Source of the DNA: Candidatus Blochmanniella camponoti
GTDB taxonomy: Bacteria; Pseudomonadota; Gammaproteobacteria; Enterobacterales; Enterobacteriaceae
Length of the DNA stretch: 64,000 nucleotides
Reading direction: 5' to 3'
Assembly: GCF_023585825.1 (NCBI RefSeq)
Contig: NZ_CP097751.1
Location: 726,947-790,946, forward strand
Positions within the stretch are counted from its first letter, which is position 1. Each line of letters begins with the position of its first letter. Both the position numbers and the translations under genes were made by a program. Below, piece after piece: positions 1 to 64,000 of this stretch. The notes beneath the pieces are model-generated. The model ran no database searches and was not told the DNA's origin. It saw nothing but the letters and a program-made list of their open reading frames with translations.

Positions 1-949
1 TCATCGCAATTTTTTTTAAACTAATTTGATGATCAGCTCGAATGACTAATCCTAACAAAGAATAATCATTATTGATATGTTTATTTTTAGCGCGTACAAT
101 TATTGTTTTTACAACTTGATGTATAGATAAATTAAACTGATTAATTAGTTCTTCTACAGAACTAATATGAGGAGCTGCTATTAATTGCATTGTTTCTACG
201 GCCGTTTTTGGTTGTATTTTGATAGGAATCACATCATTCAATAACTGGCAGTCAATTAAATTATTCTCAGGTATCATAGGAACCGCGATACTATCTTCAC
301 CATTTTCAGAATATGCTTGAAACTCATGAGACAATATTCCCCCGATTCTACCAGGTTCAGCTTGAACAACACAAAAATTTAGGCCAATACGATTAAAAAT
401 AGTGTGATATGTTTGATACATATCATTATATGTGTTCTGAAGAGATTTCTGATTGATATGAAAAGAATATCCATCTTTCATAATGAATTCTCTAGCACGT
501 ATTACTCCAGATCGAGGACGGGCTTCATCACGGTATTTAGTATGAATTTGATACACAATTAATGGAAACTGTTTATAAAGCATTGTTTCTTTACAAATAA
601 TTTCTGACACCATTTCTTCATGAGTTGGGCCTAATACAAATTCCTGATTATTACGATTTTTAAAACGCAATAATTCTGTGCCGTATCCTGTCCAACGACC
701 ACTTTTTTTCCATAATCTCGCAGGTTGAACTATCGGCATAGCTATTTCAATAGCACCAATTTTACTCATTTCTTCTCGAATAATATTTTCTATTTTCCGT
801 AACACACGTAATCCAGTGGGTAACCAAGTATAAAGACCAGATGACACTTGACGAATTAAGCCAGCTCGTAACATTAGTTGATGGCTAATTGCTTTGCAAT
901 TTTTAGGCACCTCTTTAAGAGTAGCTAATAAATATTGACTGGTACGCAT
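1..949 (-). CDS. proS: Prolyl-tRNA synthetase, N-terminal part (cut by window edge)
   Basis: Charges tRNA-Pro with proline in the cytoplasm. The minus-strand frame is open from an ATG at 949 to the window edge (316 codons), so the C-terminal half, including the anticodon-binding domain, lies outside. It begins MRTSQYLLATLKEVPKN and continues with the class II core: a motif-2 region around GPTHEEM and YRDEARPRSG, then the start of the editing (INS) domain. It aligns end to end with the N-terminal part of E. coli ProS. It is divergent from gmhB, which is also close to proS in E. coli. Identification is secure; only completeness cannot be judged. Confidence 0.95.
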   Translation of the reverse strand, partial: MRTSQYLLATLKEVPKNCKAISHQLMLRAGLIRQVSSGLYTWLPTGLRVLRKIENIIREEMSKIGAIEIAMPIVQPARLWKKSGRWTGYGTELLRFKNRNNQEFVLGPTHEEMVSEIICKETMLYKQFPLIVYQIHTKYRDEARPRSGVIRAREFIMKDGYSFHINQKSLQNTYNDMYQTYHTIFNRIGLNFCVVQAEPGRIGGILSHEFQAYSENGEDSIAVPMIPENNLIDCQLLNDVIPIKIQPKTAVETMQLIAAPHISSVEELINQFNLSIHQVVKTIIVRAKNKHINNDYSLLGLVIRADHQISLKKIAM

Positions 950-1329
950 TATTTTTGCCTGATATGAAAAAGTTTATTAGTAATAATAAAAGTAATAATA
1001 ATCGTTGTTTAAGTATATTTATAATTAAAGAATTAAATTTTTTGATTTAATACCACACTATTATAAGTACACATTTAGTATTTTTTATAAAACAATACAG
1101 TTATATATTCTAATGTGGTCTTTGTATAAATATAATATTGTTCAATAAATTTTTTATTTTATAGAAGATATCGATATTCTGATAACAATAATATATGTTA
1201 CAATAATATTGTTTTGCATTTGGCACAAAACCAATGATTGTATGCTATTATATATAATATTAATTTTTATTGTTAATATTATTTAAAAAATAAACACTTA
1301 CAATTATAACAATAAATATAAGGCTAATC
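950..1329. other. Divergent spacer proS/gmhB
   Basis: A 380-base AT-rich spacer between divergent genes. It holds a plausible extended -10 promoter for gmhB (listed separately). I see no coding remnant and no RNA gene. A short imperfect inverted repeat based on the word aataatattgtt recurs near 1130-1215 but is not convincing. Confidence 0.6.
1220..1251 (+). promoter_or_regulatory. Possible extended -10 promoter for gmhB
   Basis: TTGGCA at 1220-1225 and TGCTATTAT (extended -10) at 1243-1251. The 20-base spacer is long, but extended -10 promoters tolerate a poor -35. The predicted start is about 70 bases before the gmhB start codon. Inference from pattern only. Confidence 0.35.
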
Positions 1330-1911
1330 GTGAATAATGCTATATTTATAGACCGAGATGGCACTATTAATATTGATAAAAACTATGTGCATAATATTGA
1401 TAATTTTTTTTTCATTGATAATGTCATAGATGCAATGGCAACTTTGAAAGAAATGAATTTCTTTTTAATCATAGTTACCAATCAATCTGGAATAGCACGA
1501 GGTTTATTTACTCAAAATGACTTCTTATTGCTGACAAAATGGATGATTTCTTATTTAGGGATATATTACCATGTGTATATAGATGCTATTTATTTTTGTC
1601 CGCATCATACACAAGGAATAGTGAAAAAATTTCAACGAACTTGTTTGTGTCGCAAACCTAACCCGGGAATGTTATTGGCTGCAAAAAAACGTTTTAACAT
1701 TAACATGACTACTTCTTACATGGTAGGAGATAGTGAAAATGATATGTTAGCAGGCCAATTAGCAGGCATTGGAACTAAAGTGCTAGTATGTAGCGGTAAA
1801 AAAATAACAAAAAAAACTAAAAAAACAGCAAACTGGATTATAGAAAGTTTAGCATTTTTACCAAATATAATTAGAATACATGATTACACAAAATATACAA
1901 ATGCTTTGTAA
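1330..1911 (+). CDS. gmhB: D-glycero-beta-D-manno-heptose 1,7-bisphosphate 7-phosphatase
   Basis: Removes the 7-phosphate in ADP-heptose synthesis for the lipopolysaccharide inner core. It is a 193-residue HAD-family protein, close to the E. coli length (191). The nucleophile motif DRDGT is at residues 8-12, the HAD motif MVGDSEND at about 131-138, and the zinc-binding Cys/His cluster typical of GmhB is at C90, H92/H93, C105 and C107. The start is GTG with an aagg Shine-Dalgarno 5 bases upstream. The C-terminus is Lys/Thr-rich with long A runs. It is a single gene facing the convergent accC; a 15-bp hairpin overlaps its stop codon. It suggests that heptose-containing LPS core is still made. 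Confidence 0.93.
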   Translation: MNNAIFIDRDGTINIDKNYVHNIDNFFFIDNVIDAMATLKEMNFFLIIVTNQSGIARGLFTQNDFLLLTKWMISYLGIYYHVYIDAIYFCPHHTQGIVKKFQRTCLCRKPNPGMLLAAKKRFNINMTTSYMVGDSENDMLAGQLAGIGTKVLVCSGKKITKKTKKTANWIIESLAFLPNIIRIHDYTKYTNAL

Positions 1912-1951
1912 TTTATACTATTAATTTAATAAAATAAATAGTATAAATTAC
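1908..1951. terminator. 15-bp perfect hairpin between convergent gmhB and accC
   Basis: Perfect inverted repeat with arms 1908-1922 and 1937-1951 and a 14-base loop. It overlaps the gmhB TAA stop (1909-1911). The arm is gtaatttatactatt. The convergent position suggests a bidirectional terminator, although there is no clean U-tract and the stem is AT-rich. Confidence 0.55.
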
Positions 1952-2050
1952 ATGTTATAATTTCTCTGTTTGAGAATATATGCTGCACTCTTAATTAAAG
2001 ATCAACAATCACCTTTATATGAAAATACATATGTTTTATTTTCTAATTAT

Positions 2051-3406
2051 TTAGGTGTTAAGTTTATTTTCTAAATAATGAATATTAATTTCATTACCTT
2101 TTTGAAAGGTCTCATCGGTTACAATTTTTAATTGTAACTCAATATTGGTATTTATTCCATCAATAATTAACTCTGATAACGCATTTTTCATACGAGCAAT
2201 AGCTATATCACGTGTTTCCCCAAAGCAAATTAATTTTCCTATCATTGCATCATAATAAGGCGGCACCGAGTAGCCAGAATAAATATGAGACTCCCAACGC
2301 ACACCTAATCCTCCAGGAGCGTGGAACCTAGTAATACACCCTGAACTAGGTATAAAGTTATGAGGATCTTCAGCATTAATGCGGCATTCTATAGCATGTC
2401 CTTCAGATTTAACTGAATCTTGTGTAATGTCTAACGTATATCCAGAAGCAATTCTTAACTGCTCTCTAATGAGATCTATCCCGGTAATCATTTCTGTAAT
2501 CGGATGTTCCACTTGGATACGAGTATTCATTTCAATGAAAAAGAATTCATTATTCTCATATAAAAATTCAAATGTACCTACCCCACGATATCCAATTTTG
2601 TAACAAACCTTTACACAACTCTCTCCTATATATTTCCGCATTGCAGAGCTAATACCTAACGCAGGACTCTCTTCTACTATCTTTTGATGTTTTCTTTGTA
2701 CAGAACAATCACGTTCTGTCAAATAAATTATATTGCCTTTTCCATCAGATAATACTTGTATTTCTATATGCCTAGGATGTGCCAAGTATTGTTCTGCATA
2801 AATAGTATCATTATTAAACGTGTTTTTTGCTTCTGCTCGTATCATGCGTATAGCATCTTGTAAATCTGATTCTTTTTTAACTACACACATGCCACGTCCT
2901 CCTCCTCCATGAGCAGATTTTATGATAATTGGATAATTAATGTGTAAATTTTGATATGAAAAATTACAAATTTTGTTATTTATGTTTTTATTCAGTTCAT
3001 AATCCCAACCGGGAACAGTCATTATTCCTGATTCTTTCATAATAGCTATAGCAGATATTTTATTTCCCATTAAACGAATAGTTTCTGAACGTGGCCCAAT
3101 AAAAACAAAACCGGAACGTTCAACTTGTTCTGCAAAGTCAGCGTTTTCTGATAAAAATCCATAACCAGGATGAATTCCTGATGATCCAGTAATTTCTGCA
3201 GCTGAAATAATAGCTGGAATATTTAAATAACTATGTATTGCAGGAGGAGGTCCTATACAAACAGTTTCATCGGCCAACAACACGTGTTTCAAATCACGAT
3301 CTATAGTTGAATGCACAGCCACTGTTTTTATCCCTAATTCTTTACATGCACGCAAAATGCGCAACGCTATTTCTCCTCTATTTGCAATGACAATTTTTTC
3401 TAACAT
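2051..3406 (-). CDS. accC: Acetyl-CoA carboxylase, biotin carboxylase subunit
   Basis: Carboxylates the biotin carried by AccB with ATP and bicarbonate, the first step of fatty-acid synthesis. The 451-residue product matches E. coli AccC (449). It starts [18 protein letters not shown]. An in-frame GTG/ATG start further upstream (3469) would overlap accB by about 50 bases and has no homologous sequence, so the ATG at 3406, preceded by a cgagaa ribosome site, is chosen. The ATP-grasp glycine loop (GGGGRGM, about residue 165), the [12 protein letters not shown] region and the [11 protein letters not shown] catalytic loop are intact. It lies 10 bases after accB, in the operon aroQ-accB-accC. No damage seen. 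Confidence 0.96.
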
Positions 3407-3416
3407 GTTGTTCTCG

Positions 3417-3869
3417 TTATTCGATGATAAGTAATGGCTCATTAAATTCGACTGGTTGACCGTTATCAATCAAAATTGCTTTAACTACACCTGATTTATC
3501 TGATTGAATTTGATTCATCACTTTCATAGCTTCAACAATACATAAAGTATCCCCAACCTCAACCGTTTGACCTATTGATACAAATGGATTAGAATCTGAA
3601 CTAGAAGCAATGTAAAAGATGCCTACCATTGGAGAACGTATAACATGTCCATTATCTATTAATTTAACATTTTCATAATGTGTTTCTGTATTTGAAATAG
3701 AGACTGGTGTTTCCGATTCTTTTGTCGTAGGCAACCGCGTTGAGTTAGACGATGTTTTAGATGTAGAACGAGTAATACGTACTATTTTATTTCCTTCAGA
3801 AATTTCTAACTTAGATATATTTGATTCTTCAATCAATGTAATTAATTTTTTTATTTTACGAATATCCAT
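3417..3869 (-). CDS. accB: Acetyl-CoA carboxylase, biotin carboxyl carrier protein
   Basis: Carries the biotin that shuttles CO2 between AccC and the AccAD carboxyltransferase. It has 150 residues (E. coli 156). The N-terminal helix ([16 protein letters not shown]) is followed by a Ser/Thr-rich linker (about residues 35-65) in place of the usual Ala/Pro linker, then the biotinyl domain. The biotinylation motif EAMKVM is at 113-118 with the modified lysine at K116, and the 'thumb' region precedes it. It is the middle gene of aroQ-accB-accC, 20 bases after aroQ. Linker composition is the only unusual part and fits AT-biased evolution. Confidence 0.96.
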
Positions 3870-3889
3870 AACAAAACCTTGTATATCTA

Positions 3890-4348
3890 TTACTCATTAA
3901 TCTTTTTGGATAAATATTTATATGCCATATGTAAAGCACAATGATATCCGTATACTCCAAATCCACAAATAACACCAAGCGCGATATCAGACAAATACGA
4001 ACGATATCGAAATTTTTCTCGGATATATATATTAGAAAGATGAATTTCGATAAAAGCAATATTCACGGATAAAAATGCATCTCGCAACGCTATGCTAGTA
4101 TGAGTAAAAGCTGCGGGGTTAATTATGATGAAATTCGCATTTTTGTAACTTTTATGTATACATGCAATCAATTCATGTTCTGCATTGGATTGAAAGTGAT
4201 CCATATGCATACCTAAAGATTCAGAGGTTTTATACAAATTTGCCACAACATCAGATAAAGCCTCACATCCATATATATGTGGTTCACGTGTGCCTAATAA
4301 ATTTAAATTAGGTCCATTTATCAATAAAATACGAAATGTATTTTCCAT
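3890..4348 (-). CDS. aroQ: 3-dehydroquinate dehydratase, type II
   Basis: Converts 3-dehydroquinate to 3-dehydroshikimate in the shikimate pathway. The 152-residue protein has the type II flavodoxin-like fold: [17 protein letters not shown] at 11-27 with catalytic R21 and Y26, INPAAFTH at 76-83, and EIHLSN with H103. E. coli K-12 uses the unrelated type I enzyme AroD, but many other gammaproteobacteria carry aroQ directly before accB-accC, as here. It is the first gene of that operon, with a gatgagga ribosome site. It is needed if the symbiont makes aromatic amino acids for its host. Secure call. Confidence 0.95.
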
Positions 4349-4439
4349 GATATTTAAATATCCTCATCAATATAACATATAGTATAGAATTGTAACTCAT
4401 GCATATCATTATTATTTAATATTTAACGAGTGTTTGCCT

Positions 4440-4480
4440 ATATATTATGAACAAGAAAAAATTTCTTGTTCATAATATAT
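4440..4480. repeat. 19-bp perfect inverted repeat
   Basis: Arms 4440-4458 and 4462-4480 are perfect complements with a 3-base loop (aaa). The element lies about 90 bases upstream of aroQ and 560 upstream of mreB, so it ends neither gene. Function unknown. Confidence 0.8.
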
Positions 4481-4743
4481 TTTATAGAAAAATCATCATA
4501 ATTACATAATGTATGTATTTAACTATTTTATAGTTAAAGACTAACGACACTAATATTACATGACTGTATGTACATTTTAACTTTTTATTAATCAAAATAA
4601 CTATTATGCGCAATATTAACGTAATAAACAATTTCTTTTTTAATGCCATTATTATAATATTGAACTACAATTTTTTCAATAAAACAGGTAGTCGTAATCT
4701 TTCTATACTAATAGAAAGTATCTAAAATAATATTATTATTATG

Positions 4744-4772
4744 GTATACTATGTATACTATACATAGTATAC
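4744..4772. repeat. 13-bp palindrome in a gtatac/catagtata repeat patch
   Basis: Arms gtatactatgtat (4744-4756) and atacatagtatac (4760-4772) with loop act. The right arm is partly duplicated in tandem (atacatagtat, about 4760-4780). Could be a binding site or a byproduct of slippage; I cannot tell which. Confidence 0.65.
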
Positions 4773-5033
4773 ATAGTATATATTTGTAATATATATAATT
4801 ATATTCGTCATGTAATACGTTTATATTATGTATAATAATATAAACATTTTTATGTAGTTAATATCTTAATTTTTATATTAAATAAATACAAAATATTAAA
4901 TAATATGTAATGTTTTAAACACAATAATTTAAAATACGTTCAGTGATATTGCGTAATCATTTTATTTTATTGTTTTTCGAGAGGATTTAATGAAGAATGA
5001 ATAATTTAAAGAAAAATTATAATACTATTCTAG

Positions 5034-6083
<1,050 letters not shown>

Positions 6084-6198
6084 TTTAAGTGCTATAAAAT
6101 AATTTTTATAATTTTAAGTTGATAAAATCATATAAATTAAAATGAGTTCCTTTTGTAATATATATTAATTAATATTTTTAAACTCAAGGTATCTTTCC

Positions 6199-7014
6199 AT
6201 GTATAGCGCTATAAGTAATAAATTTCCTTATTTAGAATTACGTTTGTTTTTGGCAATAATAATGTCTGTTATTATTATGATTGCTGATGGAAAATTAAAT
6301 ATGTTTTTAAAATTAAGAAGTTACATAGATAATTCTGTTTATTTGTTTTATTATTTATGCGATAAGTCGCGTAATATATACGATTATACTACAAAAGTGT
6401 TCGAAGGGTATAATGAATTAATATTGGAAAATAATACATTGCGTCAAGAGTTATTTTTAAAAAACAGTGAATTATTATTAATAGATCAGTATAAACGTGA
6501 AAATTGCAAGTTACATGAATTACTTAATTCTCCTTTGTGTTACGACAAACGAAAAATAATTGCTAGAATTCTTTTTGTTAACGCAGATTCATACGGTAAC
6601 AAAGTTACAATAAATCAAGGAAAGAATAATAATATCTACATTGGTCAACCAGTTATTACTGATGCAGGAATAATTGGACAAGTCATTTCTACCAGTACAC
6701 TTAGTAGCCGTGTCATGTTAATTTGCGATCCTGAACATGCTTTACCGGTACAAATAAAGCGTAATAATATGCGTTTTATTTTAATGGGCTGTGGGTATGG
6801 TGCAGATTTGCGTGCAGAATATCCAGGATATCTGGATGTGTGTGTTGGTGATATGTTAATAACATCTGGATTAGATGGTCGTTTCCCGGAAGGATATCCA
6901 GTAGCAATAGTGTCTAATATAATAGTAGATTCAGAACAAGATTCAACTATCATTCAAGCACATCCAACGGTTAAATTACAATCTTTATGTTATGCAATAT
7001 TAATTTGGGAATAG
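6199..7014 (+). CDS. mreC: Rod shape-determining protein MreC
   Basis: Bitopic membrane protein that links MreB filaments to periplasmic wall enzymes. It has 271 residues against 367 in E. coli; the loss is at the C-terminus, beyond the conserved beta domains. One membrane segment is seen at about residues 13-30 (LELRLFLAIIMSVIIMIADG), then a coiled-coil stretch (about 65-105: NELILENNTLRQELFLKNSE) and the MreC core with NQGKNNNIYIGQPVITDAGIIGQV and DPEHALPVQ. It has an aaggt ribosome site. Function is probably kept because the missing tail is variable and poorly conserved in the family. Confidence 0.93.
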   Translation: MYSAISNKFPYLELRLFLAIIMSVIIMIADGKLNMFLKLRSYIDNSVYLFYYLCDKSRNIYDYTTKVFEGYNELILENNTLRQELFLKNSELLLIDQYKRENCKLHELLNSPLCYDKRKIIARILFVNADSYGNKVTINQGKNNNIYIGQPVITDAGIIGQVISTSTLSSRVMLICDPEHALPVQIKRNNMRFILMGCGYGADLRAEYPGYLDVCVGDMLITSGLDGRFPEGYPVAIVSNIIVDSEQDSTIIQAHPTVKLQSLCYAILIWE

Positions 7015-7127
7015 TTCTGAAAATTAATATTCATGTTTATTTATTAAATCTATTATTAACAATAATAATATATATATAAATATGTTATTAAATATAATTA
7101 TATTTACAATATAAATAACTTGAAAAA

Positions 7128-7607
7128 ATGCGCAATAAATTCAACAATTATAAATTGTGGGTAGTATACAGTTCCTTTATAATTGCAATTTTTTTACAAA
7201 TTATTCCATTTTATCCTCGAATATGGAATGTGCATCCGTCCTGGACAATGATATTGTTAATTCGTTGGATTACGATACTTCCAAATCAGGTAAACATTGG
7301 TACTGGATTTACTTTAGGATTAATAATCGATACTATACTAGGCTCTACTTTAGGAATGCACTCTTTGTCTTTAAGTATACTTGCCTATTTAGTAAGCCGA
7401 AACATTTATTTTTTTAGATACATGCCTATTTGGCAACAATCTTTTATTATTATATTTTTTTCGTTCATTAATCAAAGTATTGTATTTTTAATAAAATCTT
7501 TGATAACCAAAGTTTTATGTACACCAGAAATGTTTTGGAACTGCCTATTAGATGGCGGAACATGGCCATTTTTAGTTCTTTTAATACGTAAAATTCATCG
7601 AAACTAA
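7128..7607 (+). CDS. mreD: Rod shape-determining membrane protein MreD
   Basis: Small integral membrane partner of MreC in the elongation complex. It has 159 residues (E. coli 162) with about five hydrophobic segments. The family's PFYPRIWNVHPSWTMILLIRWITILPNQVNIGTGF region is recognisable near residues 27-60 (quoted here only by its short words PSW, ILLIRW, NIGTGF). It lies 113 bases after mreC in mreBCD. A weak hairpin follows the stop. Confidence 0.9.
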   Translation: MRNKFNNYKLWVVYSSFIIAIFLQIIPFYPRIWNVHPSWTMILLIRWITILPNQVNIGTGFTLGLIIDTILGSTLGMHSLSLSILAYLVSRNIYFFRYMPIWQQSFIIIFFSFINQSIVFLIKSLITKVLCTPEMFWNCLLDGGTWPFLVLLIRKIHRN

Positions 7608-7942
7608 TCAATAATTGATGATTTTTAAAATACTAATAGTAATAATTAACATCGAATAATTATTTCAGTTGAATAAATATAAATGTGTATAAACTTATAA
7701 AAAATTAAAATTACTATCAACAATACTATTTAAGTAATGTCATAAAAATGTTAAATAGAAACTAAACATCGTATTTTTGCTATAAAAAGAGAATCACTAC
7801 AGTAAAATAAATATAAATCTTTAATTGATTTAACGAATTATAAGCGCTATCTTACTAAGATCATGTAATTAAAAATATATATATGTGTATGCACGTGCGT
7901 AAAAAATAATAAAACTGATAAAGTATTTAATTTAGTATAAGT

Positions 7943-7966
7943 ATACTGAAAAATCAGTATGTTTTT
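7943..7966 (+). terminator. Small intrinsic-terminator-like hairpin
   Basis: Stem atactga (7943-7949) / tcagtat (7954-7960), loop aaaa, then gttttt. It is about 340 bases after mreD, so the mreBCD transcript would have a long 3' tail. Confidence 0.4.
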
Positions 7967-8084
7967 AATGATTTGAAAGTATTTCAAACTAAAATAAAAC
8001 GAGAATATTATAACATATATCAATATTAAATAAAACTTAAATGAAAACATATAAAATTATTAAAAGTACATATTTTAAAAATTC

Positions 8085-8114
8085 TTGCCAAATTGGCGGG
8101 GTACATACTAATAT
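8085..8114 (+). promoter_or_regulatory. Possible sigma-70 promoter of tldD
   Basis: TTGCCA at 8085-8090, 18-base spacer, TAATAT at 8109-8114. The predicted start would leave a leader of about 15 bases before the tldD ATG at 8136, which has a good gagg site. Confidence 0.4.
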
Positions 8115-8135
8115 CATATTTTAAATAGAGGTTAT

Positions 8136-9596
8136 ATGAACTTAGATTTTGTGATTGAAAGACTGCTCACACCTAATAATTTACAACATAATGATCTTTT
8201 ATCTTTATTAGATATGACAGAAAAATTTCAAATAGATTACTCAGATCTATATTTTCAATCATGCTGTCATGAAACATGGGCTCTTGAAGATAGCATCATT
8301 AAATCTGGCTCCTACACCATAGATCAGGGTGCTGGTGCGCGAGTAATCATAGGCGAACAAACTGGATTTGCTTACACTGACCAATTAACTCTAGATTCAT
8401 TGATGCGTAGCATGAGAGCTGCTACTAGCATTACAAACGAACGTCATTGCAATAACAATATTACTGTTAATTTAAAGAAGCATAAAGATATTTATCCTAC
8501 TGCATATTCCTACATGAATCCACTGTCTAATATATCTAAAGAAGAAAAAATTGGACTATTAATGAGAATAGACAAAATAGCACGTGCCACTGATTCTAGA
8601 GTACAAAAAGTTCATGCTAATTTATCAGGTGTTTACGAGCAAATTTTAGTAGCAGCTACAGATGGTACTTTATCCGCAGATGTTCGACCGTTAGTACGTT
8701 TATCTATATTAGTGCAATCGGAACAAAATGGAAAAAGAGAACAAGGAATAAGTGGTGGTGGTGGGCGATTTGGGTACGATTTTTTTTTAGATACTATTGC
8801 AGAAGGAGAAATTCGAGCCGATTGTTGGGCTAAAGATGCTGTTCAAATGAGTTTAATTAATCTTGAAGCTGTAGCAGCTCCAGCAGGAACTATGACAGTA
8901 GTTTTGGGATCAGGTTGGCCTGGTATTTTATTACATGAAGCGGTAGGCCATGGTCTAGAAGGAGATTTTAATAGAAGAGGTAGTTCGGTATTTTCTAACA
9001 AAATCGGAAAAATAGTAGCTTCCGAATTATGTACAATAGTAGATGATGCTACACTGAAGGGATCACGTGGATCATTAACTATTGATGATGAAGGAATGCC
9101 TGGTCAATGTAATATTTTAATTAAAAATGGTATCTTACAAGGATACATGCAGGATAAATTAAATGCTAAACTAATGGGATGTACCTCGACAGGAAACGGT
9201 AGACGAGAATCATATGCTTCTTTACCTATGCCGCGTATGACTAATACTTATATGTTGCCAGGTCAATCGACCCCAGAAGAAATTATCAACAGTGTAGATT
9301 ATGGAGTATATGCTTCGAATTTTAGCGGAGGACAAGTAGATATTACATCGGGCAAGTTTGTTTTTTCTGCATCTGAAGCTTTCCTAATAGAAAAAGGTCG
9401 TATCACCAAATCTATAAAAGGAGCTACTTTAATAGGATCAGGCATCGAAATCATGAAAAGTGTTTCCATGGTTGGAAACGATCTATCCTTAGATAAAGGA
9501 GTAGGCACGTGCATAAAAAACGGACAAAACATACCAGTTAGCGTCGGTCAACCAACAATAAAATTAAATAATATCACTATTGGAGGTACTAATTAA
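8136..9596 (+). CDS. tldD: Metalloprotease TldD
   Basis: Catalytic half of the TldD/TldE (PmbA) heterodimeric zinc protease, which degrades unfolded peptides and in E. coli matures microcin B17 and clears the CcdA antitoxin. It has 486 residues (E. coli 481). The zinc motif HEAVGH is intact at H267-H272, followed by [12 protein letters not shown]. The N-terminal domain with the GAGARV strand is conserved. The ribosome site is agagg. Its partner pmbA lies 450 bases downstream, whereas the two genes are far apart in E. coli. Cytoplasmic. Confidence 0.95.
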
Positions 9597-10046
9597 TTCA
9601 ATTGTATGCATAATATATGCCCATAGAATTAAATAATGAAAATCAAATAATAATGTAATTACATTAAATATTATTTTTATAATATATGTGAGTTTTGACT
9701 GTAAAAAAATATATATACTACATATAGTATATATTACTAATAGTAATTTACATGTTTGAAATCAAGCATAGACATATGATTATATAATCATGTTTTCATC
9801 TCATTTCTCATATTTCAGGAAATATTAAGTTCCATGGTATTGCTTACATTTGTATTGTTAATTATTATTAAATACTACATTTAGGATAATTTTTTTAATT
9901 AGTGAATTTTTTGTTAATTAAAAAACAAATTTTTATTTTTTATTTCATGATGTATATTTATTAACATCAGTAACTGATGTTAATAAATATAATCCATATT
10001 AGGAGACGTTTATATTAATTAGAAATTCTTATTACAGGAGGATAAG
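9597..10046. other. Spacer tldD/pmbA with 19-bp palindrome
   Basis: 450 bases, AT-rich, no coding potential seen. Its one clear structure is the near-perfect palindrome at 9953-9991, 55 bases before pmbA. Confidence 0.6.
9953..9991. repeat. 19-bp perfect inverted repeat upstream of pmbA
   Basis: Arms 9953-9971 and 9973-9991 are perfect complements around a single central base (9972). The core reads catcagtaactgatg. In RNA it would fold into a long hairpin. It could end tldD transcription (about 360 bases after its stop) or bind a protein; there is no U-tract after it. Confidence 0.8.
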
Positions 10047-11387
10047 ATGAATGACATAGATGACGTGATACAACAACGGAATTTTTTAGAAAATATAGTA
10101 AATCAAACATTAAATTTAGCACATGCATATTCAAATGAAGTGGAAGTTTCAGTAGTTAAAACCACAGGAATTACAGTCAGTACTCGTTACGGAAAACTTG
10201 AGAATGTAGAATTTAATAATCGCGGTATCTTAGATATAACTATATTTCGTCAACAACGAAAAGGTAATGCTCTTTCGAATGATTTAAATAAGAAAACAAT
10301 AAATCGTACTGTGGAAGCTGCAGCAGATATAGCATCTTATACCTCTCCAGACCCATATTCTGGAATTGCCGATAAAGAACTATTAGCATTTAATTCTATG
10401 AATCTTGATCTATTTCATCCAATTAGTTTAGATACTAAATTAGGAGTGACCCTAGCATCTATAGCAGAAGAAACAGCATTAAAATATGATAAACGTATAA
10501 TTTATACTGAAGGAGGTAGATTTAGCAGTTATTTTACCACTAAAGTTTTTGGGAATAGTCATGGTATGTTACAAAGTTACACTAGTAGTCAACATTCTTT
10601 ATGTTGCGGTGTGATTGCTGCAAGCAATGATATTATGGAACAAAATTATGCATATACGTTAAGTCGTGCATTTGATGATTTACGTTCACCAGAATGGGTT
10701 GGACAAGAATGTGCTCAACGCGCTCTAAGTCATTTAAATCCTAAAAAATTAAAAACAATGGAATCTCCGGTATTATTCTCTGCAGAAGTAGCTACAAGTT
10801 TATTCCACCATTTAGCAAGTGCTATTCATGGGGATAATGTATTTCGTAAATCTACTTTTTTATTAAATGATCTGAAGAAAAAAATTTTTCCTTCTTGGAT
10901 ATCAATTAAAGAACGCCCGCACGTATTAAAAGGATTGGGCTCAGCTCCATTTGATAGAGAAGGGGTACAAACTTTAAATCGTACTATTGTAGAAGATGGC
11001 ATATTAAATAGTTGGATTTTAAACAGTTATTCTGCACGTAAAATGGGACTCAAAAACACTGGACATGCTGATGGCATCTATAATTGGTATATTAGTTATC
11101 AAAATTTAAGTTTTATGGAATTAATTAAAAATATGCGACGCGGTCTTGTTGTTACTAATATAATGGGGCAAGGAATTAATATTACTACCGGAGATTATTC
11201 ACGTGGAGTAGCTGGTTTTTGGGTAGAAAACGGCGATATTCAATATCCAGTAAATGAAATTGCTATTGCTGGTAATCTAAAAGATATGTTTTATAATATT
11301 GATGCTATTGGACACGATATTGAAACACGTAATCATATTCATTGTGGATCCGTTTTAATATCTTCTATGAAAATAGCAGGTATTTAA
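10047..11387 (+). CDS. pmbA: Metalloprotease subunit PmbA (TldE)
   Basis: Non-metal-binding partner of TldD; the two form one peptidase. It has 446 residues (E. coli 450). It shares the TldD/PmbA fold and lacks the HExxxH motif, as expected of TldE. Recognisable blocks are [14 protein letters not shown] (about 290-305), the NTGHADG region and the C-terminal [17 protein letters not shown]. It has a very good ribosome site (caggagg). Retention of both subunits side by side argues that the peptidase matters in this reduced genome, perhaps for general peptide turnover alongside Lon. Confidence 0.95.
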
Positions 11388-11781
11388 AATAAAAATTACA
11401 TATATTTTTTACTGAAAAGATCTTTTTAAAACCGTAAAATATCTGTTATATACAGATATATATAATGAATAAAATTATTGCATCGATTTAACAATTTTTA
11501 TGGTTTTACAACGTTAAAGAATAACTCTTTAAAATTTTATTATATTTTTAATATCATTTTAAATGAAATGAATATTTATATTTATAAAATACATAATTGA
11601 TCATTATATAAATATCATCGAGTTAATCAATTATAACTTCTCTAATTTATGTCAATCTAGCATATGTCTAATTTTAATTAAAGTTTTAATAAATAATAAA
11701 TAAAAAGCATGAAAATCGAAAATTCTCAAATAAGTGAATTTATATCTAAGTAACAATAATATCTAAACATTATCTGAAAAT

Positions 11782-11807
11782 AAATTATGTTATTAATAAC
11801 ATAATTT
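11782..11807. repeat. 26-bp perfect palindrome
   Basis: A perfectly self-complementary 26-base stretch, centre between 11794 and 11795, reading aaattatgttatt outwards on both strands. No gene within 390 bases. Role unknown. Confidence 0.7.
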
Positions 11808-12437
11808 CCATTTAAATAGTCATAAATAAAAAATAATATCCAAAAACTTTAATTTTTAAAAATAATTATTATCTAATTATTTAGATTATATAATTAAAGT
11901 TTTAATAAAACAGTAGTTTCTCTTGAGCAATTATAAACATAATAAAAATACATTAAAACATTATAGAAGATAAAAATACTCTCGATCTATACAAACGTTA
12001 ATTGATTGAAATAATGTATAATTATATATATTACGTAATCAACAATTTGCACATCTAAAACTATTAATAACAAGAATTATTTATCAATATAGTCTGTTAC
12101 CATCATGAAAAATAGTTTTACAAAAATAAATTTTTTACTAAATTTTGATATATCATCATATTTACACACAAACTTAAACATTGTTGCATTTCTATTATGA
12201 AATTAAATTCAAAACCTTGTAATTATAATTACTGATGACAGATAAAAATTATCTGTTAATAATAATGATATCTAATTATATCATTATTGTGCATTCACTT
12301 ATTAGACACAAACTTATTATTCAAAAAATAGTTAATTACTTGGCATCTAAAAAATATGATTTAATGTCTTATCAAGTTAACATGATTAACGTTACATATA
12401 TGTAAAACTACGTATATAAGAAATACTGATTACACTA

Positions 12438-12466
12438 ATATATTGTCAATAAAATTGACAATATAT
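12438..12466. repeat. 13-bp perfect hairpin
   Basis: Arms atatattgtcaat (12438-12450) and attgacaatatat (12454-12466) with an aaa loop. It lies about 195 bases upstream of the lon -35 element. Confidence 0.7.
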
Positions 12467-12662
12467 CTGAAAAATTGAAATAGTTAATAGCTTTATTGCA
12501 ACATACTTATATATATTTTAATGAAAATTAAATATTAAAAATATTAAGCGTGTTTTAATGAATAAAAATAATTTTTTACGTAATTAAAATCTAATAAATA
12601 TTAAATGATAAAATAAATTCGGTATAAATAATTTTTTATTTTTTATTTTCATAATGCTCGAT

Positions 12663-12690
12663 GTTGAATATGATTAATTTGTCCCCATAT
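12663..12690 (+). promoter_or_regulatory. Sigma-32 (heat-shock) promoter of lon
   Basis: GTTGAAT (12663-12669), 13-base spacer, CCCCATAT (12683-12690). This fits the sigma-32 consensus CTTGAAA-N13/14-CCCCATNT and, as I recall it, matches the E. coli lon promoter (GTTGAAT-N13-CCCCATAT) exactly at both boxes. A GC-rich octamer is conspicuous in this AT-rich spacer, which argues for selection. The leader would be about 80 bases. Confidence 0.8.
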
Positions 12691-12776
12691 TTTTAGGTAT
12701 TTGATTATTAAAGTGGTGCAGCCGAATATTAAAGATGTTATAATATCAACAAGTTATAACCAAGAGAGATCGCTCT

Positions 12777-15140
12777 ATGAATACTGATCAAACTGAGCGC
12801 ATAGAAATACCTGTGTTACCTTTGCGTGATGTAGTGGTGTATCCACATATGGTGATTCCGTTATTCGTTGGTCGGGACAAATCAATTAGATGTCTCGAAT
12901 CTGCCATGAATAGCGACAAAAAGGTTATGTTAGTAGCTCAAAAAGAAGCATCAACCGATGAACCCAGTATTAATGACCTTTTTTCAGTTGGAACAGTATC
13001 TATAATATTACAGATGCTCAAATTACCAGATGGTACGGTCAAAGTATTAGTAGAAGGACTAGAGCGTGCCCGTATTATCGAGTTAACTGATACTGGAAAT
13101 CACTTTAAAGCTCAAGCAAGTGCTTTCCATCCTAACGAACTAAACGAACGTGAACAAGAAGTTCTAATGCGCACTGTTATTAATCAATTTGAAGGATTTC
13201 TTAAACTTAATAAAAAAATACCCTCTGAAGTTTTAACATCCTTGAATAATATTGACAATGCAGATCGTCTTGCTGATACCATCGCCGCTCATATGCCACT
13301 CAAATTAGATGATAAACAATCCATTTTAGAAATGTCAGATGTTACGGAAAGACTAGAATATTTAATAGCGATGATGGAATCAGAAATTGAATTATTACAA
13401 GTTGAAAAACGTATTCGCAATCGTGTAAAAAAACAAATGGAAAAGAGCCAACGTGAATATTACTTAAATGAACAAATGAAAGCTATACAAAAAGAACTGG
13501 GAGAACTGGATGCTGTTGTTGACGAAAATGAATCTCTTAGACGCAAAATAGAAGCAGCTAAAATGCCTAAAGAGGCACGAAACAAAGTAGAATCAGAGTG
13601 GCAAAAATTGAAAATGATGTCCCCTATGTCTGCTGAAGCTGCTGTAGTTCGTGGATATATTGATTGGATATTATCAGTACCTTGGCATGCAAGAAGTAAA
13701 ATGAAAAAAGATCTGCTTAAAGCTCAAGAAAGCCTGGACAAAGATCACTACGGATTAGAGCGTGTTAAAGATCGAATTTTAGAATATTTAGCAGTACAAA
13801 ACAGAATAAATAAAATTAAAGGACCTATTTTATGTTTAGTAGGACCACCGGGAGTAGGTAAAACATCACTTGGGCGATCTATTGCTAAGGCTACTGGACG
13901 TAAGTATATACGTATGGCTTTAGGTGGTATGCGTGATGAAGCCGAAATTAGAGGCCACCGTCGTACCTACATTGGATCTATGCCTGGGAAACTTATACAA
14001 AAGATGTCTAAAGTTGGAGTAAGGAATCCGTTATTCCTGTTAGATGAAATAGATAAGATGTCCTTAGATATGCGTGGAGATCCAGCTGCTGCTTTGCTAG
14101 AAGTATTGGATCCAGAGCAAAATACTGCTTTTAATGATCATTATTTAGAAATAGATTATGATTTATCTGATGTTATGTTTGTTGCTACTTCTAACTCAAT
14201 GGATATTCCCAGTCCTTTGTTAGATCGAATGGAAGTAATACGTTTATCTGGTTATACCGAAGATGAAAAGTTAAATATAGCACGACAGCATTTATTCAAT
14301 AAGCAAATAGAGCGTAATGCTTTAAAGCTAGAAGAATTAACAATTCAAGACGATGCTTTAGTAGATATTATTAGACATTATACACGCGAAGCTGGAGTAC
14401 GTAATTTAGAACGCGAAATTTCTAAATTATGTCGTAAAACAGTAAAAATGCTTTTAATGAATAAAAAAATAAGACACATAACCATTGATAAAAATAATTT
14501 AAAAGATTTTCTTGGTGTGCAACGCTATAATTGTACTCATGCAGATCAAGAAAATCGTGTAGGGCAAGTTACTGGATTAGCTTGGACTGAAGTAGGAGGA
14601 GATCTTTTAACTATTGAAACTGCTTGTGTTCCTGGAAAAGGGAAATTGACATATACTGGATCTTTAGGTGAAGTTATGCAAGAATCTATTCAAGCTGCAT
14701 TAACTGTGGTAAGAGCGCGTGCAGATAAATTAGGTATTAATACGGATTTTTATGAAAAAAAAGACATTCATGTACATGTACCAGAAGGAGCTACTCCAAA
14801 AGATGGACCCAGCGCTGGAATTGCTATGTGTACTGCTTTAGTTTCTTGTTTAACAGGAAATTCTGTTAAAGCTAGTGTAGCAATGACAGGAGAAATAACT
14901 TTAAGGGGGCAAATATTACCTATTGGTGGATTGAAAGAAAAATTGTTAGCTGCGCATCGAGGAGGCATCAAAACAGTATTAATACCGTATGAAAACAAAC
15001 GCGATCTAGAAGATATGCCGGCTATTGTAGTGAATAATTTGGACATTCATCCAGTCAAACAAATAGACGAAGTGTTAATATTAGCACTACAAAATATCCC
15101 TTTTAATTCTGAAATAACACCTAAAGCATCATTAGTATGA
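12777..15140 (+). CDS. lon: ATP-dependent protease Lon
   Basis: Homohexameric AAA+ serine protease that degrades misfolded and short-lived proteins. It has 787 residues (E. coli 784). Order: N-terminal substrate domain (1-210), coiled coil (about 215-300), AAA+ with Walker A GPPGVGKTS (about 356-364), Walker B FLLDEIDKM, and the protease domain with the Ser-Lys dyad S679 (DGPSAG) and K722 (GLKEK), the same numbering as E. coli. The aagagaga ribosome site and gctct before ATG also match the E. coli leader. It is controlled by a conserved heat-shock promoter. No partner gene nearby; hupB, next in E. coli, is missing. Confidence 0.97.
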   Translation: MNTDQTERIEIPVLPLRDVVVYPHMVIPLFVGRDKSIRCLESAMNSDKKVMLVAQKEASTDEPSINDLFSVGTVSIILQMLKLPDGTVKVLVEGLERARIIELTDTGNHFKAQASAFHPNELNEREQEVLMRTVINQFEGFLKLNKKIPSEVLTSLNNIDNADRLADTIAAHMPLKLDDKQSILEMSDVTERLEYLIAMMESEIELLQVEKRIRNRVKKQMEKSQREYYLNEQMKAIQKELGELDAVVDENESLRRKIEAAKMPKEARNKVESEWQKLKMMSPMSAEAAVVRGYIDWILSVPWHARSKMKKDLLKAQESLDKDHYGLERVKDRILEYLAVQNRINKIKGPILCLVGPPGVGKTSLGRSIAKATGRKYIRMALGGMRDEAEIRGHRRTYIGSMPGKLIQKMSKVGVRNPLFLLDEIDKMSLDMRGDPAAALLEVLDPEQNTAFNDHYLEIDYDLSDVMFVATSNSMDIPSPLLDRMEVIRLSGYTEDEKLNIARQHLFNKQIERNALKLEELTIQDDALVDIIRHYTREAGVRNLEREISKLCRKTVKMLLMNKKIRHITIDKNNLKDFLGVQRYNCTHADQENRVGQVTGLAWTEVGGDLLTIETACVPGKGKLTYTGSLGEVMQESIQAALTVVRARADKLGINTDFYEKKDIHVHVPEGATPKDGPSAGIAMCTALVSCLTGNSVKASVAMTGEITLRGQILPIGGLKEKLLAAHRGGIKTVLIPYENKRDLEDMPAIVVNNLDIHPVKQIDEVLILALQNIPFNSEITPKASLV

Positions 15141-15681
15141 CATATCGTGTAATTTGTAGAAACATAGAGATACAATAAAACTAAGATATATCATTTATTG
15201 TATTAAAATAATCACATATGAAATATATATATAAGAACTATAGTTATGATGTTCTAATTAAATAGAGTAATTTTTTTATACCATGGTTAGTGTGTTTTAA
15301 TTATTTAAAAAATTTTCTATATACTATAGACCTAATGACTATGATATTTCCATTAAATTATACACTAAACACTACTAAGCACGCTGCATTTATCTTTATT
15401 CGGTGATAAGAACAATGGTAATCAAACTATTTGAGATAATTTTTTGAACATCAATATTAACTATTAGCATTAAATGGTAATTAATAAAAAATTTATGAAA
15501 ATCATTAAAAATTAAAATACAAAAATCCTGGCATCTATAGTCGCACAACTTCTAAAATCACATTATAAATGTTTTAATCAACTAATTTCAAAATTAAAAA
15601 ATATTTTTTAAACCACATGATTACAAACACAAAATGTATTTTTGTGTAAATCTTTTTTATACTCAAATATTTAATTATTAC
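15141..15681. other. Spacer lon/ffs
   Basis: About 540 bases; E. coli has hupB and ppiD here. No remnant recognised. One 8-bp hairpin (acacaaaa / ttttgtgt, 15627-15647) is visible. The ffs promoter follows at the right end. Confidence 0.55.
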
Positions 15682-15710
15682 TTGAAAAATTTAAGATAAT
15701 CACAGATAAT
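15682..15710 (+). promoter_or_regulatory. Sigma-70 promoter of ffs
   Basis: TTGAAA (15682-15687), 17-base spacer, GATAAT (15705-15710). The predicted start (about 15717) coincides with the 5' end inferred for 4.5S RNA from its terminal stem. Confidence 0.65.
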
Positions 15711-15717
15711 CCCTAAA

Positions 15718-15820
15718 GGGATGTTATCAAATTATCCATAATAATTTTTAAAAAATCGGTCAGGTCTGGAAAGAAGCAGCCGTAATAAAGAACTACGATG
15801 GGTATTTTGTTTAGCATCCT
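15718..15820 (+). ncRNA. ffs: 4.5S RNA (signal recognition particle RNA)
   Basis: RNA scaffold of the SRP; binds Ffh and targets membrane proteins. The universally conserved domain IV core is present from about 15758 to 15781: ggtcaggt, a GGAA tetraloop (15768-15771) and the asymmetric-loop word agcagcc. The terminal stem is supported by ggatg (15719-15723) pairing with catcc (15815-15819), extended by tta/ta pairs. The tetraloop is closed by a U-A pair instead of the C-G of E. coli, with both sides changed, so pairing is kept. Length about 103 (E. coli 114). The E. coli neighbours lon and apt are the same. Ends are approximate. Confidence 0.9.
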
Positions 15821-16717
15821 CAATAAAGTAGAGGTGGCATTTTAATTTTTACGAGGCTTTCATATTGATAAAAAAATAAAATGTAACTGTATATTTTCTC
15901 TGTCCCTCTGACAGAGAAAATGCGTTTATTTTTTAAAAAATAATATAGGAATATTTATCAGCGTCTTTATTTGATCTACCGAATAGATATTTGGTCATAT
16001 AAAATATCACGAAATGAAATAGAAATGTTCAAGATATCGTTATTACAAGTATCGTGTTTATTTTTTAAAAACATATTTATCATTATACTTTTATATCTTC
16101 TCAAACATATTAAGTTTCAATTTTTTATGCTTTTACTAAAAACCATAATTTTTAATCTTTAGAACGTACGATACTGCGAATACAAATAAACAATCAACCA
16201 AAAAGTATCTAAATTAATTCGATACTAATATCACTAAAAAACATATCTTTTACAAATAATTAAATATATTTAAACAAAAAATTTACAAATTGCTAATAAT
16301 ATTTAAAAATTTATTTAGATTTAATAATTTTTTATCCTAAAATACATTATATATTGACTATATAACCATTTTACATATTATTATTTAAAAAATAAGATGT
16401 ACTCATTTATCATTAATAACCAAATAATTGAATACATATTTCAATTATATATATTTATACTATATACTGTATTTAAAATATTCTTGTAAAAAATGTTCAT
16501 TTATTTAAAATAAATACTTGAAATTTTTATTAAAAATATATATAAGGCACATGTATCATATTTAAATTATTTTTATTGAAAAACGATATTATAAATTATA
16601 CAAATATATAATATTGTTTTACGAATAAAGTAATTTACTAAAATTTAGTGGCAAAAGAAAATTTATATATAAATGTATACAAATACAGATAAATATTGTT
16701 TCTATTTTGGAAAAAAT
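15821..16717. other. Spacer ffs/apt
   Basis: About 900 AT-rich bases, equal to the ybaZ-to-apt stretch in E. coli, with nothing readable left. It holds a hairpin after ffs (15894-15920) and a 9-bp hairpin (ataattgaa / ttcaattat, 16424-16448). An open frame at 15971-16162 encodes 63 low-complexity hydrophobic residues with no good start signal and is not called. An in-frame upstream ATG for apt (16673) is rejected in favour of 16718. Confidence 0.55.
15894..15920 (+). terminator. Hairpin downstream of ffs
   Basis: Arms ttttctctgtc (15894-15904) and gacagagaaaa (15910-15920), loop cctct, then tgcgtttatttttt. An 11-bp stem with a GC-containing core, 75 bases after 4.5S RNA. Probable terminator, though the U-run is not directly adjacent. 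Confidence 0.5.
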
Positions 16718-17272
16718 ATGACAAATGTTACGGATCAACAATTAGAATTGATCAAAAAAAGTATCCAATTTGTACCTAATTATCCAAAAAAAGGCATTTT
16801 ATTTCGAGACATCACTGAATTATTAAAAAATCCTCAAGCATATTCGGCAAGCATTACTCTTTTGGCCTATCATTATAGAAATCATAAACTAACTAAAGTA
16901 GTAGGTATAGAAGCTAGAGGATTCTTATTCAGTGCTCCATTAGCATTAATACTGAAATTAGGTTTTATTCCAGCCCGTAAATCAGGAAGATTACCCCGTG
17001 ATACTATTAGAGAGCCATATATTTTAGAATATGATAACGGATTCTTAGAAATACACACCGATGCTATTACTCCAGGTGACCAAGTTTTAATTATAGATGA
17101 TTTATTAGCAACGGGCGGAACAATCGCAGCAGCAGTAAAATTAATCAGACGGTTAGGAGGAGAAGTAAATCATGCTGGATTTATAATAGATTTAGAAAGC
17201 TTAGGTGGAAAATCATTATTAAAGAAAATAGGAATAAATTCCACTAGTTTAGTGACGTTCTCTAATCATTAA
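16718..17272 (+). CDS. apt: Adenine phosphoribosyltransferase
   Basis: Salvages adenine to AMP using PRPP. It has 184 residues (E. coli 183) when started at the ATG at 16718, which aligns with the E. coli start (MTATAQQLE) and has a tggaaaa ribosome site. The longer frame from 16673 adds 15 unrelated residues. The PRPP loop [13 protein letters not shown] is intact, as are the GIEARGFLF and [11 protein letters not shown] segments. Next gene dnaX 71 bases downstream, as in E. coli. Suggests reliance on salvaged or recycled adenine. Confidence 0.94.
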
Positions 17273-17343
17273 AATATCCCATCACTAAACCAATAAGTTT
17301 TAGTTCTTATATTTATAATAATTACTATACGAGCTGTATCCTT

Positions 17344-19440
17344 ATGAGTTATCAAGTACTCGCCCGTAAGTGGCGTCCAAAAAAATTTTCTGATATTGTA
17401 GGGCAAGAACACATCATTCAAGCAATAACACATACTTTTTCATTAAATAAAATTCACCACGCTTATATATTGTCCGGTACAAGAGGAGTAGGAAAAACTA
17501 CTATTGCTCGATTATTCGCAAAAGGATTAAACTGTGAACAAGGTACAACATATACCATGTGTGGTCAATGTAATAATTGCAAAGATATTGAATTAGGTTG
17601 TTTTATTGATCTAATTGAAATAGACGCAGCATCACGCACTAAAGTAGAAGATACTAGGGAATTTCTAGATAATGTACAATACATGCCATCTCGAGGTCGC
17701 TTTAAAGTATATCTCATAGATGAAGTACATATGTTATCACGTCATAGTTTCAATGCCTTATTAAAGACATTAGAAGAACCACCTACACATGTTAAATTTA
17801 TTTTGATTACTACTGAATACCAAAAATTACCGGAGACTATCTTATCCCGATGTTTACAGTTTCACTTGAAACCTCTAAATATTTCTCAAATTATAACTCA
17901 ACTAACGTATATTTTTCATAAAGAAAGCATAAACATAGAAACTTCTGCTTTAGAATCATTAGCATATGCATCAAAAGGAAGTATGCGTGATGCGCTTAGT
18001 TTGGCAGAACAAGCTATTGTCTTGGGAAATAATGAGATAACTAATAGTGTTATTAATAATATGTTTGGTATATCGAATATCGAACATCCATTATGTTTAA
18101 TTGAGAGCTTAATTGATGAAGATATACATAATATTATGCACCAAATTGAAAATTTGACTGTTTTGGGAATCCATTGGGATTATGTTTTTAATGAAATTCT
18201 TACTATCTTACAGAAAATAGCTATAGGTCAATTTCTATCAAATTCTGTACAAAAAGAGGATAAGAATATAACACAACATATCAATCAACGTATACGTAAA
18301 TTAAGTAATCGTATTACGCCAGAAAATGTACAATTATATTATCAAATATTTCTATTAGGTCGTCGCGAATTACCGTATGCTCCTAGTCATCGCATGGGAA
18401 TAGAAATGACCATGTTACGAGCATTAGCTTTTCGTCCTGATGTAGACATAGCAAACAAAAAACATGATAATGATAATGATAATGATAATATACTTGCAAA
18501 ATCTGTATGCTCAGATAATAATTCTGAAATGAATACTAATGATACACAATATATTGCTACTGATCTTTTTCAAAAAAAAAACCATAATCAAGGTAGTAAG
18601 AATGTACTAAATATAGAAAAATCAAAAAAAACAAATAATATATTACTCTTAAATTTCAAAAAATCCGAATTACATTTGGATAATACTAAACCAAACATTT
18701 CAAGATCTGTCTCTAATAGAAATATCGCAAATATTACTTCTACAATATTAGAAGCTCGATCAAAGCTATTACAATATAAAGAACGTAACAAGTTAAATGT
18801 AATAGAAAAAAGATCAAATTTAACTTCAGAATCTCAAAAAAAAATAAAAGATATATTAGAACGATTTACCAGTATTAATACAATAATTTTAAAAAATAGT
18901 TCTGATCGTTTCGATAAAATTAATAAAGATTTATCAGGATATTTAGAATTTAGTAATAACAGTAATGATAAGGAAAATCCGCATAAAAACCATCAAAATA
19001 TGCCCGATTTCATAAAAGAAATACTTCAACAAGCAATAAATAATGATTTATGGATATCACAAATATATCGTTTGTCATTACCAAAATTAGAAAAAAAATT
19101 AGTTATGAATTCGTGGAAAGAAAAAATTTCTTCAGATGAAATATGCTTACATGTTCGCTCTGATTATCAACATTTAAATTCTATAGAATCCCATAATATC
19201 ATACAAAAATCACTCAGCAATAATATGGGTATACCAATAAAATTACATATAAAAAAAGATGACAATTATGCAATAAAAACACCAATGGAATATTTACATA
19301 CTTTATATAAAGAAAAAATATCATTAGTAAAGCAAGAATTTTCAAGTGATCCGTACGTTAAAATGATTAAATCTTTTTTTGATGCCGAAATAGATGAAAA
19401 TGATATTCAAGTACTTTACGATCAGAATAAAAACCTATAA
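17344..19440 (+). CDS. dnaX: DNA polymerase III subunit tau (and possibly gamma)
   Basis: Clamp-loader ATPase (gamma) and polymerase-dimerising scaffold (tau). It has 698 residues (E. coli tau 643). AAA+ module: Walker A GTRGVGKTT (about 45-53), zinc-binding cysteines C64, C73, C76, C79, Walker B YLIDEVHML, sensor 1 region ILITTEYQKLPETILSRC, domain III to about 370. Then a low-complexity linker starting with (Asp-Asn)4 encoded by four gataat repeats (18466-18489), and a diverged tau C-terminus (about 560-698). An A10 tract at 18572-18581 forms A-AAA-AAC in frame; slippage by -1 (or one extra A in the mRNA) gives Pro then stop, i.e. a 414-residue product, close to E. coli gamma (431). ybaB and recR, next in E. 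coli, are absent. Confidence 0.95.
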   Translation: MSYQVLARKWRPKKFSDIVGQEHIIQAITHTFSLNKIHHAYILSGTRGVGKTTIARLFAKGLNCEQGTTYTMCGQCNNCKDIELGCFIDLIEIDAASRTKVEDTREFLDNVQYMPSRGRFKVYLIDEVHMLSRHSFNALLKTLEEPPTHVKFILITTEYQKLPETILSRCLQFHLKPLNISQIITQLTYIFHKESINIETSALESLAYASKGSMRDALSLAEQAIVLGNNEITNSVINNMFGISNIEHPLCLIESLIDEDIHNIMHQIENLTVLGIHWDYVFNEILTILQKIAIGQFLSNSVQKEDKNITQHINQRIRKLSNRITPENVQLYYQIFLLGRRELPYAPSHRMGIEMTMLRALAFRPDVDIANKKHDNDNDNDNILAKSVCSDNNSEMNTNDTQYIATDLFQKKNHNQGSKNVLNIEKSKKTNNILLLNFKKSELHLDNTKPNISRSVSNRNIANITSTILEARSKLLQYKERNKLNVIEKRSNLTSESQKKIKDILERFTSINTIILKNSSDRFDKINKDLSGYLEFSNNSNDKENPHKNHQNMPDFIKEILQQAINNDLWISQIYRLSLPKLEKKLVMNSWKEKISSDEICLHVRSDYQHLNSIESHNIIQKSLSNNMGIPIKLHIKKDDNYAIKTPMEYLHTLYKEKISLVKQEFSSDPYVKMIKSFFDAEIDENDIQVLYDQNKNL

Positions 19441-19963
19441 AATTAATTAAATACAATATACTATCTCTCAATTACATCTAAATTATGATGTAATATAACA
19501 AGTTAATATCAATTGTATATTTTAAAAATGTAATTTTTCATTAATTAATAGAACTATTACTGTTATTTTTTTATAATAATTAATTATTATTTTATATATT
19601 TAATGATCAAAAATTAAATTAAAAAATTATTCATTAAACAACCACATGCAAAGAAATTAATTTAAAAATATGCATAAATACTTGCAATCCTATTAAATAT
19701 CTTAATTTGTTTTTTGATTTAATTATTGATTGATTATTCATACAGTATAAATATAAACAATCACTTTTATAATCTAAAGTAATCAGTTAATAAAATATAA
19801 TTTTATATTTTAGTTATGATACAATAATAATTATTGAAATTAAATTAATATAAATTAAATCTATGTTTAGATAAAACACTACTACTTATATCTGAGTAGA
19901 TAATGTTTTGACATATTATAAATATTGTTTACTAAATTTTTATAATTTTATTGAGAATTAAAT
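19441..19963. other. Spacer dnaX/adk
   Basis: 523 bases where E. coli has ybaB, recR and htpG. No remnant recognised. Includes an 8-bp hairpin 30 bases after dnaX (attacatc 19471-19478 / gatgtaat 19487-19494), a possible weak terminator, and an 18-bp AT-only palindrome near 19572-19589. Confidence 0.55.
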
Positions 19964-20626
19964 TTGATACGTATTATATTTTTAGGGCCTCCTGGATCTG
20001 GAAAAGGAACACAAGCTCATCTTATTGCAAATAAGTATAATATTCCAAATATTTCTACAGGAATGATGTTACGTCAAGAACTAACTAGAAGTGCATATAA
20101 ATCCTGTGCATTTCATAAAAATATAATAAATATCATGCATACTGGTGATTTAGTAAATGATGAATTTATGGTGCAATTAATTAACACACGTATTAATCAA
20201 CATGATTGTCGTAATGGATTTTTATTAGATGGTTTTCCTAGAACAATTTTGCAAGCAAAATCTATGAAACAATGTAAAATTTTTGTAAATTACATCATAG
20301 AATTTTTTGCATCAGATTCTGTGATTATTGATCGTATTGTAGGCCGAAGAATACATGTAAGCTCTGGTAGAACTTATCATATTAAATTCAATCCGCCTAG
20401 AAATTATGGATTAGATGATATTACCGGAGAAATTTTAACTACTCGAAAAGATGACCATGAAGAAGCTATACGTAAACGATTAAGTAATTACCACCAACAC
20501 ACTGAACCAGTGTTAGATTATTATCGAGAAGAATCGAAATATAAAAAAATGAAATATTTTTCTATTGATGGAAATCGTGACATTTCTGAAATCTACAAAG
20601 AATTAATTAATATCATTAGTTCATGA
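19964..20626 (+). CDS. adk: Adenylate kinase
   Basis: Interconverts ATP + AMP and 2 ADP; essential for nucleotide balance. It has 220 residues (E. coli 214). Walker A GPPGSGKGT at 8-16, NMP-binding DGFPRT, LID domain with GRRIHVSSGRTYH and TTRKDDHEEAIRKRL. The start is TTG followed by ATA; the ATA aligns with the E. coli initiator Met, so TTG adds one residue. Its ribosome site is ttgaga. The core is well conserved but the AMP-binding part (about 125-145) is more diverged. Confidence 0.95.
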   Translation: MIRIIFLGPPGSGKGTQAHLIANKYNIPNISTGMMLRQELTRSAYKSCAFHKNIINIMHTGDLVNDEFMVQLINTRINQHDCRNGFLLDGFPRTILQAKSMKQCKIFVNYIIEFFASDSVIIDRIVGRRIHVSSGRTYHIKFNPPRNYGLDDITGEILTTRKDDHEEAIRKRLSNYHQHTEPVLDYYREESKYKKMKYFSIDGNRDISEIYKELINIISS

Positions 20627-21507
20627 TGCTTATTATCATTTCTCATTCCAGTTTTATTATTGATATCAATATCATTATAGATAATAACAGCGTATAAAAT
20701 CGTTATCCTATTAATTATACGTTGTGGTTTGATTCCTAAAAAATGTAACCATGCATTAATAATTAATTTACATATATAAACAGACACTAAATACTAATTA
20801 ATCAAAAAACATGACAATGAATAATATATTACTTTTATAATCAAATACTTAGACCTGACCATCAAATAGTGAACATTCAACACAACATTACGGATACATA
20901 AATTATTTTAAAATTCATATAAAAATATGATAGGAAATTTTATTCTAAGTACTGCATGTAGTATAAGAAAATATATTCGACAATTATAAAACACTGATTA
21001 TATTGACTTCTTTCATATAATTTCTATGTTAATATTGTAACACGGCATGCTTAATTCCATGGTATCTTAAAAAGAGCGTACGTATTATGTTTGTTATTTT
21101 ATTCTTTAAATAAGATAAGTTTAAGTTCTGTTAATTAATAAACTATCTTTTAACAAAAAAATGAGTAATCATTAAATAGTACTCACATTTATTTGATTAA
21201 ATGCTTGTTAATAATTTTTTGTATTATAAAACAACAAACACAAGCGCTGTAAGAAATCTTCAAATACAACTATAGTGAAAACATGCATTCTAACAAAAAC
21301 GAAACCACACATATAATTTTTTAAATAATCTTAATGAATATATGCAATAAAAACTCCTATGTATATCTCATACGTATACCATAAAGACAGAGTGTATGCG
21401 TCTTAACATCATTTTTAATATTACTTTAAATAATAATATTGTTATTTCCAATAAAAAATATCTATAATATATAGATATTTTTTACGATTAATATAAAAGT
21501 GTCAAAT
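20627..21507. other. Spacer adk/lpxH
   Basis: 881 bases between convergent adk and lpxH. In E. coli this interval holds many genes (hemH to ppiB); none is recognisable. A minus-strand open frame overlapping the adk end (20593-20787) is not believed. The one clear structure is the lpxH terminator (21453-21483). Confidence 0.55.
21453..21483 (-). terminator. 14-bp terminator hairpin after lpxH
   Basis: Arms aaaaaatatctata (21453-21466) and tatagatatttttt (21470-21483), 3-base loop. On the minus strand it lies 24 bases after the lpxH stop and ends in T6, as an intrinsic terminator should. Confidence 0.6.
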
Positions 21508-22260
21508 TTAATATTTTATTGTTTCATCTAATGGAAATTCTGTAAATAGTATATCATTATTTTTTTCATTTACTTCTATCATTGAACCGTATTTATCCCA
21601 ACATCCTAGCACTATTATTCTAAAAACATCTTTTTTGGATCTGTAAATCTTATGAATCGCAGGTTGATGAGTATGCCCGTGAATCATAATATCCGCATGG
21701 TTCTGAATTAAAATATCTGTAGCCGTTTTTAAATTAATATTTAATTTTTTTTTTGATTTGTATTTTGTATGTTGTACGCAACATGCACGTATAGCACTAA
21801 ATATTCGTGAGCGTATGGATAATGGTAACGATAAAAATAACCGCTGTACTATAATATGACGTAAACATTTTCTAAATAATTGATATGAACTATCTTTAGC
21901 ACAAAGAATATCTCCATGTAAAATGATTATTTTTTTTCCTGACGCTAATTTTAAAACTTGATTAGAAGATAATAACGTCATTCCGCATTCTCTAGCATAT
22001 TTCTGTCCTAATAAAAAATCATGATTTCCATGAATAAAATAACACGAAATTCTTTTTTGATTTAACGCTTTCAAAGCTTTGGCGATGTTAATATGCAATA
22101 GATTACAATCATCATCTCCTAACCAAGTTTCAAACAAGTCTCCTAAAATATAAAGAGATTTAGCGCGCATTGCGCGATAATTTAAAAAACGCAAAAACCC
22201 ATCAGTAATATATGGAGATTTAGTGCATAAATGAACATCTGAAATAAATAAAATAGACAT
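21508..22260 (-). CDS. lpxH: UDP-2,3-diacylglucosamine pyrophosphohydrolase
   Basis: Cleaves UDP-2,3-diacylglucosamine to lipid X in lipid A synthesis at the inner membrane face. It has 250 residues (E. coli 240). Calcineurin-like metallophosphoesterase motifs: ISDVHL (6-11), GDLFETWLGDD, GNHDFLLG, HGD, and GHTHQPA. ATG at 22260 aligns with the E. coli start; an in-frame GTG two codons upstream (22266) is an alternative. Divergent from cysS as in E. coli; ppiB between them is missing. With gmhB it shows that LPS synthesis persists. Confidence 0.94.
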   Translation of the reverse strand: MSILFISDVHLCTKSPYITDGFLRFLNYRAMRAKSLYILGDLFETWLGDDDCNLLHINIAKALKALNQKRISCYFIHGNHDFLLGQKYARECGMTLLSSNQVLKLASGKKIIILHGDILCAKDSSYQLFRKCLRHIIVQRLFLSLPLSIRSRIFSAIRACCVQHTKYKSKKKLNINLKTATDILIQNHADIMIHGHTHQPAIHKIYRSKKDVFRIIVLGCWDKYGSMIEVNEKNNDILFTEFPLDETIKY

Positions 22261-22634
22261 GCGCACACATATTGAATAATAATGGTTATGATTATTATCA
22301 CATTTTTAACATTCCAGATCAAAACTATTCGTTAAAAATTGAATAATTAAATAAAAACACTTATATAAATAAACACCACGCTATATACGAATTATAGTGT
22401 ACACGATTAAATCGTGTAACGTGATCATCAATTATAATTATACTGACTATGCAATAAACATTGTCATATACTTATGACTAAGATAACATATGTTATGTTT
22501 TATATATGAAAGCGATGATCCCAATACTCAACTAATTAGATTATACATAATATTGTTTGAAGATCTTATTAAGCCTATGAGGCTTATATACTAAAGATCA
22601 ATATATTGCCGCGTATATTGTAGAATAAATTAAA
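22261..22634. other. Divergent spacer lpxH/cysS
   Basis: 374 bases, no ppiB remnant seen. Two structures: an 8-bp hairpin tacacgat/atcgtgta (22400-22418) and a nested stem, gatctt/aagatc outside (22562-22567/22594-22599) and taagcc/ggctta inside (22570-22575/22581-22586), that would sit in the cysS 5' leader, 36 bases before its start codon. Confidence 0.55.
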
Positions 22635-24044
22635 ATGCTTAAAATTTTTAATACCTTAACAAAAAAAAAAGAAAAGTTTATACCTATTGATGCTGGTAAA
22701 ATCAAAATATATGTTTGTGGTGTTACAGTTTATGATTTATGCCATCTCGGGCATGCTAGAACATTTATAGTATTTGATAGTATTATTCGCTATTTACGTC
22801 ATTGTGGATATCAGGTAGATTACGTCCGTAATATTACAGATATAGATGATAAAATTATAAAAAGAGCTTATGAAAATAACGAAACTACCGAACACCTAAC
22901 GAATCGTATGATTCAAGAAATGCATTTAGACTTAGATGCATTAAATATATTACGCCCAAATTATGAACCAAAAGTAACTGAACATATTGATATAATCATT
23001 AAATTCATTTGTTTGTTAATTTCAAAAAAACATGCATATACTGCCCCTAATGGAGATATAATGTTTTCTGTGAAAACTATGCGCAATTACGGTGTCTTAT
23101 CTCACAAAAAAAATCCACCTGAAATACATGATAATATCTTAAAAATATCAAATATAAAAAAAAACCCTATGGATGATTTTGTATTGTGGAAAAAAACAAC
23201 ATCTAATAATAAACCTGGTGAGCCGTGTTGGTCATCTCCATGGGGAGATGGACGTCCGGGATGGCACATTGAATGTTCCGCTATGAATTATTCCATTTTC
23301 GGCAATCAAATAGACATTCATGGTGGAGGATCAGATTTAATTTTTCCACATCATGACAACGAAATTGCTCAATCTGTATGTGCTAATGAGACTTCTTATG
23401 CAAATATATGGATGCATTCTGGTCTTTTGTTATTAAACTATGAAAAAATGTCAAAATCATTAAATAACTTTTTTACCATACGTGATGTTTTAAAACATTA
23501 TGATCCTGAAACAATAAGATATTTTTTAATGTCTTCTCATTATCGCAGTCAATTAAAATATAATGACAATAATCTTAAAAGCGCGCAAACATCTTTAAAA
23601 CGGCTGTACATAGCTTTACGAGATACTAATCCTACAATTCAACCTAATGGAGGAGAATATTTTATATCAAAATTTATTTCTAAAATGAACGATGACTTCA
23701 ATACACCAGAGGCATACTCAGTATTATTTGACATAGCACATAGATTAAATAATTTAAAAGTTAAAGGTCATGCACTTACTCAAGGTATGGCAGCTACCTT
23801 AAAATATTTAGCAAATATTATCGGATTATTATATCAAAATCCAGAAATTTTCTTAAAACAAATAACATCAAAACATAATAAAAATTGTCATTTTGAAAAA
23901 ATTCAAAAATTAATTCAATGCCGCGAAGTTGCACGAAAAAATAACCAGTGGGAATTAGCTGATAGCATACGAAAGAAATTAACCGTTATGGGAATAACAT
24001 TAGAAGATGGGCCTACAGGGATAACGAAATGGCATTTCAAATAA
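22635..24044 (+). CDS. cysS: Cysteinyl-tRNA synthetase
   Basis: Charges tRNA-Cys. It has 469 residues (E. coli 461). Class I enzyme: HIGH-type motif HLGH (37-40), zinc ligands C28 and the WHIECSAMN/HHDNE cluster, and KMSKS (EKMSKSLNN). The C-terminal anticodon-binding part is present though more diverged. Start ATG has only a poor ribosome site, and the leader can form a nested hairpin. Convergent with folD, as in E. coli. Confidence 0.96.
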   Translation: MLKIFNTLTKKKEKFIPIDAGKIKIYVCGVTVYDLCHLGHARTFIVFDSIIRYLRHCGYQVDYVRNITDIDDKIIKRAYENNETTEHLTNRMIQEMHLDLDALNILRPNYEPKVTEHIDIIIKFICLLISKKHAYTAPNGDIMFSVKTMRNYGVLSHKKNPPEIHDNILKISNIKKNPMDDFVLWKKTTSNNKPGEPCWSSPWGDGRPGWHIECSAMNYSIFGNQIDIHGGGSDLIFPHHDNEIAQSVCANETSYANIWMHSGLLLLNYEKMSKSLNNFFTIRDVLKHYDPETIRYFLMSSHYRSQLKYNDNNLKSAQTSLKRLYIALRDTNPTIQPNGGEYFISKFISKMNDDFNTPEAYSVLFDIAHRLNNLKVKGHALTQGMAATLKYLANIIGLLYQNPEIFLKQITSKHNKNCHFEKIQKLIQCREVARKNNQWELADSIRKKLTVMGITLEDGPTGITKWHFK

Positions 24045-24090
24045 TATAAATAGTAATTAATAAAATAATTAAAGATGGAATAAATAAGAA

Positions 24091-24951
24091 TTATCCTACT
24101 AAATGATGATTATCATAAGCTTGCAAGGTATTCTGAATAAGTGTTACTACCGTCATTGGACCTACTCCACCCGGAACAGGAGTAATATATGCAGCTCGTT
24201 CGTAAGCGCTAGAAAACTGAACATCACCTACTATATTTCCGTTATTTAATCGATTAATACCAACATCTATTACTATAGCCCCTTGTTTTATCCAACTACC
24301 AGGAATAAAATTTGCTTGACCCACCGCCACAATTAATAAATCAGCATTTTCAATGTATATTTTCAAATTTTGAGTAAAACGATGAGTAACAGATACCGTA
24401 CAACCTGCCAATAATAATTCCATAGTCATAGGCCGGCCAACGATATTTGATGCTCCAACTACGACCGCATGTAATACAAACAAATCTATATTATACCATT
24501 CTAATAAAGTAATAATACCTCGAGAAGTACAAGGACGTAATGTAGGAGATCGTTGACATAAACGCCCGACGTTATATGGATGAAAACCATCTACATCTTT
24601 ATCAGGAGCAATATGCTCTAAAACACTTGTTTTATTTAACTTATTTGGTAATGGTAACTGAATTAAAATACCATCTATACGACTATCATTATTTAAAGTT
24701 TCAATTAATTGAAAAATCTCATTTTCAGTAGCCGTAACAGGCAAAGTATAAAGAAATGAAATCAAACCCACTTGTTCACATGCTTTTTTCTTATTCGTTA
24801 CATATATCTGAGAAATTGGATTATGTCCTACTAGAATCATAGCCAATCCTGGAGCACGTTTTCCGGAATTCATATCTTTACGCACTTGTTTAGCTATTTC
24901 TTGTTTTATTTTTTCAGAAACATATTTACCATCAATTATCTTAGCGATCAT
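24091..24951 (-). CDS. folD: Methylenetetrahydrofolate dehydrogenase/cyclohydrolase
   Basis: Bifunctional enzyme that converts 5,10-methylene-THF to 10-formyl-THF for purines and formyl-Met. It has 286 residues (E. coli 288). Recognised by [13 protein letters not shown] with the catalytic Lys, [24 protein letters not shown], the NADP loop [12 protein letters not shown] and the C-terminal [11 protein letters not shown]. Followed by tRNA-Arg(UCU), as argU is near folD in E. coli. Confidence 0.96.
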
Positions 24952-25088
24952 TTTAAAATGTATCCAATAAATTATATATTAACACAATGATATTATTTTC
25001 TGTAATATATATTACTATTAAGTTTAAATTATATACTTTCTCTAAGCATATACTTCTTGAGAGAAAATATTTGATCTAATAAGATATC

Positions 25089-25117
25089 TCGAAAAGAGAA
25101 TAATTATTTAGTAAAAT
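25089..25117 (+). promoter_or_regulatory. Possible promoter of tRNA-Arg
   Basis: TCGAAA (25089-25094), 17-base spacer, TAAAAT (25112-25117), with a predicted start 5-7 bases before the mature tRNA. Confidence 0.4.
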
Positions 25118-25127
25118 ATACAGTGAC

Positions 25128-25201
25128 GCGCCCTTAACTCAATTGGATAGAGTAACAGCCTTCTAAGCTGTAAGTTATAGGTTCGAATCCTATAGGGCGC
25201 A
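25128..25201 (+). tRNA. argU: tRNA-Arg (anticodon UCU)
   Basis: 74 nucleotides without an encoded CCA. Acceptor GCGCCCT pairs with AGGGCGC; the anticodon loop is cttctaa (TCT), the T arm is gggttcgaatcc-like (aggttcgaatcct). Sequence and position after folD match E. coli argU. Reads AGA, a favoured Arg codon in AT-rich genomes. Confidence 0.95.
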
Positions 25202-25398
25202 TTATCATCATATAATTTATCATCATATATAATTGGTCGCAACAATTGCATAAATCAGTCTTAATTAAATAATTCATATAACATGGCATGGTTTAATACA
25301 AATGTGTATACTTGATAATATATACTTTTGATTTAATAAAAATAAATTTCTAATAAATAATAGTATCGGGCATATTTCATTAGTATAGTAAAAATATC

Positions 25399-26340
25399 AT
25401 GATATTAGGAATTGCTTTTGCCGTAATCTCAGGATTATTATGGGGATTGATTTTTATAGGTCCTTTATTAATCCCAGAATACCCCAGCATATTACAAGCA
25501 TCGGGTCGTTATATTGCGTTTGGATTAATTTCATTGCCACTATCATGGTACGATAGAGCGCGTTTACGCAAATTATTATTAAAAGATTGGTTAGAAGCAA
25601 TAAAATTAGTTTTAACAGGTCATCTAGTATATTATACTTGTTTAACAAGCGCTATTCAACGCATCGGAGTTCCAATTTCAACTGCTATTATCGGCACATT
25701 ACCTCTAATGTTAACTGTAACAACACATATCATTTCTCCTAATGAACAAAAATTACCAAACCATACTTTTCTGATATCATTGTTTCTAATGGGAACAGGC
25801 TTATTATGTGTAAACATTTCTGAATTGCGATCTGAATTTTTTATACTTAATATATGGCAATACGCAAGCGGAATAATTTTAGCAATTGTTTCTGTTTTAT
25901 GTTGGGCATGGTACGCGTTAAGGAATGCACATTGGTTAAAAACACATCCACACAATAAGCCTATGACTTGGGCTAATGCACAAGGAATGGTTACTTTACC
26001 ACTATCCTGTCTCGTTTATTTTTTTGTATGTATCTGCTGTTCGGATCTGATTCAAGATGAATTTTCATTACCCTTTGGGCCTAGACCAATTTTTTTTATT
26101 TTTTTGATGGTATTAATTGGATTCTGTTGTTCTTGGTTAGGCACATTCTTTTGGAACGAAGCTAGTCAAAGATTACCAACAACATTAATAGGACCATTAA
26201 TTGTGGTAGAAACTGTAGCAGGTTTAATGTATTCATGCATACATCAACAATTATGGCCATCTCCCTTAATTTTAATTGGCATGTTCTTACTAATTTCTGG
26301 AGTTACATGTATCATGCAAATTTGTAAGAACACACACTAA
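25399..26340 (+). CDS. ytfF: DMT-family (EamA) inner-membrane transporter, YtfF-like
   Basis: Ten-helix drug/metabolite transporter family protein of 313 residues, with two EamA repeats. It matches E. coli YtfF over its whole length: N-terminal GLLWGLIFIGPLLIPEYP, LTSAIQRIGVPISTAIIGT, the mid segment CWAWYALRNAHWL and SLPFGPRP. The substrate is not known to me; exporters of amino acids or nucleotide-like metabolites are common in the family. The gene is far from argU in E. coli, so it has moved. Retention of one such exporter in a reduced symbiont could serve metabolite supply to the host (inference). Confidence 0.85.
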   Translation: MILGIAFAVISGLLWGLIFIGPLLIPEYPSILQASGRYIAFGLISLPLSWYDRARLRKLLLKDWLEAIKLVLTGHLVYYTCLTSAIQRIGVPISTAIIGTLPLMLTVTTHIISPNEQKLPNHTFLISLFLMGTGLLCVNISELRSEFFILNIWQYASGIILAIVSVLCWAWYALRNAHWLKTHPHNKPMTWANAQGMVTLPLSCLVYFFVCICCSDLIQDEFSLPFGPRPIFFIFLMVLIGFCCSWLGTFFWNEASQRLPTTLIGPLIVVETVAGLMYSCIHQQLWPSPLILIGMFLLISGVTCIMQICKNTH

Positions 26341-26361
26341 AATAATTTTTAAAAAATTATT
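26341..26361 (+). terminator. AT-rich hairpin directly after ytfF
   Basis: Arms aataattttt (26341-26350) and aaaaattatt (26352-26361). Immediately follows the TAA at 26338-26340. Weak stem, so a tentative call. Confidence 0.35.
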
Positions 26362-26761
26362 GATCTTTAAATAAATAATTAGAAGAATTTTTTAAAACAG
26401 CGCATGTCATTTTATTTTATAAAAAATAAAACTCATGTACGCACTAAGTCAACTGTAATCTATAATAAATGATGACAATACACATCATACAATCATTTAA
26501 TACATTTATTATTTATTTATATAAGTTCAAATCTGTTTATCTGTTGATAACGTATCTTTATTTACCTATGTAATATAATTACATATTAATTAGCTTATGT
26601 GCTCATGAATCCATGATATAATTTTATTTCTTAATATTATTGATTATTAAATTATTACATTTATATTAATTATTATTTTTATTTTTTTAGATTTTTAAAA
26701 TTTTGCAAAATTAATAATATATATAATAAAATTGATAACGTATTATATAGCGTTTGCTAAT
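26341..26761. other. Convergent spacer ytfF/mrdB
   Basis: 421 bases. A 10-bp AT hairpin starts one base after the ytfF stop (26341-26361), and a longer imperfect hairpin (gcgcatg...ttttatttt / aaaataaaa...catgtacgc, about 26400-26442) could end both convergent units. rlpA and dacA, downstream of mrdB in E. coli, are absent. Confidence 0.55.
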
Positions 26762-27874
26762 TCATAAAATTTTAGAAATCATTTTTCTATGTCCGTTTAT
26801 TGACATAACAATTCCAAATCCTGCCATTAATACTAATAGAGATGAACCACCATAACTTATTAATGGTAACGGAATACCTACTATTGGTAGCAGACCGCTA
26901 ACCATACCAACATTTACGAATATATACATAAACAATACTAACATAAAACTTCCAATAATTAATCGCCCAAACATATGTTGCGTGTTAACAGCAATAAGGA
27001 GTCCACGAAGTATAATCCCTAAATATAACGACAACAATATTAATACCCCAAAAAATCCTAGTTCTTCTCCTATCACTGAAAAAATAAAGTCAGTATGACG
27101 TTCTGGTAAAAATTCTAACTGTGATTGTGTTCCATGTAACCATCCTTTCCCAGTGAAACCACCTGAACCGATAGCAATTTTTGATTGAATAATATGATAC
27201 CCAGCGCCTTGTGGATCTATTTCTGGATGTAATAATATCTCTATTCTAGAGCGCTGATAATCGTGCATACAAAAAAACCAAAACATAGGAGCAAATAAAA
27301 CCATGAGTAATAATGTAAACACAATTAATTTCCAACTAATTCCAGATAAAAATAACGCAAAAAATCCAGAACTAACTGTTAAAATTGCTGTGCCCAAATC
27401 TGGTTGTAACAACATAAATATGGTAGGAATCATAATTAATAATAGTACAATACCAACATTTTTTAAGGATGGCGGATACTGCTCCCTATCAATATAACGC
27501 GCTACCATAAGCAAAACAGAAATCTTAACTATTTCTGATGGTTGAAATCTTATGATACCAAAATCTAACCAACGTTGAGCTCCTTTGCTAATTTGACCAA
27601 TCAAATTGACTGATATTAATAATATAAGACATAAAAAATATATATATGGTGTCCAAAACTCATAAGCTCTAGGCGGAACTTGTGCTAAAAAAAACATCAA
27701 TAATAACCCTCCTATAATTTGAAACACTTTTAGTCGCATCATTTCAAAATTTTGACCACACGCGCTCCACATTATGAAAGTTCCGTATAATAGTAAACAA
27801 ATAATCAAAAGAAATAATGTTAAATCAATATGATATTTATTCCATAATGAATTTTTACGAATAATTTGACTCAT
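26762..27874 (-). CDS. mrdB: Peptidoglycan glycosyltransferase RodA
   Basis: SEDS-family polymerase that builds lateral-wall glycan with PBP2. It has 370 residues, the same as E. coli. About ten membrane helices. SEDS signatures are present: FGIIRFQPSEIVKI, LLQPDLGTAI, GSGGFTGKGWLHGTQSQLEFLPE with ERHTDFIFSVIGEELGF, and the C-terminal GIPLPLISYGGSS. It follows mrdA by 62 bases on the same strand. Works with mreBCD of this window. Confidence 0.96.
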   Translation of the reverse strand: MSQIIRKNSLWNKYHIDLTLFLLIICLLLYGTFIMWSACGQNFEMMRLKVFQIIGGLLLMFFLAQVPPRAYEFWTPYIYFLCLILLISVNLIGQISKGAQRWLDFGIIRFQPSEIVKISVLLMVARYIDREQYPPSLKNVGIVLLLIMIPTIFMLLQPDLGTAILTVSSGFFALFLSGISWKLIVFTLLLMVLFAPMFWFFCMHDYQRSRIEILLHPEIDPQGAGYHIIQSKIAIGSGGFTGKGWLHGTQSQLEFLPERHTDFIFSVIGEELGFFGVLILLSLYLGIILRGLLIAVNTQHMFGRLIIGSFMLVLFMYIFVNVGMVSGLLPIVGIPLPLISYGGSSLLVLMAGFGIVMSINGHRKMISKIL

Positions 27875-27936
27875 GATGCATTACGATAACTAGTTAGATT
27901 GACAAAATAAATAAAAAAACTCAATTAAATGTTTAT

Positions 27937-29787
27937 TTATTGCAATAAGACATAATCAAATATTTTTCTTGTAATTGATCCTATTGATACTCCAATCCTA
28001 GCGTTTTCTAAAATTACTACCACAGCTACCGTAGGATTTTCGTATGGAGCGAAAGCAGTCATCAATTTATGATCCCTAAGAGATTCAGAAATCTTGTTTG
28101 GATCATAATTTTGGTTACTTTTTAAATTAAATAATTGTGCTGTACCAGATTTCGCTGCTGCTTTATATGAAGCACCAGAAAAACTCCTACTTACCGTACC
28201 ATTTGGACGATTAGCTGCTCCAAACATTCCATCTTTAGCGATTTTCCATACATTTGATTTTGGGTCACCTACCTGATCCCATTCCGTTTGATGATATGGG
28301 ACGCAATTTTTTTCTAATAAAACACTATCAAGTAAATGCGGAATGCGCACGTTACCGTCATTAATTAAAGTAATTAAAGCTTTAGACATTTGTATAGGAG
28401 TAGCGGTCCAGTACCCTTGCCCAATTCCTACCGGTATCGTATCTCCTTGATACCATGGTTGCTTAAAACGTTGTATTTTCCATGCCTTGGTCGGCATAAC
28501 ACCTGTTAATTCTTCGAATAGATCGATACCAGTATATCTACCATACCCAAATTTATTCATCCATTCTGATAAATTATCTATTCCCATTTTGTAGGCTATC
28601 TGATAAAAAAAAGTATCAGAAGATTCTTCAAGAGCTTTCGTAATATTTAGTTCACCATGCCCCCAACGCTTCCAATCACGAAAACGTTTTTCTGAACCAG
28701 GTAATTGCCACCAACCAGGATCAGAAAATAAAAAATTCTGATTAATCACCCCTAATGTTAAAGCAGATACAGAAATATAAGGTTTTACTGTAGATGCAGG
28801 AGGGTATATCCCTTGGGTGGCACGATTAAGTAAAGGACAATTGTTATCCTTTAATAAAATGCTATATTCTGTATTGGAGATACCGTCAACAAACAAGTTT
28901 GGATTATAACTAGGATGCGAAATTAAAGCTTGAATTCCTCCGTTGCGAGGGTCAACAACTATTACAGAAGATCGATTTCCTACTAATAATTTTATAATGT
29001 ACTGTTGTAAATTCAAATCTAATGTTAAAATAATATTTTTTCCTGGTATCGGGGATTTTTTATATAATTCTCTAATCACTTTTCCGCGATTATTTATTTC
29101 TACAGCTCCATATCCTGGCGTCCCATGTAAAATGTTTTCGTAATAGCGTTCAATACCTAATTTTCCTATATTAGGAGCGGCAATATACTTACCCAAAATA
29201 CCCTGCTTATTCAATCGTTTTATATCTTCCCCGTTAATTTTAGCGACGTATCCGATAACATGAGTTACATCGGATCCATAAGGATAGTAACGACGTTGAT
29301 AACTTTTGATTGTTACCCCGGAAAACCTAAACCTATTAACAGCAAATCGAGCTTGTTGTTCTTCCGTTAAATCAATTTTAATAGGCAACGAAACGAATTG
29401 GGTAGAACGTTTCCGATTTTTTTCAAAACGTTCTATATCATGATCACTTAAATTTAGTAATAATTTCAACTCATGAATCGTATGACTTAAATCAGTTGCA
29501 TTTTCTGGAACTATTTCTAATTGGTAAATGGTACGATTTAATGCTAAAGCTATTCCATTGCGATCATAAATAATTCCCCTTTTAGGTGGAATAGGAATAA
29601 TCTTAATACGATTTTCATTAGAACGAGTAGTATACATATCAAAATGAATTATCTGTATCTGATATAGATGAATAAACAAAATGCCAATGATCAATAACAC
29701 AAAAACAGATGCAATTGTTATACGACGCGCAAATAACAACGACTCAGCTGAATAATTATGAAAAATTTGGTGACCATTAGACTTCAT
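27937..29787 (-). CDS. mrdA: Penicillin-binding protein 2 (transpeptidase)
   Basis: Cross-links lateral-wall peptidoglycan; the partner of RodA. It has 616 residues (E. coli 633). One N-terminal membrane helix (about 23-44), the dimerisation domain, then the transpeptidase with SxxK at S332-K335 (ASTVK), SSD at 389-391 (E. coli SCD type), and KSGTAQ near 540. The C-terminal tail is short. Operon rsfS-mrdA-mrdB; rlmH, which lies between rsfS and mrdA in E. coli, is missing from the 121-base gap. Confidence 0.96.
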   Translation of the reverse strand: MKSNGHQIFHNYSAESLLFARRITIASVFVLLIIGILFIHLYQIQIIHFDMYTTRSNENRIKIIPIPPKRGIIYDRNGIALALNRTIYQLEIVPENATDLSHTIHELKLLLNLSDHDIERFEKNRKRSTQFVSLPIKIDLTEEQQARFAVNRFRFSGVTIKSYQRRYYPYGSDVTHVIGYVAKINGEDIKRLNKQGILGKYIAAPNIGKLGIERYYENILHGTPGYGAVEINNRGKVIRELYKKSPIPGKNIILTLDLNLQQYIIKLLVGNRSSVIVVDPRNGGIQALISHPSYNPNLFVDGISNTEYSILLKDNNCPLLNRATQGIYPPASTVKPYISVSALTLGVINQNFLFSDPGWWQLPGSEKRFRDWKRWGHGELNITKALEESSDTFFYQIAYKMGIDNLSEWMNKFGYGRYTGIDLFEELTGVMPTKAWKIQRFKQPWYQGDTIPVGIGQGYWTATPIQMSKALITLINDGNVRIPHLLDSVLLEKNCVPYHQTEWDQVGDPKSNVWKIAKDGMFGAANRPNGTVSRSFSGASYKAAAKSGTAQLFNLKSNQNYDPNKISESLRDHKLMTAFAPYENPTVAVVVILENARIGVSIGSITRKIFDYVLLQ

Positions 29788-29908
29788 TTAATCAAAATTT
29801 ATTTATATCTAATATTAATCATTGATATAAATAATTATACACGTATTTAATAGATGCATTGCTATGTACACGTAATACTATATCCTAAACAGATCTTTAT
29901 AATATATG

Positions 29909-30226
29909 TTAGTTCCAAAGCTTCTCTAATTCATATAATTTACGAATTTCTTTTTGCATCACATGTATAACTACATCACCTAAGTCTACTAAAACCCATT
30001 CACCAATGCTCATACCTTCTGCACCATAAGGCTGTATCCCTAAACTACGAGATTTACGTAATATATCTTGAGATATAGAAATTACATGACGACGAGACAT
30101 ACCAGTACAAATAATCATAATATCTGTAATATTAGTTTTACCAGACATATCAAAACACGCAATATCTTGTCCCTGTATATTACATATAACATTAACTATA
30201 AATTCTTTCAGAACATCGGATTGCAC
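29909..30226 (-). CDS. rsfS: Ribosomal silencing factor RsfS
   Basis: Binds protein L14 on the 50S subunit and blocks subunit joining during starvation. It has 105 residues, as in E. coli, with full-length similarity: GQDIACFDMSGKTNITDIMIICTG shortens to recognisable words GQDI, TDIMIICTG, SRHV and GDVVIHVM. GTG start. nadD, upstream in E. coli, is absent. Confidence 0.92.
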   Translation of the reverse strand: MQSDVLKEFIVNVICNIQGQDIACFDMSGKTNITDIMIICTGMSRRHVISISQDILRKSRSLGIQPYGAEGMSIGEWVLVDLGDVVIHVMQKEIRKLYELEKLWN

Positions 30227-30801
30227 GATTTAATGCCTAAATATGTATTTACGTGTGACTTTTTGCTGTTTTAATATACAAATAATGTATGGCATTTGAC
30301 TAAATAATACAATAATTATCTTATCAATTTTTAACTTTTAAGATAAATATAGAGTTATAACACATTGTTAATTCTAACAAAAAACAACATTATAAATCTA
30401 TATTTACTGTAGAAATGTAGTAAATGGCAAATTATTATTGTGTTTTGTTGTTTTTATATAGCCTAAATAAAAATGTTATTCCGTTAAATATTCAAATATC
30501 AACACGTATTATCATACTAAATGTATACGATATCATTATCTTATTTCATAAGAATTATAATTTTTGCAATTTATACCCACACATATAACAATATGTGGTA
30601 ATACATGTACATATAACTATTTTTTAATAAAAAATTGAAAAATTATTTTAAACACATCAATATAATCAATCAAAAAATCATTAATATCTTTATTGTGAAT
30701 TATTTTTGATAACAAAAACACATGTGTATACAAATCATCTAATAAATAAGATTGATAAAAATTTTATTATAAATATGGCTAACGTATTTGGATAAAAATC
30801 G
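30227..30801. other. Spacer holA/rsfS where nadD is expected
   Basis: 575 bases; E. coli has cobC and nadD here. No nadD frame or remnant is visible. A multi-stem element lies at 30345-30405 (aaatatag/ctatattt outside, ttataa/ttataa next, ttgtta/taacaa inside), and a small acatat/atatgt stem near 30571-30590. Confidence 0.55.
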
Positions 30802-31830
30802 CTATTTAAGCGCAACCTTCTTATCGTAACATAATATGAGTGATAATAGTTCAAAACTTGATCGTGACAAAACAATATAATCTCGTTTATATATTAATTC
30901 TATTTGCGCTAATAATTCTATTGCTTGATGTAATTGATATAAACTTAATCGATTAACCGCTCTAGATAATAACATACAATGATACTTTCTATATATTTTA
31001 TATGTTTTCAACAAATTAAATAATGATTTTCCTTGTACCATATTGTATTTCATGTTAGTTATTATCAGTATTTCAGATTTAATTTTGCATAATAATAGTT
31101 CTAAATCGACACCTATATATTCCAATTTTTTTAGAATACGATCAGCACGTTGTTTGTTGCCTGTTAAAATCGACTCTATCCAATGATTCATATTAAAACA
31201 TGCTGAATCAGTTACTATTTTTTTTACACGAATAAAATTTAAATTTCCATCAGGATAGATTAAAGACAGATTTTGCAACGTTTGATTTAATAATGTTAAA
31301 TTACCTTCGTAGTAATAACATAATAATTGACAAGCTAAATTTTCTATAACAAGTTTCATATTTTTAGCTTGATTTTCTATCCACATTATCAAGCGTGTAT
31401 GCGTAGGAGTGCTGCAATCAACGAACATTCCTATGTCGTTAAAACATTGTAACCAAATATTATTTTTATTAATTTGATTTGATTCATGAATATATAAAAT
31501 TAATACTAAATCATCATGAAGCAATGAGAATAATAAAGGCACGTTTTTTTTTAAAATAGCAGCAGGATAATTTTGAGGAAATTTCAGTGATAATATTCTG
31601 CGTTTTTCAAATAAACTTGATACTCTGAACAAATTAAATATATTCTCCCAATCAGAATACATATCCAATGCTATATTAACAGATTCATTGAAATTTAGCA
31701 TTCTGGCTGTATTAACAATATTCAGATAACTATCTCCTAAAAAATAAGAATCATTCCCTAATAATACATAAACAGATCTCAACTCTTTTTTCAATTCTAT
31801 AAACAATTGTTCTGGGTATATCCAAATCAT
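30802..31830 (-). CDS. holA: DNA polymerase III subunit delta
   Basis: Clamp-loader subunit that opens the beta clamp. It has 342 residues (E. coli 343). Start MIWIYPEQLFIELKKEL and YVLLGNDSYFLGDS match the family; CYYYEGNLTLLNQTLQNL and the C-terminal domain are clear, although overall similarity is low. Forms the loader with DnaX of this window. Same order leuS-lptE-holA as E. coli, 63 bases after lptE. Confidence 0.93.
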   Translation of the reverse strand: MIWIYPEQLFIELKKELRSVYVLLGNDSYFLGDSYLNIVNTARMLNFNESVNIALDMYSDWENIFNLFRVSSLFEKRRILSLKFPQNYPAAILKKNVPLLFSLLHDDLVLILYIHESNQINKNNIWLQCFNDIGMFVDCSTPTHTRLIMWIENQAKNMKLVIENLACQLLCYYYEGNLTLLNQTLQNLSLIYPDGNLNFIRVKKIVTDSACFNMNHWIESILTGNKQRADRILKKLEYIGVDLELLLCKIKSEILIITNMKYNMVQGKSLFNLLKTYKIYRKYHCMLLSRAVNRLSLYQLHQAIELLAQIELIYKRDYIVLSRSSFELLSLILCYDKKVALK

Positions 31831-31893
31831 AATATATGTTGATAGTGAAATAAAAAATTTATATTAAATATAAAAATAATTTTACAACATATC

Positions 31894-32457
31894 CTAACTA
31901 AAATCTTCACATCGCAGAAATAATTGATATATTAGCTGTTGAGCCGCATCTCGATATATTTCTTTACGAATATCATTTTCTTGCGTGTCATTAAATAAAG
32001 CTTTTTCAGGATTTCTTATAAGTGAACGATACACATAAACACTGATGGGGTAATAATTTTTGTTTGGAATGAATAAATGAGTTTGTATACTCAATGTCAA
32101 TCGATATCCAGCCTCTTTTCCGTTCTGAAATACAGAAGTGGTTATATGTTTTTCTGAAGCGTTGACGATATTTAAACGAGGAATCTGTGCCTCTCGTGTA
32201 CACACATTATCATGTAAATCATTTAAATCATCAAAAATATCAATACGACTTGCGTACAACTCAGTCATTATAGCTCGAGTTATCGGACCAAATGGGTCAT
32301 AACTGCATAATATTATAGATCTTATATTATTTGTTCGTAATTTTTTTACGGTTATATCTGTATATAATCGATAACCACAACTTGTAAAGATAATCACAGT
32401 CAAAACACTTATAATCATTAAAAAAATAATTTTTTTTATATAAGCAATGTCCAGCAT
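31894..32457 (-). CDS. lptE: LPS-assembly lipoprotein LptE
   Basis: Outer-membrane lipoprotein that plugs LptD for LPS insertion. It has 187 residues (E. coli 193). Signal peptide with hydrophobic core (about 9-24) and lipobox FTSC with Cys27. Mature part has PFGPITRAI, the FQNGKEAGYRL strand, and YPISVYVYRSL. The C-terminal Thr/Pro tail of E. coli is missing. It lies between leuS (8 bases) and holA. Supports a working Lpt pathway. Confidence 0.9.
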   Translation of the reverse strand: MLDIAYIKKIIFLMIISVLTVIIFTSCGYRLYTDITVKKLRTNNIRSIILCSYDPFGPITRAIMTELYASRIDIFDDLNDLHDNVCTREAQIPRLNIVNASEKHITTSVFQNGKEAGYRLTLSIQTHLFIPNKNYYPISVYVYRSLIRNPEKALFNDTQENDIRKEIYRDAAQQLIYQLFLRCEDFS

Positions 32458-32465
32458 ATTACTAA

Positions 32466-35078
32466 CTATTTTACAATGATATTAATTACTCTATTTGGAA
32501 CATAAATGATATTATTTATTTTTTTTCCAATAAGATATTTATTTAAAACTCCCTCTGTTTCTAACAATTTATAAACTACATTCTTATCACTATTTAATGG
32601 CGCAAAAATTTTGTGTCGCATCTTTCCATTAATTTGTGCTAGAACGAGCGTTCTGTCATTTTGTATTGCTTGTGTATCTACAATAGGCCACGTTGCATTA
32701 TCGATATCTTCAGATCCTCCTAAAGCCTTCCATAAAATAAAACTAATATGTGGAGTAAATGGATATAGCAGCCTCACTATTACTAATAAAGCCTCTTGTA
32801 ATACTGCTCTATCTTGCATGCTTGTTTTAGGGGCATTGTATAACTTTTTTACTAATTTCATAATAGCCGATAAAGCAGTATTAAATGATTGCCTACGATC
32901 AATATCGTCAGTAACTTTTTCTATGGTTTTATGTACATTGTATCGAATAAATTTTTGCGCATGATTCAGTGTTACAACACGTAATGTATCTACAGGTCCA
33001 TCTTGGATATGACGATATATTAAGTTCCAAATACGTTTAAGAAAACGCTGTGCACCTTCTATGCCAGATTCTTTCCATTCCAATGGTGCTTCAATTGGAG
33101 CAGCAAACATTATAAAAAATCGCACTGCATCTGCGCCATATTTTTCAATAATTATATTTGGATCAATACCATTATTTTTTGATTTTGACATTTTACACAT
33201 TCCAGCATAAATTAAATCACGTCCGTTTTTATCAATAGCTTTGACAACACCTCCTATTCTATCACGTTTTATTGTCACATTAGTTGGGTCTACCCATATA
33301 TGTTGGCCATTAGGAGACGCATAATAAAAAGAGTCTGCTAATACCATACCTTGACATAATAAACGTATTGCAGGTTCATCGGAATACACTAATCCTTCAT
33401 CACGCATTAATTTATGATAAAATCGAAAATATAACAAATGCATAATAGCATGTTCAATTCCACCTATATATTGATCAACTGGCAACCAATAATTAGCAGC
33501 ACGCACATTTAACATCGCTTCATGATAATGAGGACAAGTATAACGAGCATAATACCAAGATGACTCCATAAAAGTATCAAAAGTATCAGTATCACGAATG
33601 GCTGTTTGTCCTTTATAAGTAGTTTGAATCCAATTAGGATACATTTTTAAAAAACTATTGACATATCCATCGTCACTTCTTTGTATAGTTGACATATTTT
33701 TTGGAAGAATTACTGGCAATCGATCCAACAGTACTGGCTTAACAACGCCGTTAGATAATGTTACCATAGGGATAGGAACCCCCCAATAACGTTGACGCGA
33801 AATACCCCAATCTTTTAAGCGATAATTCACTGTATGTTGGGCTGCACCGCGCGCAATTAACGATTTGACAATTGCGTTAGACGCAGTACAAGAACTTAAT
33901 CCATCGAATTCACCAGAATTAAATAATATCCCATCACAAGTCATTGCTTGCATCGCAATATTTGGTTCAATTGCATCCAGATTCTTTATAACAGGTTTTA
34001 TTGGCAGATTATATTTATGAGCAAATTCCCAATCTTGTTGATTATGAGCTGGGATTGATATAGCTGCTCCTATTCCATCATACTCCATAGGTATTACAAA
34101 ATTGGCGACCCAAATTGGTAATTTACTATTAGTAATCGGATGTATTGCATAGATATGAGTAGGCATGCCCTTTTTTTCAAAATAAAAAATATTTTTTTTG
34201 TTTAATTTAGTATAAAAATCGTTATTTTTTTGAATAAAGTGAGCTAAATTTAAATCAATTTTTGCCACCTGCAATGCTATTGGATGATCTGTAGATATGA
34301 CTAAATAAGTAATTCCCATGAAAATATCTAGTCGAGTCATATATATTATCAACGTATCATTAGAATTTTCAATTTTAAAAGTAACATTTACGCCTTCTGA
34401 ACGCCCAATCCAATTTCGTTGCATAACTTTTACTTGTTCAGGCCAATATGCTAATTGATCTAATCCATGTAACAATTGATCCGCATAATTAGTAATTCTT
34501 AGAAACCATTGCGGAATTCTTTTATATTTTACAGGGGTATGACAACGCCAACAGCAATTATTAATAACTTGCTCATTAGCCAAAACCGTTTTGTGATATG
34601 AGCACCAGTTTACTGATGCGGTTTTTTTATATACTAAACCTTTTTTATATAATACAGTAAAAAACCACTGTTCCCATCGATAATATTCTGGGTGACAAGT
34701 TATAAGCTCTCTATCCCAATCATAAGCAAAACCTAATGATTGCAATTGACTTTTCATATAACTAATATTAGAGTACGTCCAGGTTGATGGGTCTGTATTA
34801 TTTTCAATTGCAGCATGTTCTGCAGGTAATCCAAAAGCATCCCATCCTATAGGTTGTAATACATTTTTTCCAAGCATGCGTTGATATCGAGAGATCACAT
34901 CTCCAATTGTGTAATTACGCACATGCCCCATATGTAAGTTTCCAGATGGATAAGGAATCATAGATAAACAATAATATTTTTCTTTATTACTGTCTTCTAT
35001 GACTGAAAAAGTCTTATTTTTATACCAATGTTTTTGAACAGCCCTTTCAATATCGCTTGGAGAATATGATTTACGCAT
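32466..35078 (-). CDS. leuS: Leucyl-tRNA synthetase
   Basis: Charges tRNA-Leu and edits mischarged amino acids. It has 870 residues (E. coli 860) from ATG 35078, which aligns with the E. coli start; an in-frame GTG at 35090 would add four residues. HIGH motif [11 protein letters not shown] (about 44-54), editing domain with [13 protein letters not shown] and [19 protein letters not shown] region, KMSKS ([10 protein letters not shown]). The C-terminal domain has [14 protein letters not shown]. The CP1 insert is somewhat enlarged ([14 protein letters not shown]). First gene of leuS-lptE-holA. Confidence 0.96.
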
Positions 35079-35353
35079 AATAAATATCACAATAAATTAA
35101 AAAATGTTAATTAATTAATAATTGCAGTTAATTACAAATATTAATATTTATCTAGATAAACATTGTTTTGATCCAATAAAAATAGCGAGTATATAACAAT
35201 ATATATGTAATTAATAATATTTAATCAATTTTGTTTATATTTTATAAGAAACGTTTATTTTAATACTTAATAAAAAGTATAGCATATTCTCTTTGAGATC
35301 TCTGTGTAATTATATACTTCTTCATTTTGAAGATTTGATAAAAATTTTTAAAA

Positions 35354-36886
35354 TTATATATAATTTTTACATTTAAAAATTAGAAATATATATATAATAA
35401 TTCCCAAAAAAAACCAGGATCCAAATTTTGCATATGGTGTTAAACCTGTGGTTGGAATGACCTTGTCACTAAGCACTGCGGAAATGAATTGAGGCAGTTG
35501 TGCTTGCAGAGAACCATCTGCATTAACAATCGCAGTAATTCCATTGTTTGTGCTACATAATAAAGGTCTTCCTAATTCTAGGGCACGCATACGAGCCATT
35601 TGGAAACATTGCCATGGTCCAATAGAATGACCGAACCATGCATTATTTGCAACAGTTAATAAAAAATCAGTATCAGATTTAAAATTATCACGTATTTGTT
35701 TACCAAGAATTATTTCATAACAAATAGCAGTAGTCATTTTTACGCACGATACACTCAATTGTGGTTGAAAATAACAACCTTCTTGCATAAAAGGCACAGG
35801 TACATTAAAAAAAATCAGTAGTGATTTAAAAAATCTCTGAAATGGAAACTTTTCGGACCATAACACTAAATGATGTTTATCATATCGATTGCGATTCGGA
35901 TATTTATAGGGTTCAGATTCTCCTAGTACTATAACACTATTATAGTAATGATAATAGTTTTTAGCGTAACGTATTCCAATAATTCCGGTAATTAAATTCG
36001 TTTGAGATTGTCTACATTTATGATCTAATAATGTTAAAATGGTATTATGCTCAATTTCATTTCCCGGAATAGCTGATTCAGGCCAAATAACTATTTTTGT
36101 TTGGCCAAGTAAAGGTAAGGTATGGCTTATATATGTCTGCAGTATTTTTTCTACATAATTAGAATTCCATTTTATATGTTGATCAATATTACCTTGCACC
36201 AAAGAAACGTGAACAGCGCGTTGTGGCTGCAAATGATACCATTGTATTCGTGTTAAGGGTGATAATAATAATAATATTCCAAAAGATATGGTAATTGACG
36301 ATAATTGCGCTCTTTTGATAGAAACAGCCAATAATCCACTGATTAAAATAAGAGTAAATGTAATGCCTTCTACACCAAAAATAGGGGCAATACCTTTGAG
36401 GGGGCCATCAATTTGACTATATCCAAATTGTAGCCATGGAAATCCGGTGAGCATATACCCCCTGATATATTCAACAATTGACCATATTACTGGAGCAGCG
36501 CTGACTGCACACCATATAGTTGTATATGATTGCATCAGTGACAATAAGACAGAAAATAATATAGGAAACAGTATTAGATATAACACCAAAAAAACAATTA
36601 ATAAAATATTGATACAATTACACATATTACTAAACTGATCTATACTTATATAGATCCATTGTAACCCGCTACCAAAAAATCCAATACCCCAAAAAAATGT
36701 ATTCCATGCGGCTTGTTTCCATGTAGAATCTAAAATTGTTTTTAAAAAAACAGTTAAAGAAATAATACTAGCTGGCCAAAAATTATATGGAGAAAACCCC
36801 AAAATACCGAATGCTCCAAATAACAACACTGTAAAAAACCCAAAATATTGTTTATATTTATAATATGTAGTAACAACAAAAATCAT
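35354..36886 (-). CDS. lnt: Apolipoprotein N-acyltransferase
   Basis: Adds the third acyl chain to lipoproteins in the inner membrane. It has 510 residues (E. coli 512). About six N-terminal helices, then the nitrilase-type domain with catalytic E270 (IWPESAIPG), the Lys in SEKFPFQRF and the Cys in TAICYEIILG, and one C-terminal helix. Two bases after corC, in the block ybeZ-ybeY-corC-lnt as in E. coli. Matches the presence of lipoprotein LptE. Confidence 0.95.
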   Translation of the reverse strand: MIFVVTTYYKYKQYFGFFTVLLFGAFGILGFSPYNFWPASIISLTVFLKTILDSTWKQAAWNTFFWGIGFFGSGLQWIYISIDQFSNMCNCINILLIVFLVLYLILFPILFSVLLSLMQSYTTIWCAVSAAPVIWSIVEYIRGYMLTGFPWLQFGYSQIDGPLKGIAPIFGVEGITFTLILISGLLAVSIKRAQLSSITISFGILLLLSPLTRIQWYHLQPQRAVHVSLVQGNIDQHIKWNSNYVEKILQTYISHTLPLLGQTKIVIWPESAIPGNEIEHNTILTLLDHKCRQSQTNLITGIIGIRYAKNYYHYYNSVIVLGESEPYKYPNRNRYDKHHLVLWSEKFPFQRFFKSLLIFFNVPVPFMQEGCYFQPQLSVSCVKMTTAICYEIILGKQIRDNFKSDTDFLLTVANNAWFGHSIGPWQCFQMARMRALELGRPLLCSTNNGITAIVNADGSLQAQLPQFISAVLSDKVIPTTGLTPYAKFGSWFFLGIIIYIFLIFKCKNYI

Positions 36887-36888
36887 AT

Positions 36889-37773
36889 CTATAAATTATT
36901 TTCTTTAGGTGTATATAATGAGTTTTTGGGAATGTGTACAAGTAATTGCACAATACGATGACTGTCTATAAGTGTAACTTTAAATTTGTAGCCTAAAATA
37001 TCAATAGATTCTCCATTTGTAGGTAAATGACCGAAAGATTGCATAATAAAACCCCCGATAGTATCTATTTCTTCATTATGAAAACAGGTGTTAAACATTT
37101 TATTAAAATCTGCAACAGGGGTTAGTGCGTTAATAATAAAAGTATGTTGGTTTATTTGACAAATATTAAAACTATCTTTATTATCGTATTCATCTTCAAT
37201 CTCACCAACAATTAATTCTAATATGTCTTCGATAGTAATCAGTCCAGACATTCCTCCAAATTCATCTATTACAATAGCCATATGACAGCGTTGTAGACGA
37301 AATTCTTGTAACATTCTATCTACGCCTTTATGTTCTGGCACTACCATTGCTGGACGTAAAATTTTATCGATACTACATGGTTGTGATTTTTTTAATATGA
37401 ATGGTAATAAATCTTTAGCAATCAAAACACCCTTAATTTTATCCTGATTGCCATATAACACTGGGAATCTAGAATGAGCAGATTCTATAATAATGTTAAG
37501 TTGTTCATCCCAAGACTGGGTATTTTTCAAAAAAATAATTTGCGCCCTAGGCACCATAACATCTCTAACTTTTTGTTCAACAATATCCATAACCCCTTCT
37601 AACATATCTCGAGTATCTGAATTTATCAAAGAATTTTGTTCAAAATCACGTATTAAATTTAATAAATCATTGCGATTTTTAGGACTACTATGAAAGAGAT
37701 GATGTAGTATAAAAGTGAAAAAACTTTTTTTACGAATAGAATTAACGTTCTCCTCTGAATTATTATTATTCAT
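36889..37773 (-). CDS. corC: CBS-domain protein CorC (YbeX)
   Basis: CorC/HlyC-family protein linked to Mg/Co efflux and, under the name YbeX, to ribosome metabolism. It has 294 residues (E. coli 292). Two CBS domains (about 65-190, with VRDVMVPRAQI and VIDEFGGMSGLITIEDILELIVGEIEDEYD in short words VMVPRAQI, DEFGG, GEIEDEYD), then a C-terminal transporter-associated domain (TIGGFIMQSFGHLP). No membrane part. Operon with ybeY and lnt. Confidence 0.94.
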   Translation of the reverse strand: MNNNNSEENVNSIRKKSFFTFILHHLFHSSPKNRNDLLNLIRDFEQNSLINSDTRDMLEGVMDIVEQKVRDVMVPRAQIIFLKNTQSWDEQLNIIIESAHSRFPVLYGNQDKIKGVLIAKDLLPFILKKSQPCSIDKILRPAMVVPEHKGVDRMLQEFRLQRCHMAIVIDEFGGMSGLITIEDILELIVGEIEDEYDNKDSFNICQINQHTFIINALTPVADFNKMFNTCFHNEEIDTIGGFIMQSFGHLPTNGESIDILGYKFKVTLIDSHRIVQLLVHIPKNSLYTPKENNL

Positions 37774-37805
37774 AATATTATTTACTATATCTTATAAAGA
37801 TTTTA

Positions 37806-38279
37806 TTAGTTATGTGCAACATGGCAACACGTTCGATATCCACATTGCTGAAGTATATTTCTTTCTACTCGTTGCATTAATATAGCTTCTTCGTCCACAA
37901 TATGATTATACCCTAATAAATGTAGTGACCCATGAATTATCATATGCGCCCAATGCGATCTACCAGGTACATTTTTTTCTTTAGATTCATATTCTATGAT
38001 CTGGCGACAAAGCACTACATCACCAAGTAATGGGGATTTCATTTCCAATGGCGGCGTAAAAGGAAATGATAAAACATTAGTGGGGTAATCTTTTTTTAAA
38101 TAATACCAATTTAAATAGTGCATCTCTTTTATATCTACTATACGCACAGTTAATTCTATTTTTTTTTTATATACAGAAAATATAGCAGATACCCACGACT
38201 GAAACATTTTCCGATTAGGTAATCCATGCAAATTTTTACATGCTAATTGTAAATTGATAATCATTTGATTATTTGTCAT
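37806..38279 (-). CDS. ybeY: Endoribonuclease YbeY
   Basis: Metal-dependent RNase for 16S rRNA 3' end maturation and ribosome quality control. It has 157 residues (E. coli 155). The zinc motif HGSLHLLGYNH carries all three histidines; the Asp of the usual GYDH is Asn here, a conservative change outside the ligand set. TNVLSFPF is conserved. Same order as E. coli. Confidence 0.94.
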   Translation of the reverse strand: MTNNQMIINLQLACKNLHGLPNRKMFQSWVSAIFSVYKKKIELTVRIVDIKEMHYLNWYYLKKDYPTNVLSFPFTPPLEMKSPLLGDVVLCRQIIEYESKEKNVPGRSHWAHMIIHGSLHLLGYNHIVDEEAILMQRVERNILQQCGYRTCCHVAHN

Positions 38280-38384
38280 CCATTAATCCTTTATAATAAT
38301 AATTATTAATCGCTATTATTTATTTTATTTACAATTTCATTTACAATCATTCTCATGTATATCTATATATCTTGTGATGTATAT

Positions 38385-39377
38385 TTAAAATTCTTTTTTC
38401 TTATCCCATGCTTCGTAAGCATCTATTATGCGACTTACTATTGCATGACGTACCGAATCTTCTTTAGTAAAAAAATTAAAACTAATATCTTTAATTACGG
38501 GTAAAACTTTAATGGCATGTGTTAAACCAGATGATTGATTAGATGGTAAATCAATTTGAGTGATATCTCCAGTAATAATCACTGTAGAATGAAATCCAAT
38601 GCGGGTTAAAAACATCTTCATTTGAGTAATAGTTGTATTTTGGCTTTCATCAAGAATAATGACAGAATCATTCAGTGTACGTCCGCGCATATAAGCTAAT
38701 GGAGCTACTTCTATTATATTTTTTTGTATCAATTGCTCTACTCTTTCGCGCCCAAGTATATTAAATAAAGCATCATATAATGGACGCACATAGGGATCAG
38801 ATTTCTGATTAAGATCGCCCGGTAAAAAACCTAATTTCTCTCCTGCTTCAATAGCAGGACGAGTTAAAACAATATGTTTGTTTTTTTTACGTTCTAATAA
38901 ATCTACCGCAGCAGCTATAGCTAGATACGTTTTCCCGGTCCCTGCAGGTCCTATTCCAAAAGTGATATCATGATTAAAAATATTATAAATATATTTTGAT
39001 TGGTTTTGTGTACGAGGCTTTATTATCCCATGTTTTGTTTCAATTTGTATCAGAGTATTGCGAATTGTTTTTGTACATTTATATTGAGTTTGTAATATCT
39101 GGATCTGTTTAATAGTTAAATATACTTGCTCTGGATCAATGTCATGAATCACACCACATTCGGTCTCTGTATCCGAATATAGAGACACCAAAGCATTAGT
39201 AGCAGCATTAACTGATACTGATGTTCCTATTAATCTAAAAAAATTATCACGCCTATTGATAGTAATATTCAATTGAGATTCTAATTGCTTCAAATTATCA
39301 TCAAAAGGTCCGCATAGACTGATCAAACGTTTATTATTTGCTGGTTGTAATCTAATTTCTTTAGTTTCTAAATTCAA
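38385..39377 (-). CDS. ybeZ: PhoH-like ATPase YbeZ
   Basis: Cytoplasmic P-loop ATPase that works with YbeY. It has 330 residues (E. coli about 346). Walker A GPAGTGKTYLA (about 138-148), RPAIEAGEKLGFLPGD, Walker B VIILDESQNTT, SNQSSGLTHAI. The start is TTG, aligned with E. coli MNIDTREITLEPA and preceded by aggggt; an ATG two bases upstream is out of frame and ends after six codons. The Lys/Glu tail of E. coli is missing. miaB, the upstream neighbour in E. coli, is absent. Confidence 0.93.
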   Translation of the reverse strand: MNLETKEIRLQPANNKRLISLCGPFDDNLKQLESQLNITINRRDNFFRLIGTSVSVNAATNALVSLYSDTETECGVIHDIDPEQVYLTIKQIQILQTQYKCTKTIRNTLIQIETKHGIIKPRTQNQSKYIYNIFNHDITFGIGPAGTGKTYLAIAAAVDLLERKKNKHIVLTRPAIEAGEKLGFLPGDLNQKSDPYVRPLYDALFNILGRERVEQLIQKNIIEVAPLAYMRGRTLNDSVIILDESQNTTITQMKMFLTRIGFHSTVIITGDITQIDLPSNQSSGLTHAIKVLPVIKDISFNFFTKEDSVRHAIVSRIIDAYEAWDKKKEF

Positions 39378-39605
39378 ACATTACCCCTAAATTAATCAGA
39401 ATAAAAATAATTGATAATGACACTTACATTGAATTAATATATTAAATGTAAGACGTAACATTATTTAGAAATAAAAAAATCCATCATCATAAGTGATGAG
39501 AAATTTTCAACATATTCATGTTTTTAAATACATGCTGTAAATTTGAAAAATAAACAATAATAAGTATAACAACATATTAAAAATATAAACAAAAACTAAC
39601 TTAAT

Positions 39606-39633
39606 TTACTAATTTATATCGATAAATTAGTAA
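39606..39633. repeat. 12-bp perfect hairpin
   Basis: Arms ttactaatttat (39606-39617) and ataaattagtaa (39622-39633), loop atcg. In the divergent ybeZ/ubiF region; ends no gene. Confidence 0.7.
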
Positions 39634-39651
39634 CATACTGAAGGTTAAAAC

Positions 39652-39688
39652 AATTGCAATTGTATGTCAAGGACATATGATTGCAATT
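39652..39688. repeat. 17-bp quasi-palindrome
   Basis: Arms 39652-39668 and 39672-39688 match except at two adjacent positions, which would be G-U pairs in plus-strand RNA. Core tatgtc-aag-gacata. Confidence 0.65.
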
Positions 39689-39843
39689 AAATCTTTAAAT
39701 TTTTAAATATTTATTTAATTTGAAATTCCTATATGTTATATGCTCGATTACTTACGTAAATTCATATTCTCTGTATAAAATCTTAACATCATATAAAAAT
39801 ATACTTATATACAGATTAACCTTTATGTAGATAATAAAATATT

Positions 39844-41013
39844 ATGAATAAATTATTCTGTGATGTATTAATATTTGGCGCTGGTATTATAGGTGCATCT
39901 TTAGCATTACGTCTTTCTAAATCTGGTATTAAAGTAATCATAGTAGATCATACACATCCTGTTCCCATGAAAAAAAAACCGCATATTCGAGTTGCTGCTA
40001 TTAATTATGCTTCAATAGAATTTTTGAAACAAATTAATATATGGAAAAAAATTCCTTCCAATTTTTGCACACCATATCACCGCCTAGAAGTATGGGAATG
40101 CCCAGCATCAAAAGTAATTTTTCATGCCATATCTGCAGGGGTATCCACAATGGGGTGCATTATTGAAAATAATCGGTTACAATCAGCGCTTTGGGAAGAT
40201 TTCGTAAACTTCAAAACAATAACATTATATTGCCCATCTACATTAGTATCCACACATTATGACGGTTTTTGTTGGCGATGTATTCTTGATAATGGTGTCG
40301 TAGTTGTTAGTCGTTTATTAATAGGAGCTGATGGAATTTATTCTCAAGTTCGAAAAATATTAGGAATCGGGGTAATTGGTTGGAAATATCGTCAATTTTG
40401 TATGTTACTCACCATTAAAACAGACAAATGCAAAAGTGGAACAATTTGGCAAATATTTACTCCTTGTGGTCCTATAGGATTTTTACCTCTATATAATCAT
40501 TGGGGATCATTAATGTGGTACAATACTTCTGAGCGTATTCAGGAGTTACAACAATTACCTGTAGCAATGTTGGAAAAAGAAATCGAGAATAATTTTCAAA
40601 AACAACTAGGTAACGTTAAATTACACAATATGACTGTAGTTCCATTAATTCGTCAATGTGCATACAACTACATAACTTCAGGAGGGGCGTTAGTTGGAGA
40701 TGCTGTGCATTCTTTACATCCTTTAGCAGGACAAGGAATAAATTTAGGACTTCGTGATGTCATGAGTTTATCACAATTACTAATTAATTCACGTGTTTTT
40801 GACGAGTATTCGAGTATTTCAGAAGTGTTGATATCCTATCAAAAAAGCCGTAAATATGACTCTTTCCTCATGCAATCATGCATAGATTGGCTATACGTTA
40901 TTTTTCATAATAATTACTTGCCACTAAAAATAGCTAGGAACATTGCATTTATGACAGTTGAACGCTCCTTGTATCTAAAAAGAAAAGTATTAAAATATGC
41001 TTTAGGTGTATAA
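39844..41013 (+). CDS. ubiF: Ubiquinone biosynthesis hydroxylase UbiF
   Basis: FAD monooxygenase for ring hydroxylation (C6, demethoxyubiquinol) in aerobic ubiquinone synthesis. It has 389 residues (E. coli 391). FAD motifs: GAGIIGASLALRL (12-24), DG motif LIGADGIYSQVR, and GDAVHSLHPLAGQGINLGLRD with the GD motif. Position before the tRNA cluster matches E. coli. The closely related UbiH/UbiI are alternatives from sequence alone, but context favours UbiF. It supplies quinone used by the succinate dehydrogenase in this window. Confidence 0.9.
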   Translation: MNKLFCDVLIFGAGIIGASLALRLSKSGIKVIIVDHTHPVPMKKKPHIRVAAINYASIEFLKQINIWKKIPSNFCTPYHRLEVWECPASKVIFHAISAGVSTMGCIIENNRLQSALWEDFVNFKTITLYCPSTLVSTHYDGFCWRCILDNGVVVVSRLLIGADGIYSQVRKILGIGVIGWKYRQFCMLLTIKTDKCKSGTIWQIFTPCGPIGFLPLYNHWGSLMWYNTSERIQELQQLPVAMLEKEIENNFQKQLGNVKLHNMTVVPLIRQCAYNYITSGGALVGDAVHSLHPLAGQGINLGLRDVMSLSQLLINSRVFDEYSSISEVLISYQKSRKYDSFLMQSCIDWLYVIFHNNYLPLKIARNIAFMTVERSLYLKRKVLKYALGV

Positions 41014-41034
41014 GAATACATTACAGTATTATGA

Positions 41035-41053
41035 CACTATATCAAATATAGTG
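41035..41053 (+). terminator. Hairpin after ubiF
   Basis: Arms cactatat (41035-41042) and atatagtg (41046-41053), loop caa, 22 bases after the ubiF stop. Weak U-tract (agatttcaaattt). Confidence 0.45.
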
Positions 41054-41254
41054 AGATTTCAAATTTATCTTGAATTTAATTATAAAAATAAAATGTTTAT
41101 ACTTATATTACTACATGCATTATACATGCAAAAATGCTTCCTACTTAAATATATTTTGATTGTTCATCTTTATTAATCATTAATGAAAATGATATAGACT
41201 TTAAACGCGCAACATTTTATATTTGTTGTTCAAGTATAAAAACGTGAAAATCTA

Positions 41255-41326
41255 CTGGGGCACCAGGATTCGAACCTGGGAATGGCGGGATCAAAACCCG
41301 CTGCCTTACCGTTTGGCTATGCCCCA
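41255..41326 (-). tRNA. tRNA-Gln (anticodon UUG)
   Basis: 72 nucleotides, no encoded CCA. Acceptor TGGGGCA/TGCCCCA, discriminator G, anticodon loop tttTGat containing TTG, T arm aggttcgaatcct. The U1-A72 end pair typical of tRNA-Gln is kept. Single survivor of the four glutamine tRNAs in the E. coli cluster. Confidence 0.95.
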
Positions 41327-41406
41327 TTTATCATGAAAATACTTACTCATGTATATTTTTATATTTATGTATGTATTTCTTTTTATATTCACTTAAACAA
41401 ACAACA

Positions 41407-41488
41407 TACGGGAGGCGAGATTTGAACTCGCATACTTCTCAGTATCAGATCCTAATTCTGACGCGTCTACCTATTTCGCCACTCCCGC
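41407..41488 (-). tRNA. leuW: tRNA-Leu (anticodon UAG)
   Basis: 82 nucleotides with the long variable arm of class II tRNAs, anticodon TAG, T arm gagttcaaatctc. Very close to E. coli leuW, but the first acceptor pair is G1-U72 rather than G1-C72. Discriminator A, no encoded CCA. Confidence 0.95.
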
Positions 41489-41512
41489 TTTGCGCTGATC
41501 TGATCATATAAA

Positions 41513-41586
<74 letters not shown>

Positions 41587-42033
41587 AATATTTTATATTA
41601 TACTGTGTTATGATCCAGTTACGAACTGAAACATATAAATTTATACCACATTATGCAACAATTATAAAATATCCGTCAACTTTCTTTTATGTATATAAAA
41701 TGGGTATATTTTTAGTTGTTATGTAAACTTGTAATTTTTTTAATAAAATTACAAAAAATACATGACATACTTATATGAACACATTCATATAAAAATAACT
41801 AATAATTTAATTGATTCAAAAAACAAAAATAGAATGTTTCTGCATAGAAACATTTATTATGAAGCTATTTCACATAATAATTCAGCCTTATTTATATGTG
41901 AATAAGATAACGTATAATTTATAGTAATAAAAATTTAAAATTGTTACTTTAATACTAAAAAATCATTAATGAGATAAAACATTCTATCATGAATAAACAT
42001 TTATTTAAGCATAATGTCTATATGTAGTCGAAT
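41587..42033. other. Spacer tRNA-Met/nagA
   Basis: 447 bases downstream of nagA. Apart from the tRNA -10 it holds two 9-bp perfect hairpins, ttatatgaa/ttcatataa (41771-41792) and aatgtttct/agaaacatt (41833-41854), and an 8-bp pair of distant arms (ttcacata/tatgtgaa, near 41873-41910). nagC and nagD, next after nagA in E. coli, are absent. Confidence 0.55.
41597..41602 (-). promoter_or_regulatory. -10 element of the Met-Leu-Gln tRNA operon
   Basis: A consensus TATAAT on the minus strand, 10 bases before the mature tRNA-Met. No convincing -35 at the normal spacing. Confidence 0.45.
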
Positions 42034-43194
42034 TTATGAAAATGATGTATTCACTATTTTTCCGTTAACTATGGTTTTTTTTATTTGATAATCTGCATTA
42101 AAAACAGTTAAATTAGCAATTTTATTTATTTCTAAGCTACCTAAACAATGGTCCATTCCGATAGCTTTGGCTGGATATAAGGTAGCCATACGCACAGCTT
42201 CATCTAATGGTATTCCAGCATATTTAACACTATTTTTTATTGCTTGAATCATTGTTAAAGTCGATCCACTAAGTATGCCTTTACTGTCCACACATATGTT
42301 ATTACGATGATATATAGTTTTGTTAGAAAAAAGAAAACGGGATCTAATTTTATTAGATCCCGCAGGACTAGTGGCATCAGTTACTAAAATTAAACGATCT
42401 CCTTTAATTTTTTTAGCATATCTAATATTAGCCCAATGAACATGCAAACCATCTGCTATAACACTGCAATATATTTCTGGCACATCAAAAATAGCTCCGA
42501 TCACACCAGGTTCACGAGCAATTAATGGAGGCATAGCATTAAATAAATGGGTTCCAAAACTAACACCGTATGAAAAACTAAATCGTGCTTGTTCATAAGT
42601 AGCGTTAGAATGTCCAATTGCAACACAAATACCTGATTTTTTTAATTTTTGAATAAATATCATATCTAATTGTTCAGGAGCAAGAGTTATTTTTCTGATA
42701 ACATCACTATTCTCACACAGATAACTTATCATCTCTTTTGTCGGCAAACGAATCAATATCGGGTTATGTATACCTCTTTTTATAGAGTTTAGGAATGGCC
42801 CTTCCAAGTGTAATCCCAAGGCCTGATTTTTATTTGTAGATAAAAAAACGCGCATGACATCAACAGCTCGTTGCATCAAAACATTATTACTAGTAATTAA
42901 CGTTGGAAGAAAACTAGTACACCCTGAAAATTGGTTAGTTATCTGCATTTTTTTAAGCGTACATATTGATATTGCATTTATATGATCGTTGAATTGTACG
43001 CCTCCGCACCCATTAATTTGTAAATCTATAAATCCAGGTGTCAATAAAGACCCTGACAAATCATGTATATCTATGTTTTTAGGCAATTCGCTATTCAAAC
43101 AAATAGCTTTAATAATATTCTTAGAAACGATAAGCGCATGATTATCAATAATTTCCTTGCCAGTATATATTGTACTATTAGTTAAAGCATACAT
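42034..43194 (-). CDS. nagA: N-acetylglucosamine-6-phosphate deacetylase
   Basis: Deacetylates GlcNAc-6-P to GlcN-6-P. It has 386 residues (E. coli 382). Amidohydrolase fold: PGFIDLQINGCGG, HLEGPFLN with the metal Glu, GHSNATYEQ, THLFNAM, VIADGLHVH and LVTDAT with the catalytic Asp. 10 bases after nagB. Role may be recycling of wall or host amino sugar; no transporter (nagE) is at its usual place. Confidence 0.95.
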   Translation of the reverse strand: MYALTNSTIYTGKEIIDNHALIVSKNIIKAICLNSELPKNIDIHDLSGSLLTPGFIDLQINGCGGVQFNDHINAISICTLKKMQITNQFSGCTSFLPTLITSNNVLMQRAVDVMRVFLSTNKNQALGLHLEGPFLNSIKRGIHNPILIRLPTKEMISYLCENSDVIRKITLAPEQLDMIFIQKLKKSGICVAIGHSNATYEQARFSFSYGVSFGTHLFNAMPPLIAREPGVIGAIFDVPEIYCSVIADGLHVHWANIRYAKKIKGDRLILVTDATSPAGSNKIRSRFLFSNKTIYHRNNICVDSKGILSGSTLTMIQAIKNSVKYAGIPLDEAVRMATLYPAKAIGMDHCLGSLEINKIANLTVFNADYQIKKTIVNGKIVNTSFS

Positions 43195-43204
43195 ATTTTA
43201 GAAA

Positions 43205-44008
43205 TTACATTATAATTGTCTGATTATTTATTTCTAGTTCTTGAAAATACTTGACCGTTTTCATTTTTAATTCCATAGTTGATAACTCATCGCATACTAA
43301 TACTGATTTAGGGTGCAACTGTAAACAACTAATAGTCCACATATGATTAACGTTGCCTTCAATTGCCGCTTGTACTGCCACTGCTTTATTTACTCCAGTT
43401 GCTATTATTATTATTTCTCGTGACTCCATTAATGTAGCAATTCCAATAGTTAACGCAAATTTAGGGACAGAATCAATATTATTATTAAAAAACTTAGCAT
43501 TTGATACACGAGTTTCTTTACTTAAATTTTTAAGTCTAGTGCGCGATGTTAAAGAAGAGCCAGGTTCATTGAAAGCAAGATGTCCATCACTACCAACCCC
43601 TCCTATCAGCAAATGAATACCCCCATATAATTTTATTTTTTCTTCATATCGTTTACATTCATCTTTAACATTATTAGTATCTCCATTTAAAACGTAGACA
43701 TTTTCTTTAGGAATATCAACATGATCAATAAAATTTGTATGTATAAAAGTATAATAACTTTTTGAATCTGCGTGAGATAAACCAAGATATTCGTCCATAG
43801 TAAATATTACTACATATTTAAAACTTACTTGATTAGACCGATGCAGTGCTATAATATTTTTGTAAGTCTTTATTGGAGTTCTGCCTGCAGGTAAACCTAA
43901 TACAAACGGATTGTCGATGGTAGGATGAAAAGAATTAATACGGCAAACAACGTAGTGCGCAACCCATTGAGCAACGTGATCAGAGGTATCTAAAAATATA
44001 ACTCTCAT
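43205..44008 (-). CDS. nagB: Glucosamine-6-phosphate deaminase
   Basis: Converts GlcN-6-P to fructose-6-P and ammonia. It has 267 residues (E. coli 266). Active-site blocks TMDEYLGL (general base Asp) and [17 protein letters not shown] (Asp, His, Glu of the family) are intact, as are ring-closing and allosteric residues around SRTR. Start ATG 44008 with an aaggatc ribosome site. Transcribed nagB-nagA. Confidence 0.96.
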
Positions 44009-44696
44009 ATAAAGATCCTTGTTTAATTGAGTTGATAATAAACCGTCCTATTTTATTTAAAAACTAATAAAACACTATAAATTATATACAATTGTGGTTA
44101 ATTGCGGACCTTATGCAATCTTTTTTTTAAAATTAAAGATAACAATTTTGTTAGCACAGTACTGTAATGATAAAAATCATAGAAATAAACACACCTCATT
44201 GAATAATTAGTTCTTTACGTGTTCCAGCAGTTATCGAACAATTATGCATATCAACGCATGATTATTTACACGATTATTTTAATAATTAAATACATGCGTT
44301 TGTCTCTATTATGCAAATATCTCGTATATTTATTAAAAAATTACATATTCCTGTTCATTACAACCATCTTTAAATAAAGATCTACGATTAATTTATTTTA
44401 AAAAATGTTATTTTGTTCGCAATAAAACTAACACGAATATATTCTATACAGAAGTACTAAAATTTACAACAGCAAAGTAACGTTTATATTATTCTCAATC
44501 TGAGTAATAATGAAGATCTACAGAATTACCTACTTGTTGATCTAAAACAAAATATTGTAAAGACTATAATGTTTATACAAAAATATATAGATACCAATCT
44601 ACATTGGTTTGTATATGTAAAATATGACATCTTAATTATAAAAATAGAATCTATTATTACTTGATTTGTATTGCAGTTATTCCGCGAATATATCTA

Positions 44697-44798
44697 CATT
44701 CTATATAACAATTATAACGCTGTTAAATATTTTCAATTTTAATTAATGTACTTGTCAACATATTATGTAAGCGCATGTTATAATTGTTATATAGAATG
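44697..44798. repeat. 22-bp inverted repeat carrying outward-facing -10 elements
   Basis: Arms 44697-44718 and 44777-44798 are perfect complements; the spacer is 58 bases. Each arm reads gttataattgttatatag outwards, so each contains a TATAAT facing away from the centre, one toward glnS and one toward nagB. Confidence 0.75.
44776..44784 (+). promoter_or_regulatory. Extended -10 promoter of glnS
   Basis: TGTTATAAT, a perfect extended -10, about 140 bases before the glnS ATG. A TTGTCA lies 21 bases upstream of TATAAT (44752-44757), too far for normal spacing. Confidence 0.5.
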
Positions 44799-44922
44799 AT
44801 GTTTTTTTAAAAATTTTTATATTTTTATGTAACAATCTTAATTTGATATTATCATTTAAATAAATAAAGATATATTATCTACGGATTAGCAGCGATGATG
44901 TATATTCACAAAAGGATGAAAA

Positions 44923-46584
44923 ATGAAAATTCTTATGAATTATCGACCTAATTTTATTAACCATATTATTGATAAAGATTTGAAATCAAAGAAATATACT
45001 GATGTGCGCACACGATTTCCTCCAGAACCTAATGGATACTTACATATTGGACATGCTAAAGCTATTTGCCTTAATTTTGGTATTGCTCAATATTATCATG
45101 GTCAATGCAATTTACGAATTGATGATACCAATCCAGAAAAAGAACACAAAGAATATGTTGAAGGTATAAAATATGACATTCAATGGCTTGGATTTATGTG
45201 GCATGGAGATGTACATTATTCATCAGATTATATTGAAGAATTGTATAACTATGCTATCAAATTAATTAAAAAGGGATTAGCATATGTAGACGAATTATCC
45301 ATAGATGAAATTAAAAAATATCGGGGAACATTAACACGTTCTGGTAAAAATAGCCCATGCCGATCTCGTAGTATTAAAGAAAATTTGATTTATTTTTCTA
45401 AAATGCGAAATGGGGAGTTTCTAGAAGGTAAGGCTTGTTTACGCGCTAAAATTAATATGGCTTCTTCTTCTATGGTGATGCGAGATCCGGTATTATATCG
45501 TATTAAATACACTCCACACCATCGCATTGGAAAAAATTGGTGTATTTATCCAACATACGATTTTAGTCATTGTATTTCAGACGCAATAGAAGGTATTACT
45601 CATTCTTTATGTACTTTAGAATTCCAAGAGAATCGTATTTTATATAATTGGATATTAAATAATATTGATATAAATACACATCCTGCTCAATATGAATTTT
45701 CTCGACTTAACTTAAAATATATAATCACATCTAAACGTAAACTTAGTATATTAGTTACAAAAAACATAGTTGATGGATGGGATGATCCTCGAATGCCTAC
45801 TATTTCTGGATTACGACGCAGAGGATATACAGCCAGATCAATTCGCGAATTTTGTCATCGTATCGGCATCAGTAAACAAGAAAGTCAAATAGAATTATCA
45901 CTTTTAGAATCATGTATTCGTGCAGATTTAAACAAACATGCGCCGCGACTTATGGCGGTAATCAATCCAATGAAAATTGTTATTAATAATTTACCTGTAG
46001 GATATGAAGAAAAAATAGAAATGCCAAATCATCCTAATAACTCTGATATGGGGGTTCGTCATGTCATTTTTAGTCAAGAAATTTTTATTGATCGTTTTGA
46101 TTTTTGCGAAATGTTAAATAATAATAAATGTTATAAATTAACCTTGGGGCAGGAAATACGATTGAGATATGCTTATGTCATAAAAGCAGAGAGTGTCAAA
46201 AAAGACAAAAATGGGAATATCATTTGTATTTACTGCAGTTACGATCCATTTACTTTACATAAAAACCCAGTAGATGGCAGAAAAATTAGCGGAGTAATAC
46301 ATTGGGTATCAGCAGCAAGAAACATATCAGCTGAATTTCGTCTATATGATAAATTATTTATTCACCCTAATCCTTCTGTTGCAAGCAACTTGATTTCCAA
46401 TATCAATCCTAAGTCTTTAATAATTTCTCAAGGAGTTGTTGAAGAAAATATAATTCACTCCTATAGCTCTGGTCCGTATCAAATTGAACGAGAAGGATAT
46501 TTTATCCTAGACCATCATTATTCTAAAAAATCTTATCTAGTATTTAACAGAACTGTAACCTTAAAAGAATCTAAAAATCACTAA
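44923..46584 (+). CDS. glnS: Glutaminyl-tRNA synthetase
   Basis: Charges tRNA-Gln directly. It has 553 residues (E. coli 554). HIGH motif [12 protein letters not shown] (about 31-42), [31 protein letters not shown], and two C-terminal beta-barrel domains. The second class I signature, MSKRK in E. coli, reads TSKRK here (about residue 268). Ribosome site aaggatg. Single gene, 182 bases before convergent fldA. Its substrate tRNA-Gln(UUG) is in this window. Confidence 0.96.
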
Positions 46585-46765
46585 AGAAATACATTCAAAT
46601 TGTTATATAATTATACCTGGATAATATTTCTACTGATTAACTATAAACTATACCACAAACATAACAACAGCACGCTTATATAAAACTAATCATACCCCGT
46701 ATATATGATGCTCAAAAATAGTTTGTAATAATCCTAATATTATATACAGTATCAATATAATCATT

Positions 46766-47293
46766 TTATTTGTTGTTAATATTCATCTCATTCCGAATTT
46801 GATTCACCCAATGTTGTACACGAATCTCGGTCATTTCAGGTTGGCGATCTTCATCAATAGCTAATCCCACAAACTTATTCGTATCAATTAAACTTTTTGA
46901 GGTGTCGAAATGATAACCAGACGCAGGCCATAATCCTGTAACAACAGCTCCGTTTTTCAAAATAATATCGTATAAAATGCTCATTGCATCACAAAAATAT
47001 TCTGAATAATCTTCTTGATCTCCACATCCAAAAATTGCTACTTTTTTCCCAGAAAAATCAATGTTTCTTAGCACAGGCAAAAAAATATCCCAATCACATT
47101 GGGGTTCTCCATAATACCAAGTAGGAATTCCAAACAATAAATTATCATAATTTTCTATATCTTCTTTAGAGCTCATAGCTATATCAAAAACATCTGCGAT
47201 ATCCTTTCCTAACTGTGCTCGAATCATTTTAGCAAGTTTTTCAGTATTACCTGTATCACTACTAAAAAAAATACCTACTAACGCTGATTTCAT
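46766..47293 (-). CDS. fldA: Flavodoxin 1
   Basis: FMN electron carrier, for example for IspG/IspH and biotin synthesis. It has 175 residues (E. coli 176). FMN phosphate loop SSDTGNTEK (11-19), WYYGEPQCDWD, FGCGDQEDYSEYFCDA. Long-chain flavodoxin insert is kept. The fur gene that follows fldA in E. coli is absent here. Confidence 0.95.
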   Translation of the reverse strand: MKSALVGIFFSSDTGNTEKLAKMIRAQLGKDIADVFDIAMSSKEDIENYDNLLFGIPTWYYGEPQCDWDIFLPVLRNIDFSGKKVAIFGCGDQEDYSEYFCDAMSILYDIILKNGAVVTGLWPASGYHFDTSKSLIDTNKFVGLAIDEDRQPEMTEIRVQHWVNQIRNEMNINNK

Positions 47294-47511
47294 AGTATTC
47301 CAACCCTATATGTTACATAACATAAATATATTTTTATTATCAATCAAAATGCATCTAACTTCGCAATATCACATCAAAGTGTCAACACAATCACAACGTT
47401 CATAATACCTGTATTATTACGGCTAATCAATTTTAATTAATCATTAATATTATTTGTTCACAATTACATAAATTTTTACAAAAAATACAAAATAAGATAT
47501 ATATTTAAAAA

Positions 47512-48276
47512 TTAATGGATAATAAATTCACTAATCCTATTTAATACATATACAGAATTATCCCAATGCACCCAATGCCCTGCATTAGGTATCATGCAAA
47601 TGTGTGCTTGCGGAAATTGATGATAAATATCGTGCAAATAACGATCATCAAGATACGAAGATAATGCGCCCCTAATAAACAATGCTGGACCCCACCAAGT
47701 TTGGTATGTGTTCCAATCACTGATATGAATATAATTATTTCTAATAGATGAAAAATTAAAAACCCAAGATCCTTGATGGAAAGATTTTAATAAAAACAAT
47801 ATTAATGTTTGGTCGATACAACACTGCTGCATAAGATACGCAGCTTCGTTTCTATTTTTTACTCCAGATATATTAACACGTTCAATTGCATGAAAAACAT
47901 TATCATGATTATGTACATTATATTTTATTGGAGCTATATCAATAACCACAATTTTGCTTACACGTTGGGGGGCCAACATACATAGTGTCATAGCAACTTT
48001 ACCACCCATTGAATGACCAATAACTATGCATTTGTTTATTAATAAATGATCTAGCAAATCTAAGATATCTTGTGCCATTACCGAATAATTCATAGATCGT
48101 TCATGAGGAGAACGACCATGATTACGTAAATCAACTTGTACAACACAACAATACCGAGCTATGCTTTTTACAATAATCCCAAGATTACTAAGATCACCGA
48201 AAAGTCCATGAAGTATTATGACTGGCATTCTTTGGCATACTGTTTTAAGCATTCGTAATCGATAATTAAGCTGCAT
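47512..48276 (-). CDS. ybfF: Alpha/beta-hydrolase esterase YbfF
   Basis: Cytoplasmic esterase with acyl-CoA or short ester activity reported for the family; physiological role unclear. It has 254 residues, as in E. coli. Oxyanion region HGLFGDLSNLG (23-33), nucleophile elbow GHSMGG with Ser89, and the C-terminal catalytic His in AGHWVHWD. Divergent from pgm as in E. coli, but seqA between them is gone. Confidence 0.92.
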   Translation of the reverse strand: MQLNYRLRMLKTVCQRMPVIILHGLFGDLSNLGIIVKSIARYCCVVQVDLRNHGRSPHERSMNYSVMAQDILDLLDHLLINKCIVIGHSMGGKVAMTLCMLAPQRVSKIVVIDIAPIKYNVHNHDNVFHAIERVNISGVKNRNEAAYLMQQCCIDQTLILFLLKSFHQGSWVFNFSSIRNNYIHISDWNTYQTWWGPALFIRGALSSYLDDRYLHDIYHQFPQAHICMIPNAGHWVHWDNSVYVLNRISEFIIH

Positions 48277-48600
48277 ATAATATATTTACTTATTAATAAT
48301 AACACTGAGATATTGGTTATCACGATCTGAATAATATTTAATGTATTCAGTAGGTTATATATAAGAATACTTACTTAATAAGTATAGCCGTTATTTCGGC
48401 GTAATTTTTAAACACTGCTAATGCATATCTATGCATTAGCAGTGTTTAAAAATTAAATCTCATGTGATCATCGAAACGATGTTCTAATATTTCTTTATAT
48501 ATTAAAGCCCGAAAATTCCAATACCCCGGTAGACTCTACAAAAATGATATCATAATATTTTTTAAAATTTCATAAAATAATCAATTTAGGGGATTTTCGT
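48277..48600. other. Divergent spacer ybfF/pgm (seqA lost)
   Basis: 324 bases; E. coli has seqA directly before pgm. No remnant seen. A 25-bp hairpin (48402-48455) dominates; a small gccg/cggc hairpin (48387-48400) precedes it. Confidence 0.6.
48402..48455. repeat. 25-bp perfect hairpin upstream of pgm
   Basis: Arms 48402-48426 and 48431-48455 are perfect complements with a 4-base loop (atct). The arm contains aaacactgctaatgcat. It lies 145 bases before pgm and 125 before ybfF (divergent), so it is not a terminator for either gene. Confidence 0.85.
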
Positions 48601-50259
48601 ATGAAGAATCATATCCATTCTGGACAACTAGCGTCACATAATGAAGTTATTAATACATCTCAATTAATAACAAAATATTATACTTTATCTCCCGATCCAA
48701 GTAATGATGCTCATAATGTTATATTTGGTACTTCAGGTCATCGTGGTAGTTCTCAGAGATACAGTTTTAATGAAGCACACGTATTAGCAATTAGTCAATC
48801 GATTGTACAAGTACGCACACAACAAGGTATAACTGGACCATGTTACATTGGAAAAGATACGCACGCTCTTTCTGAACCAGCGTTCATATCTGTACTTGAA
48901 GTATTAGCGGCTAATTTTGTCGATGTTATTGTTCAAAAAAACAACGGTTATACTCCAACCCCTGTTATTTCTCATGCTATCACTCAATATAATAAAAATC
49001 ATCACAATAATCATTCAAAAAAAGCTGATGGTATCATCATTACATCTTCTCATAATCCACCTGAAGATGGCGGTATAAAATATAATTCAATATATGGCGG
49101 ACCAGCTCCTACTAATATAACTCGCACAATTGAACAAATCGCCAACAAATTTTTAGTGAATAATTTACAACACGTACATCGTATGACGTTGAAAAACGCT
49201 TGGAAAAGCGGTTATATACACACACAAGATTTCATTCAAAATTACGTAAAAAAACTATCTACAATAATTGATATGCAAGCCATAAAAACATCCGGTTTGA
49301 AACTAGGAATACATCCCTTAAGTGGGTCAAGTATAGATTATTGGCAAAACATTGCCCAATTTTATCAATTAGATTTAAATTTAATCAGTGAAAAAATTGA
49401 TAAAACTTTTAGTTTTATACATCTTGATTATGATGGCTGTATTCGATTAGATTGCTCTTCTGAATTCGCAATGGCTGGAGTATTAAAATCAAATGATAAT
49501 TTTGATTTGCTTTTAGTTAATGACCCAGATTGTGATAGACATGGAATTATTACTCCTCTTGGTTTAATAAAACCTAATCATTACCTTATTATTGCAGCAC
49601 ATTATCTTTTTAACAATCGTCCATTATGGGGTAATCGTTCACTATTCATAGGAAAAACTTATGTATCTAGTATTATGATGAATCACGTAGCATACAATCT
49701 CTCTCGTCAATTGATAGAAGTACCAGTAGGTTTTAAATGGTTTGTACGAGGATTATTTAATAGTTTATTCGGTTTTGTAGGCGAGGAAAGCGCAGGAGCA
49801 TCTTTCTTAGATTTTTATTGCTCTCCATGGTCCACTGATAAAGATGGGCTAATTATGTGTCTATTAGCGGCTGAAATGATTGCAGTTAGTGACAAATCTT
49901 TACAAAAATATTATAACCAATTAGTTCAAAATTTTGGTATATCCAATTATAATCGTATTCAATTACCTATTAATTACACACAAAAATCCATCATCTCCAA
50001 CACATTATTTAATCAGATTAATATGAAAGAATTAGCAGATGATCCTATTACTAGGATCATAAATATGGGCTCATTAAAAAATCAAATATCCATGGATGGT
50101 GTAAAAATCATCACCCATAATGGTTGGGTGGCGTGTCGATTATCAGGTACTGAACCAGTATACAAAATTTATTGTGAAAGCTTTTTAAGTGTTTCTCATA
50201 GAAAAAAGATTGAAAAAGAAATAATAAGTATCATCGATACTATCATCAATCAATCTTAA
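48601..50259 (+). CDS. pgm: Phosphoglucomutase (alpha-D-glucose phosphate-specific)
   Basis: Interconverts glucose-1-P and glucose-6-P, feeding UDP-glucose and envelope sugars. It has 552 residues (E. coli 546). FGTSGHRGSS (42-51), the active-site phosphoserine motif TSSHNPPEDGG (S150), metal loop NDPDCDRHG, sugar-binding GEESAGASF and the phosphate-binding RLSGTEP. Ribosome site aggggat. Intact. Confidence 0.95.
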   Translation: MKNHIHSGQLASHNEVINTSQLITKYYTLSPDPSNDAHNVIFGTSGHRGSSQRYSFNEAHVLAISQSIVQVRTQQGITGPCYIGKDTHALSEPAFISVLEVLAANFVDVIVQKNNGYTPTPVISHAITQYNKNHHNNHSKKADGIIITSSHNPPEDGGIKYNSIYGGPAPTNITRTIEQIANKFLVNNLQHVHRMTLKNAWKSGYIHTQDFIQNYVKKLSTIIDMQAIKTSGLKLGIHPLSGSSIDYWQNIAQFYQLDLNLISEKIDKTFSFIHLDYDGCIRLDCSSEFAMAGVLKSNDNFDLLLVNDPDCDRHGIITPLGLIKPNHYLIIAAHYLFNNRPLWGNRSLFIGKTYVSSIMMNHVAYNLSRQLIEVPVGFKWFVRGLFNSLFGFVGEESAGASFLDFYCSPWSTDKDGLIMCLLAAEMIAVSDKSLQKYYNQLVQNFGISNYNRIQLPINYTQKSIISNTLFNQINMKELADDPITRIINMGSLKNQISMDGVKIITHNGWVACRLSGTEPVYKIYCESFLSVSHRKKIEKEIISIIDTIINQS

Positions 50260-51765
50260 TGTAAAAGATACACGATTAATAAATTAAATACAGTAATATT
50301 GCATAATTACAGATTATTAATCTTTATTATTATTATTATTATTATCTAACAATACCTTATAAACAATAATATGAAATAGATATAAATAAGCAATTATATC
50401 TGCATTAGATATAGAATATATGTAATGTACGTTATTATTATGAACACTTAATATTTTAAGGTAAATTTATGTTTATTATTTCTGTGCAAAAATATAGACA
50501 CATACAGTCACCATCAACGTCATTGATTACTATATCGTTAAATATTATTAATATTAGTGCGTATTTTTATAAAAATAAACACATTTTATTATGTTCATAA
50601 TTTCTTATTATAAATAAGTCACCTATAAATATAGGCATTCGACATCATGTTTTTTTGAAACAATTCTTAAATAAAGCTATGTGCTTTAAATCAATACTGT
50701 ATTCAATACAATATAGATCATCCGAAGAATATATTGTGATATGATAGTTGTTTTAATTATTTTGTATTAAATATATAATCTGGATATTACTTTCGATATA
50801 TTTGACGCGCCGAATAACATGAACACATAATTTGAGCATGTGACTATCCAATTCATCCTCACACATGATACTATAGTTATTACTATTTTTAGATATCCAT
50901 ATACATATGTCGTATCGACAGTATTTTGCACATATAAATAGATTTGGTGGTCTTGTGTTGAAATGATCACATATATGATCTAAATCATTACCTGAGGAAT
51001 CCTGAGGAATCGATTATATATTTTATAAAATTACATAATAAACTTTTTATAATTACGTTAAAACATATGTAGATATAAAATATAGACTCGTTGCTAATGT
51101 TAAAATTAATTGCATAAATAATGCATTCATAAAAACCAAAGACTATACATACTAAACTCAGCACACAAAACAATTTATTTTGTATTTTAATATTTTTATT
51201 TTGAAACACAGTACATTATTTAAAAGTAAAAACACCAATACCATTAACGCAATGAGATGCTGCTATTGCAATAATCATTTTTATTGTAAAAAAAATGAGT
51301 CTTTAGATCCGAAAAAATAACATATAACATCAGCATCACAAATGACATATCCACACTTTCTTACTTATTTATCTTTTATTAAGTAAAACGAATTAATCTT
51401 TAATAAGACTAAAGAAATGTAATTTTTTGCAACAAAATATCTTTGAAATACAGCATTCTTATTATCTAAAAGCTATGCCTTTTGATTACATGATGATTAT
51501 CGACAATATCTTCCAGTATAATAATATCTAATGCAACTAATAAATATTTAGTATGTTAAGTTATTCAACTTTAGGGTGTCATAAAAGATATTAAACACTA
51601 AAACTCAATACTTTAGTAAAGTATTACCAAATTTAAATTCTATTATTTTTATAATTATTTTTTTTGATCAGGATAAAAACAAATTTATGATCTAGTTCAC
51701 CTCATTGTTGCATATATGTACCCTTTTTAAAAATTAAAAAATTGAATTCAATTCTAAATTTTTTA

Positions 51766-51789
51766 ATATTATTAAATTGTTAATAATAT
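51766..51789. repeat. 10-bp perfect hairpin
   Basis: Arms atattattaa (51766-51775) and ttaataatat (51780-51789), loop attg. Confidence 0.6.
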
Positions 51790-51861
51790 ACAGGATGTGA
51801 TATTATGCCCAATCTAATCGTTCTTTATAATACCGGATTGATTAACGTAATCTAGAGGTAT

Positions 51862-51969
51862 CAAAACAAAAGATAATATATGTATATATACTTGAAAATA
51901 ATTGTATTTGTAAGATAAAACAATAATAATAATAATCCATCTTTATATCATATATTATCTTTTGTTTTG
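51862..51969. repeat. 21-bp inverted repeat in the sdhC upstream region
   Basis: Arms 51862-51882 (caaaacaaaagataatatat + g) and 51949-51969 are perfect complements; the spacer is 66 bases. The right arm ends 71 bases before the chosen sdhC start. The layout resembles the repeat upstream of glnS, but the sequence is different. Confidence 0.8.
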
Positions 51970-52040
51970 TGATGTTTTAAGGACGTATCGTGCGTCGCTT
52001 GCAAGCATATTTTTACCATTATATATTTAAGAGTGTGTAT

Positions 52041-52448
52041 ATGATCAAAAAAAATCAAAGACCAATATATTTAAATATCAGAACTATACGATTTCCCATT
52101 ACTGCTATTGCTTCTATTTTACACAGAATCTCCGGAATTCTGTTATTCATAACAATTGGTCCAATTCTTTGGATGTTAAAATTATCTTTATCTTCTAATA
52201 ATGAATTTTGCAAAATTCATCGGTTTCTATTAATGAATCATTATATTTTTCAGTTTATGTTTTGGATAGTTACAATCTTACTGATTTATCATATATTTGC
52301 TGGTATCCGTCAAATATTAATGGATTTCGGGTGTTTAAATCAAACGTTACTAATAGGAAAAATTAGTGCAAAGATTATATTTGTATTAACCATTTTGTTA
52401 TCTATTTTCATTGGAATTTTGATATGGTATCCATTAAATCAATCTTGA
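52041..52448 (+). CDS. sdhC: Succinate dehydrogenase cytochrome b556 subunit
   Basis: Membrane anchor that binds haem b and ubiquinone with SdhD. It has 135 residues from ATG 52041 (E. coli 129). RPIYLNIRTIRFPITAIASILHRISG is represented by NIRTIRFP and SILHRISG, with the quinone-site Ser and Arg and a haem-ligand His in the YHIFAGIR helix; three membrane helices. A GTG at 51990 with a better ribosome site (aaggacg) would add 17 residues and is an alternative. The C-terminus is extended by YPLNQS because the ancestral stop, TGG-TAA in E. coli, now reads TGG-TAT, giving a 25-base overlap with sdhD. Confidence 0.92.
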   Translation: MIKKNQRPIYLNIRTIRFPITAIASILHRISGILLFITIGPILWMLKLSLSSNNEFCKIHRFLLMNHYIFQFMFWIVTILLIYHIFAGIRQILMDFGCLNQTLLIGKISAKIIFVLTILLSIFIGILIWYPLNQS

Positions 52449-52771
52449 AATGTCACGGAGTATACGAATGGTTGCTAGTACGAATTTCAGCTGTCTGGAT
52501 GTTGCTATACATTGTGTATATTTCTATTTTTATTATTTCTGCTAACAACCTATCCTATGATAAATGGTACGATTTTTTTAGCAAAAACACCACTAAAATA
52601 TTTAGTATCATGGTTTTATTATCTGCCCTAAGTCATGCTTGGATTGGCATGCGCCACATACTAGAAGACTACATAACACTACCTGTATTAAGACAATTAG
52701 GAGTATGGATAACCAGTTCTATATTATTCGCATATTTATTTTTTGGGATGATTATCATTTGGAGTGTATAG
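52424..52771 (+). CDS. sdhD: Succinate dehydrogenase membrane anchor subunit
   Basis: Second anchor subunit, 115 residues, same length as E. coli and aligned from MVS to the final VVWGV-like IIWSV. Three helices. The haem ligand His region (SALSHAWIGMRHILEDY) is intact, with the quinone-site Tyr/Asp. Starts inside sdhC; sdhA begins directly after its stop, so the four sdh genes are probably translationally coupled. Confidence 0.93.
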   Translation: MVSIKSILKCHGVYEWLLVRISAVWMLLYIVYISIFIISANNLSYDKWYDFFSKNTTKIFSIMVLLSALSHAWIGMRHILEDYITLPVLRQLGVWITSSILFAYLFFGMIIIWSV

Positions 52772-54550
52772 ATGCATCAGATACCAGTTAAAGAATTTTT
52801 TTCTATCGTCATAGGAGCTGGCGGCGCGGGTATGCGTGTTGCATTACAAGTTTCTAAAATGGGGTTTTCTTGTGCCTTAATATCTAAAGTCTTTCCTACA
52901 CGTTCACATACAGTATCTGCTCAAGGAGGGATTACGGTTGCTCTCGGTAATAATCACGAAGATGATTGGCAATGGCACATGTATGATACTGTAAAAGGAT
53001 CTGATTACATAGGAGACCAAAATGCTATTGAATATATGTGCAAAACAGGACCTAAAGCAGTTCTAGAGTTAGAACATATGGGGTTACCATTTTCTAGACT
53101 AAAAAATGGTCGTATTTACCAACGTCCATTTGGAGGACAAACTTTATATTATGGAAAAAAACAAGCAGCACGTACTGCTGCAGCTGCTGATCGTACTGGA
53201 CATGCACTATTACATACCTTATATCAACAAAACTTGAAGAATAAAACAACCATATTTTCAGAATGGTACGCATTAGATTTAGTAAAAAATCAAGATGGAA
53301 GAATACTTGGTTGTGTTGCTTTTTCTATTGAAACAGGAGAATTAACATATTTTAAAGCACGTGCTACAGTACTTGCAACTGGAGGAGGAGGACGCATTTA
53401 TCAATCTACCACCAATGCCCATATCAACACAGGGGATGGAATTGGCATGGTATTGCGAGCAGGTATTCCTGCTCAAGATATGGAAATGTGGCAATTTCAT
53501 CCCACTGGCATAGCTGGTGTTGGGATCTTAGTAAGTGAAGGATGTCGTGGTGAAGGAGGATATCTTTTAAATATTGCAGGAGAAAGATTTATGGAGCGTT
53601 ATGCTCCTAATGTAAAAGATTTAGCCGGACGTGATGTGGTAGCTCGAGCAATTATGTTGGAAATTCAAGAAGGTCGAGGTTATTCGGGTACATGCGGTCC
53701 TCATGTTAAATTAAAAATAGATCATTTGGGAAAAGAATTATTAGAGTTACGATTACCTGGTATACTAGAATTAGTGCGTACTTTTTCTTATATAGATCCC
53801 GTAAAAGAATTAATTCCAGTATTTCCTACCTGTCATTACATGATGGGTGGTATTCCTACAACGGTGCGTGGAGAAGTAATTACTGTAAACAATGCGGGTA
53901 CAGATACGATAGTACCAGGTTTATTTGCGGTTGGAGAAACTGCTTGTGTATCAGTACATGGGGCTAATCGACTAGGTGGAAATTCTTTATTAGATTTAAT
54001 CGTATTCGGGCATGCTACAGGAACATATATACAAGCGTATTTATCAGAAGAAGAATGGCCGGTTCGTGGGCCTACTGATTCTGATATAGAACGATCATTA
54101 GCTCGTTATATTCGCTGGAATAACAACAAACCGGGTGCAACAGAAAATCCAGCAACAATACGTCAAGATTTGCAGTCGTGTATGCAAAACAATTTCTCTG
54201 TTTTCAGAGAAGAACAAAAAATGCTGAAAGGATTGCAAGAACTAAAAGAAATACGTAACCGATTAAACTGCGCGATTTTATCAGATAAATCTCATACATT
54301 TAACACACAGCGTGTTGAATGTTTAGAATTAGATAATTTATTAGAAACTGCTTATGTAACTGCTATGGCTGCCATTTTTAGAACCGAAAGCAGAGGAGCT
54401 CATAGTCGTTATGATTTTCCCATGCGTGATGATAAAAATTGGTTGTGTCATACATTATATTTACCAAAAAATGATATTATGATTCGTCGTAATGTGAATA
54501 TGCAACCAAAATTTCGTTCTCCTTTTCCTCCGAAAACTCGTGTTTATTAA
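52772..54550 (+). CDS. sdhA: Succinate dehydrogenase flavoprotein subunit
   Basis: Oxidises succinate to fumarate with covalent FAD. It has 592 residues (E. coli 588). FAD loop [10 protein letters not shown] (13-22), FAD-linking H46 in [11 protein letters not shown], substrate site [21 protein letters not shown] in short words HPTG and [18 protein letters not shown] and [14 protein letters not shown]. Highly conserved. Confidence 0.97.
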
Positions 54551-54566
54551 AAAATGGAGTTTAAAT

Positions 54567-55313
54567 ATGCAAATTAAATTTTCCATTTACCGTTATCATC
54601 CTGAAATCAGTAAAAATGCCTGCATGAAAAATTATACGCTTAATTTATTACATGCAAAAAATATGACATTATTAGATGCCTTAATTAAATTGAAAGAACA
54701 AGATCCAACTTTAACATTTCGTCGTTCTTGTAGAGAAGGAGTATGTGGTTCTGATGGCATGAATATAAATGGCACAAATAATCTGGCATGCATTACTTCA
54801 TTAAAGCAATTATATGATAGTAATCATCAGAATGCAATTGTAGTACGTCCATTATCTGGATTTCCAATAATCCGAGATTTAGTAGTAGATATGAGTCAAT
54901 TTTTTCTTCAATATGAAAGAGTACAACCGTTTTTAATACATGACCGTTCCAATCAACAACCTCAATTTCTTCACGAACATTTACAATCTCCAGAAGAACG
55001 CTCTAAATTAGATGGATCTTATGAATGCATATTATGTGCATGTTGTTCTAGTGCTTGTCCCTCTTTCTGGTGGAATCCAGATAAATTTATTGGTCCTGCT
55101 GGATTATTGACCTTATATCGCTTTTTAATGGACAGCCGTGATACTAATGATCAAGAACGATTGGAACTTTTAAAAGATTCGTTTAGTATTTTTCGTTGTC
55201 ATAACATTATGAATTGCGTTAGTGTATGTCCTAAAAAATTAAATCCAGCTAAGGCTATAGGCCATATTAAACGAATATTAGCAAAAAATTTGATTGGCAT
55301 ACAGAACATTTAA
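54567..55313 (+). CDS. sdhB: Succinate dehydrogenase iron-sulfur subunit
   Basis: Passes electrons from FAD to quinone. It has 248 residues (E. coli 238) from ATG 54567, which has a ggag site and aligns with the E. coli start; the longer frame from 54540 overlaps sdhA and is rejected. [2Fe-2S] cysteines in CREGVCGSDG, then CILCACCSSACPSFWWNPD and CVSVCPKKLNP for the 4Fe-4S and 3Fe-4S clusters. 16 bases after sdhA. Confidence 0.96.
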   Translation: MQIKFSIYRYHPEISKNACMKNYTLNLLHAKNMTLLDALIKLKEQDPTLTFRRSCREGVCGSDGMNINGTNNLACITSLKQLYDSNHQNAIVVRPLSGFPIIRDLVVDMSQFFLQYERVQPFLIHDRSNQQPQFLHEHLQSPEERSKLDGSYECILCACCSSACPSFWWNPDKFIGPAGLLTLYRFLMDSRDTNDQERLELLKDSFSIFRCHNIMNCVSVCPKKLNPAKAIGHIKRILAKNLIGIQNI

Positions 55314-55516
55314 GAGAACAACAATATTATGAAGCACAATTTAAAATAATATACAAATAACAATCCAAATAAAATGAAATATATATCTATGCATGATTAT
55401 AGTAGCTAATGAAATTAGAAACCAAGTATTTATAATATAGCAAATACTTTATTAAACTAATTACTTAATGTTGAGTAGTTCAAAAGATAAATGCAATAAA
55501 ATACAAGGATTTTAGA

Positions 55517-58378
55517 ATGTATAGTGACACACTGAAAAATTGGTTAAATTCTTCTTATTTATCAAAAAGTAATCAATCTTATATAGAACAAATTTATCAG
55601 GATTTTTTAAAAAATCCCAATTCCATAGATTCTAGTTGGATTGAAGTTTTTAAACAATTATTTGTTGAAAACAATTATAACGATCAATATCTTGATGATT
55701 TAAAAAATAACACATATTCTAAATTAGAATACAACATTGCACCTCGTGATTCACATACACAAGCTAATACTTGTAGTAATATTACTTATATACAGATATT
55801 ACAATTAATAAATTCTTTCAGAATATATGGACACCAATGCGCCGCATTAGATCCTTTACAGTTACGGAACAGTGAATACAAAAACTATCTTTTAGACTTA
55901 GAGAGTTATAATTTCGTTTTACAAAATCTTCAAAAAAAATTCGATATAACCCATTTTGGAATAAACAAAGAATCAATGACCTTGTTAGAAATATATGAAT
56001 TTCTTAAAAAGACTTATTGTGGCCCTATAGGCATTGAGTATATGCATATTCTTGATGTAAATATAATACTGTGGATTCAAAATCACTTTGAATCCACAGA
56101 AGGAATGCTTAAGTTTCATGATGAAGAGAAAAAACAATTTCTTCAAGAAATTGTTTCGGCAGAAGGAATAGAGCGCTATTTAGGAATAAAATTTCCAGGA
56201 GTTAAAAGATTTTCATTAGAAGGGGGTGATGTTTTAATCCCCATGCTAAAAGAAATTATACGTTACTCCGTTTGTCATCAAAATATCAAAGAAATATTTT
56301 TAGGTATGGCTCACCGTGGTCGTCTAAATGTATTAATTAATATTTTAGGTAAAAATCCTCAAGATTTATTTGACGAATTTTCTAATAAACACCATACTAC
56401 TTGCAGTAGTGGCGACGTAAAATATCATCAAGGATTTTATTCGGATGTTACAGTTAATGGAGAGATTATACATTTATCTCTATTATGTAATCCTTCTCAT
56501 CTGGAAATTGTTAGCCCAGTAGTCATGGGATGCACTCGAGCGCGGATTGATCAGTTGCTTAAAGAATCAATTCATCATGATGAAAAAAAATGTAATATTG
56601 TACTCCCAATTACGATACATGGGGACGCAGCAATTAGCGCTCAAGGCATCGTTCAAGAAACTTTTAACATGTCTAAAACTCGTGCTTATGATGTAGGAGG
56701 AACAGTACATATTATTATTAATAATCAAGTAGGATTTACAACATCAAATATCCACGACATTCGTTCTACTCAACATTGTACGGATATTGCAAAAATGATA
56801 CAAGCTCCTATATTCCATGTTAACGCAGACAATGTAGATGCAGTCGTTTATGTTACTCGCGCTGCATTAAATTTTCGCAGTGTGTTTAAACGTGATGTAA
56901 TAATTGATCTAGTATGTTACCGTAGACACGGACACAATGAAGCGGACGAGCCAAGTGTTACTCAACCTCTGATGTATAAAAAAATTCGTAATCATCCAAC
57001 ATTACTTAATATTTATTCTGATTTTTTAAATAAAAATGGAATTATAAATACAAATGAAATTTCTCAAATGATTAATACATATCGTGAAAAATTGGAAAAA
57101 AAATGTTGCGTTCTGAATAAATGGAGACCAGTGCATATTCGCGCTTCTTTACATACAAATAGCTTACATAAAAATAAAAACATTCTGCATTCTAACAAAA
57201 TAAACACTCAATACTTAAAAAATTTAGCCTATTGTATCAATGATATTCCATCAAGTATCGTTATGCACTCTAGAGTAAAAAAAATTTATCATGAAAGAAT
57301 AGAGATGGCTTGCGGTAATAGATTGTTTGATTGGGGAGCAGCAGAAGTGCTAGCATATGCTACTTTATTAGATCAAGGAATTTCTATTCGTTTATCTGGA
57401 GAAGATGCTGCTCGAGGAACTTTTTTTCATAGACATGCTGTGATACATGATCAAAATAATGGTACGCAATATATCCCTTTAATGCACCTCATTAATGCAA
57501 AAGAAAATAAAAAAGGGTCTCTTTTTATCTGGGATTCAGTATTATCCGAAGAGGCAGCGTTGGCATTTGAATATGGTTACGCCAGTTTGGCAAATAATAT
57601 GCTAATTATTTGGGAAGCGCAATTTGGAGATTTTTCTAATGGAGCGCAAATTGTTATCGATCAATTTATTAGTTCCAGTGAGCAAAAGTGGGGCCAATTA
57701 TGCGGTTTAGTAATGCTTTTACCTCACGGATATGAAGGACAAGGGCCGGAACACTCTTCTTCTCGTATAGAACGGTATTTACAATTGTGCGCTGAACATA
57801 ATATACGCGTTTGCGTACCTTCCACCCCGGACCAAATGTACCATATATTATGCCAACAAGCAACATGTGATATTAATTGTAAAAAACCATTAATTATTAT
57901 ATCACCAAAATCTCTATTAAGACATCCCATGGTAACTACTTCATTAGAAAATTTAGCATATGGATCATTTAAAACGGTCTTTAATGAAATAGATGATAAT
58001 ATCGTTTCAAATAAAATCAAACGTGTGATAATATGCTCTGGAAAGGTATATTATGATTTATTAATTCAACGACGTAAAAACGAACAATATAACATAGCCA
58101 TTATTCGCATTGAACAACTATATCCTTTTCCTTATACAAAAATACAGGCTATTTTAGCTTCTTATTCGAACGTACAAGATTTTACTTGGTGCCAAGAAGA
58201 GCCTAAAAATCAAGGAGCTTGGCATTATATACAACATTGTTTTCATAACATAATATCTGAAAATGTTACATTAAATTATATAGGACGTCCTGATGCTGCT
58301 GCACCTGCAGTAGGATACTTTTCAGTGCATCAACAACAACAAAAAAAATTAATTGACGATGCATTAAATCTAAATTAA
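55517..58378 (+). CDS. sucA: 2-oxoglutarate dehydrogenase E1
   Basis: Thiamine-diphosphate enzyme that decarboxylates 2-oxoglutarate and loads succinyl on SucB. It has 953 residues (E. coli 933). N-terminal SucB-binding segment (YSDTLKNWLNSSYLSKSNQSYIEQIYQ region), IFLGMAHRGRLNVL, ThDP site HGDAAISAQGIVQET and INNQVGFTTS, RRHGHNEADEPS, GEDAARGTFFHRHAV and the C-terminal GRPDAAAPAVGY. 203 bases after sdhB, ribosome site aaggat. Confidence 0.97.
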   Translation: MYSDTLKNWLNSSYLSKSNQSYIEQIYQDFLKNPNSIDSSWIEVFKQLFVENNYNDQYLDDLKNNTYSKLEYNIAPRDSHTQANTCSNITYIQILQLINSFRIYGHQCAALDPLQLRNSEYKNYLLDLESYNFVLQNLQKKFDITHFGINKESMTLLEIYEFLKKTYCGPIGIEYMHILDVNIILWIQNHFESTEGMLKFHDEEKKQFLQEIVSAEGIERYLGIKFPGVKRFSLEGGDVLIPMLKEIIRYSVCHQNIKEIFLGMAHRGRLNVLINILGKNPQDLFDEFSNKHHTTCSSGDVKYHQGFYSDVTVNGEIIHLSLLCNPSHLEIVSPVVMGCTRARIDQLLKESIHHDEKKCNIVLPITIHGDAAISAQGIVQETFNMSKTRAYDVGGTVHIIINNQVGFTTSNIHDIRSTQHCTDIAKMIQAPIFHVNADNVDAVVYVTRAALNFRSVFKRDVIIDLVCYRRHGHNEADEPSVTQPLMYKKIRNHPTLLNIYSDFLNKNGIINTNEISQMINTYREKLEKKCCVLNKWRPVHIRASLHTNSLHKNKNILHSNKINTQYLKNLAYCINDIPSSIVMHSRVKKIYHERIEMACGNRLFDWGAAEVLAYATLLDQGISIRLSGEDAARGTFFHRHAVIHDQNNGTQYIPLMHLINAKENKKGSLFIWDSVLSEEAALAFEYGYASLANNMLIIWEAQFGDFSNGAQIVIDQFISSSEQKWGQLCGLVMLLPHGYEGQGPEHSSSRIERYLQLCAEHNIRVCVPSTPDQMYHILCQQATCDINCKKPLIIISPKSLLRHPMVTTSLENLAYGSFKTVFNEIDDNIVSNKIKRVIICSGKVYYDLLIQRRKNEQYNIAIIRIEQLYPFPYTKIQAILASYSNVQDFTWCQEEPKNQGAWHYIQHCFHNIISENVTLNYIGRPDAAAPAVGYFSVHQQQQKKLIDDALNLN

Positions 58379-58397
58379 TTTTTAAAAAGGATAGAAA

Positions 58398-59642
58398 ATG
58401 AGTAGTATTGACATTGTGGTTCCGAATTTACCTGAATCAGTTGCAGACGCTACTGTTGCTGTTTGGCATAAAAAATCAGGAGATACAGTTAAACAAGATG
58501 ATATTTTACTGGAAATAGAAACAGACAAAATTATGTTAGAAGTTCCTGCTCCAAACACGGGGATTTTAGAATCAATTTCAGAACAAGAGGGATCAACAGT
58601 AGTATCCGGACAAATTTTAGGCCGTCTAAATATTGATCATATCGTTGCTCAAAAAGATACAAAAAAAATATTTCAAGATCAAAAATCTATTACATCAGTA
58701 GCATCTCAAGAACATATTCTCACTCAAGATAACGAAAATCATAATATTTTAACTCCGTCTATTCGCAAATTAGTAACAGAGCATAATTTACAGCTAAAAA
58801 ATATTCAAGGCAGTGGAATAAAAGGACGTCTAACTCGTCAAGATATAGAGTCACATATTCATTCCGAAAAAAAATTACATTATGTTGATCAAAAAAATAA
58901 TGAAAATGTAGCGCATCGCCACATAAAAAATACAAAAAACGATCGTAAAGAAACACGTATTGTAATGAATCGATTACGAAAAAAAATCTCAGAACGCCTA
59001 TTAGCTGTTACTAATACTACAGCTATGTTAACTACTTTTAATGAAGTAAACATGCAACCCATCATAAAACTGCGAAAAAAATATGGAGAATTATTTGAAA
59101 AACGTTATGGAATTACATTAGGAATCATGTCTTTTTATGTAAAAGCAGTTTTAGAAGGCTTGAGATATTTTCCTGAAATTAATGCATCCATTGATGGAGA
59201 AGAAATTGTATATTATCATTATTTTGATATAAGTATTGCAGTATCTACAGTACGTGGTTTAATTACCCCAGTGCTACGAGATATCGATACATTAAGCATG
59301 TCCGACATAGAAAAAAATATAAAATCTTTAGCCGAAAAGGGGAGAGACGGAAAGTTAACAATTGAAGAATTAAGTGGAGGTAATTTTACCATTACTAACG
59401 GTGGAGTTTTTGGATCGTTAATGTCTACTCCTATTATCAATCCTCCACAAAGCGCAATTCTTGGTATGCATGCAATAAAGGATCGTCCCATAGCTCAAGA
59501 TGGACAGATAGTAATATTACCTATGATGTATTTAGCATTATCATATGATCATAGATTAATAGATGGAAAAGATTCTGTAAGATTTCTAGTATACATCAAA
59601 GAATTGTTAGAAGACCCAACACGCTTGTTTTTAGAAATATAA
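58398..59642 (+). CDS. sucB: 2-oxoglutarate dehydrogenase E2 (dihydrolipoyl succinyltransferase)
   Basis: Core of the complex. It has 414 residues (E. coli 405). Lipoyl domain with K44 in [11 protein letters not shown]3-binding domain ([14 protein letters not shown] ... [11 protein letters not shown], about 120-155), an Asn/Lys-rich linker, and the catalytic domain ending with the DHRLIDG motif: H385 and D389. E3 (lpdA) must be elsewhere. Ribosome site aaaaggat; 19 bases after sucA. Confidence 0.97.
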
Positions 59643-59760
59643 TAATACAATATATATATGAATACTTTTTATATTCTTATATTTTTAATAAATTAATACA
59701 TTATATTAACTAAATTAATATCTTAATCTTAAGCAATCACAATACGTACGATCACATATT

Positions 59761-60936
59761 ATGAACTTATATGAATATCAAGCAAAAAAATTAATGGAAA
59801 AATACAATTTACCTGTTTTAAAAGGTTTTGTGTGTGCTACTTTAAATGATATAGAGCATTATATTGTATCGAATAGCATAGGTCATGGCCCATGGGTAGT
59901 AAAATGTCAAGTTCAAGCAGGAGGACGCGGGAAATCAGGAGGAGTGTGTGTTGTACACTCCACGAAAAATATATTATCTTTTGCTAATAAATGGCTTGGT
60001 AATAAATTGATAACATATCAAACTACTGATACCGGGGAATTAGTGACTTCTATTTTAATAGAACCCGCTGTGAAAATTGTTAAAGAATTTTATTTAAGCA
60101 TATCAATTGATAGAGATGAATCCCAAATAATATGTATGGCTTCTACGCAAGGTGGTATGAACATTGAAATTACAAAACAAAAAACACCTAATTTTATTCA
60201 TAAAATTGTCATAAATCCTTCAGTCGGAATATATCCTTATCAAGGACGGGTATTAGCATGTAAATTAGGCTTATCTGGAGCAAAAATAAATCAATTTTCC
60301 AAAATTATTGTTAGCACAACACGTATGCTGCTGGAAAATGATCTAACGTTAATTGAAATTAATCCATTAGCTATTACTGATGATGATCATTTTTGTTGTT
60401 TAGATGCCAAAGTAATTGTAGATCATAACGCCATATTTAGGCAATCAGAATTATTAAATATATGCGCGATAAATAAACCAATCGATATACTGAATTTTAT
60501 CAATTACATTCCCTTAGAGGGAAATATTGGTTGTATGGTCAATGGCGCTGGATTAGCGATGGCTACTATGGATGTAATTAAATCATTGGGAGGTATTCCT
60601 GCTAATTTTTTGGACATCGGGGGAGGTGCTAATAAAGAATGCATAATATCAGCTTTTAATATGATTTTAAAAGATGCTAAAGTGCAAGCGATACTTGTAA
60701 ATATTTTTGGCGGAATTGTATGCTGTGATTTAGTTGCTGAATGTATCATAACTGCATTGTCCAGATATACCACAAAACATATCCCTATCGTGGCTCGGTT
60801 AGAAGGAAATAATGCTACATTAGGTTCTAATCGATTAATTAATAGCAAACTCAATATTATTGTTACCGATAATTTAATTTATGCAATTCAACAAATTGTA
60901 ACTGCGGTGAAATTAAAAAATGTCAATTTTAGTTAA
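59761..60936 (+). CDS. sucC: Succinyl-CoA synthetase beta subunit
   Basis: Nucleotide-binding subunit; makes ATP from succinyl-CoA. It has 391 residues (E. coli 388). ATP-grasp domain with [31 protein letters not shown]-terminal [13 protein letters not shown]. The end NVNFS is an extension: E. coli ends at AAA-TAA overlapping ATG of sucD (TAATG), whereas one base appears lost here (AATG), so the frame runs 17 bases into sucD. An A6 run sits at this junction. Confidence 0.96.
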
Positions 60937-61801
60937 TAAAGATACAAAAATAATTTGTCAAGGATTGACTGGTAAGCACGCCAGTTTTCATTCTCAACAA
61001 GCATTGAACTATGGTACTAAAATAGTAGGCGGAGTTACCCCGGGGAAAGGGGAAAGCACCCATCTTGGATTGCCAATATTTAACACTGTTGATGAGGCAA
61101 TAAATAGCACTAATGCGACGACTTCTATTATTTATGTACCCGCTCCTTTCTGTAAGGATGCAATTTTAGAATCAATTCATGCCGGTATTAAATTAATTGT
61201 TTGTATTACAGAGGGGATTCCAATATTGGATATGTTATTAATAAAACAACAATTAAAAAAACATAACACATGTATGATTGGACCAAATTGTCCAGGAATT
61301 ATTACTCCAGGCCAGTGTAAACTTGGAATCATGCCAAGTGATATCCATAACCCAGGTTGCGTAGGAATTATATCCAGATCAGGTACCTTAACATATGAAG
61401 TAGTAAAACAAACAACTGACCTTGGATTAGGTCAGTCCACATGCGTCGGCATTGGAGGTGACCCGATACTTGGTTCTGATTTTATTGATATATTATCATT
61501 ATTTGAACAAGATCCTCAAACATCATTAATGGTAATGATTGGTGAAATAGGAGGTAGATCTGAAGAAAAAGCAGCAGCATATATTAATAAATATATTACG
61601 AAACCAGTGATTGCATATATTGCTGGAACTACTGCTCCTAAAGGGAAGCGTATGGGGCACGCAGGTGCTATTATTTCTGGAATTGGTAGTACTGCTCATG
61701 AAAAATACGAGATTTTATCTAAATCAGGAGTACATATCGTAGATAATTTTGTTAAAATCGGTCAATTTATTAAATCTATTGATAAAAAACAATACACATA
61801 A
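60920..61801 (+). CDS. sucD: Succinyl-CoA synthetase alpha subunit
   Basis: CoA-binding subunit with the phosphohistidine. It has 293 residues (E. coli 289). CoA loop [17 protein letters not shown] region, [21 protein letters not shown] and the phosphorylated H247 in KRMGHAGAI. Overlaps sucC by 17 bases. Followed after 18 bases by a 52-bp perfect palindrome that probably ends the sdh-suc transcript. Confidence 0.97.
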
Positions 61802-62178
61802 TATGTTCAAACAACATATATGTAGATACCATGTATATTAATAATATTATTAATATACATGGTATCTACATCATAGTAATAATAAGTGAGACATGATTAA
61901 TGTTGTTTTTATTATATCCAAATAGATAATGAGATCGCCTTTTTCTTTTATTTTATTTCACTTTTTAGATAAAATTAAGCAATATTTTACTATAATATGC
62001 TTTTAAAAACCACATGTTATTTAACAGATTATTTTTTATAAGAATTACCTCTTGTAACTGTTGTGTGTGTATGATTATGTTATCTTATGAATTAAATGAC
62101 TTTCGTAATAATAAAGGATTATTTATGATAATCACATTGTTATGCCCTTTATGCAATATTTAATTTAAATTAATTGGT
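61802..62178. other. Spacer sucD/tolQ
   Basis: 377 bases where E. coli has cydAB-ybgTE-ybgC before tolQ; no remnant recognised. Besides the palindrome there is a 12-codon open frame with a good ribosome site (aaggatt) at 62125-62163, encoding MIITLLCPLCNI, ending 15 bases before tolQ. Its meaning is unclear. Confidence 0.55.
61820..61871. repeat. 52-bp perfect palindrome downstream of sucD
   Basis: All 26 pairs match with no spacer; the centre is between 61845 and 61846 (ataatattat). Each half starts atgtagataccatgtatatt. It begins 19 bases after the sucD stop. In RNA it would be an extremely stable hairpin and could act as a terminator or 3' stabiliser; no U-tract follows. Confidence 0.9.
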
Positions 62179-62925
62179 ATGAATATTTTTGACTTATTTT
62201 TAGAAACTAATATTTTAGTACAAATTAGCATATTCGTATTAATTGGATTTTCCATTTTATCTTGGAGTATTATCTTCCATCGTATCTTCGTGTTAAGTTC
62301 AGCACAGCGAAAATTAAAAGTATTTGAAAACGAATTTTGGTCTGGAATAGATTTATCTAGTTTATATCAAAAAGCTGCAGCTCGTCGTAATAAATTAAAT
62401 GGAGCTGAACAAATTTTTTATGTAGGTTTTAAAGAATTTTCTAAGTTATATCAAACAAAACATTGTTCACCCGAAACAATGATGTCTAGAACACTGGACA
62501 ATATGCATACTGCAATAAATATAGAATTAAAATCGTTAGAAGATTATATTCCATTAATAGGTACAATCGGATCCATTAGTCCATATCTTGGCTTATTTGG
62601 AACCGTATTAGGGATTATACACGTTTTTATAGAATTAGGCAAAACAACGACTAACAATGTTGCCACTCAGATGATTCATATACAAATTATTGCACCAGGT
62701 ATTGCTGAATCATTAATTTCTACAGCAATTGGCTTGTTTGTAGCGATTCCAGCGGTTATAGCATTTAATTACTTAACTGCACAAATAAACAATATGGATC
62801 AAGATTATAACAACTTTATAGAAGAATTTATTACGATTCTATATCATCAGATTTTTTTTAATATTGATTCTGCGTTAAACAAGGAAAATCAATATGAAGA
62901 GAAAGCGTATCAGAAACACGATTAA
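62179..62925 (+). CDS. tolQ: Tol-Pal system protein TolQ
   Basis: Proton-channel subunit that, with TolR, energises TolA for outer-membrane constriction. It has 248 residues (E. coli 230). Three helices: about 10-33, 136-158 and 170-195, with GSISPYLGLFGTVLGIIHVF and IAPGIAESLISTAIGLFVAIPA. There is a short insert (TTNNVATQMIHIQ) between helices 2 and 3. The C-terminus is longer than in E. coli, extending 32 bases into tolR. Start ATG has a poor ribosome site. Confidence 0.94.
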   Translation: MNIFDLFLETNILVQISIFVLIGFSILSWSIIFHRIFVLSSAQRKLKVFENEFWSGIDLSSLYQKAAARRNKLNGAEQIFYVGFKEFSKLYQTKHCSPETMMSRTLDNMHTAINIELKSLEDYIPLIGTIGSISPYLGLFGTVLGIIHVFIELGKTTTNNVATQMIHIQIIAPGIAESLISTAIGLFVAIPAVIAFNYLTAQINNMDQDYNNFIEEFITILYHQIFFNIDSALNKENQYEEKAYQKHD

Positions 62926-63319
62926 GTCTGATATTAATATCATACCGTTTTTAGATATATTATTAGTTCTTTTAATGATCTTTATGTTGATACCATCTAA
63001 ATGGATACAAAGCTTTGAAGTAAATCTGCCAAATAGTCCAGTAATACCAAATATTATCAACAATGAAAAACTTATAATTACTATTGAAATTTTAGGAATG
63101 GGATTTTATAATCTCATTGTTAGTAATAAACATGTAGAGAAAGTGCGTTTAGACCAAATTTCATCAGAAATAAGTCATCAAACACACATCGCTCCTAATA
63201 TAACGTGCCTGATCGCTGCTTCAAAAACTGTAGAATACGATGAAATAATTAAAGTATTGAATTTGTTAAATCACATCGGTATACATTCAATTGGAATGAT
63301 AACAAATCCTTCTGTTTGA
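62894..63319 (+). CDS. tolR: Tol-Pal system protein TolR
   Basis: Bitopic stator partner of TolQ. It has 141 residues (E. coli 142). Short basic N-terminus, one helix (about 18-36) with the proton-channel Asp in IIPFLDILLVLLMIF, and a periplasmic domain with TVEYDEIIKVLNLLNHIGIHSIGM-like end (short words TVEYDEI, IGMIT). Start overlaps tolQ by 32 bases. Confidence 0.93.
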   Translation: MKRKRIRNTIKSDINIIPFLDILLVLLMIFMLIPSKWIQSFEVNLPNSPVIPNIINNEKLIITIEILGMGFYNLIVSNKHVEKVRLDQISSEISHQTHIAPNITCLIAASKTVEYDEIIKVLNLLNHIGIHSIGMITNPSV

Positions 63320-63364
63320 GTACGTAACGATATTCTTACATAACTTGGATGATAATTATTAAAT

Positions 63365-63835
63365 TTGTTTAATAGATATTACAAAAAATTTAGATCTGCT
63401 GTTATAATATCAATCATTGCACATGTGATCGTTTCTTTGTTGCTATATAAACATATAATAAAAAAACAACAACAGTACGCTACTAAAATAGCTAATAACA
63501 AAAATTCAATTAATACCTTCATTCACAACTCTAACCAGAAAATAGAAAAAAACAACAACATACAAGATCAATCAAATCGATTCAAACTGACAGAACCACA
63601 GCCTCCATTGGCAGGATCAACGTTGCCAAACACCCCTAAAAAGAAAAATCAAGATCAATCACATCGATTCAAACTGACAGAAACACAGCCTCAATTGGCA
63701 GGATCAACGTTGCCCAACACCCCTAAACAGAAAAATCAAGATCAATCAAATCGATTCAAACTTACAGAAACACAGCCTCCATTGGCAGGATCAAAGTTGC
63801 CCAACACCCCTAAAAAGAAAAATCAAGATCAATAA
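63365..63835 (+). CDS. tolA: TolA-like membrane protein with 29-residue repeats; frame stops inside the repeats
   Basis: Position after tolR and the N-terminus identify TolA: a short basic start, one helix (about 11-32) with the TolQR-contact pattern Ser16-x3-His20 (E. coli S18/H22). TTG start, weak ribosome site. After a Lys/Asn-rich stretch the protein turns at residue 67 into 29-residue tandem repeats (QDQSNRFKLTETQPPLAGS + TLPNTPKKKN). This is unlike the Ala/Lys/Glu helix of E. coli TolA domain II. The frame ends at 157 residues on TAA in repeat 4 (TCA to TAA); a second stop TAG follows (TTG to TAG), after which the same frame is open to the window end. Domain III is not in the window. 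Either a truncated protein, a pseudogene, or a gene rescued by readthrough. Confidence 0.7.
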   Translation: MFNRYYKKFRSAVIISIIAHVIVSLLLYKHIIKKQQQYATKIANNKNSINTFIHNSNQKIEKNNNIQDQSNRFKLTEPQPPLAGSTLPNTPKKKNQDQSHRFKLTETQPQLAGSTLPNTPKQKNQDQSNRFKLTETQPPLAGSKLPNTPKKKNQDQ

Positions 63836-64000
63836 AATCGATTCAAACTGACAGAAACACAGCCTCCATAGGCAGGATCAACGTTGCCCAACACCCCTAA
63901 CAAGAAAAATCAAGATCAATCAAATCGATTCAATCTGACAGAAACACAGCCTCCATTGGCAGGAACAACGTTGCCCAACACCCCTAAAAAGAAAAATCAG
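63563..64000 (+). repeat. 87-bp tandem repeat array inside tolA
   Basis: Five full units start at 63563, 63650, 63737, 63824 and 63911, each exactly 87 bases; a sixth begins at 63998 and is cut by the window edge. Units differ by a few substitutions and no indels. GC content is clearly higher than in neighbouring DNA. All units keep one reading frame (29 residues), but unit 4 carries two stop codons. Confidence 0.95.

Follow-up and report, generated by a model that had tools for sequence, protein, structure and literature searches.

INTRODUCTION

The tolA gene of Candidatus Blochmanniella camponoti raises a question about a protein and about an assembly at once. Between its membrane anchor and domain III lies an 87-bp tandem array, and as assembled this array carries two in-frame stop codons and further differences among its copies. 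Is this a decaying gene, an old and diverged repeat array, or an intact gene whose repeats were assembled wrongly?

The array as such is not new. Tandem repeats in Blochmannia tolA have been in print since 2015, when Williams & Wernegreen tabulated them; of the six Blochmannia species in their table five have an array, and the authors remark that B. obliquus and Escherichia coli are without this repeat region (PMC4389277). Manthey et al. (2022) later described 17 Blochmannia genomes of ∼746–792 kb, assembled from Illumina reads with MinYS (PMC9251289; BioProject PRJNA839641). This program fills gaps by following paths through a de Bruijn graph (PMC7671366).

We conclude, with a probability of about 0.92, that the locus is Blochmannia tolA with a domain II consisting of a homogeneous array of a 29-residue unit, that the copy differences and stop codons are an artefact of assembly at k = 31, and that the real gene is open.

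GENOMES COMPARED

The window, by which we mean the whole stretch of DNA analysed (64,000 bp), is the end of a single circular contig of 790,946 bp. Positions are those of the window and all features lie on its forward strand. The present genome is termed G000 among the 14 Blochmannia genomes compared, G000 to G013. G001 is B. floridanus; the names B. pennsylvanicus, B. turneri and B. vafer for G003, G004 and G012 rest on agreement of their arrays with the 2015 table, and the name B. obliquus for G005 rests on the absence of an array.

RESULTS

A tolA gene in a complete Tol-Pal cluster

Two open reading frames precede the gene: tolQ, of the ExbB/MotA family (62179–62925; PF01618, E 6.5e-30), and tolR, of the ExbD family (62894–63319; PF02472, E 1.3e-13). 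The 5′ part of tolA as assembled (63365–63835) starts at TTG, encodes 156 amino acids and is closed by an in-frame TAA. Its matches to full-length TolA profiles are weak, both below the curated cut-off (NF007065, E 1e-4; TIGR02794, E 9.1e-4), and no Pfam domain matched in the TolA N-terminal region. Domain I (63365–63562) comprises the membrane anchor and a short pre-array stretch. AlphaFold, run on the single sequence of 63356–63832, models a helix over residues 2–75, with block means of pLDDT above 90 for the anchor over residues 21–60; the array begins at residue 70 and is almost structureless in the model (block means 39–61). This confident helix followed by an unstructured stretch bears out the proposal of the first-pass annotation that the array follows a TolA membrane anchor.

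TRF places the array at 63563–63999, with 5.0 copies of an 87-bp unit, 94% matches and no indels; its score of 790 is by far the strongest among the 11 tandem-repeat rows in the window. The unit encodes 29 residues, of which 3% are Ala and 14% Pro, so that domain II has indeed been replaced by a tandem array of a type other than Ala/Lys/Glu. The period is exact, as first claimed, but the units are not: each copy carries two or three substitutions, 12 in all relative to the majority unit, which their spacing and type mark as assembly error. Two of them make in-frame stops in copy 4, a TAA (63833–63835) and a TAG (63869–63871), which we judge to be assembly errors from the type and spacing of the substitutions and a simulation. 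These stops had escaped the first-pass annotation, with the listed reading frame ending at 63835. In the assembled sequence, then, near-identical copies and an open frame are not what is seen: matches stand at 94% with two stops, through differences that we judge to be assembly error.

The last 31 bases of the contig (63970–64000) are the same as its first 31, an overlap counted twice. Across the join the tolA frame continues into 'QNTVEKN...' and then into TolA domain III, whose profile PF06519 matches above its cut-off beyond the window, after the 31-bp overlap (contig C1:221–481, E 8.1e-31; also L002:2–490, E 2.6e-30). The domain III that the first-pass annotation had proposed to look for past the window is there, in frame. 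Downstream of tolA the frames of tolB, an OmpA-domain lipoprotein gene (pal) and ybgF are open, and ybgF keeps its TPR and TolA_bind_tri domains. Since anchor, array and domain III share one frame, with tolQ, tolR, tolB, pal and ybgF alongside, the gene is identified as tolA, and its Tol-Pal cluster as complete. Its membership in TolA stands despite a domain II that is not Ala/Lys/Glu rich, because domain II is known to vary.

The array in other Blochmannia genomes

Clean open arrays, with 99–100% matches, occupy this locus in four relatives: G001 (99 bp × 6.5), G003 (87 bp × 6.0), G004 (81 bp × 4.4) and G012 (102 bp × 5.1). They agree closely with the 2015 table for B. floridanus, B. pennsylvanicus, B. 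turneri and B. vafer, and the TRF scores of G003 (1046) and G012 (1038) are those entered there for B. pennsylvanicus and B. vafer. For B. vafer, the gap at tolA had been closed by Sanger sequencing (PMC3017870). The present array fits this published class, whose units range over 81–102 bp, being 87 bp and in frame between anchor and domain III. G005 is without an array at the locus. The residues ahead of the domain III match number 180 in G005, and in G002 as assembled, both without an array, and 250–353 in the four clean-array genomes. The assembly artefact that the first-pass annotation named among its refuting conditions is thus half borne out: there is a genuine array at the locus, though neither the number of copies nor the differences among them can be trusted in this assembly.

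A 31-bp end overlap is present in seven of the nine genomes unmatched to the published six (G000, G002, G007, G008, G009, G010 and G013). It is absent from G006 and G011, and from the four published-matched genomes examined for it, G003, G004, G005 and G012. The assemblies of G013 (L009/L017) and G006 (L012/L018) are cut inside the array; G007, G008 and G010 (L010, L007 and L008) retain one copy. G011 has its tolA start and domain III in different frames. The array of G013 shows five copy differences, each of them A↔C or G↔T and with one stop among them; exact repeats there reach 62 bp, so the strict signature of no sequence reuse, described below, fails.

In five published-type genomes (L006, L013, L014, L015 and L016) tolA lies at ∼0.52–0.53 of the contig. 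The first codons of three published-type contigs are gidA-like, which suggests a coordinate 1 near the origin; if so, tolA would be near the terminus.

The copy differences look like those of an assembler

None of the 12 substitutions is a transition, and nine are A↔C or G↔T. In orthologous divergence just downstream, transitions make up 71/91, 64/82 and 88/109 of the differences from three relatives (78–81%); at ∼79% expected, the chance of 0/12 is near 1e-8 (hand calculation). The spacing is as peculiar as the type. Successive substitutions are separated by 32, 34, 31, 35, 35, 32, 39, 36, 31, 33 and 31 bp, and under uniform placement the probability that all 11 gaps fall within 31–39 bp is 1.9e-11. 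Every 32-mer of the window is unique, and repeated 31-mers are found at four window positions only, all inside the array (two 31-mers, each used twice). When 12 substitutions were placed at random, the longest repeat was ≤31 bp in 0/5000 trials, and again in 0/5000 with the numbers per copy kept. The longest exact repeats of G003, G001, G012 and G004 are 265–436 bp, and the whole copies of these four arrays show only three copy differences, at two sites, all transitions. By type and spacing, the copy differences of G000, both stops included, look like assembler error.

A mechanism can be proposed. Identical copies would form a ring in a de Bruijn graph, and a path barred from reusing sequence could circle again only by way of error-bearing side paths, each k long and laid nearly end to end. 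The 31-bp overlap of the contig ends fits k = 31. We simulated a non-repeating walk through the k = 31 graph of six identical copies in 36 runs; the walk was random, the longest of 400 tries was kept, the three error densities were arbitrary, and the program was our own rather than MindTheGap. With a rule that forbade repeated 31-mers, where the real walk avoided repeated 32-mers, three of the 36 runs ended at precisely 5.0 copies and 12 variants, spaced 31–39 bp apart. No run gave a gap below 31, and nine collapsed to one copy, as in G007, G008 and G010. From its size and end overlap, G000 probably belongs to the genomes that Manthey et al. (2022) assembled with MinYS; the value k = 31 is our own deduction, the MinYS paper itself having used k of 51–81 (PMC7671366).

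Two other readings take the sequence at its word. If both stops were real, tolA would be a pseudogene, or its two halves would be made as separate proteins. The stops do stand in the given sequence, the array of G013 has one too, and genome reduction favours gene loss. This reading is nonetheless very improbable, for it does not account for how the 12 differences are spaced or of what type they are, a pattern that the simulation reproduces, and each of the five differences in G013 is A↔C or G↔T. Domain III, which lies downstream of the stops, is under strong purifying selection (pN/pS 0.04–0.11 for G000 against four relatives); the Tol-Pal partners are complete, and PF06519 is kept in 14/14 Blochmannia genomes. 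The copies might instead truly differ, as an old diverged array in which homogenisation has ceased. A match level of 94% would suit this, and homogenisation without RecA could be slow, but a diverging array should have accumulated transitions at something like the ∼79% seen nearby, rather than 0/12; the spacing is 31–39 bp throughout, and four published-type arrays in the same RecA-less genus are 99–100% matched. We consider this reading, too, very improbable. Assembly error at k = 31 remains the preferred account, and since the copy differences are almost certainly such errors, copy number and copy variation in G000 carry no information.

Composition of the unit

The first-pass annotation saw in the proline-rich repeat a different mechanical solution for crossing the periplasm. 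The Pro content of the unit is 14% in G000, 17% in G003, 15% in G004, 6% in G012 and 0% in G001, so the feature is not genus-wide. As a shared solution the Pro-rich spacer is rejected: the B. floridanus unit is without proline, and its array is modelled by AlphaFold as low-confidence helices. The mechanical novelty does not generalise.

The array is GC-richer than its surroundings (0.39–0.41, against 0.294 for the window), as had been noted; the recent expansion read from this is unsupported. By codon position the GC of the 29 codons is 0.45, 0.45 and 0.34, with GC3 at 0.18–0.25 in six neighbouring genes. Because the excess lies mostly at positions 1 and 2, it is mainly a consequence of amino-acid composition. 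GC3 is somewhat raised. The unit of B. floridanus, at 0.24, is poor in GC, and neither expansion nor biased conversion is supported as the source of the enrichment.

A conserved core in the unit

The units of 12 of the 14 genomes contain the core R[FL]K[IL], for which tolA of G004 and of G005 gave no match; an extended version, [DE]QS[ND]R[FL]K[IL][TS], fits 8/14 exactly, and the core is present also in the single copy of G002. Over all pairs its pN is 0.16, versus 0.49 for the remainder of the unit, so that it varies less. The core could be a multivalent docking motif, with YbgF, a TPR protein, or some partner in the outer membrane as a conceivable ligand, and its wide occurrence, its survival in one-copy G002, its lower pN and the retention of ybgF with TPR and TolA_bind_tri domains would all fit. 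We nevertheless think this unlikely: the choice of core followed inspection of the sequences, two genomes keep tolA without it, and its pN/pS of 0.69–0.90, depending on the pairs used, means that purifying selection at the protein level is not strong by that measure.

Synonymous change in the core is also low. Between two groups of genomes, pS of the 11-codon core (e.g. 63566–63598) is 0.061 versus 0.414 for tolB, and windows as low are found in 0/445 of tolB and 0/72 of domain III. Over all pairs, 4/441 tolB windows are as low as the core, and the three published-type genomes alone give no clear effect, with 1/7, 2/6 and 2/8 core codons differing versus 0.33–0.38 for tolB. The core uses codons that are uncommon in tolB (TTC and CGA), and exact matches to a 12-base core string, with no mismatches allowed, are confined in the genome to three places in the array. 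A DNA-level element in the core is not upheld, as the all-pairs and published-type tests weaken it and the core was chosen after inspection. A DNA- or RNA-level role might yet account for the low synonymous change.

DISCUSSION

The real tolA of this genome would be open, with near-identical copies. Its array may serve as a weakly structured, sequence-tolerant spacer leading from the TolQ/TolR-driven anchor to domain III and, by analogy, may do the job of the Ala/Lys/Glu domain II of E. coli.

These results serve mainly as a caution. Of the 14 Blochmannia genomes, seven have the 31-bp end overlap, and in another two the array is similarly cut, shortened or frame-shifted. What these assemblies show of tolA, from copy numbers of one to five to stops and frameshifts, is unfit for comparisons of gene loss, pseudogenes or repeat length. 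The signature of the artefact is testable elsewhere: mostly transversions, a spacing of k or slightly more, and no (k+1)-mer repeated.

The biological question that remains is how the array stays homogeneous without RecA. RecA (PF00154) was detected in 0/14 Blochmannia genomes and tyrosine recombinases (PF00589, the XerC/XerD family) likewise in 0/14; control genomes were 14/14 positive for each. With arrays homogeneous within each genome, different between species, and RecA undetected, a route independent of RecA has to be supposed. The usual candidates are slippage and template switching, by which array length in Blochmannia would change. For the tolA repeats of E. coli, contraction is reported as largely RecA-dependent, falling to 15% of the parental frequency in recA, and rescue by TolA, assayed as tolerance of SDS and deoxycholate, as dependent on repeat number and stress (PMC3477136). 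We entertain, tentatively and with more doubt than belief, a fuller picture in which arrays are near-homogeneous within a lineage and their units turn over between lineages without detectable RecA or tyrosine recombinases, to which a role of the core at the DNA or RNA level might add. If true, Blochmannia tolA would be a natural case of RecA-independent concerted evolution of a periplasm-spanning protein.

Among known systems, the present array is closest to those of the 2015 table, with the same gene, the same position after the anchor and the 87-bp unit length listed there for B. pennsylvanicus and B. chromaiodes (PMC4389277). It differs from the array of G003 in unit sequence, and its assembled copies contain errors, with two stops. 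TonB, too, spans the periplasm with a proline-rich spacer and works with an ExbB/ExbD-type motor. The likeness to the present array lies in a Pro-containing spacer combined with such a motor; unlike it, TonB is a different protein, and Pro content is not common to all Blochmannia arrays. The E. coli type of TolA has a domain II that, unlike the G000 array, is rich in Ala/Lys/Glu. In our survey 79 genomes were searched and 60 matched, and the 30 best-scoring loci of these 60 genomes were taken; in the 24 of them in which domain II could be delimited, with approximate boundaries, it is 24–43% Ala, with Pro at 0–1% in 23/24; the remaining one, at 5% Pro, is a 41-residue fragment near a contig start. 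What the present gene does share with E. coli TolA is the plan described there, in which domain II holds tandem units, in frame and variable in number, with the anchor on one side and domain III on the other (PMC3477136).
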